From contig JAKORG010000003.1 of NCBI GenBank assembly GCA_029777945.1, positions 62,001 through 126,000 on the forward strand: a stretch of 64,000 bases of DNA, given 5' to 3'. Origin of the DNA: Deltaproteobacteria bacterium. Lineage in GTDB: Bacteria; Desulfobacterota; Syntrophorhabdia; Syntrophorhabdales; Syntrophorhabdaceae. A program made the translations under genes and the position numbers. Positions 1 through 64,000 of this stretch are shown piece by piece. Numbering within the stretch: position 1 is the first letter of the stretch; the number at the start of each line of letters is the position of its first letter. A model generated the notes under the pieces. It was not told the origin of the DNA and did no database searches. It saw only the letters and a program-made list of their open reading frames with translations.

Positions 1-1
1 T

Positions 2-607
2 TTAAAGATCGATGCCTGGGGAAGTAAAACCAACGCAATAGTGGAGACTATAAAGATTACCCAGGCAATAAATGCCAGTATAATAAACTTCCATCCCCCT
101 TCATGGCTTTCAGTAGAGCTAATTTTTTTCAGATGGTTTAAAAGGATGGAAGATTTTCAGAAGACCCTCGGCTCAGAAGGTATAAGATTAACCATTGAAA
201 ACATGCCCCGTGTGGGCAAAAGGCTCATGCTCATACCTTATATATTAAACGATTATATTGACCTCATAGATTACGGGATTAAAAGGAACCTTGATTTTAC
301 ATTTGATACAACACATCTGGGAACGTTCGGTATTGACCCTGTAGTGGGATTTTTGAGATTTTTCAAAACAGGTAGGTTGAGAAACATTCACATAAGCGAT
401 TATAATGACACAGATAGCCACCTTTTTCTCGGAAGAGGAGACATGCCTGTTGCAAAATTTTTAAATACTATAAGAAGATTGGGCTATAATGAATTGATTA
501 CCCTTGAAATATCGCCACAAGAACTACCCAGGTCAAGGCATTGGATGTTAAAGATGTTGAAATACCAACTCTCTCTTTTAAAATTTCATTTAGGCCTGGT
601 TATATGA
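2..607 (+). CDS. Sugar phosphate isomerase/epimerase-like protein (5' partial)
   Basis: The reading frame is open from the left edge, so the true start lies outside the window; an internal GTG at 41 is not needed. The visible 200 residues resemble the xylose-isomerase-like TIM barrel family (AP endonuclease 2 family): an E-N-M segment after a beta strand, D-T-T-H, an H-I-S-D segment near the C-terminal half and a final L-E-I-S strand, all places where that family binds divalent metal. Substrate cannot be told. The stop overlaps the radA start in an ATGA arrangement (604-607), so the two are probably translationally coupled. The family call is moderately sure, the function unknown. Confidence 0.7.
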   Translation, partial: LKIDAWGSKTNAIVETIKITQAINASIINFHPPSWLSVELIFFRWFKRMEDFQKTLGSEGIRLTIENMPRVGKRLMLIPYILNDYIDLIDYGIKRNLDFTFDTTHLGTFGIDPVVGFLRFFKTGRLRNIHISDYNDTDSHLFLGRGDMPVAKFLNTIRRLGYNELITLEISPQELPRSRHWMLKMLKYQLSLLKFHLGLVI

Positions 608-1932
608 GTAAAAAAACACTGTTTATCTGTGAAAACTGTGGATATGAGACCTATAAATGGATGGGTAGGTGTCCGCGATGCTCTTTATGGGATTCGATGA
701 AAGAGGTAGCATATGAAAAGGAAATGCCAAAGGCATTTTCGCAACCCCTTATAATGGAAGATGAAGATTTACCTGATGAAAGGATTATTCTCGGCATTGA
801 AGAACTCGATAGGGTTTTAGGTGGAGGCATGACAAAGGGGTCATCCATACTTTTGGGCGGAGACCCCGGGATAGGGAAATCAACCCTCTGTTTTGAAATT
901 GCATCGAAGATTGTAGAGATGGGTTATTCTTGTCTTTATGTGTCCGGTGAGGAATCGGCAAAACAGCTTATAGGAAGGAAAAAAAGGTTAAGCCTGAAGG
1001 GAAAATTTCCCATACTTACCACAAATTATCTTGATGACATCATCTCTGCCATAAATGCAAAGGTCTATGACCTTGTAATAATCGATTCCATTCAGTCCAT
1101 ATACAATACAAGGCTCTCCATGTTGCCTGGCACCATAAGTCAGATAAAGGATGTGTCATCCCGACTTGTCATGGAGATGAAGTCAAAAGAAACTACCCAT
1201 ATATTTATAGGTCATGTAACAAAGGAAGGGATGATTGCAGGCCCTAAGATACTCGAGCATATGGTAGATACGGTTTTATACTTTGAAGGGGATAAAATGC
1301 TTCCTTACAGGATACTAAGGGTTACAAAAAACAGGTTCGGTCCCATAGATGAGGTTGGTATATTTCAGATGAAGAGGGATGGTCTTATAAGTGTTGAAAA
1401 TCCTTCTGATTTTTTTGTATCAGAGAGAGAAAATATAGGCAGAGGAAGCACCTTATTTCCCTTTATAACAGGCACAAGACCTCTGTTGCTTGAGGTTCAA
1501 GCAGTAACACCGAAGACAAATTTTTCCATGCCGAGAAGGCTTTCAATAGGTTACGATTTAAACAGGTTATTTATTATCATAGCCATCGTGGAGAAAGCAA
1601 TGGGAAGACCCCTTTATGACAGGGATATTTACATAAACATAACAGGCGGAATAAAGGTGACAGAGCCTGGTGTTGATTTACCTGTAGCCGTTGCCATCAT
1701 GTCAGATTATCTAAATTTAGATATAGGGAGGGATACGGCGGTATTGGGAGAGATAGGCCTCACAGGAGAGATAAGAAAGATAGTAAATATGGATTTGAGG
1801 ATAAAAGAGTGTGTGAGGCTCGGAATAAAAAGGGTGTTGTGTCCTAAGGGTGTGGAAAATATACCTGAAATTGAGCTGGTGCCTCTAAAAAATGTAAAAT
1901 CCCTCTTCGAATACCTTGTTACAAGGCGCTAA
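604..1932 (+). CDS. radA: DNA repair protein RadA
   Basis: RadA (Sms) is a RecA-like ATPase that processes branched recombination intermediates. The protein has the expected order: an N-terminal zinc finger (CENCG...CPRC, residues about 8-26), a Walker A loop GGDPGIGKST, the RadA-specific KNRFG motif, and a C-terminal Lon-protease-like domain. The frame also has an upstream ATG at 541, but the ATG at 604 gives the standard RadA start (MSKK, then the zinc finger) and sits in an ATGA overlap with the upstream stop. At 442 residues the length is normal for the family. It converges on the usp gene 50 bases downstream. Confidence 0.95.
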   Translation: MSKKTLFICENCGYETYKWMGRCPRCSLWDSMKEVAYEKEMPKAFSQPLIMEDEDLPDERIILGIEELDRVLGGGMTKGSSILLGGDPGIGKSTLCFEIASKIVEMGYSCLYVSGEESAKQLIGRKKRLSLKGKFPILTTNYLDDIISAINAKVYDLVIIDSIQSIYNTRLSMLPGTISQIKDVSSRLVMEMKSKETTHIFIGHVTKEGMIAGPKILEHMVDTVLYFEGDKMLPYRILRVTKNRFGPIDEVGIFQMKRDGLISVENPSDFFVSERENIGRGSTLFPFITGTRPLLLEVQAVTPKTNFSMPRRLSIGYDLNRLFIIIAIVEKAMGRPLYDRDIYINITGGIKVTEPGVDLPVAVAIMSDYLNLDIGRDTAVLGEIGLTGEIRKIVNMDLRIKECVRLGIKRVLCPKGVENIPEIELVPLKNVKSLFEYLVTRR

Positions 1933-1961
1933 TCGTGTAATGTTTAATATATGCCCTTTAA

Positions 1962-1975
1962 AGTGCGGCCGCACT
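1962..1975. repeat. 14-base perfect palindrome between convergent genes
   Basis: AGTGCGGCCGCACT is a perfect palindrome and unusually GC-rich for this region. It lies between the convergent ends of radA and usp, so it can form a short hairpin on either transcript and may act as a bidirectional terminator. No strong T-run follows on either side, so the terminator reading is weak. Confidence 0.4.
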
Positions 1976-1982
1976 ATTAACA

Positions 1983-2438
1983 TTATGGCATGGTAAAAGC
2001 CATGCCCTCAGGTCTTATGGTTAAAACAGGACACGGTGATTTTCTGACCACCTTTTCTGCAACACTGCCGATTAATATATGTTCGATACCGCTTCTGCCG
2101 TGTGTGCCCATAACAACAAGGGAAATGGATTCTTCTTTTATATAGCTTATTATTTCAACAAAAGTAACACCGGACTTTATTACCTTTTTATAGGGTATAT
2201 CGATTTTTTTTGAAATCTTTTCGAAATCCTTTTCTATCTCTTTTTCTATATTTCTTTCGAGGGCAATAATGTTTTCAGGTGTCATAAAAGATTCATAAGG
2301 GGTAAAATAGCTTAAATTAGGTATAACATGTAAGAGATGAAGTTCTGAATTAAACTTTTTTGCAATCTCCACTGCATAGGCAATAATATTTTCAGTATAT
2401 TTGGAAAAATCTACAGGGCACAGTATTTTTTTAAACAT
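1983..2438 (-). CDS. Universal stress protein (UspA family)
   Basis: A single-domain Usp protein of 151 residues. It starts with the typical strand K-K-I-L-C-P-V-D-F-S and ends with the ATP-binding signature G-T-H-G-R-S-G-I-E-H, then G-S-V-A-E-K-V-V-R and CPVL. An ATG 15 bases further upstream exists, but it overlaps the ribosome binding site GGAGGTGAT, which is correctly spaced for the ATG at 2438; that inner start is chosen. It lies 46 bases downstream of the NIL/ferredoxin gene on the same strand. Usp proteins bind ATP and aid survival under stress; the specific role here is unknown. Confidence 0.9.
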   Translation of the reverse strand: MFKKILCPVDFSKYTENIIAYAVEIAKKFNSELHLLHVIPNLSYFTPYESFMTPENIIALERNIEKEIEKDFEKISKKIDIPYKKVIKSGVTFVEIISYIKEESISLVVMGTHGRSGIEHILIGSVAEKVVRKSPCPVLTIRPEGMAFTMP

Positions 2439-2484
2439 ATTAATCACCTCCATAAGTTTTTAAAAATCTAAAAGGCACATTTCA

Positions 2485-2895
2485 CTAAAAATCGAAATAC
2501 ACATTCAACGCCTTAACAGGACACACCTTTACACATAGTTCACAGGCAACGCATTTTTTGTAATCAAAGTTTACCTCCATTGTCTTTCGGTCTATATACA
2601 ATGCTGAAGGGGCACAGACACTTGTGCACACACCGCAATGGACACATTTTGATTCATCTCTTTTTATATCCTGTTCAATAGGCTCTATACCACAGCCTGC
2701 ATCTATGAGATACTCGATGCCTTTCTGGAAATCCTCTTCTTCACCTTCTATCTCCATTACCATAATAGAATCTGCCTTAGGTAAAACATTTGCCCTTAAT
2801 ATGTTAAAGATCAAATTGTGATCTTTAACTAGTCTGTATACAATGGGCTTGTCTATCATATTTTTTTTAAACCTTATGAGTATCCTTTTTTTCAT
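2485..2895 (-). CDS. NIL-domain / 2[4Fe-4S] ferredoxin protein
   Basis: The N-terminal 75 residues form a NIL domain (the small ligand-binding domain also found at the end of MetN). The rest is a two-cluster ferredoxin with motifs CVHCGVCTSVC and CVACELCVKVCP. Proteins with this fusion have been genetically linked to homocysteine formation from aspartate semialdehyde in methanogens and sulfate reducers, together with a DUF39 (COG1900) protein and a COG2122 protein. The adjacent upstream gene, 22 bases away, is that COG2122/UPF0280 protein, which supports the assignment. No DUF39 gene is in the window. Confidence 0.85.
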   Translation of the reverse strand: MKKRILIRFKKNMIDKPIVYRLVKDHNLIFNILRANVLPKADSIMVMEIEGEEEDFQKGIEYLIDAGCGIEPIEQDIKRDESKCVHCGVCTSVCAPSALYIDRKTMEVNFDYKKCVACELCVKVCPVKALNVYFDF

Positions 2896-2917
2896 TTTTT
2901 CCTCGCTTTATTGTTAA

Positions 2918-3640
2918 TCATGGTGTCACTATCTGAATATCACCCCAAACACCAAGGTGGTCTTTCATTATAATAAGTATACCCTTTATTTCTTTAAATG
3001 TCTTTGCCTTTTCTATGGCATTTGAAATATCATCCCTCTTTTTTACAATATTTCCTATATATGTTGCAAGGCCATCGCAAAATAAAGACGATTCTCCTAT
3101 GACACAGACTGCATCTGTCTTGCCAAAACTTAAAGAATGGCCCACTGTGCCTGAGGATGTGCAGATACCATATGCCTTTTCCGAAGGTTTAATGTTTAAA
3201 GCTATTTTTTTACTAAAAGGCGAATCTTTTGCATATATAAGGATTTTTCTTTGTTTCTTTGTCTTAAGGTATATGTCTCCTCCGTTTTCTAAGATGAATT
3301 CATCTGTTAGAGAACTTATATCATTGCCTATAAATTCAGCAATTGCACCGGCAACACAGGCAAGGGGACCAACACCTATAATAGACGATGCCTCTATCAT
3401 TTTCTTTACAATAGGGGGCGCGTATTTGTCGTAGGATATGGGGATAAAGCTATCTTTAAATTCTGGTCTAAGCTTAATATATTCGTCGAGCTGATATCTG
3501 TAATGGATAAGCCTTTCTTTAATATGTTGGGAAATGTCTTTTTTTGTGCAACACAAAATGTCTGTTTCTTTGTGGATAACCTCATAGCATATAAGGTCGT
3601 GAGGCCTTGATACCTGTCTGTAAAATCTCTCTTCATACAA
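2918..3640 (-). CDS. UPF0280 (COG2122) family protein, ApbE-superfamily-like
   Basis: About 240 residues matching the UPF0280 family: the conserved I-G-V-G-P-L-A-C-V-A-G-A-I-A-E segment, then E-N-G-G-D-I-Y, and the C-terminal half with I-C-T-S-S-G-T-V-G-H-S and S-L-F-C-D-G-L-A-T. These last motifs recall ApbE, the flavin transferase. In Desulfovibrio genetics a COG2122 protein acts with NIL/ferredoxin and DUF39 proteins in homocysteine synthesis, and this gene directly precedes a NIL/ferredoxin gene. The start is a TTG with GAGG eight bases upstream. The family is sure; the biochemical role is inferred from relatives. Confidence 0.85.
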   Translation of the reverse strand: MYEERFYRQVSRPHDLICYEVIHKETDILCCTKKDISQHIKERLIHYRYQLDEYIKLRPEFKDSFIPISYDKYAPPIVKKMIEASSIIGVGPLACVAGAIAEFIGNDISSLTDEFILENGGDIYLKTKKQRKILIYAKDSPFSKKIALNIKPSEKAYGICTSSGTVGHSLSFGKTDAVCVIGESSLFCDGLATYIGNIVKKRDDISNAIEKAKTFKEIKGILIIMKDHLGVWGDIQIVTP

Positions 3641-3802
3641 TTAACTATCCTCAAATCTTATAAAAATAAATTTTCTTAAAAAGTTAATATTCAAGCATTT
3701 AAAACTATAGTAAGACGTTGAATTTTTTTAATCCAAAAAATTATACTACATTAAAAAAGGCCGTTATTGATTTAATAGTTACAGCGAGTATATTCCCTTT
3801 AC

Positions 3803-4063
3803 CTAAACACCTACTCCGAGCATTCCGTTTGATACATGGCTTGCCTCTGTGGCCGTTATGGACTGTTCATCAACATCTTTTTCGATTTTCATCGCAAGTT
3901 CTCTCAACTGTGAAGCCATTTTAATGCCTATTGAAAAGGGATCGCCTGCAGTCTCTATCCTCTCTTTTGCTATCTTTTCCAGATTCATAAGCGCATCTTT
4001 GAAAAGTTTCTCGCCCTTATCCTTTGCCTTGCTGTTTGATCTTTTGCTTGGCCTGGTTGCCAT
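3803..4063 (-). CDS. Small hypothetical protein
   Basis: An 86-residue protein I do not recognise. It has a very basic, lysine/serine-rich N-terminus followed by two amphipathic, charged helices and a short glycine/valine tail. No signal peptide or membrane segment is visible. It is likely real because it has a strong ribosome binding site (AAGGGGGTG), a good promoter at 4129-4156 and an inverted repeat in its leader. It stands alone between two other minus-strand genes. A DNA-associated or structural role is only a guess. Confidence 0.65.
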   Translation of the reverse strand: MATRPSKRSNSKAKDKGEKLFKDALMNLEKIAKERIETAGDPFSIGIKMASQLRELAMKIEKDVDEQSITATEASHVSNGMLGVGV

Positions 4064-4096
4064 TAAAACACCCCCTTAAAAATTTTTTTATATTTC

Positions 4097-4115
4097 ACTT
4101 AATTTTTTATTAAGT
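4097..4115 (-). promoter_or_regulatory. Inverted repeat in the leader of the small gene
   Basis: ACTTAAT, five T, then ATTAAGT: a perfect 7-base inverted repeat located between the predicted promoter and the start codon at 4063. It could be an operator just past the transcription start or an mRNA hairpin. Seen directly; function inferred. Confidence 0.4.
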
Positions 4116-4128
4116 CTTCTATCATTTA

Positions 4129-4156
4129 AGTATATCCCCGATATGCTTTTAGTCAA
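4129..4156 (-). promoter_or_regulatory. Sigma70-type promoter for the small hypothetical gene
   Basis: On the minus strand TTGACT (4156-4151), a 16-base spacer and TATACT (4134-4129) form a near-consensus housekeeping promoter pointing at the gene that starts at 4063. Confidence 0.55.
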
Positions 4157-4189
4157 GGAAAATAAACATGGTTTTTTTCACAACAGTCT

Positions 4190-5200
4190 TTAAAACAATG
4201 AATCAATAGTATCCAGCATATTTCCTTTCAATTCTTTTCCTCCAAAAGACACAATAAATTCCTTTTGAGGCAGTTCTTTTATCTCTCTTTCTATATAAAT
4301 GCCTGTATTTGCCCATCTTTCTATGTTTTTTCTTTTAAAACCCATAAGATGAGGCTCATCCCTTCTGTTTATCTTTACAATAACCTTTCCTTTAATGTCG
4401 TATCTTGAAAATAGTCCCGTTAATGCAAGGTAAAAACCTTCTGATTTTACTATATTTCCAAAGGCAGGGTGATAGAAACCACCAGCAATCTTTTCCTTTA
4501 TAACCTCATTATCCGTTAGACCCATTTTTACAACGGGTATATTTAAAAATAAGGCATTAAGGTATATATAAAGGGCCCTTAGAACAACTTCATTAAAATC
4601 ACAGGGCACAAATTCACCACTTTTGAATGCATTGTAAAGGGGTGTATCCTTTAAAATGACAAGGGGGTAAATTCTTATATACGAAGGCATAAGTCTTTTT
4701 ATATGTTTTACCGTATGACTTATATCTTCTCTTTCTTCATCTGGTAAACCTACCATTACCTGTATTGCCACATGAAAGCCTTCTTTCTTCAACAGTTCAT
4801 AGGCGTTATAGAAATCAGCCACACTATAACCCCTGTTTAGTTTCAAAAGTATCTTGTCATTAAAGACAGGCATGCCGAGCTCTATGGTTTTCACGTTGTT
4901 TTTTTTTAATATGTGAATGGTCTTTTCGTTTATTGGCACGGGCTTTGTAGAGATCCTGAAAGCAGTAATGTTTTCCCTGTAATTATCGAAAAGGGAGAAT
5001 ATCTTTTTTAGAAAAGACGGAGGTATACCAAAGATATTGCCGCCAAATAGCCCCACTTCATATTTTTGATGGCAACGGGAAAGGGAATTTTTAATAACCT
5101 TTTCAATGTCTGATTCTTTTGTATCTGTTATAATAGTCTGGTCATAATAAATGCATCTTCTATCACAACCAAGATGGGGTAAAAATACAGGACATAGCAT
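4190..5200 (-). CDS. Radical SAM family protein with a degenerate cluster motif
   Basis: The overall sequence fits the Elp3-like radical SAM family: the lead-in P-H-L-G-C-D-R-R-C, the G-x-P-D-E-E-R-E-D segment, and an F-R-I-S-T-K-P segment. The cluster motif, however, reads CDRRCIYY where the family has CxxxCxxC; the third cysteine codon is TAT instead of TGT. Without it a normal SAM-cleaving [4Fe-4S] cluster is not expected. The frame extends upstream to an ATG at 5326, but that would overlap the divergent lipoprotein gene; the ATG at 5200 is chosen, giving 336 residues, although it lacks a clear ribosome binding site. The family is well supported, activity doubtful. Confidence 0.75.
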   Translation of the reverse strand: MLCPVFLPHLGCDRRCIYYDQTIITDTKESDIEKVIKNSLSRCHQKYEVGLFGGNIFGIPPSFLKKIFSLFDNYRENITAFRISTKPVPINEKTIHILKKNNVKTIELGMPVFNDKILLKLNRGYSVADFYNAYELLKKEGFHVAIQVMVGLPDEEREDISHTVKHIKRLMPSYIRIYPLVILKDTPLYNAFKSGEFVPCDFNEVVLRALYIYLNALFLNIPVVKMGLTDNEVIKEKIAGGFYHPAFGNIVKSEGFYLALTGLFSRYDIKGKVIVKINRRDEPHLMGFKRKNIERWANTGIYIEREIKELPQKEFIVSFGGKELKGNMLDTIDSLF

Positions 5201-5258
5201 AAAGCACGCTGTTTTCTTTACATTAAGGTTATCCTCTGCTACAATAACCCAAAAAATT

Positions 5259-6875
5259 ATGACTGTAAAGCATTTTATTTCAATAACAATCTTACTATTT
5301 TTTTGCCTCTTTTGCACAAAGTCCAAGGACCCCCACTTTTACGATGAAAGGGGCACACCTGCCTATGGGGATACGATTATTACAGCATCCATTGGAGAAC
5401 CATCGAACTTAATTCCGATCCTTGCTACAGATAGCCCTTCCCATGAAGTGGCATCTTTTATCTACAATGGCCTTGTAAAATACGATAAGAATCTTCGCAT
5501 AGTAGGTAATCTCGCAGAATCATGGGAGGTATCAAAGGATAATCTTACCATTACATTTAAGCTCAGAAGGGATGTAAAGTGGCATGATGGTGTGCCTTTT
5601 ACTGCCCACGATGTTATGTTTACTTATAAACTCATTACAGACCCTAAGACACCTACTGCATATGCCGGAGATTTTCTCCTTGTTAAAGAGGCAAGGGTAA
5701 TAGATGATTACACCTTTAGAATAACATACAGTAAACCTTTTGCCCCAGGGCTTATAAGTTGGTCTACTGCCATACTGCCAAAGCACCTCCTTGAGGGAAA
5801 AGATATTACAAATTCACCTCTTTCAAGAAAGCCAGTAGGCACAGGACCTTATAAATTTTACGAGTGGATTCCAGGAGAAAGGGTAGTGCTTACTGCCAAT
5901 GGTGAGTATTTTGAAGGTAGGCCTTATATCAATAGGTATATAATGCGTGTAATACCTGATAGTGCTACCATGTTTTTAGAGTTAAAAAGATACGGTATTG
6001 ATATGATGGGCCTTACCCCCATTCAGGCAGTAAGGCAGACTGATTATCCTGCCTTTAAAAGAGAGTTTAATAAATTCAGGTATCTTTCTTTTGGATACGT
6101 GTATTTAGGTTATAATTTGAAGCACCCTTTTTTTAAAGATAAAAGGGTGAGACAGGCAATAAGCTATGCCATAAACAAAAAGGAAATTATTGATGGGATA
6201 CTCCTTGGCCAGGGTGTTGAGGCAGATGGCCCATATAAACCAGATATGTGGGCATATAATGGAAATGTAAAAAAATATCCCTATGATAGACAAAAGGCTA
6301 AGGCACTTTTATCTGAAGCGGGTTTTAAGATGGGTCAGGACAACATCCTTTATAAAGGCGGCATCCCCTTTGAATTTACCATACTCGTTAATCAGGGAAA
6401 CGATGTAAGGATAAAATGTGCAGAGTTAATCCAGAAAAGACTTTCAGAGATAGGTATCAAGGTGAAGATAAGGGTTATTGAATGGGCGAGTTTTATAAAT
6501 GAATTCATAGACAAGAGAGATTTTGAAGCAGTTATACTCGGCTGGAGTATCCCTCATGACCCTGACATTTTCGATATATGGCATTCATCAAAACAGGGCA
6601 AAAAAGAGCTTAATTTTATTTCCTTTGAAAATAAAGAAGTGGATGAACTCCTTGTCAAGGCAAGGCATACATTAGATATAGAGGAAAGAAAGAGATGCTA
6701 TTTCCGTATTCAGGAGATCCTTGCAGAGGAACAGCCGTATACCTTTTTATTTGTGCCATATGCAAACGTGGCAATACATAAAAGATTTAAAGGTATTGAG
6801 CCGGCACCAGCAGGTATTATGTATGACTTTATAAAATGGTATGTGCCGGAAAAACAGATGAGGTATATCCAGTAA
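5259..6875 (+). CDS. ABC transporter peptide-binding lipoprotein (SBP family 5)
   Basis: The extracytoplasmic solute-binding protein of a peptide/nickel-type (Dpp/Opp) ABC importer. From the ATG at 5259 it begins with a short hydrophobic signal segment ending in cysteines at residues 16 and 19, the probable lipid-anchored position, followed by a polar stretch. Family signatures follow: [23 protein letters not shown] and R-K-P-V-G-T-G-P-Y. An in-frame upstream ATG would overlap the divergent radical SAM gene and is not used. The length, about 538 residues, is normal. Its stop overlaps the start of the permease gene by one base, so the two form an operon. Confidence 0.9.
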
Positions 6876-7849
6876 TGGTGCGTTATCTTTTAAAAAGATT
6901 GATTCTCATGATACCCATGCTTCTGGGCATCACCATTATTTCCTTTGTTGTGATCCATTTAACCCCTGGTGAGCCTGGTGTTATTGAAGCAGAGATGAAT
7001 CCTAAGGTGACAAAGGAGGTTCGTGAGAGGATTAGGGCATATTATGGCCTTGATAAACCCCTTCATATCCAGTATTACATGTGGCTTAAAAGGATCGTGA
7101 AACTCGATTTTGGCATCTCCTTTGCTTCGGACAGGAGGCCAGTTATCGAAAAAATAAAGGAGAGGATACCCATTACCGTATCCATTAATCTTATCTCCAT
7201 GTTGCTCATATTTATTATAGGTATACCCATTGGTATATACTGTGCAAAACACAAGGATACAACTATTGATAAGGCACTCACTGCCTTTGTCTTTGCAGGC
7301 TATGCAGCACCTACATTCTGGCTTGCCTTACTTTTAATGATGTTTTTCGGTGTATACTTAGAGTGGTTACCCATTTCAGGGTTGAAGTCCTTTAATTTCA
7401 ATGAAATGTCATTTTTCGAAAAGATCATGGATGTGGCGGGTCATCTCATTTTGCCTATCTTTATATCTGCCTTTGGCGGTCTTGCAGGTATATCAAGATA
7501 TATGAAAAGTAGCCTTCTTGAGGTATTACGCCAGGAATACATAATTACTGCCTATGCAAAAGGTTTACCGGAAGATGTGGTGTTAAAAAAACATGCCCTT
7601 AGAAATGCCCTGCTGCCTGTTATTACCATAATAGGCCTTTCTGTGCCAGGGCTTATTGGTGGAAGTGTAATCTTTGAGAGTATCTTTTCCATCCCTGGTA
7701 TGGGTCAGCTTTTTTACATGAGTGTCATGGCAAGGGACTACCCGACCATTATGGGTATACTTGTGATAGGAGCATTTTTAACCCTTCTCGGAAACCTCCT
7801 CTCCGATATCCTTTACGCAGTGGCAGACCCGAGGATAAGGATAGGTTAG
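6875..7849 (+). CDS. Peptide ABC transporter permease, DppB type
   Basis: A membrane permease of the DppB/OppB family. It starts [20 protein letters not shown] with a TM helix, has the extracellular Y-Y-G-L-D-K-P-L segment, several further TM helices, and the cytoplasmic coupling loop R-Q-E-Y-I-x-T-A-x-A-K-G-L that contacts the ATPase. The start at 6875 shares one base with the upstream stop. The second permease (DppC) and the ATPases (DppD/F) do not follow; a sugar deacetylase-like gene comes next, so the transporter must use partners encoded elsewhere or be incomplete. Confidence 0.9.
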
Positions 7850-7855
7850 CGTTTG

Positions 7856-8704
7856 ATGGAGGCAATTGATGTCCACATACACGGTTTTTTAGGTTTAGAT
7901 ACAAAAGATGCAACCCATGATAACATCCTAAAAATAGCAGAAGGGCTTTTTAAAAAAGGCATTACAGGTTTTTTACCTACCGTTTATCCCCGTTCAATCA
8001 GTCATATGAGAGAAGATATGGATTCCATAAAAAAGGCTATGATTATACAGAAAAAAGAAGGCATTCAAGGTCAAGCAGAGATAATGGGCATTCATCTTGA
8101 AGGACCCTTCCTCAATCCTGCAAGATGCGGGAGTTTGGATAAAAAAGCATTTCTTATGCCAAACGAAAAGAATTTTAAAAGCTTAATCGAGGGCTTTGAA
8201 GATGTGATAAAGTTAATCACCATTGCCCCTGAACTGGATGGAGCTTTAAAGATTATAGAAAAGGCCGTTGAAAGAGGAATCACAGTAAGCATGGGTCATT
8301 CTGATGCAAGATTCGAAGATGCAGAGGCGGGTTTTAATGCCGGTGCACGGGGGATTACTCATATACTAAATGCCATGCGGCCCATCCATCACAGGGAGCC
8401 AGGCATAGCAGGGTTTGGCATTATGAATCCTGAGATTTATATCGAAGTTATAGCAGATGCATTCCATCTTCATAAAAAAATAATTGAAATGATATTTAGA
8501 ATTAAAGATCCTGAACACATAATCCTTGTGTCTGATGCAGTAAAGTATACAGGCCTAATGTCACCTGTAGAAGCAGATGGTGTTCTTATTGGTGGTGCAA
8601 TGACAATAGTGGAATCTGCAAAAAGGATCATAAACGAAGGATTTGAAAAGGATATGGTTTTAAAATGTATCTCCCTTAATCCATCAAGATATCTTATGGG
8701 CTAA
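7856..8704 (+). CDS. Compact N-acetylglucosamine-6-phosphate deacetylase-like protein
   Basis: An amidohydrolase of the NagA family. It has D-V-H-I-H-G near residue 6, the metal-binding glutamate in H-L-E-G-P-F, S-M-G-H-S-D-A, H-I-L-N-A-M-R-P-I-H-H-R-E-P-G and the catalytic aspartate in V-S-D-A-V. At 282 residues it is about 100 shorter than usual NagA: it begins directly at the first barrel strand and ends at the N-P-S-R-Y-L-M-G helix, so the flanking beta-sandwich parts are absent. The gene starts six bases after the permease; a TTG immediately before the ATG is an alternative start. Genomic context suggests recycling of cell-wall amino sugar or peptide, which is inference. Confidence 0.75.
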   Translation: MEAIDVHIHGFLGLDTKDATHDNILKIAEGLFKKGITGFLPTVYPRSISHMREDMDSIKKAMIIQKKEGIQGQAEIMGIHLEGPFLNPARCGSLDKKAFLMPNEKNFKSLIEGFEDVIKLITIAPELDGALKIIEKAVERGITVSMGHSDARFEDAEAGFNAGARGITHILNAMRPIHHREPGIAGFGIMNPEIYIEVIADAFHLHKKIIEMIFRIKDPEHIILVSDAVKYTGLMSPVEADGVLIGGAMTIVESAKRIINEGFEKDMVLKCISLNPSRYLMG

Positions 8705-9000
8705 ACTTTTCTGAAATTTTTTAACTTCTGTGGAAAAAGAGGTCATATAAAGTATTTTTTCCTTGAATAGTCTTAAACAAGCCTCAACTAAATCATTATG
8801 GGCAGCTGAACGCATTTTTTTGCCTTTATCGTGACCTCATCATTTTTTAATCCCAGTGAGCAATGGGCAACTCACTCTATATGTCTTTAGGTAACTCATA
8901 TCCCTTTTTACGATAAAGATTCAAAAGTTGCATTTCAATGTCTGTTAGCTTTCCTGGCTTATTGAGTATACGAGAAGGTATTGAAATCTTGTGGGTTTAC
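8705..9000 (-). pseudogene. Decayed HD-GYP phosphodiesterase fragment
   Basis: This 358-base gap has no intact gene. On the minus strand, 8996-8877 reads KISIPSRILNKPGKLTDIE and then GYELPKDI before a stop. That matches the region just after the HD motif of HD-GYP cyclic-di-GMP phosphodiesterases (GKI-x-IP-x-x-ILNKPGKL). Further on, from 8814 in a different frame, comes NDLVEACLRLFKEK, which matches the last helix of the same domain. Stops, frame changes and the missing GYP segment show that it is a remnant. The domain match is from memory of the family, not from a search. Confidence 0.55.
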
Positions 9001-9062
9001 TCATTTTTTGATTTTAAGGCCTTTGAAGCCCTCAAATGCCTTGCTTTGAGACTAAAATTTGT

Positions 9063-11480
9063 CTATCCTGTAAAGGTGTGCAGATATGTTTGAAGATTAA
9101 CCTTCTTTTTAACGAGATTCAGCTTTTTTCTTATATTATAACGATGAATGTCAACAGTCCTTGTTGAAAGCCCAAGCAGTTGAGATATCTCTTTTGTTGT
9201 TTTACCTTTTTTTATCATATCTGCAACCCTGATTTCGCAAGGCGTAAAATTGAGATACCGTGAAGTCAATCGTTTAATAAAAGGCGATACTATTTCATTT
9301 AAATTGTTTTCTATTATGTTTATTAAAGCCTCATTGGTATAGTGTTTAAAAGTCTTGAGTTTTTCTATATAAGGCAAAACAAGCTCTTTTACATTGTTGA
9401 CAATCTTTTCTTCAAGCTCCAAAAGGTCTTGTTCGCGGCGTTTTAGTAATACATTAAGGGCTGCATTTGCCTCTTCAAGGCTTTTTGATTTGATATTAAG
9501 TTCTTCAAGCATTGTTTTGCGCTCTGTAATATCCACCATTGTTCCTTCAAAATAATTGATGTTTTTTGAATTATTATATACAGCCCTCATATTTGTATTC
9601 ACCCATATTAATTTGCCATCTTTTCTGCGGCACTGGACCTCAAAGTTATTAACAAAACCGTCTGATTCAAGGATCTGCTTTAATTCGTTTCTTCGCGCAG
9701 GGTTAACATAAAGGTCTTTTGCTACATCGTTGATGGAGCGCATGATTTCTTCAGGGGTTTCAAAACCAAAAAGCCGTGCAAAGGCATGATTAGCATTTAA
9801 TATCTTTCCATCAGGGGTTGTTTGAAAGATGCCTTCCATGGCATTCTCAAATATCATTCGGTAGTTTTCCTCTGCCCTTTTAATTGCCTCTTCTACCCGT
9901 CTTCTTTCAGTAATATCCCTCCAAACAGTTAATAGGACAGGTTCCCCTGTAAGGAAAATAACACTGAATGAGCCTTCCACAAGAACATTTTCACCATCAG
10001 TGCGTTTTAGCATCCATTCAAATTGGCTTGAACCATGCCTTAAAACCTTACGCATAATTTTTCTTGTCTTTTCAAAAGAGCTTAACCCGTCTGGCTGTAT
10101 ATCAGGCGAGATATCTAAAGGATTTAAGCCAATTAGCTCATCTTTACTTTTATATCCTAAAAGCCGAACAGCAGCTTCATTGCAATCAATTATGCGCCTT
10201 TTTCTGTTTAATAACAGAATTGGTTCAGTGGATTTTTCGAATAAGAGTCTGAATTTTTCTTCGCTTATTTTGAGAGCTGTTTCTGCCCTTTTTCTTGATG
10301 TTACATCTACAAGTATAGTAATGATGTATTCTTTTAAGATGATTGACCTGAATTCAATATCTTTTTTTTCACCGTTTTTGCATTGCACAATAAACTCTTC
10401 TTCAAACCATTTTCTGCTTTTAGATAGAACTTTGTCTTTCCAGAATTGAAATACTTTAGTCCTGTATTGCGGGTCAGGGTAGGCCTTTTTGAACCACTCC
10501 CGTCCTGTTGGAACATCCTCTTTTGTATATCCTGTAATACGAGTAAATTCTAAATTTACGAACAGAAATACACCATTTGTGTCAGTTATTATTACACCCA
10601 TAGGCAGGTTATTGAGTATGGCATTTAAGTCTTCCCTTTCTCTATGTAATGTTATCTCTGCTTCTTTTCGTTTTGTAATATCTTCTATAAACCCTTCATG
10701 GTATATGACCTTTCCTGAATCATTCTTGACTGCTCTTGCATTAATGGAAACATAGATTTTACTTTTATCCTTTTTATAGAGTTCAGTCTCAAAACATTCG
10801 ACATAGCCTTTTTTTTCCAATAATTTCTTGAATGATTCCCTATCTTTTTTCCTTACATATTGTTTTTCAATACATGGCAAATGCGCTATCATATCTTCCT
10901 GGGAATTAAATCCAAACATCTTGATAAAGGTTTTATTTGTCCTTATGAAAGAGCCATCTGGTGTAACTTGAAATATCCCTGTTATGGCATTTTCAAAGAT
11001 ATTTTGATAATTTGCCTCTGTTTCCTTAAGGTGAGCCTCTATCCTCTTTTTTTCTGTGATATTGTGCCAGATAACATAGTTTAAAAGTTTTTCTTTAACA
11101 GGAATAAGGGTTATAAAAACATCTGCCCAAATTGGTTCGCCCTTATGTGTTTGAAAGATCCATTCAAATTTTGAATGGCCTTTTTCGTAAACTGTTTCAT
11201 AAAAATTTTTTTCTTTTTCAGCAGATGAAATCCCGTCTGGTTGTATCTCAGGTGAAATATCACGGGGTTTCTTGCCAACCAATTGTTTTTTTTCGTTATA
11301 ATCGAGTAGTTTAATGCAGGCATTATTGCAGTCAACGATTAGATTTTGTTCCATTAAAAAGACTGGATCTGGAGATTGCTCAAAAAGAAAACGAAACCTC
11401 CTTTCGCTTTCAACAAGTAAACCCTTAACCTCGTCAATAAGCTTCTGGAGGTTTGCAGTTTTTAGGATTGAATCGTCCAT
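9063..11480 (-). CDS. Multi-PAS sensor protein with LuxR-type DNA-binding domain
   Basis: An 805-residue cytoplasmic protein with no membrane segments. Five PAS(-PAC) modules are visible, each ending in a D-I-T-x-R/K-K-like motif, at about residues 25-145, 150-270, 280-400, 405-525 and 530-655. A coiled coil (655-720) and a LuxR/GerE helix-turn-helix (about 735-800, L-S-T-R-T-V-D-I-H-R) follow. There is no kinase or receiver domain, so it is a one-component regulator that may sense redox state or a ligand directly. PAS1 resembles PAS4, and PAS2 resembles PAS5, pointing to internal duplication. The start ATG has only a weak ribosome binding site. Confidence 0.85.
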   Translation of the reverse strand: MDDSILKTANLQKLIDEVKGLLVESERRFRFLFEQSPDPVFLMEQNLIVDCNNACIKLLDYNEKKQLVGKKPRDISPEIQPDGISSAEKEKNFYETVYEKGHSKFEWIFQTHKGEPIWADVFITLIPVKEKLLNYVIWHNITEKKRIEAHLKETEANYQNIFENAITGIFQVTPDGSFIRTNKTFIKMFGFNSQEDMIAHLPCIEKQYVRKKDRESFKKLLEKKGYVECFETELYKKDKSKIYVSINARAVKNDSGKVIYHEGFIEDITKRKEAEITLHREREDLNAILNNLPMGVIITDTNGVFLFVNLEFTRITGYTKEDVPTGREWFKKAYPDPQYRTKVFQFWKDKVLSKSRKWFEEEFIVQCKNGEKKDIEFRSIILKEYIITILVDVTSRKRAETALKISEEKFRLLFEKSTEPILLLNRKRRIIDCNEAAVRLLGYKSKDELIGLNPLDISPDIQPDGLSSFEKTRKIMRKVLRHGSSQFEWMLKRTDGENVLVEGSFSVIFLTGEPVLLTVWRDITERRRVEEAIKRAEENYRMIFENAMEGIFQTTPDGKILNANHAFARLFGFETPEEIMRSINDVAKDLYVNPARRNELKQILESDGFVNNFEVQCRRKDGKLIWVNTNMRAVYNNSKNINYFEGTMVDITERKTMLEELNIKSKSLEEANAALNVLLKRREQDLLELEEKIVNNVKELVLPYIEKLKTFKHYTNEALINIIENNLNEIVSPFIKRLTSRYLNFTPCEIRVADMIKKGKTTKEISQLLGLSTRTVDIHRYNIRKKLNLVKKKVNLQTYLHTFTG

Positions 11481-11569
11481 TTATTTTATAAAATCAGCCA
11501 TACTTCGCTGAAGAATGGACAAATTTTTTCTCCATTCTATCATATGAAAAACATATAAACAAGTTTTTT

Positions 11570-12067
11570 TCACATTTCATGATTTACAACCTTTAAAATA
11601 TCCATACATTTCTGCTCAGCAATCCTTATGGTTTCTTCAGCCATTTTTGAATCTGTTACATCCTCAAGAATCTCAATTGCACCTGTTATATTTCCTTTTG
11701 CATCCTTAACAGGTATTGCAGAAAAACATAACCATTTTCCTCCACGGCCAAAGCTTTTGAAAAAATCCATGGCTTTATGAAACCCTATTGTATTGGTTTT
11801 ATAATCATTAATATGATACCATTTATTTATCTCTTTTTCTGCTCCATCAACTATCAAATCTGCCATGCATGGTCTTTCATAATCGTAGAATGCCTTCCAG
11901 TGATTTTTTGTTCCCACCATCTCATGGGCTGTTAGTCCCCTCAGATGTTCAAGTGCCTTGTTCCAATAAACTACCTTATGATCTTTATCAATCATGAATT
12001 GGGGTATAGGTGATCCACATATTATACTTTCCATTTGAGCCTTTTGATTGTGTAGTGCCTTTTCCAT
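11570..12067 (-). CDS. PAS domain protein, second part of an interrupted sensor
   Basis: A 165-residue PAS protein whose ATG follows immediately, and in the same frame, after the TAA of the preceding PAS gene. It has one full PAS/PAC unit, ending L-E-D-V-T-D-S-K-M-A-E, and the start of another linker helix, then stops with no output domain. The junction looks like a normal PAC-to-PAS linker (D-I-T-K-L-K, stop, M-E-K-A-L) split by a single stop codon. Either the two parts are made as separate, translationally coupled proteins, or a longer sensor has been disrupted. Confidence 0.6.
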   Translation of the reverse strand: MEKALHNQKAQMESIICGSPIPQFMIDKDHKVVYWNKALEHLRGLTAHEMVGTKNHWKAFYDYERPCMADLIVDGAEKEINKWYHINDYKTNTIGFHKAMDFFKSFGRGGKWLCFSAIPVKDAKGNITGAIEILEDVTDSKMAEETIRIAEQKCMDILKVVNHEM

Positions 12068-12823
12068 TTATTTTAGCTTTGTAATGTCATGGATTATACC
12101 AACTATTCCTGATACTGCACCTTTCTCATAAATAGGTGTAAAGTCTGTTTTTATCCAGTTGACTTCACCTAAGGCATTTTTGTAACTAAATTCATAGTTA
12201 TGCATCTGTTTACCTTGAAGGCATGCATTAAAACAACTGTATATATTATTTTTTTCCTCTGGCAGAACAAAGTCATAGATAGTTTTTGCATCAAACCAAT
12301 TTCTATCAAATCCTGTTTTCTCTAATACTACATTATTAACAAATATGAATCTGCCATGGGGATCACAGAAAATAACGCCAAAGTATTTTTTCTGTATCTT
12401 TTTTAAAAAATCTTGATTGCATTTGCTGAATATCTCTTCTTCCTGTTTTGCCTCTGTCATATCCCATAAGGCTGAGATAACATGAGTTGTGTTCCCATCT
12501 TCGTTTTTATAAGGAAAATAATGGATTTTATAATATCTTTTACCATTGCCTAAAACATTAATCCATCCTTCATGCTCAACAGGAACACCAGTGAAACACC
12601 TGTCAATGCATTGCTTTATTATCTTTTGGAAGTTGGCCTCACCCCATATATCTATAACAGTGTTGTTTAGAACCTCATTATGGCGCTTCCCTATAATTCT
12701 GCAATATGCCTCATCCACAAATTCATAGACATAGTCCTTATTAATCAATGTCATATATTTATCTGTTACTGGCATTGCTGCTCTAAAATGCCAACCTTTA
12801 TAATAATCAAAAATAGGCTTCAT
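12068..12823 (-). CDS. PAS domain sensor protein, first part
   Basis: A 251-residue protein with two PAS domains (about residues 15-130 and 140-250), the second ending G-I-V-G-I-I-H-D-I-T-K-L-K right before a TAA. It has an excellent ribosome binding site (AAGGAGGGG). No output domain is present; the next in-frame codon after the stop is the ATG of another PAS module. It lies 19 bases downstream of the gamma-carbonic-anhydrase-like gene and may be the tail of the etf operon. Ligand unknown. Confidence 0.7.
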   Translation of the reverse strand: MKPIFDYYKGWHFRAAMPVTDKYMTLINKDYVYEFVDEAYCRIIGKRHNEVLNNTVIDIWGEANFQKIIKQCIDRCFTGVPVEHEGWINVLGNGKRYYKIHYFPYKNEDGNTTHVISALWDMTEAKQEEEIFSKCNQDFLKKIQKKYFGVIFCDPHGRFIFVNNVVLEKTGFDRNWFDAKTIYDFVLPEEKNNIYSCFNACLQGKQMHNYEFSYKNALGEVNWIKTDFTPIYEKGAVSGIVGIIHDITKLK

Positions 12824-12842
12824 TTTACACCCCTCCTTAATA

Positions 12843-13385
12843 TCATATTGTTTTGTTGTTTTGATTTTTCATGTATTGTCTTGATTTTGTATAAATAGTT
12901 TTAATCTGATGAATAAGATTATCTCGCTCACCGGGTTTGACCTCTCTTACCACCCTACCTGGTGTCCCCATGACCAGAGAGTTAGGTGGGATATGTGCTT
13001 TCGCTGCTATAAAGCTGCCTGCACCAATTATGCTGCCTGATGATATCACTGCGCCATCTAAAATTATTGCGCCAATACCAATTAGACACCTTGATTCAAT
13101 GAGGGCACCATGAACTATAGCACCATGACCTATCAGGACCTCTTCTCCAATATTCACTGGAAGCCCTTCAGGGGATTCAATAAAAGCAAAATCCAAGATC
13201 GCTGCATGTCTTCCAACATGAATCTGAGCACTGTCTGCACGAAGAACAGCCATAGGCCATACGCTTGATCCCTCATCTAAAACAACATTTCCAATAATCC
13301 TTGCAGAGACATCTACATATACCTCATCATGGATGATTGGTTTTAACCCTTCAAATTCACTAATAAATCCATTGAAATTATTCAT
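12843..13385 (-). CDS. Gamma-carbonic-anhydrase-like hexapeptide-repeat protein
   Basis: A left-handed beta-helix protein of 180 residues from the ATG at 13385, which has GGAGAG upstream; the frame's earlier ATG at 13421 lies inside the previous gene. It shares the gamma-CA layout: I-G-N-V-V-L-D-E-G-S-S-V-W-P, V-L-R-A-D, I-G-H-G-A-I-V-H-G and M-G-T-P-G-R-V-V-R. Two of the three usual zinc histidines are present (GHGAIVHG), but the first, normally in an IH-V segment after the L-R-G-D motif, is a glutamate (FIES). The start overlaps the upstream stop by eight bases, so it belongs to the etf operon. Carbonic anhydrase activity is therefore uncertain. Confidence 0.8.
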   Translation of the reverse strand: MNNFNGFISEFEGLKPIIHDEVYVDVSARIIGNVVLDEGSSVWPMAVLRADSAQIHVGRHAAILDFAFIESPEGLPVNIGEEVLIGHGAIVHGALIESRCLIGIGAIILDGAVISSGSIIGAGSFIAAKAHIPPNSLVMGTPGRVVREVKPGERDNLIHQIKTIYTKSRQYMKNQNNKTI

Positions 13386-15447
13386 TTGCCACTCTCCTTT
13401 TTTCTTCATTCTTTTTTTCATCTTCAGAATCTTTATTGTCTATGATGCCCTCGATATAGAATTCACCTACGTCCATTACACGTATGTTTTCCCAATCCTT
13501 TTGCTCTTTTAAGGCATCTTCAAACATGGTTATACAAAACGGGCACGAGGTAGCAATTATAGTGGGATTTTCCTTTATAGCTTGTTTAGCCCTTTCTCTA
13601 TTAATCCTTGTATCTGCATCATCTTCAAGCCACATCCTGCCACCACCAGCACCACAGCAGAAACCATCTTTCTTGTTTTTTTCCATTTCTATGGGAGGTT
13701 TCCCTGTTATTATCTCTATAAGGCGCCTGGGTTCTTCTATTATGTTATTATATCTTGCAAGATAGCATGAATCATGGAATACGATACGCTCATCTTTTAA
13801 TGCCTTGTTTGGTTTAAATATATATTTTTTGTTTAACTTGTCCAGAATCTCTGTATGATGGAACACCTCATAATCAGCGCCAAAGGCCTTATAGTCATTC
13901 TTTAATGTGTTATAACAATGGGGGCAGATTGTAATGATGTTTTTAACCCCAAGCTTTTTGAAGAGATTCACGTTCTTTATAGCCATACTGTCAAAGACAT
14001 ATTCATTTCCTAATCTTCTCACAGCATCGCCACAACACATTTCTTCTGAACCGAGTATGCCATATGAAATACCTACTTTATTGAGGATAGAAACCAAGGA
14101 GATTAATATCTTTTTAGTTCTCGTATCAAAGGATCCCATACAACCAGCATAGATTAGATATTCATGTCCTTCATTAGAAGAAAATGTTGGTATATTGAGG
14201 CCTTGTGCCCATTTTCCCCTTTCGCTTGGTGCAAGCCCCCATGGATTTGACCTTGCTTCAATATTTTCAAAAAAAGAAATCAATTCTTCAGGAAATTTTA
14301 CCTCTTCCATGATAAGGTGTCTTCTTATATTGAGTAATTTAGGGAAATGTTCAATAAAAACAGGACAATTTTCAACGCATGCGCCACAGGTTGTGCAATC
14401 CCAGACCATCTCTTCCTTTATACTCATATCGCCATTTCCTATAAGGGCAACAGGGAGTTCCACATCTTCAGGGGGCCTGCCAATGGTGTCAAAAGGTCTT
14501 GATTTAATAATATGTGAGCCATTTTCCATTAGATTTTTTTTAAGGTGATGAATCATTTCCTTTGGATTGATTTCCTTACCAGCGATATTAGCAGGACATG
14601 AGGTTAAACATCTCCCGCATTCTGTGCATGCCAATAAATCGAGAAGGTCTTTCCAATTAAACTGGGTTATTTTAGATACACCATAAGATATATCCTTACT
14701 AAAGCGCATCCTTGGCAGGGATTTTGGAAATGAGAAATTTCTGAAAAAACAATTGGGCAAAGATGCAAGGATATGGAGATGTTTACTGTATGGTATAAAG
14801 ATCAGAAAAAACAGAAACAAAGATGCATGGGCCCACCAGAAGACCCTGTTTAAGATATATAGGGCTTTCTCGCTTGTATTGTTTGATAATAGAAGTTTTG
14901 CTATGAATGCTGAAACAGGAACTGATTCAAAGGGTTTTTCATTAAGTCCTAATCCAGTTACATTTAAACCAAAATAAGCAGCCATTAGAAGACCGACAGT
15001 TGAGAGGATTATATATGCCTCTTTCGTAGATTCCAAAAAATATGGTTTGAAGAACACCCTCCGTATCGTTGCGAATATGACAGCAAGGAACACCACAGCA
15101 GACATTACATCTGCAAGAAAACAAAGGATTGTGTAAAGGGTATCTCCTAAAAAGGCAAGGGTAAATTTTGGAAAGAAGCCAGATATCACAAATTCAAAGT
15201 TTATAGGCAGTAAAACCATAAACCCCCAGAACAGCATGAGATGATTGAAACCAAAGGTTTTTTGCACAACTCGCTTCTGGAGAAACCCATAATAGATCAT
15301 GCCTTTAAAACGTTCCCATAGACGATCAAACCTATCTTCCCATTTTCCAAGGGAGATAAAGTTGAAAAGGGTATATATTCTCCTTAAAAATATGTAAGCA
15401 GAGATAGCAACAAGAACTGCAAATATTATTGATTCTATAGGTTTCAT
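13378..15447 (-). CDS. ETF:quinone oxidoreductase-like membrane Fe-S protein (HdrD-like)
   Basis: A 689-residue integral membrane protein of the type known as EMO or DUF224 in Geobacter and Syntrophomonas. About six N-terminal TM helices (residues 5-230) resemble a NarI-like cytochrome or quinone-binding module. Two [4Fe-4S] motifs follow (CTECGRCLTSCP and CTTCGACVENCP), then two CCG domains (E-M-C-C-G-D-A and F-C-C-G-A-G-G-G) as in heterodisulfide reductase HdrD. It is encoded 13 bases after etfA. It probably passes electrons from ETF, reduced by acyl-CoA dehydrogenases, to menaquinone. The family is well supported, the direction of flow inferred. Confidence 0.88.
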   Translation of the reverse strand: MKPIESIIFAVLVAISAYIFLRRIYTLFNFISLGKWEDRFDRLWERFKGMIYYGFLQKRVVQKTFGFNHLMLFWGFMVLLPINFEFVISGFFPKFTLAFLGDTLYTILCFLADVMSAVVFLAVIFATIRRVFFKPYFLESTKEAYIILSTVGLLMAAYFGLNVTGLGLNEKPFESVPVSAFIAKLLLSNNTSEKALYILNRVFWWAHASLFLFFLIFIPYSKHLHILASLPNCFFRNFSFPKSLPRMRFSKDISYGVSKITQFNWKDLLDLLACTECGRCLTSCPANIAGKEINPKEMIHHLKKNLMENGSHIIKSRPFDTIGRPPEDVELPVALIGNGDMSIKEEMVWDCTTCGACVENCPVFIEHFPKLLNIRRHLIMEEVKFPEELISFFENIEARSNPWGLAPSERGKWAQGLNIPTFSSNEGHEYLIYAGCMGSFDTRTKKILISLVSILNKVGISYGILGSEEMCCGDAVRRLGNEYVFDSMAIKNVNLFKKLGVKNIITICPHCYNTLKNDYKAFGADYEVFHHTEILDKLNKKYIFKPNKALKDERIVFHDSCYLARYNNIIEEPRRLIEIITGKPPIEMEKNKKDGFCCGAGGGRMWLEDDADTRINRERAKQAIKENPTIIATSCPFCITMFEDALKEQKDWENIRVMDVGEFYIEGIIDNKDSEDEKKNEEKRRVANE

Positions 15448-15460
15448 GGCAACTCCTTAA

Positions 15461-16936
15461 TTATAAATTTGAATTTGTATTCATCTTTTCTTTGAGCGAT
15501 GTTATAAGCGGTGGAACGATCTCGAATACATCTCCTACTATACCCACATGGGCTACTTCAAAGATAGGGGCATCCTTGTCTTTATTGATTGCTATTATAT
15601 GCTCTGCGTTCTGCATACCTACAAGATGTTGAATTGCACCAGAGATACCACATGCAAAATATAGTTTTGGCCTCACTATTTTTCCTGTCTGACCAACCTG
15701 TCTTTCATGGGGTATCCATCCTGCATCGACTGCACACCTTGAACCACCTACCATTCCACCTAAAAGAGATGCAAGCTCCTCAAGGATTGAAAAGTTCTTT
15801 TTCTCGAGCATGCCTTTGCCACCACTGACAATGATTTCTGCTGTCCTGATATCACATTCTGTTTCATTATTTAATGGAATAATCTCAAGTATTTTTGTAG
15901 CAATGGCCTCTTCATTAAGCTCTATAGACTCCCTTATCAATTCTCCTACCCTTTCTTTTCTAAAAGGTGGGACTGGAAGCACCCTTGGTCTTACAGATGC
16001 CATCTGGGGCCTTGCTGTTTCTGTTAATATTGTGGCCATTACATTGCCACCAAAGGCAGGTCTTGTCTGTTCAAGGAGTCTTTTTTCTTTATCTATGCTG
16101 AGTTTTGTGCAGTCAGCTGTAAGGCCTGTATTAAGAGCTGTTGCCACTGCGCTTGCAAGGTCTCTCCCAAGTCCAGTTGCTCCAATTAAGAGGATTTCAG
16201 GATGATATTTATTTATAAGATACACAAAGCAATCAAGATAAGGACGGGTTCTATAGTATTTAAGCGTTGGGTGATCAATAATATAGACTTGATCAGCGCC
16301 ATATCCAAATGCCTCCATTATAAGGTGTTCTACATTATAACCGAATAAAACTGCGGATAATTCTGTTTCCAGGTCAGACGCAAGCTCTCTGCCTATACCT
16401 AAAAGCTCCCATGATACCTGATTAGGTTTACCATCAAAGTGCTCGACAAAAACCCAAACCCCTTTCCATTTTACTTTATCCCTATCTCCACCCTTTTCTG
16501 TCTTTGAAATATCCTCAACAACCTCATGGCTATCTTTATTTAAGAAAAGGGAAAAATCTTCAAGTGCATTAGATGAACATGCTTCAATACATTTTTTACA
16601 CCCATTACATTTATCTATAGTTATTACAGGTATACCCCTTATATCATATGTATCATATTCAATAGCATGGGTTGGACAGACAGATATGCACTTACCACAG
16701 CTATTACATTTTTCATCTGTAATGGGATAAATCAATTCGAAGGCCTCTGCTGGACAGGCTTTTACACACTTTTTGCAACCTATACATTTAGCAAGATTAA
16801 CAATGGGCGTTCCTTGGGTGTCATGGGTGTCGTATTCTATAGCATTGGCAGGACATGAAGGCTCACACCTACCACAGCCTATACATTTTTCTCCTATTAA
16901 GCGAACTTTTGGTCTTAACTTTTTTTTCTTAACCAT
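15461..16936 (-). CDS. etfA: Electron transfer flavoprotein alpha subunit with N-terminal four-cluster ferredoxin
   Basis: The C-terminal 340 residues are EtfA, including the FAD-binding region S-R-C-A-V-D-A-G-W-I-P and F-A-C-G-I-S-G-A-I-Q-H. The first 135 residues carry four [4Fe-4S] motifs: CIGCGRCEPSCP, CIGCKKCVKACP, CNSCGKCISVCP and CNGCKKCIEACS. Each pair is separated by a similar E-Y-D-T-(H/Y)-D spacer, so a two-cluster ferredoxin has been duplicated. This would let ETF exchange electrons with ferredoxin or with the adjacent membrane oxidoreductase. The gene overlaps etfB by eight bases. Confidence 0.93.
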   Translation of the reverse strand: MVKKKKLRPKVRLIGEKCIGCGRCEPSCPANAIEYDTHDTQGTPIVNLAKCIGCKKCVKACPAEAFELIYPITDEKCNSCGKCISVCPTHAIEYDTYDIRGIPVITIDKCNGCKKCIEACSSNALEDFSLFLNKDSHEVVEDISKTEKGGDRDKVKWKGVWVFVEHFDGKPNQVSWELLGIGRELASDLETELSAVLFGYNVEHLIMEAFGYGADQVYIIDHPTLKYYRTRPYLDCFVYLINKYHPEILLIGATGLGRDLASAVATALNTGLTADCTKLSIDKEKRLLEQTRPAFGGNVMATILTETARPQMASVRPRVLPVPPFRKERVGELIRESIELNEEAIATKILEIIPLNNETECDIRTAEIIVSGGKGMLEKKNFSILEELASLLGGMVGGSRCAVDAGWIPHERQVGQTGKIVRPKLYFACGISGAIQHLVGMQNAEHIIAINKDKDAPIFEVAHVGIVGDVFEIVPPLITSLKEKMNTNSNL

Positions 16937-17756
16937 TTTGAATACTCCTTATCTTCCATTCTTCAAGTTTTTTTATTATCACACCTACGAGTGTTCCTAC
17001 GCCGTTGCCGTTTTCATCTTCCGCATATATCTCTCCCTGTTGTTTTTCTGGGGCAAATATCCTCTTGACTGTTGTGGCAGAACCATTCAAACCTATGGAA
17101 TTTAAATCTAATTTCATAAAATAATTATTCCAGACAGGTATAGATATCTCTTCTGAAAAGATTCTTCGTGGCACCGATGGATATCGAGGTTTGTTTGCAT
17201 CCCTCTCAATAGTTAGCAAAATAGGTAGAGTAACCTCTATTATTTCATGCCATTCATCCTGTTTTCTCCTTACTACAATCTTTTTTCTTTCAAGATCTAA
17301 TGAGATAATCTTATCGACAAGGGTTGCTTGATTAAAACCGAGGCGTGTTGCAATGCCTGGACCTACTTGGGCAGTATCCCCATCTATTGTTTGTTTCCCA
17401 CACATAATTATGTCTACGGGCTCTTTTTTAGAGACCTCTAAAATGGCGTGGGCAAGGACTTTGCTGGTAGCGAGGGTGTCAGCACCACCAAAGACCCGGT
17501 CACTCAATAGGATACCTTCATCTGCACCCATAGCAATAGCCTTGCGGATAACCGAATCAGCCATTGGAGGGCCCATGGAAATAACTGTCACCTTGCCACC
17601 GTATTTATCTTTTATCTTTAGTGCCTCTTCCACTGCAGGTCCATCAAAAGGGTTTGTGATAAAGGGCACTCCTTCCCTTATCAGTGTATTTGTGATAGGA
17701 TCTATCTTGACCTGTGTTGTATCAGGAACCATTTTAACACACACAACTATATGCAT
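16929..17756 (-). CDS. etfB: Electron transfer flavoprotein beta subunit
   Basis: EtfB begins MHIVVCVKMVPDT, typical of the family, and has N-P-F-D-G-P-A-V-E-E-A-L, the nucleotide-binding segment G-K-Q-T-I-D-G-D-T-A-Q-V-G-P, and L-P-x-x-L-T-I-E-R-D-A-N-K-P-R-Y-P-S. The frame extends 90 bases further upstream, but the ribosome binding site AAAGGAGG is correctly spaced only for the ATG at 17756. It is first in a minus-strand operon with etfA, the ETF:quinone oxidoreductase and the gamma-CA-like gene. It binds AMP or FAD in the ETF heterodimer. Confidence 0.95.
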   Translation of the reverse strand: MHIVVCVKMVPDTTQVKIDPITNTLIREGVPFITNPFDGPAVEEALKIKDKYGGKVTVISMGPPMADSVIRKAIAMGADEGILLSDRVFGGADTLATSKVLAHAILEVSKKEPVDIIMCGKQTIDGDTAQVGPGIATRLGFNQATLVDKIISLDLERKKIVVRRKQDEWHEIIEVTLPILLTIERDANKPRYPSVPRRIFSEEISIPVWNNYFMKLDLNSIGLNGSATTVKRIFAPEKQQGEIYAEDENGNGVGTLVGVIIKKLEEWKIRSIQNG

Positions 17757-17800
17757 ATGACTACCTCCTTTCCTCCAGAGTTTTTTAAAAATGACTTTTT

Positions 17801-17824
17801 TTGTTGAAACATTTGTTGAAGCAT
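17801..17824. repeat. Tandem 12-base direct repeat upstream of etfB
   Basis: TTGTTGAAACAT followed directly by TTGTTGAAGCAT, differing at one base. It lies 45-68 bases upstream of the etfB start and could be an operator, but no regulator can be named. Confidence 0.35.
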
Positions 17825-17856
17825 GTGAAATTTCTATCATTGGCAATTAAAATTGA

Positions 17857-18455
17857 CAATATCAAAAGATTTCTTAAATAATACCTATATAAAATAGTAA
17901 TTATCTCGTTTTCAAAAAAAGGCTTATGTTGCTGAATAATAGTCAGAAAGCTTTAATTTTAAGGCTGAGTAATGTTATTGTTTGTAAGAGCATTTCTGTT
18001 GAAATTGCTTTTGAGATAAAATAGGTCTCAATATCACTTTTTTAGTCATAATAAAATTTGAAATTTCAAGGTCTTGAAAATCCTTATAAACTCCTCGAGA
18101 ACGAACTCTAAGTACTATTATAATAACCTGTATTCTCTTTATGGGTAGATTAAATAGGGGATAATCATAGATAATACCCGCTTCTGTCCTTCTTATACAA
18201 TCTTGTGATAAGATCCTATACGCAGCTGGGTATCATGGATGGTCTTTAAGGTTTTAGATGTGCTGGAGAAGAAATGGATATTATTGGGCGATTAAATAAG
18301 AAAAAAACCAATGGAAATAGTTGCAGGGGAAAAACCATGTTATCTTCTTCTTGCCATTATATTGCTTAAGATGGAAATGTATTTAAGGCATATTAAAAGA
18401 GGGAAAATACGTGCTCATTTACCCCTACTTAATTGAGGCAATTAAATTAATAGAC
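17857..18455. other. Gene-free AT-rich gap, possible decayed coding remnant
   Basis: About 600 bases with no convincing gene between the etf operon leader and the end of larC. From about 18235 to 18434 on the plus strand one frame runs for nearly 65 codons with a single stop (M-D-V-L-E-K-K-W-type and M-E-M-Y-L-R-H-I-K-R-G-K segments after one frame change), which looks like protein but could not be assigned to a family. The rest appears to be noncoding. Confidence 0.35.
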
Positions 18456-19610
18456 CTATTTTATTGATTTTTTTATTTCGTCGAAAAGGGTTAGATAACT
18501 GATACCAGTTTGATCTGCAATTTTTTTAACATCGTCAAATTCGATATGGGTTTTCAGGGGCTCTCCCTGAGAGTTATAACCGTATTTTACATGTATCGTA
18601 CCAAAGGGCGTTTGTTCTTTTTTAATTTCTCGTTTCAACACCTCCCTTGAATCCTTTCTTATTCTAATTCCAAAGGTGGTTGTCTCTGAAAAGACAGTAT
18701 TTTTAACCTTTTCAAGTTTATCATCTTTAACGAGTATTGATAGCCTTACCCCGAGCCTTCCTTTTTTCATGTAAACTGGGAAAAATACGCACTCCAGTGC
18801 ACCGGCATCCCTTATTCTCTCCACTGCTGGGGCTAAATATTCGAGATCCATATCGTCTATATCTGTCTCTATTATCCAGACCTCGTCAAAACCCTCTTTA
18901 TCTTCTAATGTGCCTATGAATATCCTTAAAATATCAGGCCTCATAGATTTATATGTGCCAACACCATACCCTATCCTTTCCACCTTCATAGGAGGTGCAG
19001 GGTGATATTTTTGTGCGTAATATCTTATTATTGTTGCACCGGTAGGTGTAGTCAGTTCAAGGGGCTCATCTAAGAAAACAATCTTAAATGGATTTAGTAT
19101 CTCAAGGGTAACAGGTGGAGGATTGGGTATGATGCCATGGGATGTTTTTATTGTTCCATTACCACAGGGTACAGGACCACAGAATACCTTTTCTATACCT
19201 AAATAATTCATACCATGGGCAACACCTATTAGATCAATGAGTGTGTCTATATTAGATAATTCGTGAAAATGAATCTCATCTGGCAAGATATTATGGATTT
19301 TTGATTCAGCATCTATCAATATACGAAGCATACCCCATGCATCCCTTTTTACGTTTCCATCTACATCTATCCCTTGTATGATTTTTTCCATCTCTTCTAT
19401 GGTAAGGTGAATATCCACATTTTTTATCTTTAAGTGGATGCCCTCTATAACACCCTGTGAAAGTAATTCAGGCTCTATATCCGGTAAGGGTAAAGGGATT
19501 TTTTTAATTGTTGTTAAGAAAGATTCAAAGGGATAACCTCCATGGATTAGGGCAGCAATCATCATATCACCGCTTAAACCGAAAACCGGGTCTATAAACA
19601 TAATTTTCAT
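18456..19610 (-). CDS. larC: Nickel-pincer cofactor cyclometallase LarC
   Basis: LarC inserts nickel into the pyridinium dithiocarboxylate mononucleotide to make the nickel-pincer cofactor of lactate racemase and relatives. The protein has the N-terminal DUF111 start (F-I-D-P-V-F-G-L-S-G-D-M), H-F-H-E-L-S-N-I-D-T-L-I-D-L, P-N-P-P-P-V-T-L-E-I-L, L-T-T-P-T-G-A-T-I-I and E-T-D-I-D-D-M. At 384 residues it is full length in one frame; some bacteria need a frameshift between LarC1 and LarC2. A TTG two codons earlier exists, but the ATG at 19610 fits the family. It follows larB by two bases. LarE and LarA are not in the window. Confidence 0.92.
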   Translation of the reverse strand: MKIMFIDPVFGLSGDMMIAALIHGGYPFESFLTTIKKIPLPLPDIEPELLSQGVIEGIHLKIKNVDIHLTIEEMEKIIQGIDVDGNVKRDAWGMLRILIDAESKIHNILPDEIHFHELSNIDTLIDLIGVAHGMNYLGIEKVFCGPVPCGNGTIKTSHGIIPNPPPVTLEILNPFKIVFLDEPLELTTPTGATIIRYYAQKYHPAPPMKVERIGYGVGTYKSMRPDILRIFIGTLEDKEGFDEVWIIETDIDDMDLEYLAPAVERIRDAGALECVFFPVYMKKGRLGVRLSILVKDDKLEKVKNTVFSETTTFGIRIRKDSREVLKREIKKEQTPFGTIHVKYGYNSQGEPLKTHIEFDDVKKIADQTGISYLTLFDEIKKSIK

Positions 19611-19612
19611 GG

Positions 19613-20356
19613 TCAAAGCCTATTTATAAGGGTAGCGAAATATGCGGCACCAAAGCCATTATCTATATTAAATACAGATATGGTGGAGCAAGAATTGAGC
19701 ATAGCAAATAAGGCGGTTAGACCACCTAAGCTTGCACCGTATCCAACACTTGTGGGCACTGCCAATACAGGGACCCCAACGAGTCCTGCTATAACAGAGG
19801 GCAGTGCACCTTCCATGCCTGCCACAGCTATTATTACCCTTGCACTTTTAATCTTGTCCATATTGCTTAAGAGTCTATGAATCCCTGCTATGCCCACATC
19901 ATAAAGCCTTTCTGTCTTGTTGCCGAAAAAGGTAGAAGTTACATATGCCTCTTCTGCCACTTTGCTATCGCTTGTTCCAGCAGAGACAATAAGGATTAGC
20001 CCCTTTCCTGTAATGGCATTGTCTTCCTTTATATAAAAGCAACCAGCCTTATCATTGAATATCCCCTTTTCGAACTTTTTACATAGGGCACTGCCTATTC
20101 TTTTACTTATCCGTGTTATTAGCACGTCTTGGTGCTGTCTTCTTAATGCCTCTGTAATTTCAATGAGTTCTTCCAATGTCTTTCCTTTTCCAAACACAAC
20201 CTCCTGTAAACCTTTTCTGATTGACCTGTGATGGTCTATTTTTGTATGTATTAAGTCTTCAAAGGGTATTTTTATTAGTCTATGGTATGCCTCTTCAGGC
20301 GAAACAGAACCTGTTCTTATCTTTTCTAATAGATCTTTTATCCCTTTCTCCAGCAT
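19613..20356 (-). CDS. larB: Nickel-pincer cofactor biosynthesis protein LarB
   Basis: LarB carboxylates and hydrolyses nicotinic acid adenine dinucleotide in the first step of nickel-pincer cofactor synthesis. The 247-residue protein has the LarB N-terminal region (G-K-G-K-T-L-E-E-L) and the PurE/AIR-carboxylase-like C-terminal domain: V-S-A-G-T-S-D, V-I-I-A-V-A-G-M-E-G-A-L-P-S-V-I-A-G-L and P-V-L-A-V-P-T-S-V-G-Y-G-A. It is sandwiched between yraN, six bases upstream, and larC, two bases downstream, at the tail of the translation-gene block, so probably cotranscribed. Confidence 0.92.
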   Translation of the reverse strand: MLEKGIKDLLEKIRTGSVSPEEAYHRLIKIPFEDLIHTKIDHHRSIRKGLQEVVFGKGKTLEELIEITEALRRQHQDVLITRISKRIGSALCKKFEKGIFNDKAGCFYIKEDNAITGKGLILIVSAGTSDSKVAEEAYVTSTFFGNKTERLYDVGIAGIHRLLSNMDKIKSARVIIAVAGMEGALPSVIAGLVGVPVLAVPTSVGYGASLGGLTALFAMLNSCSTISVFNIDNGFGAAYFATLINRL

Positions 20357-20362
20357 GACCTA

Positions 20363-20722
20363 TTAAAAATACTCCACCAAAAAGGCATTTTTTACGATCT
20401 TAATGTTATCTTTTGTTATGCCTACCACGTCAAACCGTGCCTTTTTGTTATTCAATTTATGGGATTTTAGATAATACTGGGCAGATTTTATAATATGCCT
20501 TTTCTTTGCCTCGTCTATGGCATGGAGGGGGTCACCGAATGTTTCTGTGTTTCTTTTTTTTACTTCAATAAAGACGAGATAACCTCCTTCCTCGGCTACT
20601 ATATCAATTTCTCCAAAGGGGTTTCTGTAGTTTCTTTCGATAATCTTATAACCCTTTGCTTTTAGAATGCTTGTGGCCTTATCTTCTCCTTCTTTGCCTT
20701 GTTCTCTTTTATCAGTGGTCAA
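20363..20722 (-). CDS. YraN family (UPF0102) nuclease-like protein
   Basis: A 119-residue protein with the restriction-endonuclease-like fold signature of the YraN family: G-E-x-x-A-x-x-x-L near the N-terminus, R-N-Y-R-N-P-F-G-E-I-D-I-V-A-E and V-F-I-E-V-K-K-R, which together give the E...D...ExK active-site pattern. The cellular role is not settled. The gene overlaps rnhB by 11 bases and is often found next to rnhB in bacteria, which supports the call. Confidence 0.9.
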   Translation of the reverse strand: MTTDKREQGKEGEDKATSILKAKGYKIIERNYRNPFGEIDIVAEEGGYLVFIEVKKRNTETFGDPLHAIDEAKKRHIIKSAQYYLKSHKLNNKKARFDVVGITKDNIKIVKNAFLVEYF

Positions 20723-21296
20723 TGTATTCTTTTACTCCTCTATAGGTTTTTCTGTGGATAGGTGTTATACCAAACCTTTCTATGGCCTGCCTGTGCTCCC
20801 TTGTGGGGTATCCTTTATTTTCTTTAAAATTATACTGAGGATATGTATCGTGATAGCCATCCATAATCTTGTCCCTTATAACCTTTGCGATTATAGAGGC
20901 GCAGGCAATAAAAAAACATTTTCTGTCACCCTTTATGATGGGTTTTGCCTGATAAAAACCTCTTATACTGTTATTTCCGTCAATGAGTATCAAATCAGGT
21001 TGGACTTTGGCATCTTTTAATGCCCTCTCCATAGAGAGTAAGCTTGCCTTAAGGATATTCATCTTTTCTATTTCTTTGTTGTCTGCAATGCCTATTCCAA
21101 TAGCGTATGCGTTTTCTTTAATCCATTGAAAAAGCTCTTCCCTTGTGTTTTTGTCCAATAATTTTGAGTCATTTACCCCGCAGGCCTGTTCAGGCACCTT
21201 ATCCCACACCACACAGGATGAGACCACAGGACCTGCAAGTGGCCCCCTTCCTGCCTCATCTATGCCAGCAATAAGACCTTTTAGGTGACAACCCAT
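20712..21296 (-). CDS. rnhB: Ribonuclease HII
   Basis: RNase HII cuts RNA in RNA-DNA hybrids and removes single ribonucleotides from DNA. The 194-residue protein has all family signatures: G-I-D-E-A-G-R-G-P-L-A-G-P-V-V with the first catalytic Asp-Glu pair, V-N-D-S-K, I-D-G-N and A-S-I-I-A-K-V-x-R-D. Its start ATG shares one base with the rplS stop (TGATG), so it is translationally coupled to rplS. It overlaps yraN downstream. Confidence 0.95.
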   Translation of the reverse strand: MGCHLKGLIAGIDEAGRGPLAGPVVSSCVVWDKVPEQACGVNDSKLLDKNTREELFQWIKENAYAIGIGIADNKEIEKMNILKASLLSMERALKDAKVQPDLILIDGNNSIRGFYQAKPIIKGDRKCFFIACASIIAKVIRDKIMDGYHDTYPQYNFKENKGYPTREHRQAIERFGITPIHRKTYRGVKEYIDH

Positions 21297-21643
21297 CAGT
21301 CTCTTTTCTCTTTTAGTTTTGCTGCCTTTCCTTTTAGTTCCCTTAAATAGTAGAGCTTAGACCTTCTAACCTTGCTCTTTCCAACGATCTCTATCTTTTC
21401 TATAAGGGGTGAGTGTACGGGAAAAGTCTTTTCTATGCCTACACCGTATGAAACCTTTCTCACAGTAAAGGTTGCCCTTGTGTTTCCTCCCCTTTTTCTT
21501 ATCACAACCCCTTCAAACATCTGAATCCGCTCTTTATCACCCTCGAATATCTTTGTATAAACCCTTACATTATTGCCCACATTCACTTCTGGAAGGTCAA
21601 GCCTCATATGCTCTTTTTCTATCAAGTCAATTACTTCGTTCAT
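21296..21643 (-). CDS. rplS: 50S ribosomal protein bL19
   Basis: A 115-residue bL19 at the 30S-50S interface. Motifs: [39 protein letters not shown] and [11 protein letters not shown]. It lies in the conserved trmD-rplS neighbourhood, with the RNA methyltransferase gene inserted between and overlapping its start by 17 bases. Confidence 0.97.
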
Positions 21644-22208
21644 CTTTGCCTCCTCTTATTCCAAAAATTCTGTCGAGTATTATACCAATTGCAACCCTTA
21701 GGGAGAGGTGATTGTAATGAGAAATTCCCTTTATGGGTTCCAGCATTTTGTCGCATATGTCAATGGTTTCATCTGTTAAACCCCAACCTGTTCCGAAAAG
21801 CAAGAGGGTATTTATATCGTCTTTGTAGACAATGGACCTTAGCTCGTCGTATCCCAATGTTTTATGAGGTCTATCCTTTGATGATGTCCCTATTAACATC
21901 GTATTTTTTTCTTTTTTTACCTCCTTAATTAACCCTTCAAGGCTTTCTTTCATAACAATTTTACTCAATGCCGATGACCTTAAAGGGTTGTAGTCAGCAC
22001 CGTATCCATACCGCCAATGTTCGATAAGTCTTTCCATAATCATCCTCTGTTTTGAAAGAGGAGTAACAATATAGCATATTTTAATACCAAAAGTCATGCA
22101 ACTTCTTGCAATATCATGAAGCTCTAAGCTGTTTATACTCGTAGCCACGATTTCTCTATGTTTGTTGTAAACGGGGTAGTGGATTACAGCAATGTTTAAG
22201 TTATTCAG
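21627..22208 (-). CDS. RNA methyltransferase (COG4752 family, SPOUT type)
   Basis: A SPOUT-fold protein typically found between trmD and rplS. It has [24 protein letters not shown], the cofactor knot segment [10 protein letters not shown] and Y-N-H-L-S-L-R-V-A-x-x-I-I-L-D-R. The conventional start is a GTG at 22148, but the frame continues upstream with [12 protein letters not shown], which matches the family N-terminus ([10 protein letters not shown]). The only start-like codon before the upstream stop is CTG at 22208, close behind GGAGGAG; I use it. The nucleotide target is unknown. Confidence 0.8.
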
Positions 22209-22935
22209 TTAACTCCTCCATAATCTCTTTTATAAAGAACTGGTCTTCCCTTGTGGGATTAAAACTTTCCATAAGATCAGGTCTTCTCATTATGGTCTTT
22301 TTTATGGATTCTTTCCTTCTCCATTTCCTTATCTCCTCATGGTTGCCAGAAAGTAAAACCTTTGGCACTGTCATATCCATAAAGACCTCTGGTCTTGTAT
22401 ATTGTGGGTATTCAAGAAGGGGCTCCTCTAAGCTTTCGTTTGTAATTGAATCTTTACTACCTAAAACACCGGGGATGTGCCTTGAGATGGTATCTATCAA
22501 AACAAGGGCAGGTATTTCACCGCCTGAGAGCACATAATCACCTATGGATATCTCTTCGTCTACAAGATTTGTGATCCTTTCGTCAATGCCTTCATATCTT
22601 CCGCAGATAAGACAGAGATGGGTTTTTTTAGAAAGCCTTCTGGCATCTTTCTGGCTAAAAATCTTGCCTTGAGGTGTAAGGAGTATATAATAAGGTTTAT
22701 CGAAATTTTTTTCTATATTGAGCATTGCATTATAAATAGGTTCGATCTTCATTATCATGCCGGGGCCACCGCCGTATGGGGTATCATCGCATGTTTTATG
22801 GGCATCTGTGGCAAAATCCCTTATATTTACTATATTAAAGGATATTAAATTTTTTTCTTGGGCCTTTTTAAGGATACTTTCTTTAAGAGGTGAATCGAAT
22901 ATGCCTGGAAAAAGGGTAAGGACAGTAAAGATCAT
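22201..22935 (-). CDS. trmD: tRNA (guanine-N1)-methyltransferase TrmD
   Basis: TrmD makes m1G37 in tRNAs that read codons starting with C or G and protects the reading frame. The 244-residue protein has the trefoil-knot SAM site: P-Y-G-G-G-P-G-M-I-M, L-I-C-G-R-Y-E-G-I-D-E-R, I-S-I-G-D-Y-V-L-S-G-G-E-I-P-A and P-Q-Y-T-R-P. It overlaps rimM upstream by four bases (ATGA-type) and the COG4752 gene downstream, in the ffh-rpsP-rimM-trmD-rplS operon. Confidence 0.97.
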   Translation of the reverse strand: MIFTVLTLFPGIFDSPLKESILKKAQEKNLISFNIVNIRDFATDAHKTCDDTPYGGGPGMIMKIEPIYNAMLNIEKNFDKPYYILLTPQGKIFSQKDARRLSKKTHLCLICGRYEGIDERITNLVDEEISIGDYVLSGGEIPALVLIDTISRHIPGVLGSKDSITNESLEEPLLEYPQYTRPEVFMDMTVPKVLLSGNHEEIRKWRRKESIKKTIMRRPDLMESFNPTREDQFFIKEIMEELTE

Positions 22936-23429
22936 GCAAGGAAATCTTCCCCTTCCACCTTTATTTCAGATGCATCTAAGTCTATGGATTTTATGTATAT
23001 ATCTACCATGGGAATAAGTATCTCTTTCTTTTCTCCTATGACGAGTATGTCGTTTGCCTTTGTGTGAATAATGTTTTCAACTTTACCTAAGATATCTCCT
23101 TTTTTGTCTATTACATTTAATCCTATTAATTGAAAATCATAATACTCATCAGCCTCAAGGGAAGGAAGGTCTTCTTCCTTCACAAACAATTCTTTATTTG
23201 TGAAGGAAGCCACCCCCTCAATGGTATTATAACCTTGAAATTTTATGTAATAAAAACCCTTTTGTCCTCTAATACGCTCCGGTTTAATCTCTACCCATTC
23301 TTCTTGCTGTTTTATCAGAAAAGTATTGTAATCGTATAATCCTTTTGAAACCTCGTTATAGTATAAAAACTTTACCTCTCCTTTTAAACCATGGGTAGAG
23401 ACAATCCTTCCAATGGATACGTATTTCAT
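22932..23429 (-). CDS. rimM: Ribosome maturation factor RimM
   Basis: RimM assists 30S head assembly and binds uS19. It begins I-G-R-I-V-S-T-H-G-L-K-G-E-V-K and ends with the PRC-barrel domain (E-Y-Y-D-F-Q-L-I-G-L-N-V, then I-L-I-P-M-V-D-I-Y-I-K-S-I-D). The length of 165 residues is typical. The start shares one base with the stop of the KH-protein gene and the end overlaps trmD by four bases. Confidence 0.95.
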   Translation of the reverse strand: MKYVSIGRIVSTHGLKGEVKFLYYNEVSKGLYDYNTFLIKQQEEWVEIKPERIRGQKGFYYIKFQGYNTIEGVASFTNKELFVKEEDLPSLEADEYYDFQLIGLNVIDKKGDILGKVENIIHTKANDILVIGEKKEILIPMVDIYIKSIDLDASEIKVEGEDFLA

Positions 23430-23662
23430 TATTCGATGATTTCAAGGACCGCCCTTTTCTTTGCCTTTGTTGATGCTGCACTTAATATTGTCCTCATGGC
23501 ACGGGCAGTTCTACCCTGTTTGCCAATTACTTTGCCAAGGTCATCCTTGGCCACATTTAATTCGATAACAGATATTTTTTCTCCCTCGATCTCTGTAACC
23601 TTCACCTGGTCGGGATTGTCAACCAAAGCCTTTGCAATAAACTCGATTAAGTCTCTTAACAT
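23429..23662 (-). CDS. khpA: KH-domain RNA-binding protein (KhpA/YlqC)
   Basis: A 77-residue single KH domain protein with the loop [16 protein letters not shown] that contacts RNA. It sits between rpsP and rimM, the usual position of khpA. It binds RNA, usually as a dimer or with KhpB/Jag, and affects cell-envelope growth in Gram-positives; the role in this organism is unknown. Confidence 0.92.
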
Positions 23663-23678
23663 GTTCTACCTCCGAAAT

Positions 23679-23936
23679 TTATAATGTTAGTTCGTTTAAA
23701 ATCCCTTGTTTTTTAAATATGTTTTCTACCGTTTTTGTTGGTTTTGCACCTTTTTTGTACCATTCTTTAATCTTTTCCTTATCAAGGTTGATTACTGCCG
23801 GTTCCCTTAAGGGGTCATATGTTCCAACCTTTTCAATAAACCTACCATTTCTTGGATAGATGCTTTCTGCAACAACAATCCTGTAATAAGGTTTCTTTTT
23901 TGTGCCATAACGGGCAAGTCTAAATCTAACAGCCAA
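23679..23936 (-). CDS. rpsP: 30S ribosomal protein bS16
   Basis: An 85-residue bS16: A-V-R-F-R-L-A-R-Y-G-T-K-K-K-P-Y-Y-R-I-V-V, then R-N-G-R-F-I-E-K-V-G-T-Y-D-P and the W-Y-K-K-G-A-K-P-T segment. A GTG at 23945 gives three extra residues but sits inside the GGAGG ribosome binding site; the TTG at 23936 has the ideal eight-base spacing and yields the standard (M)AVR start, so it is chosen. It follows ffh closely. Confidence 0.95.
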   Translation of the reverse strand: MAVRFRLARYGTKKKPYYRIVVAESIYPRNGRFIEKVGTYDPLREPAVINLDKEKIKEWYKKGAKPTKTVENIFKKQGILNELTL

Positions 23937-23948
23937 TCCTTTCACCTC

Positions 23949-25280
23949 CTATCTAAATAATAGTTGCTTTGGTAGACCTTTCATGCCACCTTTTGAAAAT
24001 TTTTTAATCATCTTTTTTGCCTCTGCATATTTTCTTAAAAGTTCGTTTACGTCCTGAACCTTTGTTCCGCTTCCTTTTGAAATCCTGAGCCTCCTGCTTC
24101 CATCTATGATATGGGGATATAGCCTTTCTTTTTTTGTCATGGAATTTATGATTGCCTCCATCTTTTTTATATCCTTCTCCGCTTCTGTAAAGTTTATTGC
24201 ACCTTTTAATTTGTTTAATCCTGGAAACATACTTATTATAGATTCCAGTGAACCCAGTTTTTTCATCTGCTTTATTTGCTCTCTAAAATCCTCAAGGGTA
24301 AATTCATCCTTTCTAATCTTTTTTTCAAGCTCTAAAGCCTTTTTTTCGTCGAATACCTCTTGGGCCTTTTCTACAAGGGACAACACATCGCCCATGCCGA
24401 GAATGCGCGATGCCATCCTTTCGGGGTGAAAAGGCTCTATGGCATCTAACTTTTCACCTATACCTACAAGTTTTATGGGTCTACCGGTTACTGCCCTTAT
24501 AGACAAGGCAGCACCGCCTCTTGTATCACCATCGAGTTTTGTGAGTATTAGCCCATCTATGCCGAGCCTTTCATGGAATGTCTTTGCTATACTTACGGCA
24601 TCCTGACCTGTCATGGCATCTATAACGAGTAATGTCTCTTTTGGATTAAGGATTTTTTTTTGATTTACAAGCTCTTCTATCATCTCTTCGTTAATATGGA
24701 GCCTTCCCGCTGTGTCTACTATTAAGGTATCAAGACCATTTTTCGCAGCAAATGCCTTTGCCTCTATGCATATGGTGACTGGATCTTTAATATTATCCAC
24801 GGAAAACGTGGGTATGTTTATCTGGCTGCCTATCTTTTTTAACTGGTCTATGGCTGCAGGCCTGTATATATCCGATGGGACGAGAAGGGGTTTTCTGCCT
24901 TTTTTTCTTAAAAAAAGTGCAAGTTTACCCGCTGTTGTTGTCTTTCCTGAGCCTTGAAGGCCTACCAATAAGATGGAGACAGGGGGAGGGCCAGATATAC
25001 TTAACGGCACATTGGTCTTGCCTAAAAGCTCGCATAGTTCGTCATAGACTATTTTAACAAACTGTTGGCCAGGGGTTATGCTGGTTAAGACCTCTTTCCC
25101 TAAGGCCTTTTCTTTTATTTTTTCGAGGAAATCTTTTGCTACCTTATAGTTTACGTCTGCTTCGAGTAGAGCTATTCGAACTTCCCTTAAGGAATCCTTT
25201 ATGTTGTCTTCAGTTAACTTACCGTAACCCCTCAGTTTTTTAAATGTTTCTTCTAATCTTTCCTGTAGTCTTTCAAACAT
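23949..25280 (-). CDS. ffh: Signal recognition particle protein Ffh
   Basis: Ffh with 4.5S RNA targets inner-membrane proteins to FtsY. It has the N domain (residues 1-90), the GTPase G domain with G-L-Q-G-S-G-K-T-T-T, D-T-A-G-R and T-K-L-D-G-D-T-R-G-G, and the methionine-rich M domain with S-M-T-K-K-E-R and S-R-R-L-R-I-S-K-G-S-G. The last part binds SRP RNA. Normal length of 443 residues. First gene of the minus-strand translation block. The SRP RNA gene itself was not found here. Confidence 0.97.
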   Translation of the reverse strand: MFERLQERLEETFKKLRGYGKLTEDNIKDSLREVRIALLEADVNYKVAKDFLEKIKEKALGKEVLTSITPGQQFVKIVYDELCELLGKTNVPLSISGPPPVSILLVGLQGSGKTTTAGKLALFLRKKGRKPLLVPSDIYRPAAIDQLKKIGSQINIPTFSVDNIKDPVTICIEAKAFAAKNGLDTLIVDTAGRLHINEEMIEELVNQKKILNPKETLLVIDAMTGQDAVSIAKTFHERLGIDGLILTKLDGDTRGGAALSIRAVTGRPIKLVGIGEKLDAIEPFHPERMASRILGMGDVLSLVEKAQEVFDEKKALELEKKIRKDEFTLEDFREQIKQMKKLGSLESIISMFPGLNKLKGAINFTEAEKDIKKMEAIINSMTKKERLYPHIIDGSRRLRISKGSGTKVQDVNELLRKYAEAKKMIKKFSKGGMKGLPKQLLFR

Positions 25281-25333
25281 ATCTTATTAAGATAATGGAA
25301 AAATCAAATATAGTCAATGATAATCAATTTAAA

Positions 25334-25678
25334 TTACTTTTTTATAAGCTCCGCATTTACTTCTGTCCCGAAGTGATCCTCAAGGTCTTTATTTAATTTT
25401 TCAAAATCTTCTATTTTATCAAATTCTATTACAAGCTCTCTATCGTCTAAGACCTTTATCTTTCCGTATTTTTTTACAATCTCCGTTACCTTTGTCGGGT
25501 CTACTGTAACCCACCCTTTCATCCTTTTAATAAGTTCTTCTCCGTTAAAAGCCCTTTCTATAGTAAGTTCCACCTTCCTCATCTTTGCCTCCCATCCGAT
25601 GAGGCTAGGCTGAACGATGATGGGCGTCACAGGATCGTGCATGGCTGCACATCTAAACCACAACTTTGCCCTGATCAT
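25334..25678 (-). CDS. Small hypothetical protein with two possible starts
   Basis: An unknown alpha/beta protein. The C-terminal 82 residues (from the ATG at 25582, K-V-E-L-T-I-E-R-A-F-N-G-E-E-L onward) are hydrophilic and end in an acidic, helix-rich tail. That ATG has a GGGAGG ribosome binding site. The frame stays open to an ATG at 25678, which also has a good site (AGGGGTGA) and would add 32 residues containing W-F-R-C-A-A-M-H-D-P. The stretch between the two starts is visibly more GC-rich and forms hairpins, so it may instead be a structured leader. Function unknown. Confidence 0.6.
   Translation of the reverse strand: MIRAKLWFRCAAMHDPVTPIIVQPSLIGWEAKMRKVELTIERAFNGEELIKRMKGWVTVDPTKVTEIVKKYGKIKVLDDRELVIEFDKIEDFEKLNKDLEDHFGTEVNAELIKK
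25587..25605 (-). promoter_or_regulatory. Hairpin covering an internal ribosome binding site
   Basis: On the minus strand GCCTC and GAGGC form a 5-base-pair stem around a 9-base loop; the right arm contains most of the GGGAGG site used by the ATG at 25582. A second hairpin, GTGCA-loop-TGCAC, lies at 25637-25650. Together they could gate translation of the shorter form. No known riboswitch class was recognised. Confidence 0.35.
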
Positions 25679-25903
25679 AAAATCACCCCTTTTTGTTGAA
25701 TTTCAGAAATTTTATCAATACTTGAGTATATGGGCAAGAGAAAAATATTATATGAAAATTTATAAGACAATGAGGGGTTTTTAAATCTCAGGATGATTTT
25801 ATTTTAGTTAGAAATCAGAAATATTTTTGAGTTTGAAATTTTTAAAATAAAAAATTGATTCATTATTATAACTACAAAAATGTTTTCATAAATGTTATTA
25901 ATA

Positions 25904-25933
25904 TTGACAAAGATATAAAAGATTTTATATAAT
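25904..25933 (+). promoter_or_regulatory. Promoter of the IclR-family gene
   Basis: TTGACA (25904-25909), an 18-base spacer and TATAAT (25928-25933) are both consensus boxes. The expected transcription start is only about ten bases before the ATG at 25951, so the mRNA leader is nearly absent. Confidence 0.7.
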
Positions 25934-25934
25934 G

Positions 25935-25948
25935 TTCACGATAGTGAA
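25935..25948. promoter_or_regulatory. Palindromic operator candidate for the IclR-family regulator
   Basis: TTCAC-GATA-GTGAA lies between the -10 box and the start codon. A regulator binding here would block its own transcription start. Autoregulation is common among IclR proteins, but the binding sequence is inferred. Confidence 0.45.
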
Positions 25949-25950
25949 TT

Positions 25951-26715
25951 ATGTATAATGCACCTGTCATAAAGAAGGCCCTTGATGTTATAAGGTTAAT
26001 GGTTGATGATTTTAGTCCTGTCAGTGTAACAGAAATATCAAAGCGCCTTTCCATAAGCAAAAGCACTGTTTTTGGTATACTTAAGGCCCTTGAAGAAGAA
26101 AGACTCATTATAAAAGACAATACCAGCAAAAAATATTTAATAGGTCCTGGTTTATTTGAACTTTCTAAAAAGGTATTTAAGGGTGGTGAATTAACAACCA
26201 TTGCAAGGCCATACCTTGAAAGGCTTGTAAAAGAGGTGGATGAAACGGTATTTTTATGTACCAGGTCTAATGATAAAATAGAAACTATTGATGTTGTTGA
26301 GGCAAAAAAGGCAGTTAAGATATCTGTCCCAGTGGGAACAAAGATGCCTATTACAGCTTCTGTCCTTTGTAAGATATTCCTGTCTCCATTGAAAAATGAT
26401 GAGATTAGAGAATTTTTATCAAAGAAGGGTTTGAGAAAATACACGGAGAATAGCATCACCGATATTGACAGGTTTATAGAAGAGATTGAGAAGACAAGGA
26501 AGTTAGGATATAGCCTTGATCTGGAAGAATTTTTAAAAGGAGTGAGGGCACTGGCTACCCTTTTAAGTTATCCTGATGGAGCTTTAGCAGGTGCCATATG
26601 TATTCTCGGATTTACAAGTTCTTTCAAGGATGAAAAGATCCCTTTTATGATAGAAAAACTAAAAGAAGCCACCTTTCTTATTAATGAAAGGTTGAAATTG
26701 CTTAATATCAGATAA
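25951..26715 (+). CDS. IclR-family transcriptional regulator
   Basis: A 254-residue regulator. The N-terminal winged helix (residues 1-65) includes V-T-E-I-S-K-R-L-S-I-S-K-S-T-V-F-G-I-L-K-A-L. The C-terminal effector domain has V-G-T-K-M-P-I-T-A-S and G-Y-S-L-D-L-E-E-F-L-K-G-V-R-A-L-A, where the usual motif is G-Y-(A/S)-x-D-x-E-E. The effector is likely a small carboxylic or aromatic compound, unknown here. It has a consensus promoter and a possible self-operator immediately upstream and no ribosome binding site, so translation may be near-leaderless. The adjacent lipoprotein gene starts 11 bases on. Confidence 0.92.
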   Translation: MYNAPVIKKALDVIRLMVDDFSPVSVTEISKRLSISKSTVFGILKALEEERLIIKDNTSKKYLIGPGLFELSKKVFKGGELTTIARPYLERLVKEVDETVFLCTRSNDKIETIDVVEAKKAVKISVPVGTKMPITASVLCKIFLSPLKNDEIREFLSKKGLRKYTENSITDIDRFIEEIEKTRKLGYSLDLEEFLKGVRALATLLSYPDGALAGAICILGFTSSFKDEKIPFMIEKLKEATFLINERLKLLNIR

Positions 26716-26726
26716 TATTTTAATTG

Positions 26727-27392
26727 ATGAATTTATTTAAACCCCCTTTTCTTTTTTTATATATTCTTTTATGCCTTTTTTTAACTTCCTGTGCAAGCAT
26801 TGAAAAAAAGACAGAAAACGACTTTGAACGCTATAAAAAATATGTAGAGTGTGTCCCTGTTTCAGAATCTGAATATGTGAAATGTTCGATAAGTTATGAT
26901 CAGTCAAGTTTTTCTACCAAAAAGGGAAAAAAATTGACCATAACAGCCGATTCTGGTGAAAGGCTTGAGCTCTGGTGGAAACTTAACTGGCTAAGACTGC
27001 AATTTATACTTATATATTATAATCCATCGGGCTCAGAAAAGTTGCGTTCCGGTATTACAATCGGAAAGTGTTCATTTAGTGAAGGATGTAATTACGGAAA
27101 TTTTTTAGGGCCTGATTTAGATAAAAACGGCATCCCCGATTATTTTACAGAAATAATCTGGGATAACTGGGATTTTGGAGCCGATGACGATGGAGATGGT
27201 TACTTAGACCGCTATGAATATGTTTTTAGGCCGCGAGAAAATCTGTATGAGGTGACAAATTATAAGTATTTTTACCCTGAAAAATGCACACCTCCTGTGA
27301 GTCCATGGAACGATGTATGTAATATACGTAGTGAATGTAAAGCCCCTTATATGTTAAAGGAAAAAAGGATATTAGAATCTAAAAGCTTTTAG
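26727..27392 (+). CDS. Hypothetical lipoprotein with acidic D-rich repeats
   Basis: A 221-residue protein with an N-terminal hydrophobic signal segment and lipobox L-T-S-C around residue 22, so likely membrane-anchored outside the cytoplasm. It has several cysteines (probable disulfides) and two calcium-binding-like acidic loops, D-L-D-K-N-G-I-P-D and D-D-D-G-D-G-Y-L-D, similar to EF-hand or dockerin-type loops. I do not recognise the family. A TTG one codon before the ATG is possible. It follows the IclR gene closely and may be its cotranscribed neighbour. Confidence 0.7.
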   Translation: MNLFKPPFLFLYILLCLFLTSCASIEKKTENDFERYKKYVECVPVSESEYVKCSISYDQSSFSTKKGKKLTITADSGERLELWWKLNWLRLQFILIYYNPSGSEKLRSGITIGKCSFSEGCNYGNFLGPDLDKNGIPDYFTEIIWDNWDFGADDDGDGYLDRYEYVFRPRENLYEVTNYKYFYPEKCTPPVSPWNDVCNIRSECKAPYMLKEKRILESKSF

Positions 27393-27433
27393 GCTTTGAC
27401 ATTATATTATACAATATGATACATATACATGCC

Positions 27434-28870
27434 ATGAATTTAAACATTTTTAACACATTTTCTGGAAGAAAAGAACCCTTTAAAACGATAAAAGAAAATT
27501 CTGTTGGACTCTATGTGTGCGGTGTAACGGTTTATGACCACTGCCACATAGGCCATGCAAGGAACGCCATTGTCTTTGATGTTATAATAAGATACCTAAA
27601 GGCAAAGGGCTATAATGTAATTTCTGTAAAAAATTTTACTAACATAGACGATAAGATCATAAAAAAATCTCATGAAGAACATATAAACTGGAAGGATGTA
27701 GCAGAAACATATATTGCCTCTTTTTACGAAGATATGGATGCCCTTAATATATTGAGACCAACTTACGAACCCAGGGCAACAGAGCATATCGATGGTATGA
27801 TAGAGCTTGTGGAGACCCTTTTAAAAAAAGGTAATGCATACATAATAGATAATGATGTGTATTTCAGCGTGGAAAGTTTCAAAGGGTACGGTGAACTTTC
27901 TAAAAGGTCTCTTGATGAGATGTTAGCCGGCGCAAGGGTAGAGGTCAATGAAAAAAAGAAAAACCCCCTTGATTTTGCCTTATGGAAGGCGTCAAAGGAA
28001 GGCGAGCCCTGGTGGGATGCACCTTTTGGGAAAGGTAGGCCAGGATGGCATATAGAATGCTCAGTTATGAGCACTAAATATCTCGGTAATCCCTTTGATA
28101 TTCACGGTGGGGGTAAAGACCTGATATTTCCCCATCATGAAAATGAAAGGGCACAAACAGAAGCAGCAACGGGAAAGAAATTTGTTAATTATTGGATACA
28201 CAATGGTTTTGTAAATATAGAGAAAGAAAAGATGTCAAAATCCTTAGGCAACATACTTCTTATAAAAGATTTTTTAAAGCAATACCACCCAGATACATTG
28301 AGGGTTTTCTTCCTGTCAACTCATTACAGGAGCCCAGTTGACTATAATGAGAAGTCTATAGAAGATGCAGACAGTGCCCTATACAGGCTTTATCATACAT
28401 TGGAGCGTGCCGATACCCTATTGCATGGGAAAGATATAGAAGAAATGGCCTTTGATGAAGCCGATGAAATAAAGCAAAGATTCTTTGAAGCCATGGATGA
28501 TGATTTTAATACTGCCCTTGGCCTATCTTGCATATTTGAGTTATCAAAGGTGATCAACCGATTGATAGATATCCGCGATGAAAGCAATCTGCCTTTTATT
28601 GCCTATACAAGGTCTTTATTCTTATATCTTTCTGGAATCTTAGGAATTTTAAATGATAAGTGGCAGATATACGACGATAGGGAGAAGAAAAGACATCTTG
28701 CAAAGATCGGTTTAGATACCCATGAACTGGAGAGATTAATCGAAGAAAGGTCAGAGGCAAGAAAGAAAAAGGATTTTAAAAAGGCAGATAATATTAGAAA
28801 TCTACTTCTTGAAAAAGGGATAATTTTGCAGGATTTGCCAGGTGGCACCGAATGGAGAATAAAAAAATAA
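27434..28870 (+). CDS. cysS: Cysteinyl-tRNA synthetase
   Basis: A class I synthetase charging tRNA-Cys. It has the zinc/active-site start L-Y-V-C-G-V-T-V-Y-D, the H-I-G-H motif (C-H-I-G-H-A-R), W-H-I-E-C-S-V-M-S, the zinc ligands in H-H-E-N-E and the K-M-S-K-S signature. The frame has an ATG at 27416 that adds six residues; the ATG at 27434 gives a family-like N-terminus (N-L-N-I-F-N-T). Neither has a clear ribosome binding site. Normal length of about 478 residues. Followed after 22 bases by the oxidoreductase gamma subunit gene. Confidence 0.95.
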   Translation: MNLNIFNTFSGRKEPFKTIKENSVGLYVCGVTVYDHCHIGHARNAIVFDVIIRYLKAKGYNVISVKNFTNIDDKIIKKSHEEHINWKDVAETYIASFYEDMDALNILRPTYEPRATEHIDGMIELVETLLKKGNAYIIDNDVYFSVESFKGYGELSKRSLDEMLAGARVEVNEKKKNPLDFALWKASKEGEPWWDAPFGKGRPGWHIECSVMSTKYLGNPFDIHGGGKDLIFPHHENERAQTEAATGKKFVNYWIHNGFVNIEKEKMSKSLGNILLIKDFLKQYHPDTLRVFFLSTHYRSPVDYNEKSIEDADSALYRLYHTLERADTLLHGKDIEEMAFDEADEIKQRFFEAMDDDFNTALGLSCIFELSKVINRLIDIRDESNLPFIAYTRSLFLYLSGILGILNDKWQIYDDREKKRHLAKIGLDTHELERLIEERSEARKKKDFKKADNIRNLLLEKGIILQDLPGGTEWRIKK

Positions 28871-28892
28871 TTTTTTTAAAGGAGAGGGATAG

Positions 28893-29441
28893 ATGAAAGA
28901 AGTAAGGTTTTATGGAAGAGGTGGCCAAGGTGCTGTTACATCAGCTGAGCTTGTGGCTCAGGCAGCAATAAAAAGCAATATGTATGCTCAGGCCTTCCCG
29001 AGTTTTGGACCAGAAAGAAGGGGGGCACCGGTTCAGGCGTTTTTGAGGGTTTCAGATAAGCCTATTAAACTAAGGGCAAAGATATATAAGCCTGATTATG
29101 TGGTAATACTTGATTCAACATTGATAGGGGTTGTAAACCCGGCGGAGGGCTTAAAGCCTGAAGGGATTGTAATTATAAATTCAAATAAGTCCCCTGAGGA
29201 ACTGAAAACTTTGTTCCCAGGTCATAACATTGCCTGTGTTGATGCCACAAAAATTGCAAAAGAAGAGATGGGTGTGCCAATCACAAATACCACTATGTTA
29301 GGTGCCCTTGTAAAGGCATCGGGTATTGTGGGTATTGAATTTTTTGAAGAACCTGTGAGAGAAAGATTTGGCACTATTGCCCAGAGGAACATAAACGCAT
29401 ATAAGAGGGCATACGAAGAAACTATCCTTATAACACTGTAA
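28893..29441 (+). CDS. 2-oxoacid:acceptor oxidoreductase gamma subunit
   Basis: The gamma subunit of a pyruvate/2-oxoacid:ferredoxin oxidoreductase: G-R-G-G-Q-G-A-V-T-S-A near the start, F-P-S-F-G-P-E-R-R-G-A-P-V and the C-terminal F-G-x-I-A-x-x-N-x-x-A. In POR/VOR enzymes it works with alpha, beta and delta subunits to make acyl-CoA and reduce ferredoxin. No partner genes flank it; cysS is upstream and a 295-base gap lies downstream. It has a good ribosome binding site (AAAGGAGAGG). The exact substrate cannot be told from this subunit alone. Confidence 0.9.
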   Translation: MKEVRFYGRGGQGAVTSAELVAQAAIKSNMYAQAFPSFGPERRGAPVQAFLRVSDKPIKLRAKIYKPDYVVILDSTLIGVVNPAEGLKPEGIVIINSNKSPEELKTLFPGHNIACVDATKIAKEEMGVPITNTTMLGALVKASGIVGIEFFEEPVRERFGTIAQRNINAYKRAYEETILITL

Positions 29442-29736
29442 AAAAATATTAAAATTCTAACATTATAAGAAGGGTAATGAGTTAGATGTATTAGTTATAG
29501 ATGTCCATATCCATATAGAGCTCCATGTTATGCCCTTTAAGAATTTGCAAGAATTGCTTCTATCTGCCGTATTATGGTATGCGTTTCTGACCCCCATGAA
29601 ATTACCAGTGTTATTATCATAAATTGACTAAAGTTTTAAAATATAATAAGATGAACCATGAAAAAATGATTAAAAATTTTACACAATCCATTCAAAATTT
29701 ACTAAAGTGAAATTAACGTACTTGAGAGGTTAATAT
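29442..29736. other. Intergenic region
   Basis: About 295 bases without a recognisable gene between the gamma subunit gene and the signalling cluster. The only feature seen is a promoter-like element at 29624-29652. Confidence 0.5.
29624..29652 (+). promoter_or_regulatory. Promoter candidate of the redox-signalling cluster
   Basis: TTGACT, a 17-base spacer and TAAGAT, 84 bases upstream of the first DRTGG gene. No other promoter is needed for the following closely spaced genes. Confidence 0.45.
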
Positions 29737-30084
29737 ATGTTACTTAAAGATGTTGCCCTTGCTTTGGATGCAGAGATTTTATGTTGTGAAGAACTGTTGG
29801 ACCGAGAGGTAAAAACTTGTTTTGCCTGTGATATGGTTAGTGAAATGTTGCTTCATGTGCAATCCAATACCCTTCTTATAACATCTCTTACAAATGCCCA
29901 TGTACTCCATGCAGCCCTTGTAATGGATGCCCTTGCCGTAGTGTTTGTTGGGGGAAAAAGGCCGGATAATACTGTAATAAAAAATGCTGAACATAGTGGT
30001 CTGCCATTAATGACAACGAAAAAGCATATATTTGAATGTTGCGGTCTTTTATACAAAGAAGGATTAAGAGGTTATGAACATTAA
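29737..30084 (+). CDS. DRTGG-like domain protein (first copy)
   Basis: A 115-residue protein resembling the DRTGG domain, a small alpha/beta domain named from HPr-kinase-like and CBS-domain proteins. It has L-A-L-D-A-E-I-L at the start, a V-S-E-M-L segment after the cysteine-containing C-F-A-C-D, and N-A-E-H-S-G-L-P-L-M-T-T towards the end. A related protein lies at 31926-32273. Between them are an RsbW-like ATPase gene and an H-cluster protein gene. The same gene set occurs near [FeFe] hydrogenases in Clostridia and Thermotogales; its role is not established. It begins ten bases before the ATPase gene. Confidence 0.75.
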   Translation: MLLKDVALALDAEILCCEELLDREVKTCFACDMVSEMLLHVQSNTLLITSLTNAHVLHAALVMDALAVVFVGGKRPDNTVIKNAEHSGLPLMTTKKHIFECCGLLYKEGLRGYEH

Positions 30085-30093
30085 TATCAGACC

Positions 30094-30552
30094 ATGCTAA
30101 ACAATAGTTTTAGATTTACACCTCATATAACCCTTGAATTCAAAATCGAAGAAAAAGATTTTTTTATTGCCAGTGAATCAGCATCAAGGATAAAAAAGAC
30201 ATTACAACAACTCGGTATAAAGCAAGACATAATTAAAAGAACAGCTATAATTATCTATGAGGCGGCCATGAATGTTGCAATCCATGCGATACACGGAGCC
30301 CTTAAGGTATATGTTGACCCTGAAGTAATATCTGTTGTGACCGAAGATGTAGGGCCTGGTATTGAAAATGTTGAGCTTGCAATGAAGGAAGGCTATTCTA
30401 CCGCGCCTCAAGAGATTAGAGAAATGGGGTTTGGTGCAGGTATGGGATTGCCAAATATCAAACAGTGTTCCGATGAATTGGTGATCGATACTAAGATTGG
30501 GGAGGGGACAACATTAAAGGCAAAGATTTATTTAAATAAAAATCATGAGTGA
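30094..30552 (+). CDS. RsbW-like histidine-kinase-type ATPase (anti-sigma-factor-type kinase)
   Basis: A 152-residue GHKL ATPase domain without a dimerisation or phosphoacceptor histidine. It shows the N box E-A-A-M-N-V-A-I-H-A, the G1 box E-D-V-G-P-G-I and the G2 box G-F-G-A-G-M-G-L-P-N-I. Such proteins are usually serine kinases of anti-anti-sigma factors or switch proteins. No sigma factor or STAS partner is in the window. Its stop overlaps the region of the next start, so it is translated together with the H-cluster protein. Confidence 0.85.
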   Translation: MLNNSFRFTPHITLEFKIEEKDFFIASESASRIKKTLQQLGIKQDIIKRTAIIIYEAAMNVAIHAIHGALKVYVDPEVISVVTEDVGPGIENVELAMKEGYSTAPQEIREMGFGAGMGLPNIKQCSDELVIDTKIGEGTTLKAKIYLNKNHE

Positions 30553-30557
30553 GTATT

Positions 30558-31913
30558 ATGACAGAATATTTTCATTCAGTAAGGCTTGATTTTGAAAAAT
30601 GTAAAGGATGCACAAACTGTATAAAAAGATGCCCAATGGAGGCCATAAGGGTTCATGAAGGTAAGGCAACTATAATGCAGGAAAGGTGTATTGATTGCGG
30701 TGAATGCATAAGGGCATGTCCTAACCATGCAAAGATATCAGTAACAGATACACTGGACATCTTAAATGATTATAAATATAGAATTGCCCTACCGGCACCA
30801 TCCTTTTTTGCCCAGTTTAAAGAAGTAGAAAATGTGGAGTGTGTGCTCCATGCCCTTTTGAATATAGGTTTTGACGATGTCTTTGAAGTGGCCCTTGCAG
30901 CAGAAGTTGTGGGTTTTTTAATTCATCAATATATAAAAGATAATAAGATAAAAAAACCTGTTTTTTCATCTGCATGTCCAGCAGTGCTTAGGCTTATGCA
31001 GATAAAATATCCTGACCTGTTGGAGCAGGTTGCCCCTGTTTTGACACCAATGGAGGTGGCAGCAAGGATGGCAAAAGAGGATGCAATGAAGAAGACAGGC
31101 TTGAGTTATGAAGACATAGGTGCCTTTTTTATCTCTCCATGCCCTGCTAAGGTAACTGAGATGAGAAATCCAATGAACACAAAACACTCTGCAGTAAATG
31201 GTGTGATTGGTGTAAGCCTAATTTATAAAGATATAATAAAACAGATCCTTGCCATTAAATCGAAAAAAAATGAAGATTATGAAAAATTACATAAGGCAAC
31301 AGGTCTGGGTATGGCCTGGGGTTATGTTACAGGGGAGTCAAAAAATGTTGATATGGGTAAGGCCCTTGCGGTAAGCGGGATTCATAATGTTATAAGTCTT
31401 CTTGAAGAGATAGAGCGGGGTGAATTAAAAGATGTGGATTTTTTCGAACTCCAGGCATGCACCGGTGGATGTGTAGGGGGACCCCTAAACATACACAACC
31501 TTTTTGTAGGAAGGGTCAGATTAAGAGAGCTTATTAAAAAGTGCGGTATACAGGCGCCTTACTATACAGATAAACAGCTTATTGACCTTTACAAAAGGGC
31601 TCATTTTGAAGCCACAGAACCCATTAAGCCAAAGACAATTATGCACTTAGATGAAGATATGTCTCAGGCAATTTTAAAATTGGAACAAGTGGATAAAATA
31701 GCCAGTGAACTTCCTGGCCTTGACTGTGGTGCCTGTGGTTCACCGAACTGTAGGGCACTGGCAGAGGATATAGTCAGGGGTGTGGCATTCGAGACAGACT
31801 GTGTTATAAAATTGAGAGAAAAGGTAAAGACCCTTGCAGAAGAGATTTTAGACCTTGCGAGGATTGTTCCGCCATCTATGGGAGATTCTTCAAAAAAAAT
31901 AGAAGAAAAATAA
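30558..31913 (+). CDS. Sensory [FeFe]-hydrogenase-like H-cluster protein
   Basis: About 450 residues. A two-cluster ferredoxin domain lies at residues 12-60 (CKGCTNCIKRCP, CIDCGECIRACP). A hydrogenase large-subunit domain follows with all three H-cluster motifs: SSACPAV (about 137), ISPCPAK (about 192) and QACTGGCVGG (about 299). A [4Fe-4S] Fes domain (LDCGACGSPNC, about 389) ends the protein. The four H-cluster cysteines are kept, but the proton-relay cysteine of catalytic enzymes (TSCCP) is alanine, as in HydS-type sensory hydrogenases. Relatives often add PAS or phosphatase domains; this one lacks them. The ATG at 30558 is chosen over a GTG nine bases earlier. Confidence 0.85.
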   Translation: MTEYFHSVRLDFEKCKGCTNCIKRCPMEAIRVHEGKATIMQERCIDCGECIRACPNHAKISVTDTLDILNDYKYRIALPAPSFFAQFKEVENVECVLHALLNIGFDDVFEVALAAEVVGFLIHQYIKDNKIKKPVFSSACPAVLRLMQIKYPDLLEQVAPVLTPMEVAARMAKEDAMKKTGLSYEDIGAFFISPCPAKVTEMRNPMNTKHSAVNGVIGVSLIYKDIIKQILAIKSKKNEDYEKLHKATGLGMAWGYVTGESKNVDMGKALAVSGIHNVISLLEEIERGELKDVDFFELQACTGGCVGGPLNIHNLFVGRVRLRELIKKCGIQAPYYTDKQLIDLYKRAHFEATEPIKPKTIMHLDEDMSQAILKLEQVDKIASELPGLDCGACGSPNCRALAEDIVRGVAFETDCVIKLREKVKTLAEEILDLARIVPPSMGDSSKKIEEK

Positions 31914-31925
31914 AAAGAGGTGAGC

Positions 31926-32273
31926 ATGACCCTTGGTGAGATCGTAAAGGAACTTGGCCTTGAGGTTTTAACAGGTAATATAAACCTAAATAAAGAGATA
32001 AAATCAGGATATGTCTCTGACCTCCTCTCTGATGTCATTGCAAATATTGAACAGGATTCTATATGGATAACAATACAGAGACACATAAACATATTAGGGG
32101 TGGCAAAATTAAAGGATGTTATTGCAATTGTAATTCCTCGCAATCTTTCAGTAGAGGAAGAGGTAATAAAAAAGGCAAAAGAAGAGGGTATTGCAATATT
32201 GAGAGATAGAAGAAATGCCTTTGAAATAACCGGATTATTGTACAATATGTTAAAAAAGGCTCAAAATAAATAG
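31926..32273 (+). CDS. DRTGG-like domain protein (second copy)
   Basis: A 115-residue protein of the same type as the one at 29737: L-G-L-E-V-L-T-G, then G-Y-V-S-D-L-L-S-D-V and K-E-E-G-I-A-I-L. The pair presumably forms homo- or heterodimers. The start at 31926 is preceded by GAGGTGA; a GTG two codons earlier lies inside that site and is not used. It lies 12 bases after the H-cluster gene and 11 before the PHP gene. It may bind a nucleotide or a redox-state signal; that is a guess. Confidence 0.75.
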   Translation: MTLGEIVKELGLEVLTGNINLNKEIKSGYVSDLLSDVIANIEQDSIWITIQRHINILGVAKLKDVIAIVIPRNLSVEEEVIKKAKEEGIAILRDRRNAFEITGLLYNMLKKAQNK

Positions 32274-32284
32274 GATGTATAAAT

Positions 32285-33022
32285 TTGAGTGGGTTTTCAT
32301 GTGATCTCCATATCCATTCGGTGCTATCACCGTGTGCAAGCCTTGACATGTCACCTAAAAATATAGTGAAAAAGGCAAAGGATGTAGGTCTTGATATAAT
32401 TGCCATAACAGACCATAACATGACAGAAAATAGTATCTATGCCTACAACATAGGTAAACAGATGGGTATCGCTGTGCTTTTCGGGATGGAACTTCAAACC
32501 CAAGAAGAGGTGCATATGCTTGCAATATTTGACCAATTTAATATCGCTATGGAATTTCAGAAAAAAATATATGCCCTTTTACCTCCTGTAAAAAATGATG
32601 AAGAGTATTTTGGAGATCAGATTGTAGTAGATGAAAACGATGAAATACTACGATTTGAAGAAAGGTTGCTCCTTAATTCTTCTCAAATAACCCTTGAAGA
32701 AGCAGTATACTGGATTAAATCACACGGGGGACTGGCGATTCCATCCCACATAGACGCTCAGACATTTAGCATTATAAGTCAGCTCGGTTTTATCCCAGAA
32801 GGTCTCCCCTTTGATGCCCTTGAGATAAAAAAAAATGAAAACATCCCGAATATACTTCCCTTTATGGCAGGGTGTGAGCTCCCTTTTGTGACATTTTCAG
32901 ATGCCCACTATTTAAATGATATTGGAAAGAAAAGAACTTTTCTTGAGATGGATAAACCAACGTGTAAAGAGATTGAGCTTGCCCTAAAGTTGATAAAAGG
33001 TAATGTAGGAAAAAAGGGTTAG
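32285..33022 (+). CDS. PHP-domain metal-dependent phosphoesterase
   Basis: A 245-residue PHP protein. Metal ligands appear in the expected order: D-L-H-I-H-S, I-T-D-H-N, G-M-E-L, P-S-H-I-D and the final S-D-A-H-Y. PHP proteins of this type hydrolyse phosphate esters, including nucleotide or sugar phosphates; the substrate is unknown. The start is TTG with AGGA eight bases upstream, and no in-frame ATG is available. It closes the five-gene cluster, and similar PHP genes end the same cluster in other anaerobes. Confidence 0.85.
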   Translation: MSGFSCDLHIHSVLSPCASLDMSPKNIVKKAKDVGLDIIAITDHNMTENSIYAYNIGKQMGIAVLFGMELQTQEEVHMLAIFDQFNIAMEFQKKIYALLPPVKNDEEYFGDQIVVDENDEILRFEERLLLNSSQITLEEAVYWIKSHGGLAIPSHIDAQTFSIISQLGFIPEGLPFDALEIKKNENIPNILPFMAGCELPFVTFSDAHYLNDIGKKRTFLEMDKPTCKEIELALKLIKGNVGKKG

Positions 33023-33132
33023 GTAAGAATCATTAAAATATTCAAATAAAATTAAAATATTGGATAAAAATATAAAAAAAGGTTTATAATAAAGTTTGGT
33101 GTGGATTTACAAATTAAAAAAAGGAAAAGACC

Positions 33133-33561
33133 ATGTTTTTTAGAGAATACACAATAAAAAGGATATTTCAGGGAAGGCTTTTAAAGGGAAGCGACATTAT
33201 AGAAGATATTAAGGCATTTTTAAAAGAAAAATCTGTTCAATCAGGTATCATTTCTGGAATAGGTGCTGCAACAAAGGCAAATATTGGTTATTACGATCAA
33301 GAGGCCCGAATATATAAAATACACACCTTTGACGAACCTATGGAGATTCTATCATTGAAGGGTAATATATCCATTAAAGACCATGATGCCTTTCCTCATC
33401 TCCATGGTGTATTTTCAAGAAAAGACGGCTTTTGCATTGGAGGTCATATCTTTGAAGGCACAGAGGTATTTGCCTTCGAATTCGAAATTGTAGAGTTTGT
33501 GGGGGATCCGTTTATAAGATATTTTGATGATGAAACAGGGCTTTATCTCTGGGCAAAGTAA
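33133..33561 (+). CDS. PPC/DUF296 domain protein
   Basis: A 142-residue PPC-domain protein, the family that in plants is joined to AT-hooks but in bacteria stands alone. Motifs: G-S-D-I-I-E-D-I, S-G-I-I-S-G-I-G-A-A, S-L-K-G-N-I-S, H-L-H-G-V-F-S-R and G-G-H-I-F-E-G-T-E-V-F-A-F-E. Bacterial members form trimers with a metal-binding site; the function is unknown. It has a modest ribosome binding site (AAAAGGAAAAG) and converges on the glycosyltransferase gene. Confidence 0.88.
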   Translation: MFFREYTIKRIFQGRLLKGSDIIEDIKAFLKEKSVQSGIISGIGAATKANIGYYDQEARIYKIHTFDEPMEILSLKGNISIKDHDAFPHLHGVFSRKDGFCIGGHIFEGTEVFAFEFEIVEFVGDPFIRYFDDETGLYLWAK

Positions 33562-33568
33562 AGTGAAG

Positions 33569-35218
33569 TTATCTTTTAAAAAGACTTAAGGAACTCTCTG
33601 AACCTTTTGTAAAATCCATAACCTCTATAAAACCTTCGTTTAAAAGTTCTTTTTTGAGCTTATTGTCTTTGTCTCTTATGACAATGTATACTGTTTCTTT
33701 TTTTTCCATAAGAGAAAAAAGACCTGTTCTATCGTGGATTTCTTCTAAATACCTTTTGGTATAAAACGGTATGAATCCTCTTATTGTTTCATCGGGTTTA
33801 TAGGCATAAATGGATGAATCCTTTGGAATATAGTTTATGATTTTTTCTGCAAAGGGCTTAAAGTTTTTATACTGGTCAACAAAAGGTGTGCCAATTAGAA
33901 GGGCAAACAAAAGAATTCCATAAAGGCACCCCCCCACTAAATAGAAATATTGTTTTATCTTGTGTTGAAGAAGTTTTTTTAAACAAATGAGAGATAGAAC
34001 AATAAGGCAAATAGATATAATAATAGAAAAAACAAATTCTTTTGAGTCTAAAGCGATAGGATATATCTTTGAAATATATTTCACCATAGGTAAGAACATA
34101 ATACCCATAAGCAAATACATAAAACCGTATATCCATAAAAAGATTCTGTATAAACCCTTTACGGGCCATGAGTTTATAATATATTCTATGAATGCACTGG
34201 TAAGAATGGAAATAGGGGCAAATAAAGGCAGAAGATACAGTATCCTCTTTGTGGCAGAGAGGCTAAAAAGGACAAAACCACTTATAAACCAGCATAACAG
34301 AAAGAGAAGTCCTTTTCTATCATGATGCGCATTTTTTGAAAAGACATAGAAAAAAGTGGGTATTAAAAATATGGACCAGGGCATAAATCCAGCTGGAAAT
34401 TCTGTAAAATAGTAATAAAAAGGCCTATGATGACCAGACTTGCCCCCAGGTAAAAAACGTAATAGATTGTTATCGATGAAAAAGACTCTGATGTATTCCA
34501 TGCCACCATAGTTATATAGACATATAGCCCAGAGGAAAAGAGAAATTAAAAAGAGCAGAAGGCCTATCCAGAGTTGCATTTTTGTAATTTCTTTTATGTT
34601 CTTATCCAAAATCAAAAAAGATAAAACTGCCACTGCTGGAATGCCAATCCCTATAAATCCTTTAACAAAAAAGGCAAGGGTGCAAAATACATAAAAGAGC
34701 AGGTAATGCAAGGATTTTTTTCTTTTATCACCAATAGAATATCCCTTTATAAAAAAAAACATGGCAAAAAAGATAAAGCAGGATAGAGCACTATCCACAA
34801 TTGCCCAGTGAGAGACCCTAAAGTATTCAAAAGACGTTGATATGATAAAGGCAGATATTATACCTGTGGTCATGCCAAATAATGTATACCCTAAAAGAAA
34901 CGTGGCAAAAACACCTGCCATGCCATATATGGCAGAGGGAAGTCTGGCAAGGCTTTCTTCAGCCTTTCCTGCGAGCCTAAACAGTATAGCCATACTTGCA
35001 TAATATAGAGGTGGCTGTTCAAGAAAAGGCCTTTTATTTAATTCCGGTATAAAAAAATTTCCCCTTTCGGCCATTTCCCTTCCTATTTCTGCTACCCTCG
35101 GTTCATCTGGTGTCCAGAGCCCATGATTATTTAAACCCAGTAAAAAAATGGACACAAAGACTATTATTAAAAAAAGTATTTTTATGAATCTCATCTTATG
35201 ATTTTCCAAAGGTTTCAT
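33569..35218 (-). CDS. GT-C glycosyltransferase, ArnT/PMT family
   Basis: A polytopic membrane protein of 549 residues with about 11-12 hydrophobic segments. The first periplasmic loop carries the catalytic acidic pair (T-P-D-E-P-R-V-A-E-I-G-R-E-M), then L-N-K-R-P-F-L-E-Q-P-P-L-Y-Y, as in ArnT and protein mannosyltransferases. Such enzymes move sugars from polyprenyl-phosphate carriers to lipid A, glycans or proteins on the outer face of the inner membrane. A soluble C-terminal domain follows. It follows the APC permease by 11 bases on the same strand. Acceptor unknown. Confidence 0.88.
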   Translation of the reverse strand: MKPLENHKMRFIKILFLIIVFVSIFLLGLNNHGLWTPDEPRVAEIGREMAERGNFFIPELNKRPFLEQPPLYYASMAILFRLAGKAEESLARLPSAIYGMAGVFATFLLGYTLFGMTTGIISAFIISTSFEYFRVSHWAIVDSALSCFIFFAMFFFIKGYSIGDKRKKSLHYLLFYVFCTLAFFVKGFIGIGIPAVAVLSFLILDKNIKEITKMQLWIGLLLFLISLFLWAICLYNYGGMEYIRVFFIDNNLLRFLPGGKSGHHRPFYYYFTEFPAGFMPWSIFLIPTFFYVFSKNAHHDRKGLLFLLCWFISGFVLFSLSATKRILYLLPLFAPISILTSAFIEYIINSWPVKGLYRIFLWIYGFMYLLMGIMFLPMVKYISKIYPIALDSKEFVFSIIISICLIVLSLICLKKLLQHKIKQYFYLVGGCLYGILLFALLIGTPFVDQYKNFKPFAEKIINYIPKDSSIYAYKPDETIRGFIPFYTKRYLEEIHDRTGLFSLMEKKETVYIVIRDKDNKLKKELLNEGFIEVMDFTKGSESSLSLFKR

Positions 35219-35229
35219 CTAATTGCTCC

Positions 35230-37197
35230 TTATGAAGTCATTGCATTCTCTATATAGATTCTTATGGGTAATACAGTAGTTGGTATACCCTCCCATTGGA
35301 GATGTCTTTGAATCGCATATGCTGTTTCATTGTGAAGGATTTTATGAAAGAGATGTTCTTTCTTGAATACAAGCTTGCCAGTAAATACCATTGATTTTGG
35401 AAATTCTATTACTGTTTCTTTAATAAGCTTTATTGCCTCTTCTACCACATCAGTGCCCATTGCAACCCTATATTCTGCTGGAAAACCATGCCTTCTTGTT
35501 ATGGTTACATATTTCATAAGTTCTTTTTTTCTGGCTTCAACCAAAGCATTTAGCTCTGATATTCCTTTAAACATACCTGAATCTACTACAGCTATAGATA
35601 GAAATATATAATTTTTAAATACATTTGGAAAATATCTTACAACAGAGAGAAGTGTGTGAATACCAAATCCATTGAAACCATTAACAAGAATTATTGCCGT
35701 CATATCTGCCTTTTTAACAGGTTCATTGTTATAAGGGAGTGTGGTGGGCATATCGGTTATTGTCTGTTCAAGATGCGATATTGCATATCTTACCTTTGCA
35801 TAATGTCTTTTTATCATATAACATATGTATATTAAGGCACCCGTTATGAGAATGGTAATCCATCCCCCTTCAAGAAACTTTTCATAGATGGTAATAGAGA
35901 GGATAGTCAAGCAGAGAAAAAAACCAACAATATGAATTATTATATGTCTTGCCCAAGATTTATCTTTTTCTTTGTTTTTTAGAAAAAAAAGAACCATTCC
36001 AAATTGCGAAAGGGAAAAGGTGATAAAGACATTTATGGAATACATTACAATAAGGGCTGAAACTGAACCTTTGGTATAAAATAAAAGGAGGATGGATGAT
36101 ATACCTATGATGAGGATACCATTCTGCATAGTAAGCCTTTCCGAAAAGGATGAGAATCGTCTCGGAAGCCATGAGTCAATGGCCATATTTGCCATTACCC
36201 TGGGGCCATCTATAAATCCTGTTTGAGCGGCTACAATCAGAAGTATACCTTCGCTTAAGATTGTTATAAAAGCAATATAATCACCCTTTGGCCAGCTTTT
36301 GAAAACAACTTCTGCAAGGGTTGTATTTAGTGTCTTGCCCTCAATAGGCCTTACCTCGAAAAGATAATAACAGAAGAGGAGCCCTCCTGCAGTTATGGCA
36401 AGGGATGTGGCCATATAGGCCATAGTCTTTTTTCCTGTCTTTACCTTTGGTTCACGCATGATCTGCATGCCATTTGATACTGCCTCAATTCCTGTATATG
36501 TGCCCGCGCCCATTGAGAACGCCTTTAAAAACAGGGCAAGAATGCCTATCCAGCCAATAGTTGTAATGTCATTTTTAAATGCTAATTCAATCCTTCCTGT
36601 AAGGTGTAATATATCCTTTGTATGTATGCTTATACCATAGCCTATTAGGATGGCATGGGTTATGGCAAAAACAATAAAAATCGGGGTAAGTATGGTTACT
36701 GATTCCCTGACACCCCTCATATTAATAATTATCAAACATATTATTAGGACACTGATAAAAAAAATTTTATAACTATGATATTTTAAAGGCAGATAGCTAA
36801 AAATAGCATCTCCGCATGAGGCAAGGGATACAGCTATGGTAAGGACGTAATCCACAAGAAGGGCAGCGCCTGATAGCACACCAGCACTTTCCCCTATGGT
36901 ATGGGTTGCCACTACATAGCCCCCACCTCCATGGGGAAAATGTTCAATAATGCGGGAATAAGCATAGGATATTATAAATACAGTAATCGCAGTGGCAATG
37001 CCGAGAAAAATAGCAAGGTAACTGTGTGAGCCTATTAGCCTAAAGGCCTCTTCTGGTCCATAAGAGGATGAGGATAATCCGTCTGCACCCAAACCAATCC
37101 ATGCAAGAATTGGTATTAGTGAAAGTTTGTGAAATATAGAGGCATCTTTAATATCCCTTGACGGTCCAATTATGAATTCTTTAAATTTTTTAAACAT
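35230..37197 (-). CDS. APC-superfamily amino acid permease
   Basis: A 655-residue transporter. It has the N-terminal G-L-G-A-D-G-L-S-S-S-S-Y-G-P-E-E-A motif with the unwound first helix, about 12 TM segments to residue 480, and a soluble C-terminal domain of about 150 residues which begins after T-I-T-D-M-P-T-T-L-P and has a V-N-G-F-N-G-F-G motif. It likely imports an amino acid or related solute by proton or sodium coupling; the substrate is unknown. It is encoded between oadB and the glycosyltransferase gene. Confidence 0.88.
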   Translation of the reverse strand: MFKKFKEFIIGPSRDIKDASIFHKLSLIPILAWIGLGADGLSSSSYGPEEAFRLIGSHSYLAIFLGIATAITVFIISYAYSRIIEHFPHGGGGYVVATHTIGESAGVLSGAALLVDYVLTIAVSLASCGDAIFSYLPLKYHSYKIFFISVLIICLIIINMRGVRESVTILTPIFIVFAITHAILIGYGISIHTKDILHLTGRIELAFKNDITTIGWIGILALFLKAFSMGAGTYTGIEAVSNGMQIMREPKVKTGKKTMAYMATSLAITAGGLLFCYYLFEVRPIEGKTLNTTLAEVVFKSWPKGDYIAFITILSEGILLIVAAQTGFIDGPRVMANMAIDSWLPRRFSSFSERLTMQNGILIIGISSILLLFYTKGSVSALIVMYSINVFITFSLSQFGMVLFFLKNKEKDKSWARHIIIHIVGFFLCLTILSITIYEKFLEGGWITILITGALIYICYMIKRHYAKVRYAISHLEQTITDMPTTLPYNNEPVKKADMTAIILVNGFNGFGIHTLLSVVRYFPNVFKNYIFLSIAVVDSGMFKGISELNALVEARKKELMKYVTITRRHGFPAEYRVAMGTDVVEEAIKLIKETVIEFPKSMVFTGKLVFKKEHLFHKILHNETAYAIQRHLQWEGIPTTVLPIRIYIENAMTS

Positions 37198-37286
37198 AAA
37201 ACAATATATTACAAAATAAGCCAGAGACTTTCAATAGTAAAAAAAGCCTTATTTTTAGCTTATTAGATACAATGAAGGGTTGTTTA

Positions 37287-38426
37287 TTATATCACCCCCA
37301 TACCCTTAAGCACTGACAGCATCACTGCCGCTGCCATAACAGAGCCAACCTGTCCTCCTGCATTGGCACCCATGGCATGCATAAGGAGATAATTTTTCTT
37401 ATTGTATTTCTGACCTTCTTTCTGAACAACGCGTGCTGACATGGGAAATGCTGAAATCCCTGCAGCACCTATTAATGGATTAATCTTACCGCCTGTTATG
37501 AGATACAGGATTTTTCCAAATAGCACACCACATACAGTATCAAGGCATATGGCAATTAAACCTAAGGCAAGGACAATGATGGTTGTGGGCTGGACGAAGA
37601 CTTTTCCGTCCATTGTTGCCCCTATTGATATACCAAGCAATAGGGTTACAATGTTTGCAATCTCGTTCTGGGATGCCTTTGTAAGTCTTTCCACAACCCC
37701 TGACTCCCTCATGAGATTACCTAACATTATGGTGGCAAGGAGTGGTAATCCCTTAGGTGCAATAAGCCCACCTACTATTGTAATCACTATGGGGAAGAGG
37801 AGTTTTGTTGTCTTTGATACTGTTCTTTTATGTGTCTTCATGATTGTTTCTCTCTCTTTTTTTGTGGTTAACATCTTCATAATGGGTGGCTGAAGGACAG
37901 GCACAAGTGACATATAAGAGTAGGCTGCTACAGAACAGGGACCTAAAAGACTCTGTGCATACTGAGATGCCACATATATAACCGTAGGGCCATCACAGGC
38001 ACCTATAATCCCTATTGTTACTGCCTCATTGTATTTGAACCCTAAAGCAAGGGCAAGGAGCAAGGTGAGAAATATACCAAACTGTCCTGCTGCACCAAGA
38101 AGGAATGTATAGGGATTTTCAAGAACAGGTGTAAAATCCGTCATGGCACCTATACCTATAAAAATAAATAGGGGAAATAACTCTGTAATAACACCTGCAT
38201 CATATATGGTTCTTAAGAATCCTTCCTTTTCCATAAGTCCTGCAAGGGGGATGTTTACTATAATACAACCAAATCCAATAGGAACAAGAAGAAGTGGTTC
38301 AAAATCCTTTTTTATACCAAGATATAAAAGTAGACACCCTATTGCCATCATTACTGGATTAGACCAGTGTAGATTTAAAAAACCTGCAATAAGTCCGTTT
38401 AGTCCGCTAAGTATCCCTTCAACCAT
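37287..38426 (-). CDS. Na+-translocating decarboxylase beta subunit
   Basis: The membrane subunit of sodium-pumping biotin decarboxylases (OadB, MmdB or GcdB). The 379-residue protein has L-G-I-K-K-D-F-E-P-L-L-L-V-P-I-G-F-G, G-A-M-T-D-F-T-P, G-I-I-G-A-C-D-G-P-T, D-G-K-V-F-V-Q-P-T and N-P-L-I-G-A-A-G-I-S-A-F-P-M-S-A-R. The key sodium-binding aspartate region (D-G-P-T) is present. It lies 15 bases downstream of an oadG-like gene. The carboxyltransferase and biotin carrier subunits are not in the window, so the acid substrate is unknown; oxaloacetate, methylmalonyl-CoA and glutaconyl-CoA are all possible. Confidence 0.92.
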   Translation of the reverse strand: MVEGILSGLNGLIAGFLNLHWSNPVMMAIGCLLLYLGIKKDFEPLLLVPIGFGCIIVNIPLAGLMEKEGFLRTIYDAGVITELFPLFIFIGIGAMTDFTPVLENPYTFLLGAAGQFGIFLTLLLALALGFKYNEAVTIGIIGACDGPTVIYVASQYAQSLLGPCSVAAYSYMSLVPVLQPPIMKMLTTKKERETIMKTHKRTVSKTTKLLFPIVITIVGGLIAPKGLPLLATIMLGNLMRESGVVERLTKASQNEIANIVTLLLGISIGATMDGKVFVQPTTIIVLALGLIAICLDTVCGVLFGKILYLITGGKINPLIGAAGISAFPMSARVVQKEGQKYNKKNYLLMHAMGANAGGQVGSVMAAAVMLSVLKGMGVI

Positions 38427-38441
38427 CTTAAGTATCCTCCT

Positions 38442-38585
38442 TTAATCTTTCTTTTCTTCATCGGGATTGTAAGGAAAAACCTTTTTGAGAAGTGCCATAA
38501 TGACACTGAGTAGCATAAGTGTTAATAATGTGCCACCCATACCTACAACGAGCATGGTTAATCCAAAGGTCCATCGGTCCATCAT
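38442..38585 (-). CDS. Small OadG-like gamma subunit
   Basis: A short gene of 47 codons with an excellent ribosome binding site (AAGGAGG). The product has a single TM helix (T-M-L-V-V-G-M-G-G-T-L-L-T-L-M-L-L) followed by a charged tail (P-D-E-E-K-K-D), the layout of the OadG gamma subunit that anchors sodium-pumping decarboxylases. It directly precedes the beta subunit gene. The call rests on size, topology and position. Confidence 0.75.
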   Translation of the reverse strand: MMDRWTFGLTMLVVGMGGTLLTLMLLSVIMALLKKVFPYNPDEEKKD

Positions 38586-38672
38586 GGTAAACCTCCTTCT
38601 TTCCTTATTTATGAATAAAGATTTGACAAAAATAGAAAAAGGGATAATAATTTAAAAATATGCTAATTTTCT

Positions 38673-39446
38673 CTATCTAATATCCCAACTGTCAATTTTA
38701 AAAGGATTATTCAAATTTTTATATTCAGTTGATAAGCTCGGCTCAACTTTTTTAACTCCCTTTATTTTTAATAATATCTTTCCTGCCACTATTACTACAA
38801 TTGCAAAGGCACCTTGTAAGAGATAGCTAATTATATGGCTTGGCTGGAATAATTTTATAACGTATGGGTCACTTATTATCATTTCTCCACCGACCCTGCC
38901 AAGTATAGCCGCCCCTATATATATTAAAAATGGGAATCTATCTATAAGTTTTGAAAGTAAATTACTTGTAAAGACAACGAATGGTATACTCAAACCAAGA
39001 CCAAATATTAGAAGGAATAGATTACCCTGAGATGCCCCGGCTACTGCAAGGACATTATCAGTACTCATTATAAGGTCTGCAAAAATAATAGTAATTACAG
39101 CCTGTTTTAAAGTTTTTACATCTTTTTTAAAGTTTTCTTCAGGAGCTCCTTCTACAAAGAGCTTGATGCCAATCCATAATATGAATAATCCACCAATAAA
39201 TCTTACAAAACTTATGGAAAGCAGTTTGGCAGCAAAAAAAGTGAGTATTATCCTCAAAACCGCAGCCCCTCCAGCGCCTATCATAATTCCATTTTTTCTT
39301 TGTTTCTTTGGTAATGAACGAACTGCCATGGCAATTACTACTGCATTATCACCCGCTAAAAGTATATCGATGAGAATAATACTTAAAAAAGATACAACAA
39401 AATTCCAGCTAAAACTTATATTGCCCATTAAACTCACTATGTCCAT
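38673..39446 (-). CDS. TerC-family integral membrane protein
   Basis: A 257-residue protein with about seven TM helices. TerC signatures: I-D-I-L-L-A-G-D-N-A-V-V-I-A and D-L-I-M-S-T-D-N-V-L-A-V-A-G-A, each with the paired acidic residue and asparagine that bind metal. TerC/YjbE-like proteins export manganese or protect metal-loaded exoenzymes. The start has GGAGG upstream. A pair of direct repeats lies in its promoter region at 39520-39553. Metal specificity is inferred from the family. Confidence 0.9.
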   Translation of the reverse strand: MDIVSLMGNISFSWNFVVSFLSIILIDILLAGDNAVVIAMAVRSLPKKQRKNGIMIGAGGAAVLRIILTFFAAKLLSISFVRFIGGLFILWIGIKLFVEGAPEENFKKDVKTLKQAVITIIFADLIMSTDNVLAVAGASQGNLFLLIFGLGLSIPFVVFTSNLLSKLIDRFPFLIYIGAAILGRVGGEMIISDPYVIKLFQPSHIISYLLQGAFAIVVIVAGKILLKIKGVKKVEPSLSTEYKNLNNPFKIDSWDIR

Positions 39447-39519
39447 TTAAATCCTCCTGAAGTAAATCTTTTGAAGTTAATTTAGACTATTAATGCAGTG
39501 CTAAACAATCGGGATGTTA

Positions 39520-39553
39520 CTGATTTTCAATCATACTTTGCCTGATTTTCAAT
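39520..39553. repeat. 12-base direct repeats spaced by two helical turns
   Basis: CTGATTTTCAAT occurs at 39520-39531 and again at 39542-39553, a 22-base period, so both copies face the same side of DNA. They lie between the response regulator gene and terC, about 75-110 bases upstream of terC's start. This is the layout of tandem activator sites. The binding protein is unknown. Confidence 0.5.
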
Positions 39554-39593
39554 TGGTAAAAATATGAGATGATAATTATAAAATTACTTGAGA

Positions 39594-40244
39594 TTAATCT
39601 ATAGAGGTAAGCCCTTCACGTATTGCATATTTAGTGAGCTCTGCAATACTATGTATATTTAACTTATCCATAATTTGTTGACGATGAGTATCAACAGTTT
39701 TTATGCTTATATTAAGTATTGAGGCAATCTCTTTTGTTGATTTACCCTCTGCAATAAGCTGAAGCACCTCTCTTTCCCTTGATGTCAATATGGAGAAAAC
39801 TGATGGTTTGTTTTCCGGCAATTTATGAACATATTCTTTTAAAACAACATCTGTAATTTTTGGGCTCAGATAAGGTTGTCCAGTTAAAACAGTATTAATT
39901 GCAACAGTAAGTTCTTCAAAGGCACTGTCCTTTAAAAGATAACCGGAGGCGCCTGCTTTTAGCATTTCTATAACAAACCTTTTGTCTGAATGCATAGAAA
40001 GGGCAATCACTTTTACCCCTTTTGTTTCTTCCATAATCTTTCTTGTTGCATCTACACCGTTTAAATCTGGCATCCCTATATCCATGATAACGATATCGGG
40101 TAGAAATTGCTTTGCCAATTTTACAGTTGTAATCCCATTAGAAGCCTCTGCGACAACTTTCATGTTTGGTTGTCTTTCGATCAATGCCCTTAAGCCATCT
40201 CTCACTATTTTGTGGTCATCCGCTATGATAAGTTTTATTATCAT
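39594..40244 (-). CDS. NarL/FixJ-family response regulator
   Basis: A 216-residue regulator. The receiver domain has A-D-D-H-K at the start, the phosphoacceptor aspartate in I-V-I-M-D-I-G-M-P and a lysine in Y-L-L-K-D. The C-terminal LuxR helix-turn-helix is L-T-S-R-E-R-E-V-L-Q-L-I-A-E-G-K-S-T-K-E-I-A-x-x-L-N-I-S-x-K-T-V. It follows the sensor kinase gene by 14 bases and is its cognate regulator. Targets may include the DASS transporter or terC; neither is shown. Confidence 0.93.
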   Translation of the reverse strand: MIIKLIIADDHKIVRDGLRALIERQPNMKVVAEASNGITTVKLAKQFLPDIVIMDIGMPDLNGVDATRKIMEETKGVKVIALSMHSDKRFVIEMLKAGASGYLLKDSAFEELTVAINTVLTGQPYLSPKITDVVLKEYVHKLPENKPSVFSILTSREREVLQLIAEGKSTKEIASILNISIKTVDTHRQQIMDKLNIHSIAELTKYAIREGLTSID

Positions 40245-40258
40245 CTACTTTTTTCACC

Positions 40259-41869
40259 TCATTTTTTTGAAGGTGCGATAAGGACAATTCTCGTGCCCTT
40301 GCCTTGTTGTGACCGGATTTCCATTTGACCTCCAAGGTGACGTAAACGCTCACGAATACTAAATAATCCAAAACCTTTATTTTCATCCATATAAAATTTC
40401 ATTTTTGAGGCATTAAAACCAACCCCATCATCAGCAACATGGATTGAAATATTAGAATTCATCTTCCTAAGTGTAATCTTTATTTTTTTTGCCTTTGCAT
40501 GTTTTATTACATTTACAAGAAGCTCACGAACAGCGGTAAAAAGAAAAATCTTTATCTCTTCTGACACTTCTTTTGTTTGTCCGTCATCCTCAAATTCAAA
40601 TTCTACCTTATGCTGTCTTTGAATTTGTTCTCCGAGCCATTCAATGGCTGCCATAAGACCTAATTCATAAAGAACAGGAGGGCTCAATTCAAATGTAAGG
40701 GTTCTTGTGTGTATAATTGCCTGTTCAATATAATCTCTTATCTCTTTAAGCTCGTTTTTTTGTGTATCTAAAGTGCTAAATTCTATTAGTTCACTTAGTT
40801 TTATTTTTGAGACTGCAAGAAATTGGCCTATATAATCATGAAGCATAGTGGCAATACGCCTCCTTTCACTTTCCTCTGCAAGTGAAAGATCTGAAGCCAG
40901 AGAACGTAGCTGTCTTTGATATAAAAGGATCTTTTCTTCAGCCTTTTTCTGTTCAGTAATATCTTCTACTGTTCCTTCATAATATAAGGTTTTTCCATCT
41001 GCGTCCTTTATGGCTTTTGCATTTTCTCTTATATAAATTTTTGATTTATCTTTTCGGACCCAGCATGCTTCAAATCCCCTTGCCCTTCCTTCCCTTTCAA
41101 GGCGTTTTATGAATCTTTTTTTTAGATATGTGGGTTCATAATCATCTTTTTTAGACCTTCTTTTTTTATTACCATCTATAGAATCAATTCCGAGCATCTT
41201 TTTTAGAGCAGGATTTGCAATCAATATTCGACCGTCAGGGTCAACCCTGTAAATCCCTATAGATGAATTATCAAAAAGGTTCTTATATCTTTCAGCAGCC
41301 TTCCATAACATCTTCTCTATACGCTTTCTTCTGTTGAGCTCCAAGGTAAGTCGTTCGTTTATTTGCATTAATTCTTTTGTTCTTTCTTGCACCATTGATT
41401 CAAGTTCATCTTTTGTTTTCTGGAGAGCCTCCTCCATCTTTTTTCTTTCTGTAATATCATTATTTATCTCCATAATTGCAATGGGTTTGCCTTCCTCACC
41501 CCGTCTAACAACCCATCGACTATCCACTATAATTTTTGTCCCATCTTTTTTTGTATGTATTAGTTCTCCCTTCCATCTACCATTATGAAGAAGACCCTCG
41601 TTTATTTTTTCAAATAATTCCGGGAATTCTGTTTTGAGAAGTTCATGAGATATTTTTCCTTCTACCTCACCTTTAGTCCATCCATACATTTCTTCTGCGC
41701 CATGATTCCAAAAAACTATCTTTCCATCTAGCCCTCTTATTATAATTGCATGATTGGCAACATCTATTAGTTCAGTTAATTCTTTTAATTTTTTGGTCTG
41801 GTCTTCAATTTCTCTTTTAATGGATTTTATTTTTGTTATATTTATACGCATAATTGTATTATTCATCAT
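40259..41869 (-). CDS. PAS-containing sensor histidine kinase (NarX/DegS-like HisKA_3 type)
   Basis: A 536-residue cytoplasmic kinase. Two PAS domains are at about residues 35-150 and 210-325, with a coiled coil between them. HisKA_3 follows with the phosphoacceptor histidine in M-L-H-D-Y-I-G-Q-F-L-A. The ATPase domain has L-L-V-N-V-I-K-H-A, D-D-G-V-G-F and G-F-G-L-F-S-I-R-E-R-L. No TM segments, so it senses an internal signal. Start at 41869 lacks a clear ribosome binding site. It lies between its regulator and an anion transporter gene, suggesting control of carboxylate uptake. Confidence 0.92.
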   Translation of the reverse strand: MMNNTIMRINITKIKSIKREIEDQTKKLKELTELIDVANHAIIIRGLDGKIVFWNHGAEEMYGWTKGEVEGKISHELLKTEFPELFEKINEGLLHNGRWKGELIHTKKDGTKIIVDSRWVVRRGEEGKPIAIMEINNDITERKKMEEALQKTKDELESMVQERTKELMQINERLTLELNRRKRIEKMLWKAAERYKNLFDNSSIGIYRVDPDGRILIANPALKKMLGIDSIDGNKKRRSKKDDYEPTYLKKRFIKRLEREGRARGFEACWVRKDKSKIYIRENAKAIKDADGKTLYYEGTVEDITEQKKAEEKILLYQRQLRSLASDLSLAEESERRRIATMLHDYIGQFLAVSKIKLSELIEFSTLDTQKNELKEIRDYIEQAIIHTRTLTFELSPPVLYELGLMAAIEWLGEQIQRQHKVEFEFEDDGQTKEVSEEIKIFLFTAVRELLVNVIKHAKAKKIKITLRKMNSNISIHVADDGVGFNASKMKFYMDENKGFGLFSIRERLRHLGGQMEIRSQQGKGTRIVLIAPSKK

Positions 41870-41889
41870 AAAAATTATGCAAAATAATT

Positions 41890-43458
41890 TTATGCAAGCC
41901 CCACTATAGGAAGTAAAACCCTAAGGCCAACCCATAAGAGAAGACCTCCTAAAATATCGAACCAGATACCTGCACGGATCATTTTCGTAATGGGGATCAT
42001 GCCTGACCCATAAACAATGGCATTCGGCGGTGTTGATACAGGCAGCATAAACCCCCAGCTTGCACCCAACGTTGCTCCAATTGCAGGGGGAACAGGATTG
42101 ACTCCAGCAGCAATCGAAAGGGATATCATAACAGGGACCACCATGTTGGCAGAAGCTGTGTTCGATGTAGCTTCACTCACAAGGATTGATATGAAGATCG
42201 CTGCAAAGGTAATGCCCCAGACTGAGGTTGCTCCACTTAAAGTTAGAAGGCCCTTGCCAACTGCCTCAGCAAGCTTTGTATCAAACATGAGATTGCCGAG
42301 ACTAATACCACCACCAAAAAGAAGCAGGGTTCCCCAATCAATCTTTGTGACCTGTTTCCAGGATATGGTAAACTCCCGTTCCTTCCAGTTCACAGGGAGT
42401 ATAAAGAGAAGACCAGCACCTATAAGGGCTGCAACTGCCTCTGGTATCCGGTCACTATAAAATTTTGATGGAGGCGCTGTGGTTCCATATATTATTGCAA
42501 GAAAACCTGGTATGATCCAGAGTACAACAGTTACGAGAAATGCGAAGAGGGCATTTTTTTGTCCCCTTGTCCACCCTCCAAGCTTTTCCTTCTCTCTCTT
42601 CACATATTCGTGGCTCCCTTCCACATGGGTTATCTCAGGTTTGTGGAGGAAATACATAATGGCAAATAGGAGAATAAACATGAGTATCAAAATCGGGATA
42701 GCAAATAGCATCCATTGAAAAAAAGGTATCTTTACCTTGCAGAATCTCTCAATCATGGCAATACCAATAAGGTTTGGAGGGGTGCCTACAGGGGTTCCAA
42801 TGCCACCTGCTGATGCAGCATAAGCAACCATTAACATCATACCAGTTGCATATCTGAGACGTGTTGGGTCAATGTCTTTGCCTATTTTTTCTGAAATAAT
42901 GTCCGCCATGGCATAAATGATACCGAGGCCGATGGGGTACATCATAGCTGTTGCGGCTGTGTTGCTGATCCACATGGAGATGAATGCCGCTATTGCACCA
43001 TAAGCAAAGAGGATTTTTGCTGTACTATTTCCCACCCAGCCTATTGACATGATACCATAGGCAAATCGTTTATCAAGACCGTGAATTGCCATGGCCTCAG
43101 CAAGAATAAAACTCCCCAGAAATAGGTATATGGTGGGATCTGCGAAGGGCGCAAAGGCGACCTTTGCGCTTGCCACATCGAAGATAACGCAAAGGACAGC
43201 TCCTAATAGAGCACTTATTGGGATAGGAATGGGTTCAGTAATCCACCATACAACAATCCACCCGATAATTCCTGCGAGCACGTGTGCTTTGTATGAAATT
43301 GTAGGCATGGGAATTAACCAAAGGATGATTGCCGCTAATGGGCCAAGAAAGAGGCCGAGTGTATTGCGCCAGCGTTCAAAGCGCTCCTCTTGAGGTGACA
43401 ATGTTTCTTTAACCTCAGCAAATGTCTTATAGGTTCTACGTTCCTCTTTTTCAACCAT
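41890..43458 (-). CDS. DASS-family (SLC13) Na+/anion symporter
   Basis: A 522-residue membrane transporter with about 12 segments. The two sodium/substrate motifs are present: I-S-N-T-A-A-T-A-M-M-Y-P-I and S-E-A-T-S-N-T-A-S-A-N-M-V-V-P-V, along with T-E-P-I-P-I-P-I-S-A near the start. DASS proteins import di- or tricarboxylates, or sulfate, with sodium. The strong ribosome binding site is AAGGAGGG. The two-component genes follow downstream in the same direction. Substrate undecided. Confidence 0.92.
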   Translation of the reverse strand: MVEKEERRTYKTFAEVKETLSPQEERFERWRNTLGLFLGPLAAIILWLIPMPTISYKAHVLAGIIGWIVVWWITEPIPIPISALLGAVLCVIFDVASAKVAFAPFADPTIYLFLGSFILAEAMAIHGLDKRFAYGIMSIGWVGNSTAKILFAYGAIAAFISMWISNTAATAMMYPIGLGIIYAMADIISEKIGKDIDPTRLRYATGMMLMVAYAASAGGIGTPVGTPPNLIGIAMIERFCKVKIPFFQWMLFAIPILILMFILLFAIMYFLHKPEITHVEGSHEYVKREKEKLGGWTRGQKNALFAFLVTVVLWIIPGFLAIIYGTTAPPSKFYSDRIPEAVAALIGAGLLFILPVNWKEREFTISWKQVTKIDWGTLLLFGGGISLGNLMFDTKLAEAVGKGLLTLSGATSVWGITFAAIFISILVSEATSNTASANMVVPVMISLSIAAGVNPVPPAIGATLGASWGFMLPVSTPPNAIVYGSGMIPITKMIRAGIWFDILGGLLLWVGLRVLLPIVGLA

Positions 43459-43576
43459 AATAACCCTCCTTTTTTATATTTAATAAAAAATCATGTATTT
43501 ATTCCTCCTTAAGTAAAGATTTTTACAAAGATAACAACTATTTATTATAAAGAATGCAAAGACAATAAAGTCTGAT

Positions 43577-43616
43577 GAAAAAAAATTATAGAGATGTTTC
43601 GGCTTTAAAAACATCT
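43577..43616 (-). terminator. Rho-independent terminator after the hypothetical gene
   Basis: On the minus strand AGATGTTT and AAACATCT form an 8-base-pair stem with a 9-base loop (43592-43616), followed within a few bases by a run of eight T (43578-43585). It is placed just after the gene ending at 43672. Confidence 0.6.
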
Positions 43617-43671
43617 TTGGCTTCATAGAAGTAAAAGTTCAAACCCCAATTTTAAATCATAGGTAATTTCT

Positions 43672-44307
43672 TTATGATGAATACATGCGCTTATGATGAC
43701 CATTTTTAATCCATATAGCAATTTTCTTTGGTTCATTGATTCTAAAAACTTCTTCTTTTGTATCAAATATGGGTTTCATGTTAATAACATTTGTCAGATA
43801 TACAATGTATTTTTTTTCCTTTTTTTCTAAATATTTAGGGTTTAGCTCAACTATTGCAGCACCCATACCAAGTGGACCTCCATGCTTACCGCCCTTTGCC
43901 ATATAGAAGAAAACAGTCTCTCCAGGTTTACTGAGCGCCTCAATCTTCTTTTGAATTTCTTCCTGAGTTAATATGGGGATATCCCATATGAATGGGTTCT
44001 TTTCTTCCAATGTAACCTTATTGGACTTCTGGTTAAATAGCCCTTCATAAATTATCAGTTCTGGATGTTTGTCCAGAGATCTATAGTTTTGAACCTCCAC
44101 ACCTTTTGCTAATGCCTCTGAATTATCAAAAATTCTGATATGGAAAAGTTTTTCTTCCAAATCATCATTTACCTTTACCATTCTAAGCAGTGCTACAATA
44201 TCTGGGTCTATCTTTTTTTCAGTGGCAATATAATTTTGTATAACTCCTGATAATTCTTCAGGTTTTGAAAGTTTTACCTTTTTTTCGGTATTTTTTTTCC
44301 AAAACAT
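43672..44307 (-). CDS. Hypothetical protein
   Basis: A 211-residue soluble protein I do not recognise. It begins basic (K-K-N-T-E-K-K-V-K-L), has a predicted mixed alpha/beta body with M-A-K-G-G-K-H-G-G-P-L-G-M-G-A-A-I-V-E in the middle, and ends basic. No signal or TM segment. A good ribosome binding site (AAGGAGGG) and a terminator just downstream show a monocistronic real gene. Function unknown. Confidence 0.75.
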   Translation of the reverse strand: MFWKKNTEKKVKLSKPEELSGVIQNYIATEKKIDPDIVALLRMVKVNDDLEEKLFHIRIFDNSEALAKGVEVQNYRSLDKHPELIIYEGLFNQKSNKVTLEEKNPFIWDIPILTQEEIQKKIEALSKPGETVFFYMAKGGKHGGPLGMGAAIVELNPKYLEKKEKKYIVYLTNVINMKPIFDTKEEVFRINEPKKIAIWIKNGHHKRMYSS

Positions 44308-44380
44308 TTTTCCCTCCTTATAAAGATAAATTGTAGAGATAAATTTTTAATTATTTAAAATAAAGAAGGGGAAAAATATT

Positions 44381-44689
44381 CTAACAGCGTAGGGGGTGAT
44401 TTAATTGGGAGAAAGTTTTTGTGATAGAGAAAACAAAAACAAATAATTTTTCAAAAGCAAAAAAACCTTGTTTTATCTTTGGTGCAATCTTTGCTAAAGC
44501 AAGTTTACTAAAATTTTTATTACATATTTCACTAATAGCACATTCTTTATCATTATCGTCGTTTGTGTATGATAATAGATTCTGTTTAAAGCCTTCATAT
44601 TTTGAATAAATTATTAAAGCTGATAACAAAGGGATAAAAATTGAAAAGTAAATAATAAAAAAGATTTTAATCTTTTTAGAAATTTTCAT
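44381..44689 (-). CDS. Hypothetical small membrane-anchored protein
   Basis: A possible 102-residue protein with one N-terminal hydrophobic helix (I-F-F-I-I-Y-F-S-I-F-I-P-L-L-S-A) after a lysine-rich start, then a mostly polar part with two cysteines. No convincing ribosome binding site, so reality is uncertain. It borders the insertion-sequence remnant. Confidence 0.4.
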   Translation of the reverse strand: MKISKKIKIFFIIYFSIFIPLLSALIIYSKYEGFKQNLLSYTNDDNDKECAISEICNKNFSKLALAKIAPKIKQGFFAFEKLFVFVFSITKTFSQLNHPLRC

Positions 44690-44756
44690 TGCAAAGCAAC
44701 TTTATTTATCTTTTTTATATCTTTTGGTTGGTTTTGTCAATAAAATTTTTATGTTT

Positions 44757-45265
44757 TGTCACCGCAATATAATTATGTCACCCCCTAACTGCAAGATGAA
44801 AATGTCACCTCTTGTAGTATATAACAGAACTCTCATTTTACCACCACAAGGCGACGATAAACCTACACACTTTGAAAGGAAATGGGTATTAGACTCATAT
44901 TTGCAGATTCACCTTAAGGCAAGGGGAAGGGCAGAGCAGAATTAAGACTCAACAATATTACCGATATGGACAGAGCAACAAAGATATTCACTCCAAAATA
45001 TACAAGGCTCTTCGGTCACGAACCAGTGGATAAGGTGTCTCTATGGAGAAAGATACCTGATTATCTGAACATAAACAATATACTCTTGTTATTATTAACC
45101 GCTGGCTTGATGGTTCATGGCATGTATTCCATCATGATTATGGAGAAATACCCTGTGTCTTATGGGAGGGTGTATGCCCTGCCGGGACATCATCTGTGTC
45201 TATGGCAGGGCATAAAGATCATAACTACATGGTGACATATTCAATTTGTAAAAAAGGTGAGATTT
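44757..45265 (+). mobile_element. Degenerate insertion-sequence remnant
   Basis: TGTCACC occurs three times at the left (44757, 44776, 44803) and its inverse GGTGACA at 45231, with a variant GGTGAGA at 45256, like the multiple terminal repeats of some insertion sequences. Inside are short frames that read as transposase C-terminal parts: F-E-R-K-W-V-L-D-S-Y-L-Q-I-H and, after frame changes, I-N-R-W-L-D-G-S-W-H-V-F-H-H-D-Y. No intact transposase. The family is not identified. Confidence 0.5.
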
Positions 45266-45304
45266 TTATGTTGGGGTAACAGGTCGCTGGATTTATTATT
45301 TTGA

Positions 45305-45376
45305 AGCGAACGGCTCGCGCTTCACCTGCGCTGCGCAGCGTAGCGAAGCAGCGTCAGGTGGAAGCGCATGTTGGAC
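45305..45376 (-). other. attC-like integron recombination site
   Basis: Read on the minus strand, GTCCAAC (a perfect RYYYAAC) opens a long imperfect palindrome whose arms GCGCTTCCACCTGACGCTGC and GCAGCGCAGGTGAAGCGC pair with two unpaired bases on one arm, the extrahelical bases typical of attC. The other end reads GTTCGCT, a degenerate GTTRRRY. It begins six bases after the stop of the HNH gene, as cassette sites do. Confidence 0.7.
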
Positions 45377-45381
45377 AGACA

Positions 45382-45963
45382 TTATCGTTTCCACTCAATG
45401 TGGTCGTTAATGTGATGCTTTTCAAATGTTTCGAGAATTTCTTCACAAAAACGCATCGTTTCCGTATCACCCAATGATTTTGCCAACTCGTATAGGTGAA
45501 TAAACATCTTTTTGCCAGTTTCTGTCTGTTTATAATTTTTCTTCCTGAAGTTATGGATTGAGCAAAGGGTCTGACCATTCGCTACTTCCGCTTTGCCGCC
45601 CAAATCTTTCGGAATGATGTGGTCAGCATGGATTTCATAGCCGTTGTGCCTACCACGTCCACAAATTACGCAACGATAGTTATCTCGCCTAAAAATTTCT
45701 TCCTTCTGCTCTGGTGTAAAATCTTCTAACTCACGCTCCTTAACGGCTCTTGGATCATACCTGTAGACATCCTTCCTTACTTTGATGAGAAAGCCTTTCT
45801 GATGTAATGCTCGGATAGCACGCCATGGGTCTCGCGGCGGTGTGCGATGTGATTTCAGCCATTGTTCAGTTACCCAATCTACGACGGGGCCATGCTCAAG
45901 GTCTTCATTTGGATGAGCATAAAAATACTCCATAATAAGCTCACTGACGGTTTTATCTCCCAT
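45382..45963 (-). CDS. HNH endonuclease, likely restriction enzyme of a cassette-borne RM system
   Basis: A 193-residue protein with an N-terminal winged-helix-like DNA-binding part (residues 1-75) and a C-terminal HNH nuclease domain: C-V-I-C-G-R-G-R-H-N-G, E-I-H-A-D-H-I-I-P, L-G-G, and L-C-S-I-H-N. It starts within the end of the methyltransferase gene (11-base overlap) with GGAGAG upstream. Pairing with a DNA methyltransferase suggests a type II restriction enzyme. The recognition site is unknown. The gene is more GC-rich than its surroundings and is followed by an attC-like site. Confidence 0.8.
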   Translation of the reverse strand: MGDKTVSELIMEYFYAHPNEDLEHGPVVDWVTEQWLKSHRTPPRDPWRAIRALHQKGFLIKVRKDVYRYDPRAVKERELEDFTPEQKEEIFRRDNYRCVICGRGRHNGYEIHADHIIPKDLGGKAEVANGQTLCSIHNFRKKNYKQTETGKKMFIHLYELAKSLGDTETMRFCEEILETFEKHHINDHIEWKR

Positions 45964-46762
45964 GTATCTCTCCGAGAGGTAAACTTTGTTGCATCAATTC
46001 CGGTGCAGATAGAATTCGTTTTTTAGTCAGTTCACAATACGTGGGGTCAATTTCAATTCCGATTCCAATTCTGTTTAGTATCGCTGCAGCAATCAAAGTA
46101 GTACCACTACCAGCAAACGGGTCTAATACAGTGTCACCAACAAAACTGAAGAGTTTTATACAGCGACGCGGTAACTCAAGGGGAAATGGCGCTGGATGTC
46201 CTATCTTTTTCTTGCTTTCGCCGCTAAATGTCCAGACACCATTGGTCCAGTTCATGAACTCCGATTTGGTTATATCTGACTTTCTGCTCCCACTGGTTTT
46301 GCGCCAGCGTTTCTTATACAGCACAACAATTAGTTCCACGGGCGCTATCACAAACGGCGCGGTTGCACTCATCCATGAACTCCAAGCCGTGCGACGCGAA
46401 ATATTCCCCTCATTCCATACAATTGTTGAATGATATTGAAAACCGACTTGCTTGGCAATTGTTGTAATGTCAGCCCCTACGCTTTGTTGACCGCCTTTAT
46501 TTTTGTCCAGTGGAATGTTCAGGCAGAATCTTCCGTCATCCCTTAAGAATTCAAAACATCTCGAGAGCCAGGCGCGAGTGAACTCTAAATATTTGGGATA
46601 AGAAATATCATCCCGATGGGAGTTGTATTGAATATCGACGTTATAAGGTGGAGAAGTGACAATTAAATCTATGCTATTAGGGCTAATAGCATGGGTGGTT
46701 AGAATGTCATCGTTATAGAGAATAATCTTATCAGTTGAGAAAAACTCGTTTGATTTTTCCAA
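45953..46762 (-). CDS. DNA methyltransferase (N4-cytosine/N6-adenine type)
   Basis: A 269-residue DNA amino-methyltransferase. The catalytic motif IV T-S-P-P-Y-N-V-D (about residue 35) comes before the SAM-binding motif I D-P-F-A-G-S-G-T-T near the C-terminus, a beta-class order. It also has R-R-T-A-W-S-S-W-M. The frame extends upstream to 46813, but that would cross the integron core site; the TTG at 46762 has AAAGGAG six bases before it and is chosen. It modifies DNA to protect it from the HNH enzyme encoded just downstream. Confidence 0.82.
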   Translation of the reverse strand: MEKSNEFFSTDKIILYNDDILTTHAISPNSIDLIVTSPPYNVDIQYNSHRDDISYPKYLEFTRAWLSRCFEFLRDDGRFCLNIPLDKNKGGQQSVGADITTIAKQVGFQYHSTIVWNEGNISRRTAWSSWMSATAPFVIAPVELIVVLYKKRWRKTSGSRKSDITKSEFMNWTNGVWTFSGESKKKIGHPAPFPLELPRRCIKLFSFVGDTVLDPFAGSGTTLIAAAILNRIGIGIEIDPTYCELTKKRILSAPELMQQSLPLGEIHGR

Positions 46763-46804
46763 TGGAAACTCCTTTGCCGTAATTATACCCCGCCCTATCC
46801 GTCT

Positions 46805-46811
46805 GCCTAAC
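46805..46811 (-). other. Integron core recombination site (attI/cassette boundary)
   Basis: GTTAGGC on the minus strand, a perfect GTTRRRY, about 43 bases before the methyltransferase start and 137 bases from the divergent integrase frame. It marks the expected start of the cassette; the region 46812-46947 would be attI. Confidence 0.6.
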
Positions 46812-46947
46812 AATTAATATCCCTATTTCGTTATATGATAAATAATCACATTTAGATATTTGAATGTCAAGTAAATATCATAAATAATTAAAGGTTCTAC
46901 TTGCTTTTATTATCGTAATTATATAACAATACCTAAAAATACGAAGG

Positions 46948-47410
46948 ATGATTTTTATGGTATTGGTGTCTAATAGATTAAAAGATACATTGCCTGAGTT
47001 TCAAAAATTTATTCTTGAGAGGAGGTTTATCCCTGAAAAATATATCCCGTTCTATGCGCTGAGGGTCAGTCAATTCCTTACATTCGCAGGGAATGAAACA
47101 GAAAAAGATATTGAGATACTTATACAGTGGCAAGGTAAGACGGCATCATATAAGCGATAAGGCAATCCAGACCGCCATAGGTGTTGCCCTGAAAAAATCC
47201 GGCATCGTCAAACACGCAACACCCCATACATTGAGACACAGCTTTGCCACCCACCTTCTCATGAACGGGGTAAATATCCGCGAGGTGCAGGAACTCCTCG
47301 GCCACAAAAATGTTGAAACAACTATGATCTACACCCATGTTATGAGGAATATGGCAAACGCCCCAAAAAGTCCCCTTGATATTATCATGCAAAAGAGTAA
47401 TAATCATTAA
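46948..47410 (+). pseudogene. Broken integron integrase (intI-like)
   Basis: The first frame (46948-47160) has an integrase N-terminal core-binding start ([21 protein letters not shown]). A second frame (47093-47410) has the catalytic C-terminal half: [23 protein letters not shown] and the T-T-M-I-Y-T-H-V active tyrosine, then S-P-L-D, an integron-integrase hallmark. About half the protein, including the first catalytic arginine, is deleted, and a frameshift joins the parts. It cannot be active. Confidence 0.8.
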
Positions 47411-47433
47411 ACATTAAAAAAGAAGGTTGTTAT

Positions 47434-48870
47434 TTGCGTCCAGTAACCATAATTGCAACATACCAGATAGGGCAGTTATTCGAGAGATTGCAGAAAAACC
47501 TAAAAGAATCAGGCCTCGTGGAAGACGTTATGGCGGTATCTTCGCCATTAACTTCAAATGAAACACTTAATCGAATAATCGCGGAGGTCAAGACTGATTA
47601 TTTTCTTCTTCTGCTCTTTGATAATATTGCTTCGTTTGAACCCCATGTATTGGGGAGGATGCTTGAGGCAGCCAAAACACATAGGGCGGGCATTGTCTAT
47701 TCAGACTACTACGATGAAGGAAAAGGAGGCAAAAAACCGCACCCCCTTATTGATTATCAGTTGGGTAGTGTCCGAGATGATTTTGATTTCGGTGCAATAA
47801 TGTTATACTCCACAGAGGCTGTAAAAAAAGTCCTTGAAAAATATGGGGAAATAAAGCCTGTTAAGTTTGCTGGTCTATACGATCTTCGACTCAAGGTGTC
47901 TATTGACAATCCAATTTATCACATAAGCGACCCCCTGTATTCTATTTTTGAAAACATAGATGATTCAAAAGGTGAAAGGCACTTTGCCTATGTAGACCCA
48001 AAAAATGCTGAAGTCCAGAGGGAGATGGAGCTGGTATTTACTGATTATCTGAAAAAGATTGGTGCCTATATCCCTCCAGAACGTCTCCAGAAGGCCGTGA
48101 AAAATACTGGTCATTTCCCTGTTGAGGTTTCTATTATCATACCAGTGAAAAATAGGGTAAATACCATTGCTGACGCTATCCAAAGTGCTATGTCTCAAAA
48201 GACAGATTTTACCTATAATATCATTGTGGTAGATAACCATTCCACAGATGGAACAACGGACCTCCTAATAGATCTGGCAGTAAAGAACAATAGCTTGATA
48301 CATCTTATCCCTGATAGAAGAGACCTCGGCATAGGCGGATGCTGGAACGAGGCGATTTACTCGAAAGCATGCGGCAGATACGCAATTCAGCTTGATTCTG
48401 ATGACCTCTATAGCAGTCCCAGCACACTCCAGAAGATTGTTGATATGCTCCGAAAAGGCAGCTATGCAATGGTAATAGGGTCATATACGATTGTTGATTT
48501 CAACCTAAATCCAATACCCCCAGGTTTAATTGACCACAGAGAATGGACAGATGATAATGGCCACAATAATGCACTCCGCATAAATGGCTTGGGTGCTCCC
48601 CGTGCATTTAACACAACTGTAATACGCCAGATAGGTTTTCCCAATGTGAGCTATGGAGAGGACTATGCAATAGCCCTTAGGATATGCCGTGAATACAGAA
48701 TAGGCAGGATATTTGAGAGCATATATCTGTGTAGACGCTGGGAAGGAAATACAGATGCAAATCTACCTCTGGAGAAGATAAATGCCCATAATGCCTTTAA
48801 GGATAGCATCCGCTCAGAGGAGATTATAGAAAGGCAGAAGATAAATAAAAGCTATGGAAGCCCATCTTGA
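47434..48870 (+). CDS. Family 2 glycosyltransferase
   Basis: A 478-residue protein. The N-terminal 200 residues resemble a divergent GT-A domain (I-V-Y-S-D-Y-Y-D), and the second half is a standard GT2 domain: V-S-I-I-I-P-V-K-N-R, V-D-N-H-S-T-D-G-T, the metal/nucleotide-binding L-D-S-D-D and S-Y-G-E-D-Y. It has no TM helix, so it is cytoplasmic. The start is TTG with AAGG upstream. The next gene starts 17 bases before its stop, so coexpression with a nucleotidyl-transfer-like protein is likely. Confidence 0.88.
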   Translation: MRPVTIIATYQIGQLFERLQKNLKESGLVEDVMAVSSPLTSNETLNRIIAEVKTDYFLLLLFDNIASFEPHVLGRMLEAAKTHRAGIVYSDYYDEGKGGKKPHPLIDYQLGSVRDDFDFGAIMLYSTEAVKKVLEKYGEIKPVKFAGLYDLRLKVSIDNPIYHISDPLYSIFENIDDSKGERHFAYVDPKNAEVQREMELVFTDYLKKIGAYIPPERLQKAVKNTGHFPVEVSIIIPVKNRVNTIADAIQSAMSQKTDFTYNIIVVDNHSTDGTTDLLIDLAVKNNSLIHLIPDRRDLGIGGCWNEAIYSKACGRYAIQLDSDDLYSSPSTLQKIVDMLRKGSYAMVIGSYTIVDFNLNPIPPGLIDHREWTDDNGHNNALRINGLGAPRAFNTTVIRQIGFPNVSYGEDYAIALRICREYRIGRIFESIYLCRRWEGNTDANLPLEKINAHNAFKDSIRSEEIIERQKINKSYGSPS

Positions 48871-49834
48871 AGATAGGATATTTGCCCGTTTTGATGGAAT
48901 GGACCTAAACGGTCTATGTATAAATCTTTTATCACAGCAGTTATTAACTTGGCCTATACTGAGGAAGGGCTATGATTTACTCAAAGGAATAAAGATCAGA
49001 ACCATATCCTGTAATGGTTTCACCGTAAGGCTTCAGCATAATCAAGGTAGAGTTACAAGCACCCTTGCGGATACAAGACCTGAAACCATAGAAAAAAGAC
49101 CTTGTTTTCTGTGTCTTAACAATCTTTTTGAAAAACAAAAAGGTATACTTTATAAGGACTTTCTTATTTTGTGTAATCCTGCCCCTGTTTTTCCCCATCA
49201 CTTAACCATTAATTCCATAGAACATACACCCCAGAGGATAGAATCCCATATAAGATTCTTCCTTGAGCTTTCAAAAGATTTAGGTGATAACTGGATTATC
49301 CTTTACAATGGACCAAAATGCGGGGCCTCTGCCCCTGATCATCTCCATTTTCAGGCCATACCCAAAGGTAATACGCCTATTGAAAGAGAATTCAACAATA
49401 ATAAAAAGCCTTTAAAATTTTCAGATATACCATATGTATCCATATACTATGGAGATAATCTTGGAAGGGTTTGTCTCATTATTGAAGGCAATGATATAGA
49501 GGCTATAGATGATGCCTTTAATAGGCTAATTGATGCCCTTAAATCTCACCTCAAGACAATTGACGAGCCCATGCTTAATATCGCCTGTTTTACAGAAAAA
49601 GGCCGTGTTAGCCTCATTGTATTTCCCAGGTCAAAACACCGTCCTGACGCATATTTCAAAGAAGGTGAAGATAAAATTACAATAAGTCCTGCTGCTATAG
49701 AGATGCTTGGGGTGATTGTTACACCTATAGAGAGAGATTTTTTAAGACTCAAAGGAGAAGATATAGAATCCATATACCATGAGGTCACAATTGATAAAAA
49801 AACTATGGAGATAGTGGTTTCCAATATGTCATAA
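48854..49834 (+). CDS. DUF4922/HIT-like nucleotidyltransferase or phosphorylase
   Basis: A 326-residue protein of the DUF4922 family, part of the HIT superfamily with Ap4A phosphorylase and GDP-galactose phosphorylase. It has a CxxC (R-P-C-F-L-C) that may bind zinc, F-P-H-H-L-T-I, and the active-site segment G-A-S-A-P-D-H-L-H-F-Q-A, where the last histidine of H-x-H-x-Q is the nucleophile. It overlaps the glycosyltransferase gene by 17 bases. A role in making or cleaving a nucleotide-sugar for that enzyme is inferred. Confidence 0.75.
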   Translation: MEAHLEDRIFARFDGMDLNGLCINLLSQQLLTWPILRKGYDLLKGIKIRTISCNGFTVRLQHNQGRVTSTLADTRPETIEKRPCFLCLNNLFEKQKGILYKDFLILCNPAPVFPHHLTINSIEHTPQRIESHIRFFLELSKDLGDNWIILYNGPKCGASAPDHLHFQAIPKGNTPIEREFNNNKKPLKFSDIPYVSIYYGDNLGRVCLIIEGNDIEAIDDAFNRLIDALKSHLKTIDEPMLNIACFTEKGRVSLIVFPRSKHRPDAYFKEGEDKITISPAAIEMLGVIVTPIERDFLRLKGEDIESIYHEVTIDKKTMEIVVSNMS

Positions 49835-49876
49835 TTATATAGAAGTCTTTGCGCTAATAAAAAGGGGGTTGACACT

Positions 49877-51001
49877 ATGAATCCATATCCAAATCTTTTT
49901 AGTCCGTTTAGGATTAAAAACCTTAATCTTCCCAATAGGATAACCATGGCACCCATGTATGTGGGATATGCTGACCCGGATGGAAGGGTAAATGACCTTG
50001 TCTTGGAACATTACAAAAGGATGGGGGCATCAGGGGCAGCCCTCATAGTTGTGGAAAATATGTGCATCGATCCCTCTGGCCTTGGTTCACCTTTTATGCT
50101 CAGGGTGGATAGAGATGATTACATAGAAGGCTTGAAAAAGATTGCGGATACCATTCGCAATGAAGGTTCATATGCCTTTGCCCAGATTAATCATGCAGGG
50201 AGATATGCCTATATGAAAGACAGGATTGTCCCATCCCCTGTTAAGATAGGTGATATAATACCGAAAGAGATGACCCGTGATGAAATATTAATGATGATTA
50301 AAAAGTATAAAGAGGCAGCAAAAAGAATAAAAGAGGCAGGATTTGACGGTGTAGAGCTCCACGGTGGAACAGGTTATCTACTAAGCCAGTTTATATCACC
50401 GAGATTAAATTTAAGGACAGATGAATTCGGTGGAAGTTTTGAAGGAAGAATGCATTTTCCTTTAAGTGTCATTGAGGCTGTAAGAGGCGCAGTAGGCAAT
50501 GATTACCCTGTCGGTTACAGATTTCTTGCCGATGAACTCTTCCCAGGAGGGTTCAGCCTTGATGAGGCAATCATATTTGCAAAGGCATGTGTTGAAAAAG
50601 GCATTGATTATCTATCTGTAATGGTAGGCACCCATGAATCATTTCACATGTCACCTTATGTGGAGATGGAAAGAAATGAGGGATACATGGTGCCTTATGC
50701 AGGGGCTATAAAAAAGGCCTTACCGGAAACACCTGTGATAGCTGCCGGTAGGATACAGACCCCTCAGTATGCAGATAAGGTTATAAAAGATGGTGAGGCA
50801 GACCTAATAGGTCTTGCAAGGGTTCTTTTTGCTGACCCATTATGGCCAAAAAAGGCAAAAGGTGAAATAGCCGAACCTATTGTTGCGTGTAACCCATCGT
50901 GTTCTCAATGTATGGATATGATCATGAAAGGTAAAAGGCCGTATTGCTCTCGCTGGAGTAAAGAAAAAAGAGAAGAATTTTTGAAAAAGACTCCCCATTG
51001 A
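49877..51001 (+). CDS. Old-yellow-enzyme-type flavin oxidoreductase with Fe-S motif, short form
   Basis: A 374-residue TIM-barrel FMN enzyme: N-R-I-T-M-A-P-M-Y, Q-I-N-H-A-G-R-Y, G-V-E-L-H-G-G-T-G-Y-L-L-S-Q-F-I-S-P, A-A-G-R-I. The C-terminus holds CNPSCSQCMDM and a later cysteine, matching the [4Fe-4S] site of the 2,4-dienoyl-CoA reductase branch, but the FAD/NADH domain that should follow is absent. It therefore probably takes electrons from another protein, such as ferredoxin or ETF. The substrate could be an enoate or unsaturated acyl compound. Confidence 0.88.
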   Translation: MNPYPNLFSPFRIKNLNLPNRITMAPMYVGYADPDGRVNDLVLEHYKRMGASGAALIVVENMCIDPSGLGSPFMLRVDRDDYIEGLKKIADTIRNEGSYAFAQINHAGRYAYMKDRIVPSPVKIGDIIPKEMTRDEILMMIKKYKEAAKRIKEAGFDGVELHGGTGYLLSQFISPRLNLRTDEFGGSFEGRMHFPLSVIEAVRGAVGNDYPVGYRFLADELFPGGFSLDEAIIFAKACVEKGIDYLSVMVGTHESFHMSPYVEMERNEGYMVPYAGAIKKALPETPVIAAGRIQTPQYADKVIKDGEADLIGLARVLFADPLWPKKAKGEIAEPIVACNPSCSQCMDMIMKGKRPYCSRWSKEKREEFLKKTPH

Positions 51002-51037
51002 ATATGAATTCCACTTACCTTAGCCAACAATAATCAC

Positions 51038-51066
51038 TTGATTATATTCAATTTAAGTTGTATATA
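51038..51066 (+). promoter_or_regulatory. Promoter of the cupin-trpS pair
   Basis: TTGATT, a 17-base spacer and TATATA, about 30 bases before the cupin start. Confidence 0.5.
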
Positions 51067-51094
51067 AGGATACGGTTTTTATGGAGGAATAGTT

Positions 51095-51451
51095 ATGGAT
51101 AAAAAGGATATGATGGGCTTCCCACCATGGGGAAAATGGTTTGTCCTCATTGATGAAGCTGATTTTAAGGTTAAAAGGATTGAGGTATTACCAGGTCATC
51201 GTTTGAGCTACCAGAAACATTTTAAAAGGGAAGAACACTGGCAGGTGGTGAGAGGAAAAGGCCTTGTAACGATTGATGGCAAAGAATACGAACTAACCCC
51301 AGGAGATTGTATAAAGATTCCAAAAGAGTCATTTCATAGAATAAAAAATATTGGAGATGTAGAGCTTGTTTTTATTGAGGTCCAGAGAGGAGAATATTTT
51401 GGTGAAGATGATATAGTAAGGATAGAAGATGATTACGGGAGGAATACTTAA
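51095..51451 (+). CDS. Cupin-domain protein (mannose-6-phosphate isomerase type 2-like)
   Basis: A 118-residue single cupin. It resembles the C-terminal domain of bifunctional mannose-1-phosphate guanylyltransferase/isomerase: R-P-G-H-type start (L-P-G-H-R-L-S-Y-Q-K-H), then E-E-H-W-Q-V-V-R-G-K-G and T-P-G-D-C-I-K-I-P-x-x-x-x-H-R. The four metal ligands of a cupin (H, H/E, E, H) can be placed. It ends one base before the trpS start, so cotranscribed. A sugar-binding or isomerase role is possible; substrate unknown. Confidence 0.88.
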   Translation: MDKKDMMGFPPWGKWFVLIDEADFKVKRIEVLPGHRLSYQKHFKREEHWQVVRGKGLVTIDGKEYELTPGDCIKIPKESFHRIKNIGDVELVFIEVQRGEYFGEDDIVRIEDDYGRNT

Positions 51452-52441
51452 ATGAAGAGGATTTTCAGTGGTATCCAGCCTACAGGAGAGATACATATCG
51501 GAAATTACATAGGTGCTATAAAGCAATGGATTGAGCTTACTTCTGAATACGATTGTATATACTGCGTTGTTGACTACCATGCCATAACAATAGAATATGA
51601 CATAGAACAGCTAAGACAGAGGACCATAGATACAGGTCTTATACTTATGGCCTGCGGTCTTTCTCCTGATAATTGTAAAATCTTTGTGCAATCTCATGTC
51701 CCTGAACATACTGAGCTTGCATGGATATTTAACTGTGTGACCCCCATTGGTGAATTAGAAAGAATGACCCAGTTTAAGGATAAGGCACGTCAACATAGAG
51801 AAAATATCAATATGGGGCTTATGGATTATCCAGTGCTTCAGGCTGCAGACATTCTTATTTATAAGGCAGGCTATGTGCCTGTAGGTGAAGATCAAGTCCA
51901 GCATATAGAACTATCAAGGGAGGTGGCAAGAAAATTTAATAATAGATTTAGTCCTCTATTTCCTGAACCCCAGGCAATACTTTCTCATGCACCGAGGATT
52001 TTAGGGGTGGATGGGATAAATAAAATGTCAAAGTCTATGAATAATTATATTGGCATTCTTGAAGATAAGGACATTATTTGGGAAAAATTAAGAACCGCTG
52101 TAACGGATGTAAATAGGGTGAGAAGAAAAGACCCTGGAAATCCAGAGCTATGTAATATCTATACAATCCATAGGGCATTTTCAGGAAATGAAAATTTATT
52201 AGAAATAGATAAGGGTTGTAGAAGTGCCTCTATTGGATGTATTGATTGTAAAAAAACATTGTTTGAAAACATGGTTAAAGAATTAGACCCAATAAGGGAA
52301 AAGGCTGAACAATTAAAAAAGAATGAGGATTATGTAAAAGATGTCTTAATGGATGGTGCAAAATTGTGCAGGGAAATGGCACAGAACACAATGGAAGAGG
52401 TGAGGACTTCTTTAGGTCTATACAGGCCAAAAATTCTTTAA
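51452..52441 (+). CDS. trpS: Tryptophanyl-tRNA synthetase
   Basis: A 329-residue class I synthetase. It has the short signature S-G-I-Q-P-T-G-E-I-H-I-G-N-Y (HIGH motif), V-G-E-D-Q-V-Q-H-I-E-L-S and the K-M-S-K-S motif. The ribosome binding site is GGGAGGA. Length and order are typical of bacterial TrpRS. Cotranscribed with the cupin gene. Confidence 0.95.
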   Translation: MKRIFSGIQPTGEIHIGNYIGAIKQWIELTSEYDCIYCVVDYHAITIEYDIEQLRQRTIDTGLILMACGLSPDNCKIFVQSHVPEHTELAWIFNCVTPIGELERMTQFKDKARQHRENINMGLMDYPVLQAADILIYKAGYVPVGEDQVQHIELSREVARKFNNRFSPLFPEPQAILSHAPRILGVDGINKMSKSMNNYIGILEDKDIIWEKLRTAVTDVNRVRRKDPGNPELCNIYTIHRAFSGNENLLEIDKGCRSASIGCIDCKKTLFENMVKELDPIREKAEQLKKNEDYVKDVLMDGAKLCREMAQNTMEEVRTSLGLYRPKIL

Positions 52442-52484
52442 CATCTTTTGGTTAAAATTTAAGCCACTAATTCAGTAAAAGACC

Positions 52485-52513
52485 TTGACTTTGTCTTTAT
52501 CCGATTATACTAT
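52485..52513 (+). promoter_or_regulatory. Promoter of DUF502-tatC
   Basis: TTGACT, a 17-base spacer and TACTAT ending nine bases before the ATG at 52523, which means a very short leader. There is no ribosome binding site in between. Confidence 0.5.
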
Positions 52514-52522
52514 AAGTCACCT

Positions 52523-53143
52523 ATGGGGTTATCAAAGCATATAAAAAAGACTTTTATTACAGGTTTTTTTGTATTAATACCCCTTTTGGTCACAATCTAT
52601 ATTGTGTATTTTATTATCTCATCCATTGACTCTATTATCTCGCCACTCATTAAAAACATAATTGTAAATACTACAAGAAAAGAAATATATATACCTGGCA
52701 CGGGCTTTATAGTTTTTGTGATTATTACATATCTCGTTGGTGTGCTTGCCTCTAACTATTTTGGTAAAAAATTGCTTTTTTATGGCGAGGCAGTGGTGAA
52801 TAAAATTCCTTTTGTAAAAGGTATTTATAGGGCCTTAAAAGACATTTTTCACACCTTTTCCTTTGAAAGCACTAAGGCCTTTAAAGAGGTTGTGTTGGTG
52901 GAAATGCCGATAAGTAGAAGATTTTTTATTGGATTTATTACAAAAAGGTTTAAAACAAAAGAAGGCAAAGAATTCTGCAATGTATTTATCCCCACAACAC
53001 CAAACCCTACATCTGGTTTTCTTATTGTTGCTGAAGAAAATGAGGTGATTTTACTTAATATTACCCCTGAAGAGGCTATTAAATATATTGTCTCCTTAGG
53101 ATTTACACAAACAGACCTTTCATGGAAAGAAAAAAGCTCATAG
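52523..53143 (+). CDS. DUF502 family membrane protein
   Basis: A 206-residue protein of the DUF502 family. It has two N-terminal TM helices (residues 10-32 and 55-78), then P-F-V-K-G-I-Y-R-A-L-K-D, F-I-P-T-T-P-N-P-T-S-G-F-L and E-E-A-I-K-Y-I-V-S-L-G, all family motifs. The domain faces the cytoplasm; in bacteria it is linked to envelope functions but has no defined role. It overlaps tatC by 22 bases. Confidence 0.9.
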   Translation: MGLSKHIKKTFITGFFVLIPLLVTIYIVYFIISSIDSIISPLIKNIIVNTTRKEIYIPGTGFIVFVIITYLVGVLASNYFGKKLLFYGEAVVNKIPFVKGIYRALKDIFHTFSFESTKAFKEVVLVEMPISRRFFIGFITKRFKTKEGKEFCNVFIPTTPNPTSGFLIVAEENEVILLNITPEEAIKYIVSLGFTQTDLSWKEKSS

Positions 53144-53841
53144 TTATATTATCCATTATAAAAAGAATTGTTTTAAAGAGTTTATTTATTGTTTTTGTGG
53201 TGGGTGCTATAAGTTTTATCTTTTCAAAATCCATTCTTGTTGAATTATTAAAAAATACAGACATGAAAGTGTACTATTACACACTGCCTGAGGTGTTTTT
53301 TTCCACTGTAGAGCTTTCTATTTTTTCAGGGATATTTTTCAGTTTCCCATTTATTGTTATTGTTGGCTGGCTTGAATCTAAAAGCATTATAGGGCTAAAG
53401 AAATCAGAAGGCCTATTTTTTTGTATTTTTGCAATTGTGCTTTTCTATGTAGGAACTTTTTTCTGTTATTTTGTTGTTCTGCCTTCAGGGATAAAATTTC
53501 TTGTGGGATATGAAAATGAGATATTAAAGGCAATGATTTCAGTAGATAAATTTGTTTCTTTCTGTATCCTTATGCTCTTTGCCTTTGGTATTACTTTTGA
53601 GTTACCCATAATTTTACTTCTTATAAGCAAGAAGGGCCTAATAAAGGCCAAAACCCTTGCAAAGGGAAGGCGTTTTGCCATTCTTTTTATAGCCATTGCC
53701 TCTGCCATTATAACACCTACACCTGATGTGTATAATATGATGTTGCTTGCAGTCCCCATGTATATTTTGTTTGAAATAGGCATATTGCTTATGAGGTTAA
53801 ACGAAAGAAAGCAAAAGATTGTTGATTTGAATAAATTATAA
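53122..53841 (+). CDS. tatC: Twin-arginine translocase subunit TatC
   Basis: TatC receives folded twin-arginine substrates. The 239-residue, six-helix protein keeps the family layout: F-S-K-S-I-L-V-E-L-L, L-P-E-V-F-F-S-T-V-E-L-S near helix 2, the conserved glutamate in F-G-I-T-F-E-L-P-I, and the loop I-I-T-P-T-P-D-V-Y-N-M-M-L-L-A-V-P-M. No tatA or tatB gene is adjacent. It overlaps the DUF502 gene. Confidence 0.9.
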   Translation: MERKKLIVILSIIKRIVLKSLFIVFVVGAISFIFSKSILVELLKNTDMKVYYYTLPEVFFSTVELSIFSGIFFSFPFIVIVGWLESKSIIGLKKSEGLFFCIFAIVLFYVGTFFCYFVVLPSGIKFLVGYENEILKAMISVDKFVSFCILMLFAFGITFELPIILLLISKKGLIKAKTLAKGRRFAILFIAIASAIITPTPDVYNMMLLAVPMYILFEIGILLMRLNERKQKIVDLNKL

Positions 53842-53886
53842 ATATAAAATGCACAAAAAACGTTTTTTTTGATTGGGCTATAAAAA

Positions 53887-54459
53887 ATGGAAGTGTATAT
53901 TGAAAAGTTTGGATATATAGGGATCTTGTTAGGGACTTTTTTTGAAGGTGAAACTACAGTATTAATAGGGGGTATCCTTTCAAAATTAGGCTATATGAAT
54001 ATATATAAAGTGTTTATCTTTGCATTCATCGGAACATTTGCCGGTGATTTCACTTTTTTTTCATTGGGTAAGGCATTTGGTAGAAATATTGTAGAACGCT
54101 ATGAGTTTCTTTCAAGTAAAGTGCCCATTGCAGATAAGATAATAAAAAAACATGGAAATTTTATAATATTCATAATAAGATTTCTCGTTGGTATAAGGGC
54201 TGTGGTTTTACTTTTATTGGGATGCACAAATATAAAGGTCAGTAAATTTTTATTTTTCAGTATAGCAAATTCTATATTATGGAGCATAGTGGTTTCTGTT
54301 ATTGGATATATTTTTGGTAATGTGGTGTATATAATTGTTAAAGACATAAAGCAGTATGAGTGGCATATTATAGGTGCAATAGTTATAATAATTCTCATTA
54401 TCATCTTTATATATAGACATATTATGGAAAAAAAGGAGAGAACATATGCAGATAGATGA
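53887..54459 (+). CDS. DedA/VTT-family membrane protein
   Basis: A 190-residue DedA family protein with about five hydrophobic segments. The motifs F-F-E-G-E-T-T-V-L-I-G-G, F-A-G-D-F-T-F-F-S-L-G-K-A-F-G and I-I-R-F-L-V-G-I-R-A-V contain the acidic and arginine residues used for lipid-flipping. DedA proteins recycle undecaprenyl phosphate or phospholipids across the inner membrane. It ends 14 bases into the next small gene. Confidence 0.9.
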   Translation: MEVYIEKFGYIGILLGTFFEGETTVLIGGILSKLGYMNIYKVFIFAFIGTFAGDFTFFSLGKAFGRNIVERYEFLSSKVPIADKIIKKHGNFIIFIIRFLVGIRAVVLLLLGCTNIKVSKFLFFSIANSILWSIVVSVIGYIFGNVVYIIVKDIKQYEWHIIGAIVIIILIIIFIYRHIMEKKERTYADR

Positions 54460-54664
54460 AAAGATGGTAAGGGAATTAAGAAAGAAATTCGAGCTTGAGC
54501 TGAATAAAAAAGAAATTGAGATTCTCAAATACTGGCGTCAGGAGATTGAAAATATATACAAGAAAAAATATGAAAATATAGGTGCCTTGCAGATTCATCT
54601 CAAAGAGCTTATGGAGCGTATGACAAACAGGATCAATTTACTCGATAAGATGACAAAACAGTAA
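54446..54664 (+). CDS. Small hypothetical coiled-coil protein
   Basis: A 72-residue, highly charged helical protein (K-K-F-E-L-E-L-N-K-K-E-I-E) with no known family that I can name. It is likely real: the ribosome binding site is AAAGGAGAG, and it fits tightly between dedA and the lytic transglycosylase gene, overlapping the former by 14 bases. Confidence 0.7.
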   Translation: MQIDEKMVRELRKKFELELNKKEIEILKYWRQEIENIYKKKYENIGALQIHLKELMERMTNRINLLDKMTKQ

Positions 54665-54673
54665 TAAAAAATT

Positions 54674-55693
54674 ATGTTTAAAACATATAAAATACAGACA
54701 ATATGTTGCATTTTGTTCGCCTGTTTTATAGTGCTTGGGTTTTCTTCAGAAGGGATTTCTCAACATACCCAAAAGAGAAGTGATTCTTTAGAGAAAAGGG
54801 TCATTGAGCTGGAAAAAGAAGTGGAAAGGATAAAAAAAGAGATAAATTTTTTTGAATCCTCGCATCTGCCTGAGTCTCTCACATTATGTGAAAAAAAAAT
54901 ACCTGTAACTAGAGTTGACATAAGAGAAAGATTTGAAAGGGAATTGTTTCAATTTCTTGAAAATAAAGGACTCATGGTGATTCTTATAAAAAGATACTTT
55001 AAATATTACAATATAATAAATGAAGAGATAAAGAAATTTGGACTTCCATCGGATTTGATATTTCTTGTTCTTGCTGAGAGCTACCTTAATCCGAGGGCAC
55101 TTTCTAAGGCAGAGGCAGCGGGTTTATGGCAGTTTATAAAAGAGACAGGTAAAAAAGAGGGGCTTTTTATCAACGAACATGTTGATGAACGATATAATAT
55201 CAAAAAGGCTACGCGCACCGCACTTACCCATTTAAAGAAGCTATACGAAGAATTCAATGACTGGTTAATTACAATGGCTGCATATAATGCTGGTGCAGCA
55301 AGGTTGAGAGAGGCCATTGCCAATCAGGATACAAGGGATTTTTTTGAAATGTTTTTGCCAGAAGAGACAGAGCGTTACATTTTCAGGATTATGGCATTGA
55401 AAGAAATCGTCTTGAACAGGGAGAAATATGGCATAAAAATAGATGAGAAGTCTCTATATACGCCTGTGGCATTAAAAGAGGTTGTGATTGAGACAGAAAA
55501 AGAAATTCATATATCCATTTTTGCCAAGGCCATGGAGGTGTCATTTAAAACCTTTAGGGACCAGAATTTACATTTAAGAAGGTATAGACTGCCGAGAGGT
55601 GTTTATACCATAAACATATTGTCAGAAAAATACCCCCAGTTTATAAAAAACATAAAAAACTATCCTTATATAACTATATTACGTGAAAAATAG
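54674..55693 (+). CDS. Lytic transglycosylase (SLT family, MltD-like)
   Basis: A 339-residue exported enzyme that cleaves peptidoglycan. After an N-terminal hydrophobic signal (residues 10-28) and a coiled coil (35-70), the SLT domain has the catalytic glutamate in V-L-A-E-S-Y-L-N-P-R-A-L-S, then A-A-G-L-W-Q-F-I and M-A-A-Y-N-A-G-A. A C-terminal 80-residue part has no LysM repeats, unlike MltD. It is last in the group beginning at DUF502. Confidence 0.88.
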   Translation: MFKTYKIQTICCILFACFIVLGFSSEGISQHTQKRSDSLEKRVIELEKEVERIKKEINFFESSHLPESLTLCEKKIPVTRVDIRERFERELFQFLENKGLMVILIKRYFKYYNIINEEIKKFGLPSDLIFLVLAESYLNPRALSKAEAAGLWQFIKETGKKEGLFINEHVDERYNIKKATRTALTHLKKLYEEFNDWLITMAAYNAGAARLREAIANQDTRDFFEMFLPEETERYIFRIMALKEIVLNREKYGIKIDEKSLYTPVALKEVVIETEKEIHISIFAKAMEVSFKTFRDQNLHLRRYRLPRGVYTINILSEKYPQFIKNIKNYPYITILREK

Positions 55694-55882
55694 AACAAAT
55701 AAATTATTCTGTCTGTAATTTTTACATATTTTTTGTGTGTTTTTGTCCTTTTTCCATTTAGTTTAAACATAAAAAATTTCAATAATATCAATTAAATATA
55801 AAATTTAGTGAAAAATTTAACAAACTATGCGTTTTTATGTTGACAAGTATATGCAAAATATTGAATAACTATATTCACTACT

Positions 55883-56260
55883 ATGGAAACTCTCATAGAA
55901 TTCTCATATGTAGTTGTTTTTGCCATTGTTGCCATAATTTTCACAATCGCACCGGTTGTGATTTCAAAACTCATTGCACCGAGAACAATTGGTGAAAAAA
56001 CATACACCACCTATGAATGCGGCATACAGCCATTTGGTAGTGCATGGACACGCCATTCCATTGTCTATTATATCTATGCATTGATATTTATTGCATTTGA
56101 TGTAGATGTCTTGTATCTGTTTCCGGCAGCACTAAGTTATACTAAACAAAAAAACGCTTATGAGTTCTATTCATTGCTCGTATTTGTCCTGATACTTGTC
56201 CTTGCCATTATCTATGCATGGGGAAAGGGAGTCTTCACGTGGAAACGAAAGAACCTATAA
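55883..56260 (+). CDS. nuoA: NADH-quinone oxidoreductase subunit A
   Basis: A 125-residue subunit with three TM helices. Between the first and second is the conserved loop [11 protein letters not shown], with the cysteine of the quinone-site loop. The second helix has [10 protein letters not shown]. First of an operon. A TTGACA box at 55840-55845 lies upstream, but no good -10 box follows, so the promoter is not assigned. Confidence 0.95.
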
Positions 56261-56730
56261 TAAAATTTGCTATTTTAGATAAGTTTATTAATCTTGCACG
56301 GGCAAATTCCATATGGCCCATGACCTTTGGACTTGCATGCTGTGCCATTGAGATGATGGCAACAGCTATGGCAAGATTCGATATAGCCCGTTTCGGGGCA
56401 GAGGTGTTTAGACCCAGTCCAAGACAGGCTGATCTCATGATAGTAAATGGCACTGTAACAAAAAAGATGGCACCCACTGTCGTTACCCTTTATGAACAGA
56501 TGCCCTCACCTAAATGGGTGATTGTGATGGGTAACTGTGCCATATCCGGTGGCCCGTTTGCCTTTAAAGGTCAATACAATATTATAGAGGGCGTTGATAA
56601 ACTCATTCCCGTAGACGTTTATGTGCCCGGTTGTCCTCCAAGGCCAGAGGCCTTACTTGAAGGACTTATGAAATTAGAGGAGAAGATAACAGGGAAAAGA
56701 AGATTCCCTGTGCCTGAACAGAGATGGTAA
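56239..56730 (+). CDS. nuoB: NADH-quinone oxidoreductase subunit B
   Basis: The N2 cluster subunit. Cluster ligands: [19 protein letters not shown] and [10 protein letters not shown]. The frame opens with an ATG at 56218, but the GTG at 56239 has AAAGGGAG seven bases upstream and gives a normal length of 163 residues, so it is used. It overlaps nuoA by 22 bases. Confidence 0.94.
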
Positions 56731-58298
56731 TGGAGATATCTACAAAGATAAAAGAGAGTTTTCCTTCTTTAGAGCCTAAAGAGTGCCCTTATGAACAGAA
56801 TGGATACCATCTTTCCATTGAGGCAACAAAGTCCAATATTGTGGACATAGCGAGATTTTTTATAAAGGAAGACTTTTACCTTGCAGATTTATGCTGTGTT
56901 GACTACATTGATTACCTTGAGCTCGTATACTTTTTTAGTAAACACGATAAACTTCTAAGGATTAAAGTGACGCTAAAGATTGACCCTGAAAAACCTTCTG
57001 CGCCCACTATATCCCACATTTACAACATAGCCCACTGGTTCGAGAGAGAAATCCATGAATTCTTTGGCGTTTTATTTGATGGCCATCCTTTTATGGTGTA
57101 TCTATTTCTCCATGACCAGATTGATTTTTATCCCTTGAGAAAAAAACAGGTGCCTGTGCCTGATGAGGATAAAAGGCTTCTCAATTCATTTAAACCAGAA
57201 GAACAGGAAGATGGATTTTTCTTAAATTTAGGCCCTCAACATCCAAGCACACATGGGGTTTTGAGGGTTGTGGTAAAAATGAACGGAGAATACATATTAG
57301 AGGCCATTCCTGTATTAGGCTATCTCCACAGGATGCATGAAAAGATGGCTGAAAACAGGACATACCAGCAGTTCTATCCTAATGCAGCAAGGATGGATTA
57401 TTTAGGGGCTTTGAATTTCAACCTTGGTTATGTAACCACTGTAGAGAAATTATGTGGCATAGAGGTGCCAGAGCGTGCCCAATATATAAGGACAATCACC
57501 TGTGAGTTAAACAGGATTTCAAGTCATTTACTCTGGCTCGGTGCCTTTCTTGCAGATTTAGGTGGTTTAACACCATTTCTTTACACATTCGATGACAGGG
57601 AACAGATCCTTGATATCCTCGAGGCAGTAACTGGTTCAAGGCTCACATATTCTTATTTTAGATTCGGTGGGCTTTTCAACGATGTGGACGATAATTTTGT
57701 GGATGGAGTAAAAAAATTTATAAATCGCTTAAGAAGCAGATTCAGTATGTATGATAGGCTTGTGACTGGAAATGTGATTTTTATAAACAGGGTTAAAGAT
57801 ATCGGTGTAATGGATAGGTCTTACCCTATTAGATATGGATGTTCAGGACCTGTGATAAGAAGTATAGGCATACCTTTTGATATGAGAAAACATGAACCAT
57901 ATGCAGCATATGACAGGATTGACTTTAAAATAGCAACGGGCACAAATGCAGACAATATGGACCGCTACTTGGTCCGTATTCAAGAGATGGAGAATAGCCT
58001 TGACATAATTGAAAAGGCATTAAAAGAGCTCCCCACAGGCCCCATTAAGGCAGATAAGATACCTAAAAAACTAAAACCACCAAAAGGAGATATATACCAC
58101 ACAATTGAATCCCCAAGGGGGGAGTTGGGAATTTATATTGTAAGCGATGAAAGCGATGTCCCATACAGGATGAGATGGAGGGTGCCCTCATACTCGAACC
58201 TTATGACCTTTCCAGAACTTGCAAAAGGCACACTCATTGCCGATGCCATTGCAACGCTTGGAAGCTATGACCTTGTAATACCTGAAATAGATAGATAG
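56724..58298 (+). CDS. nuoCD: NADH-quinone oxidoreductase subunit C/D fusion
   Basis: A natural fusion. The NuoC part (to about residue 150) has [14 protein letters not shown] and Y-P-L-R; the NuoD part starts at [15 protein letters not shown] and contains [16 protein letters not shown] and [12 protein letters not shown] at the end. Histidine and tyrosine residues of the quinone site are conserved. Two ATGs lie close together (56724 and 56730). Confidence 0.95.
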
Positions 58299-58308
58299 GA
58301 GTTTAGAT

Positions 58309-59292
58309 TTGTGCACATTGGATAACATAATTCAGATAATTGGAAAAGAGGTAGCAAGGCTTATACTCGGTCTAATTGGAGTCCTTGTTGTAGTTGTTGT
58401 AAATGCCCTTGTGCTAACATGGGTTGAACGTAAAGTGAGTGGCCATATGCAGAGAAGAATAGGACCTAAAGAGGTAGGTCCATATGGACTTATACAGCCC
58501 TTTGCAGATGGTTTAAAATTGCTTGCAAAGGAACTATTAACTCCTGCAAATGTGGATAAACCCTTGTATTACCTTGCCCCGGTTATTGTATTTATCCCTG
58601 TCCTTGTTTCATTTATTGTTATACCTTTTGATGGTTTTCTCCAGGTAAAGGACATAAATGTGGGGATTCTTGTGATACTTGCATTTTCATCCTTATCTGT
58701 GCTTTCGATACTTATTGCTGGATGGGGTTCAAACAACAAATATTCCCTTATAGGTGCCACAAGAAGCGTGGCACAAAACATTGCATATGAGATACCCCTT
58801 TTGCTTACCCTCTTACCGGTGGTTTTTATGGCAAACTCCCTATCATTAAGAGATATCGTTGAGGCACAGAGAGAGGGTTGGTTTGTATGGAGATGGCAGT
58901 TTTTTGCGTTTTTAATTTACTTTATTGCAGCAACGGCAGAGACAAATAGAACACCCTTTGACCTACCTGAAGCAGAAAGTGAGCTTGTTGCAGGTTTTCA
59001 TACAGAATTTTCTGGGATGAGATTTGCCTTGTTCTTTCTCGCTGAATACACAAATATTTTTATTGCCAGTGCCATTGCTACTACTTTTTTCTTAGGCGGT
59101 TATTTAGGGCCTGTGCTACCTGGTGTTGTATGGTTTTTTATAAAGACATATTTCCTTGTTTTTGTAATCATGTGGTTTAGATGGACATTTCCAAGGGTAA
59201 GGTTTGATCAGCTACTGAATTTTTCATGGAAGATACTGATCCCTGTTGCCTTTGCAAATCTCATTGTAACAGGGGGTATTTTAAAGTTATGA
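58309..59292 (+). CDS. nuoH: NADH-quinone oxidoreductase subunit H
   Basis: The membrane subunit that links quinone site and antiporter arm. About eight TM helices; motifs [28 protein letters not shown] and [18 protein letters not shown]. The TTG start at 58309 has AGGAG seven bases upstream. Confidence 0.95.
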
Positions 59293-59302
59293 GGTCTCGT
59301 TC

Positions 59303-59740
59303 ATGGTAAAGGAAGTGATAACAGGTGCAATTTCACTACTTAAAGGCATGGGTGTAACGATAAAGGCCTTTTTCAGCCCTGTTGTTACAGTGCAGTATCC
59401 AAGGGAGACCATAAATATTACACCCCGTTTTAGGGGACATACAAAACTTGTGGCTGATGACGAGAACCCCGATAAGACACGATGCATTGTTTGCGGGATG
59501 TGCGAGAGGAACTGTCCGTCAAACTCCATTCAAGTGATAGGTGAAAAGAAGGAAGGGGAAAAGAAAAAGATATTGACAAAATATATACTCAATTTTACAA
59601 CCTGCAGCCAGTGTGGTATTTGTGTTGAGTCGTGCCCAACAGATGCCCTTGCATTCTCAGGAGATTATAACCCTGCTTCCTTTAATAAAGAGACATTTTA
59701 CTATGACCTTGTAGCAGAATTTGAAAAGAGGAAGAAATGA
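59303..59740 (+). CDS. nuoI: NADH-quinone oxidoreductase subunit I
   Basis: A 145-residue two-[4Fe-4S] subunit with CIVCGMCERNCP and CSQCGICVESCP, preceded by V-T-V-Q-Y-P. It carries electrons towards N2. It overlaps nuoJ by four bases. In this organism it is the likely entry point for electrons because NuoE/F/G are missing from the operon so far seen. Confidence 0.95.
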   Translation: MVKEVITGAISLLKGMGVTIKAFFSPVVTVQYPRETINITPRFRGHTKLVADDENPDKTRCIVCGMCERNCPSNSIQVIGEKKEGEKKKILTKYILNFTTCSQCGICVESCPTDALAFSGDYNPASFNKETFYYDLVAEFEKRKK

Positions 59741-60246
59741 TAATTTTGGCAGATGTGATGTTTGTTGTGCTAATTTTAATAACAATTTTAGGGGCTTTAA
59801 CAACGGTTCTTTCAGGCTCCCTTATATATGCCTTAATGGGACTCATTGCCACCATGTTCGGCATAGCCGGTCTATACATTTACTTAAATGCCCCTTTTAT
59901 AGCCATGATGCAGATCTTAATCTATGTGGGGGCCATATCCATACTTATTGCATTTGCTATTATGCTTGCAGGACCCATGTTTAAAAGACCAAAAGAATGG
60001 TCAAGGCCTATAAAATTTATATCTGGTGCTATCACGGCTTGTGTAACATTTATCCTGTTTTTAAATGTAATCATGAGGACAGAATGGACTACAATAAAGG
60101 CAGAGCCCATAAAAACAACCACAAAAGAATTAGGCCGAGCTCTTTTTGACAGATTCATGCTGCCCTTTGAACTCATTTCTCTTTTGATTGTGGTTAGTAT
60201 AATTGGTGCAATAATGATAGCCCTTTATTCAAGGAAGGAAAGATGA
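59737..60246 (+). CDS. nuoJ: NADH-quinone oxidoreductase subunit J
   Basis: A 169-residue subunit with five TM helices and the motif N-A-P-F-I-A-M-M-Q-I-L-I-Y-V-G-A-I, including the conserved pi-bulge region. Overlaps nuoI and nuoK by four bases each. Confidence 0.93.
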   Translation: MIILADVMFVVLILITILGALTTVLSGSLIYALMGLIATMFGIAGLYIYLNAPFIAMMQILIYVGAISILIAFAIMLAGPMFKRPKEWSRPIKFISGAITACVTFILFLNVIMRTEWTTIKAEPIKTTTKELGRALFDRFMLPFELISLLIVVSIIGAIMIALYSRKER

Positions 60247-60569
60247 CAACGGGGTATTTATTCAATAATTTCAACCTATATTTGTTTTTGTCACTGTTTC
60301 TTTTATGTTGTGGCATACTTGGCATAGTGTATAGAAGAACATTGATCGCAATGCTGATCTCTGTTGAACTCATTATGAACGGTGCAGGACTGAACTTTGT
60401 GGCAATTAATAGATTTTTATATCCGGATAAGGTAAACGGTCAGGTATTTACCCTTTTTATCATGGGAATTGCAGCAGCCGAAACAGCCATTGCCCTTGCA
60501 ATAGTTATTCTAATATTTAGACGCTATAAAAAGATAGAAGCAGATACACTAAAGGAGATGAAAGATTAG
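60243..60569 (+). CDS. nuoK: NADH-quinone oxidoreductase subunit K
   Basis: A 108-residue, three-helix subunit related to MrpC. It has the key membrane glutamates in S-V-E-L-I-M-N-G-A and A-A-A-E-T-A-I-A-L-A. It sits three bases before the next antiporter-like gene. Confidence 0.95.
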   Translation: MTTGYLFNNFNLYLFLSLFLLCCGILGIVYRRTLIAMLISVELIMNGAGLNFVAINRFLYPDKVNGQVFTLFIMGIAAAETAIALAIVILIFRRYKKIEADTLKEMKD

Positions 60570-60572
60570 GAT

Positions 60573-62045
60573 ATGATAATAGAGAGCCCAATACCCCTAT
60601 TACCTATTGTTATAGTCCTTATAACCTCCATACTTATTATGCTTTCAGGCAAAAGACCGAATTTAAGAGAAGGCTGGTCTTTTGCAGGCTCAATTGCCAC
60701 ATTTTTATCAGTAGCTTACATGGTTCCAACAATATTTGCAGGCAATAAGATTGTATACACCCTTTCCACCATTGCCCCGGGCATTAATCTAAACTTCAGG
60801 GTTGATGGTCTCTCCCTTGTCTTTGGCATTATATCTTCATTTTTGTGGATATTTGCCACTTCATACAATATAGGTTATATGCGATCATTAAACGAGCATG
60901 CCCAGACAAGATATTATACATGCTTTGCTGTTGCCATTTTAGGTGCTCAAGGCGTATCTTATTCCGGCAGCCTTTTCTCTTTATATCTTTTCTATGAGAT
61001 CATCACAATCTTTACATACCCCCTTGTGACACACCATCAAGATGAAGAAGGTTATGCTGGTGCCAAGAAATATATCGTATATCTTATGGGAACTTCCAAG
61101 GGATTGTTACTGCCTGCAACGATACTGACATATGTATTAACGGGAACACTCGACTTTTCCGACAACATAGTTACCGGTGTCTTTGGAAAGGGTGCTGATA
61201 ATATTTGGGTTAGTGTAGCCTACTGGCTTTTTATCTTCGGTTTTGCAAAGGCAGCAATTATGCCTTTGCACAATTGGCTACCTTCAGCAATGGTGGCACC
61301 AACCCCTGTTAGTGCACTACTCCATGCTGTGGCAGTTGTTAAGGCAGGTGTTTTTAGTATTGCAAGGGTGATGCTATCCACATTCGGTGTATCCCTTTTA
61401 CAAAATTCGAATCTCGGAATATATACTGCCTATGTTGCATCTTTTACGATAATTGCAGCATCAGTGATTGCCCTTACAAAAGATGATCTCAAGGCAAGAC
61501 TTGCCTATTCAACTGTAAGTCAGCTTTCTTATGTTGTCCTCGGCGTCGCCCTTTTAGATCCAGCGGGAGTGATGGGTGGCATAATCCATATAGCAAATCA
61601 CGGATTCAGTAAGATTACCTTGTTTTTCTGTGCAGGTGCCATTTATGTTGCAGCGCACAAGAAAAAGATAAGTGATATGGCAGGCCTTGGATACTCAATG
61701 CCCTTTACATTTGGTGCATTTGCCATAGCATCATTAAGTATGATTGGCGTGCCACCGGTTGCTGGTTTTGTAAGTAAATGGTATTTGCTGAATGGTGCCA
61801 TGGGCATACATAATATGATTATCGTCACCGTTCTTTTAACAAGCACTATCTTAAACGCTGGTTATTTTGCACCAATAACTATAAGGGCATTCTTTCAGGG
61901 TGAAAGACCAAAATGGAGTCTGGCAAATATAAAAGAGGCACCAATGACAATGGTCGTGCCCCTTGTGCTGGCATCACTTATATCTGTGGCAATAGGAATA
62001 TTTCCACAGTTCTTTGTGGGATTAATTGGGAGAATAATGCCTTAA
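60573..62045 (+). CDS. Mrp/NuoL-M-N-type proton-conducting antiporter subunit
   Basis: A 490-residue membrane protein with about 13-14 TM helices. Motifs of the antiporter family are present: L-F-Y-E-I-I-T-I-F-T-Y-P-L-V, P-L-H-N-W-L-P-S-A-M-V-A-P-T-P-V-S-A-L-L-H-A-V-A-V-V-K, and L-A-Y-S-T-V-S-Q-L-S-Y-V. The order resembles MrpD more than a typical NuoM. It takes the place of NuoL or M after nuoK. Confidence 0.9.
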   Translation: MIIESPIPLLPIVIVLITSILIMLSGKRPNLREGWSFAGSIATFLSVAYMVPTIFAGNKIVYTLSTIAPGINLNFRVDGLSLVFGIISSFLWIFATSYNIGYMRSLNEHAQTRYYTCFAVAILGAQGVSYSGSLFSLYLFYEIITIFTYPLVTHHQDEEGYAGAKKYIVYLMGTSKGLLLPATILTYVLTGTLDFSDNIVTGVFGKGADNIWVSVAYWLFIFGFAKAAIMPLHNWLPSAMVAPTPVSALLHAVAVVKAGVFSIARVMLSTFGVSLLQNSNLGIYTAYVASFTIIAASVIALTKDDLKARLAYSTVSQLSYVVLGVALLDPAGVMGGIIHIANHGFSKITLFFCAGAIYVAAHKKKISDMAGLGYSMPFTFGAFAIASLSMIGVPPVAGFVSKWYLLNGAMGIHNMIIVTVLLTSTILNAGYFAPITIRAFFQGERPKWSLANIKEAPMTMVVPLVLASLISVAIGIFPQFFVGLIGRIMP

Positions 62046-62064
62046 AGAAGGATAGGATTGGACT

Positions 62065-62316
62065 ATGAATGTTCTGAAATATATAGAGGCACTGAAAAAT
62101 AATCTTAACACCTTGAAAAAGGTTTTGATTGTATACCTTATTATCCTTGTTATTTACGATATCTTAATACATATCGGTGCCCATGGTCATTTTTTTGTAG
62201 ATAACATACCGGGATTCTGGACGATCTTCGGTGGAATAGGTTGTTTTATTCTTATAAAGGTTGCAAAGGGTATTGCCCACGCATTCCTATCAAAGGATGA
62301 GGATTTCTATGGATAG
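62065..62316 (+). CDS. Small membrane protein of the complex I / Mrp cluster
   Basis: An 83-residue protein with two TM helices (residues 20-37 and 50-70) and a charged C-terminus. I do not recognise a named family. Position between two antiporter subunits, with an 8-base overlap downstream, suggests that it is an accessory subunit. Confidence 0.7.
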   Translation: MNVLKYIEALKNNLNTLKKVLIVYLIILVIYDILIHIGAHGHFFVDNIPGFWTIFGGIGCFILIKVAKGIAHAFLSKDEDFYG

Positions 62317-64000
62317 GTGGTTACATCCTTCAGTATTTTATTTTATCGGTAGCCTGTTACTGCCATTTATAAAGAGTGAAAAGGCAAAGAAGTTTTTGCT
62401 CTTATTAATACCTTCCCTGTCTATAATAGACGTGGCATTGATGCAGGAGGGTGTTTACGGCGCATTTAACTTCCTAAATATAAATCTCATTTTTGGAAGG
62501 GTGGATAAGCTTTCCCTTGTCTTTGCATGGGTATTTGTAATCATGGCATTTTTAGGTGCCCTATATGCCCTTCATGTTAAAGAGGACGGCCATCACATAG
62601 CTGCAAATTTTTATATAGGAAGCTCTCTCGGTGCAATATTCGGCGGTGATTATCTTACAGTTTTTATCTTCTGGGAAATTATGGCATTTTCTTCTGTTTT
62701 TCTCGTCTGGTATAGAAAAGAGCAAAAATCCATAGATGCAGGATACAGATATTTACTCGTCCATGTATTCGGTGGACTTTTGTTTTTGGCTGGCATGATG
62801 CTTTACTATTACAAAACAGGCAACCTGGCATTCGAGAGAATTCTACCAACCAATGCAGGTGTGGCAGAATATTTGATCCTTGCCGGTTTTTCTCTAAACG
62901 CTGCAGTTATTCCCCTCCATGCATGGTTACCCGATGCATATCCTGAGGCAACTGTGGAGGGTGCTGTTTTTATGTGTGCCTTTACTACAAAGACAGCAGT
63001 TTATGTGCTGGCAAGGGGTTTTCCAGGATTTGAGGTGCTGGCTATTTTAGGAACTGCCATGACTGTTTACGGTGTTTTTTATGCAGTAATAGAAAATGAT
63101 ATGCGCCGGGTCCTTGCTTACCATATTATAAGTCAGGTTGGCTACATGGTGGCAGGTGTCGGTATAGGCACAGAACTATCAGTAAACGGTGCATGTGCCC
63201 ACGCCTTTGCCCATATACTCTATAAGGCACTTCTTTTCATGGGTGCAGGTGCAGTGCTTTATATGACTGGGACTGCTAAATTGACAAAACTTGGCGGTCT
63301 TTATAAGTACATGCCTTTGACAATGATATTCTATATTGTAGGTGCCATCTCCATTTCAGGATTTCCTCTCTTTTCAGGATTTGTGAGTAAGTCCATGATA
63401 GTGGCCGCAGCCCATGAAGAAGGAAGGCTCATACTTATGCTTCTTATGAATCTTGCAGGCATTGGTACATTCCTTTCTGTGGGATTAAAGGTTACGTACT
63501 TTGCATTCTTCAGTAAAGATAAAGCACCTATTAAGGCCTCTGAACCCCCTAAAAATATGCTCTGGTCTATGGGATTGACCTCTGCCCTTTGCTTTATAAT
63601 AGGTATTTACCCTGATTCACTTTATGTTTTATTGCCTTACAACGTTGAATACCATCCATATACCTTATCCCATCTTTCAGAGATGTTACAGATTTTATCC
63701 TTTACTGGGTTAATATTCTTCCTTCTCGTTAAAAAGCTTGCACCAGAAGAAAAGATTAATTTGGATATGGACTACGTATACAGAAAAGGTGGCAGGGCAT
63801 TTATGTTTGTAGACGATATGGTAATAAGCCCGATTGATACATGGTGGGGTAATCTATATAATACAGTTGGTCTTAAACTCCTTTTCCTTAAGGCACGATT
63901 TGCTTCATTGTTTGACAGGGTTGTGATAGACGGTATCGTAGATGGAACAGCATTTTCAGTGAGGATGGTAGGATTTCTTGTAAGAAAATTGCAAACAGGC
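62309..64000 (+). CDS. Na+/H+ antiporter or complex I antiporter-like subunit (3' partial)
   Basis: The frame from the ATG at 62309 stays open for 564 codons to the right edge. The protein has F-I-F-W-E-I-M-A-F-S-S-V-F-L-V-W, P-L-H-A-W-L-P-D-A-Y-P-E-A-T-V-E-G-A, and V-L-A-Y-H-I-I-S-Q-V-G-Y-M-V-A-G, all antiporter-subunit motifs. Its last part (R-K-G-G-R-A-F-M-F-V-D-D) is an added tail like those of NuoL or MrpA/D relatives. Overlaps the previous gene by eight bases. Confidence 0.88.
   Translation, partial: MDRWLHPSVFYFIGSLLLPFIKSEKAKKFLLLLIPSLSIIDVALMQEGVYGAFNFLNINLIFGRVDKLSLVFAWVFVIMAFLGALYALHVKEDGHHIAANFYIGSSLGAIFGGDYLTVFIFWEIMAFSSVFLVWYRKEQKSIDAGYRYLLVHVFGGLLFLAGMMLYYYKTGNLAFERILPTNAGVAEYLILAGFSLNAAVIPLHAWLPDAYPEATVEGAVFMCAFTTKTAVYVLARGFPGFEVLAILGTAMTVYGVFYAVIENDMRRVLAYHIISQVGYMVAGVGIGTELSVNGACAHAFAHILYKALLFMGAGAVLYMTGTAKLTKLGGLYKYMPLTMIFYIVGAISISGFPLFSGFVSKSMIVAAAHEEGRLILMLLMNLAGIGTFLSVGLKVTYFAFFSKDKAPIKASEPPKNMLWSMGLTSALCFIIGIYPDSLYVLLPYNVEYHPYTLSHLSEMLQILSFTGLIFFLLVKKLAPEEKINLDMDYVYRKGGRAFMFVDDMVISPIDTWWGNLYNTVGLKLLFLKARFASLFDRVVIDGIVDGTAFSVRMVGFLVRKLQTG

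Follow-up and report, generated by a model that had tools for sequence, protein, structure and literature searches.

We somewhat favor reading the five genes at positions 29737-33022 of the window (the whole 64,000-nucleotide stretch analyzed here) as an intact, relocated copy of a regulatory cassette that is widespread in anaerobes. The genes lie end to end on the forward strand in the order DRTGG1, SpoIIAB/RsbW-type ATPase, HydD, DRTGG2 and PHP phosphoesterase, and the tight packing described in a first-pass annotation is borne out, with an intact open reading frame and a Pfam match for every gene (Table 1). Comparison with relatives places the HydD start at the ATG at 30558, not the GTG at 30549, and the DRTGG2 start at the ATG at 31926. 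The source assembly is a draft of 102 contigs.

Table 1. The five cassette genes, with positions in the window
Gene	Position	Strand	Product	Pfam match (E-value)
DRTGG1	29737..30084	+	single-domain DRTGG protein, 115 aa	DRTGG 2.1e-12
ATPase	30094..30552	+	SpoIIAB/RsbW-type HATPase, 152 aa	HATPase_c/_c_2 2.4e-6, 3.1e-6
HydD	30558..31913	+	group D (M2e) [FeFe]-hydrogenase-like protein	Fe_hyd_lg_C 2.2e-38
DRTGG2	31926..32273	+	single-domain DRTGG protein	DRTGG 1.7e-6
PHP	32285..33022	+	PHP metallophosphoesterase, 245 aa	PHP 1.1e-10

HydD combines an Fe_hyd_lg_C domain with a C-terminal FeS domain and, in its N-terminal part, the two 4Fe-4S motifs expected of group D (M2e); a Pfam scan gave no match to a PAS domain. 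All H-cluster cysteines are kept, including the four [4Fe-4S]H cysteines, and the C-terminal cluster motif Cx2Cx4Cx16C lies at 31725-31802. At the proton-relay site (C299), the Cys-to-Ala replacement noticed in the first-pass annotation is present (motif SSACP, codon 30972-30974) and proves to be the rule, with Ala in 77/86 HydD homologues. Ser is found at CpI M353 and Gln at CpI M497, the latter in 54 of the 86 homologues. In a phylogenetic tree, HydD falls into one clade with Thermoanaerobacter group D proteins (support 100/99), apart from groups A and C. Sequence comparison shows HydD to be a group D (M2e, TamHydS-type), putatively sensory [FeFe] hydrogenase.

The ATPase matches the NCBIfam spIIAB model at 2e-12, below the family cut-off, and its closest solved sequence is SpoIIAB (1l0o, 2.7e-6). 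Its N box (E56, N60), G1 (D85-x-G-x-G) and G2 (GFGAGMG) boxes and catalytic Glu are intact, and the catalytic-box residues are invariant in two sets of copies (n=80 and n=37), making it, at the level of domains, a plausible SpoIIAB/RsbW-type serine kinase. It shares family and catalytic boxes with the partner-switching kinases of the SpoIIAB/SpoIIAA and RsbW/RsbT systems but differs in its company: there is no STAS or sigma gene among the five cassette genes and the two flanking genes scanned, and DRTGG proteins stand in the place of the STAS antagonist. DRTGG1, the structure model of which (pLDDT 92) has the DRTGG protein 2ioj as its closest solved fold (TM 0.82), carries the motif D32-x-x-S35 (codons 29830-29841); S35 is present in 70/70 and 31/31 module copies and in 0/13 other DRTGG domains. 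DRTGG2 carries D34-x-x-S37 (codons 32019-32030, residue numbers counted from the GTG at 31920) and the further signature residues W49, T51 and N57, and these are invariant in 76/76 and 38/38 copies, except for N57 (37/38). The D-x-x-S motif is thus invariant in both DRTGG proteins of the module and absent from 13 other DRTGG domains. Its serines are candidate phosphorylation sites for the ATPase; alternatively, the motif could be a ligand pocket and no phosphorylation site.

In the PHP protein the metal-ligand set is complete (H9, H11, D43, H44, E69, H77, H155, D206, H208) and invariant in 38 further copies. A structure model (pLDDT 95) finds its best matches in PfuEndoQ (Z 22.1), TM0559 (17.3), 3e0f (17.1) and RNase AM (16.5), compared with about 7.5 for CpsB/YwqE, and as modeled the protein is closer to PHP enzymes of the nucleic-acid/nucleotide branch, although, despite the PHP-domain match, it has only 245 residues where EndoQ has about 400. 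The nucleotide- or phosphate-based messenger suggested in the first-pass annotation is speculative; some cassettes, for example in Desulfofundulus and Desulfotruncus, have no PHP gene.

To count adjacencies we used 80 homologous loci picked by HydD similarity only. The ATPase is adjacent in 70 of 71 testable loci, and DRTGG1 (58/71), DRTGG2 (61/75) and PHP (58/75) usually are as well, with median intergenic gaps of -4 to 12 bp. This conservation of gene order is far beyond chance, and it spans two phyla, Desulfobacterota and Firmicutes, so that the search for the same order in other genomes proposed in the first-pass annotation disposes of restriction to close relatives as grounds for refuting the system. 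The annotation was also right that such gene sets occur beside [FeFe] hydrogenases in other anaerobes: HydA and HydB lie no more than 8.5 kb downstream in 56 of the 67 loci with enough sequence, and in nearly all relatives the five-gene set forms the 5' part of a HydABC-type operon. The homologues include natural fusions (D1-ATPase, HydD-D2, HydD-D1 and CBS-ATPase), which suggest that the partners are in direct contact, and since the DRTGG and PHP genes are absent from some loci, the components cannot all be essential.

By comparison with relatives, standing alone is the derived state: all five genes were relocated together in a single event, which took place in the ancestor of this Syntrophorhabdales genome and its sister genus. 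The standalone copies form one clade nested within the operon-linked copies (support 100/99). Four relatives (G016, G010, G018, G024) have the arrangement CBS-[D1..PHP]-HATPase, and CBS-HATPase without the cassette is found in G012 and on contig C87 of this genome; judging from gene order, the CBS|HATPase junction on C87 is the surviving old cassette site. In three relatives a 540-aa gene lies between PorG and DRTGG1; it is absent here. We rejected it as a member of the cassette because no homologue is found beside other cassettes, and since its sequence looks to us, by eye, adenine deaminase-like, we take it to be part of the landing site.

HydG (478.8 bits), HydF (570.3 bits) and HydE (307.5 bits) are all encoded in this genome, each scoring above the cut-off in profile searches. 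Maturation of an H-cluster should therefore be possible in this organism, and the absence of HydEFG, which the first-pass annotation had named as grounds for abandoning its proposal, does not apply. The window's contig holds no further Fe_hyd_lg_C gene, the five others in the genome being on contigs C87, C34 and C61, and no trimeric bifurcating hydrogenase, the downstream neighbor that is usual though not required in group D, is encoded on that contig. The annotation's claim that the cassette stands alone is thus correct in that no other [FeFe] hydrogenase gene accompanies it on the contig, but it is not independent of hydrogenases: three catalytic [FeFe] HydA genes are present elsewhere in the genome, and the block was lifted from a HydABC operon. 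A full-score Rex-like 18-mer precedes the HydABC operon on C87; in the window, the sequence ahead of DRTGG1 yielded no such operator, its best match being 11/14, leaving a Rex operator that would tie the cassette to a hydrogenase here unsupported and the link in trans to be drawn from relatives only.

How far the module depends on H2 was assessed in 60 module-carrying Desulfobacterota genomes. HydG is missing in 49 of these and an Fe_hyd_lg_C protein in 26; in such genomes the module precedes genes of the NAD-formate dehydrogenase, NuoEFG-like, [NiFe] or Rnf type, and HydD is often absent or has a changed [2Fe] pocket. Where HydG is missing, HydD-like proteins have retained almost every Fe-S cysteine, with C299 changed to L/V/I/T/Y and M497 often to R. 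That the pocket change simply tracks loss of the maturases is an explanation weakened by loci L072 and L074, in which a HydD with a Y/R pocket lies beside a HydA with the H-cluster motif, and by genomes G134, G162 and G213, in which HydG is present and HydD is altered. The best reading of these comparisons is that the signaling part is not H2-specific and that, across the family, the H2 input may be present or left off. Accordingly, the annotation's proposal of H2 or redox sensing through a serine kinase holds up as plausible for this locus, where H-cluster ligands and ATPase boxes are kept, but not as a description of an H2 system in general, because HydG is missing from most Desulfobacterota carriers and HydD from many.

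The same counts feed the most serious competing explanation, that HydD is a generic redox sensor, not an H2 sensor, which relies on its Fe-S clusters for signaling whether or not a [2Fe] subcluster is present, and that the cassette monitors the ferredoxin/NADH redox state on behalf of its partner complex, whatever that may be. The frequent lack of HydG and of Fe_hyd_lg_C proteins, the retained Fe-S cysteines beside altered pockets and the variety of partner complexes (FDH, NuoG-like, [NiFe], Rnf) all favor this explanation, but the A/S/K/Q pocket is kept in the window's own clade and HydEFG are encoded in this genome, so that selection appears to maintain H-cluster competence here; for the present locus we regard it as rather unlikely. 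A good deal less probable is a maturation or quality-control role, in which the ATPase and scaffold proteins would load Fe-S or flavin subunits of HydBC/NuoEF-type complexes. HydBC-type subunits are indeed usually encoded close to the cassette, irrespective of the catalytic partner, and the same operons hold another small HATPase as well as a 2Fe-2S protein, yet some copies adjoin CheW, response regulators or an H-cluster/MCP protein, CBS-ATPase fusions exist, and the ATPase resembles anti-sigma kinases. That the cassette is a decaying orphan, functionless here since it left its operon, seems very improbable: the partner operon is not adjacent and the adenine deaminase-like neighbor of three relatives is missing, but five intact reading frames retain every invariant residue, HydD shares 84% identity with its counterpart in the nearest standalone genome, and four standalone genomes have kept intact copies.

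On balance, then, we lean toward an H2/redox-sensing kinase module that acts in trans here and for which H2 input is optional. HydD would react slowly with H2, and a resulting redox or conformational change would be passed to the ATPase and DRTGG partners within a multiprotein complex; the ATPase, acting as a SpoIIAB/RsbT-like serine kinase, would phosphorylate both DRTGG proteins on their D-x-x-S serines, and the PHP enzyme would reset the state or hydrolyze a nucleotide co-signal. The output would be the expression or activity of HydABC/FDH complexes. More tentatively, DRTGG1-kinase-DRTGG2-PHP may constitute an undescribed modular signaling system in which the kinase acts on DRTGG proteins in place of STAS antagonists and which controls NADH-linked electron-transfer complexes (HydABC, formate dehydrogenase, NuoEFG, [NiFe], Rnf), with HydD as a plug-in H2 sensor, as a plain Fe-S redox sensor once its [2Fe] pocket is lost, or absent.

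In Halanaerobium hydrogeniformans (Halsa_1862-1871; PMC4237134), a similar gene set that precedes a HydABC-type hydrogenase has been listed, though not analyzed, and sets of the same kind appear, again without analysis, among M2e neighborhoods (PMC3561251); these are hydrogenase-linked, unlike the standalone cassette in the window. In the open-licence literature searched, a weak basis for a negative, we found no published analysis of the DRTGG-kinase-PHP set and no biochemistry on the module's ATPase, DRTGG or PHP proteins. The closest characterized relative of HydD is TamHydS from Thermoanaerobacter mathranii, a group D protein for which activity and a response to H2 have been reported and whose signaling route is not known (PMC8163306, PMC13104023). 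The two share their domain layout, the lack of a PAS domain, the C-terminal cluster motif, Ala at C299 and Ser at M353, and the Thermoanaerobacter wiegelii homologue belongs to the same clade as the window's HydD; they differ in that the latter has Gln for Leu at M497 and that its gene lies apart from HydABC, not directly ahead of it. The TamHydS work (PMC8163306) raises the question of how group D [FeFe] hydrogenases pass on a signal when they have no PAS domain, and the conserved partner set, the contact-indicating fusions, the two candidate phospho-serines and the variants with and without H2 input make this question testable with small soluble proteins, with the caution that such operons are not all H2 sensors. 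Group C (M2f) proteins of the TmHydS type are likewise slow H-cluster sensors encoded next to a bifurcating hydrogenase, but have a PAS domain and a phosphatase/kinase partner, in contrast to the PAS-less HydD and its ATPase, DRTGG and PHP output. This genome holds a group C-type system too: on C34, HydS with a SpoIIE-like phosphatase adjoins Rex-HydCBA.

The five genes that the first-pass annotation had described as packed end to end are all present, and family searches give them, in gene order, the domains DRTGG, HATPase, Fe_hyd_lg_C, DRTGG and PHP (see table). The assembly is a 2.4 Mb draft of 102 contigs (the window is C67:62001-126000), and among named records it is closest to metagenome assemblies of Syntrophorhabdales/Syntrophorhabdaceae. 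In HydD, the third protein, Fe_hyd_lg_C is accompanied by a C-terminal FeS domain and two 4Fe-4S motifs, a layout like that of TamHydS (M2e/group D), including the absence of a PAS domain; we class it as group D, and in a maximum-likelihood tree it falls in a single group D clade (support 100/99) separate from groups A and C. The window's HydD keeps the four H-cluster cysteines (86/86 homologues), C-terminal Cx2Cx4Cx16C (85/86) and Ser/Thr at the M353 site (85/86). The reported replacement of the proton-relay cysteine by Ala is seen in the window's HydD and in 77/86 homologues; unlike the Thermoanaerobacter type, which has Leu at the CpI M497 site, the window's protein has Gln there, as do 54/86 homologues. 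HydG (478.8 bits), HydF (570.3 bits) and HydE (307.5 bits) all score above their cut-offs in the window's genome, so a mature H-cluster is possible in this organism, and the concern that HydEFG might be absent falls away.

Group D proteins and their position upstream of bifurcating hydrogenases are already known (PMC3561251, PMC8163306), and a gene-by-gene list exists for one operon of the cassette type (PMC4237134). Among 80 homologous loci from Desulfobacterota and many Firmicutes (Moorella, Thermoanaerobacter, Caldicoprobacter, Symbiobacterium and others), picked by HydD similarity only, adjacency holds for the ATPase in 70/71 testable loci, for DRTGG1 in 58/71, for DRTGG2 in 61/75 and for PHP in 58/75; HydA and HydB follow downstream within 8.5 kb in 56/67. 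Given these counts, the gene set is not confined to close relatives, and the wider conservation anticipated for it is borne out.

Within the same family and order, the genes directly 3' of the cassette encode HATPase, a 2Fe-2S protein, HydC, HydB and HydA, and four genomes (G016, G010, G018 and G024) have the order CBS-[five genes]-HATPase. On contig C87 of the window's genome and in the compared genome G012, that HATPase comes immediately after CBS, with the five genes absent between them. In G012 the five genes lie about 5 kb upstream of the CBS-HATPase site, across a block of three genes (272-aa transporter-like, FdhA-like and NuoG-like); their CysS-PorG neighbours are those seen in the window. 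In a maximum-likelihood tree, all four standalone copies group as a single clade (100/99) that is embedded in operon-linked ones. The simplest history is one transposition of the five-gene block, later parted from the operon in the window's genome. Because the block moved intact and all its genes survived, we infer that the cassette may work as a unit and in trans. The three relatives with an adenine deaminase-like gene (see table) share the window's CysS-PorG-DRTGG1 order.

The signalling part of the cassette is not H2-specific. In a survey of 247 Desulfobacterota genomes, 60 carry the DRTGG module; HydG occurs in 11 of these (10 above cut-off), and 26 lack any Fe_hyd_lg_C protein. Many modules without HydD, among the loci read in detail, run DRTGG1-ATPase-DRTGG2-PHP-HATPase-HydC-Fd-HydB and continue into molybdopterin FDH-type, NuoG-like or [NiFe] genes; an Rnf gene set adjoins one HydD-bearing module. 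In HydG-less genomes, HydD-like proteins keep nearly all Fe-S cysteines (in G272, one N-terminal Cys is Arg) and have a changed [2Fe] pocket, with mostly L, V, I, T or Y at the C299 site and commonly Arg at the M497 site. Most of these proteins group as sister to canonical group D, with weak support; a Y/R pocket arose within the canonical clade as well. HydG accompanies the canonical pocket in 4/4 cases versus 3/21 for the altered one (Fisher p = 0.003, uncorrected for kinship); the link is not strict, since two Y/R-pocket Firmicutes keep an adjoining H-cluster HydA. In Clostridia, a further, separate set links ATPase-HydD with CheW, response regulators and an H-cluster/MCP fusion. In three loci (L226, L227 and L228, from G243, G220 and G170), a HydD-less DRTGG-ATPase-DRTGG-PHP-HATPase set lies directly 5' of a 1080-aa gene; the L226 copy, the only one of the three tested, is a fused methylmalonyl-CoA mutase/MeaB.

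In the literature searched, no paper was found that analyses the DRTGG-kinase-PHP set as a system, its HydD-less forms or a detached cassette copy. We regard the window locus as a so far undescribed variant of a known arrangement; the novel case would be the family-wide reading of the signalling module. ATPase residues E56, N60, D85-x-G87-x-G89 and the GFGAGMG-box glycines are invariant in 80 and 37 copies. A D-x-x-S motif is present in both DRTGG proteins, its Ser being invariant (DRTGG1, 70/70 and 31/31 copies; DRTGG2, 76/76 and 38/38), and 13 DRTGG domains from other proteins have neither the D nor the S. Natural fusions (DRTGG1-ATPase, HydD-DRTGG2, HydD-DRTGG1 and CBS-ATPase) point to direct contact between the partners. 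HydD would gate a SpoIIAB/RsbT-like kinase within a complex, with the DRTGG serines as putative substrates; the main alternative is that D-x-x-S forms a ligand pocket instead of a phosphorylation site. For PHP, which is absent from some cassettes, the structural model (pLDDT 95) has EndoQ as its top match (Z 22.1). TM0559, 3e0f and RNase AM come next (Z about 16.5-17), and the protein phosphatases CpsB/YwqE score much less (Z about 7.5). This ranking favors a nucleotide or nucleic acid substrate, although a fold is no proof of substrate.

The window's genome encodes six Fe_hyd_lg_C proteins, HydD included. In the histidine kinase fusion on C61, Phe and Gln replace the proton-relay Cys and Lys358, which makes [2Fe] binding by this protein doubtful. 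In several relatives, an operon of the C34 type is divergent to the five-gene cassette.

Features of the window, of other contigs of its genome (C34, C61, C87) and of compared loci (L056, L057, L105, L118, L136); neighbors on C34, C61 and C87 are named from reading of sequences, save where a family search was made
Feature	Location	Strand	Remarks
Five-gene cassette	window 29737-33022	+	intact ORFs, tight spacing
HydD	C67 (window)		
Site of 540-aa adenine deaminase-like gene in three relatives	window 29442-29736		gene absent from window's genome
PCC-domain (PF03479) gene	window 33133-33561		directly 3' of cassette; same in G012
HydA x2	C87		in HydABC operons
HydB with GltD-like oxidoreductase extension	C87 (L010:8723-11782)		1019 aa; part of one HydABC set of a tandem pair
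Rex-like 18-mer TTGATAAAATTTTCACAA	C87 (L010, upstream of 17083)		full score; 5' of HATPase-HydABC operon; kept in G012
HydA and PAS-type HydS, with SpoIIE-like phosphatase and Rex	C34 (L011:6812-14751)		one operon: Rex, HydC, HydB, HydA, PAS-type HydS, SpoIIE-like phosphatase
H-domain/histidine kinase fusion	C61 (L012; G000:C61:3689-5752)		adjoins response regulators
Second, shorter HydD paralogues	L056:9043-10194; L057:1166-2290		about 380 aa; without module genes; end before C-terminal cluster domain
H-cluster domain/MCP signalling domain fusions	L105:6883-8790; L136:11401-13311; L118:2696-4603		confirmed by Pfam in L105 and L136; adjoin an ATPase-HydD pair of group D, along with CheW, a response regulator or both
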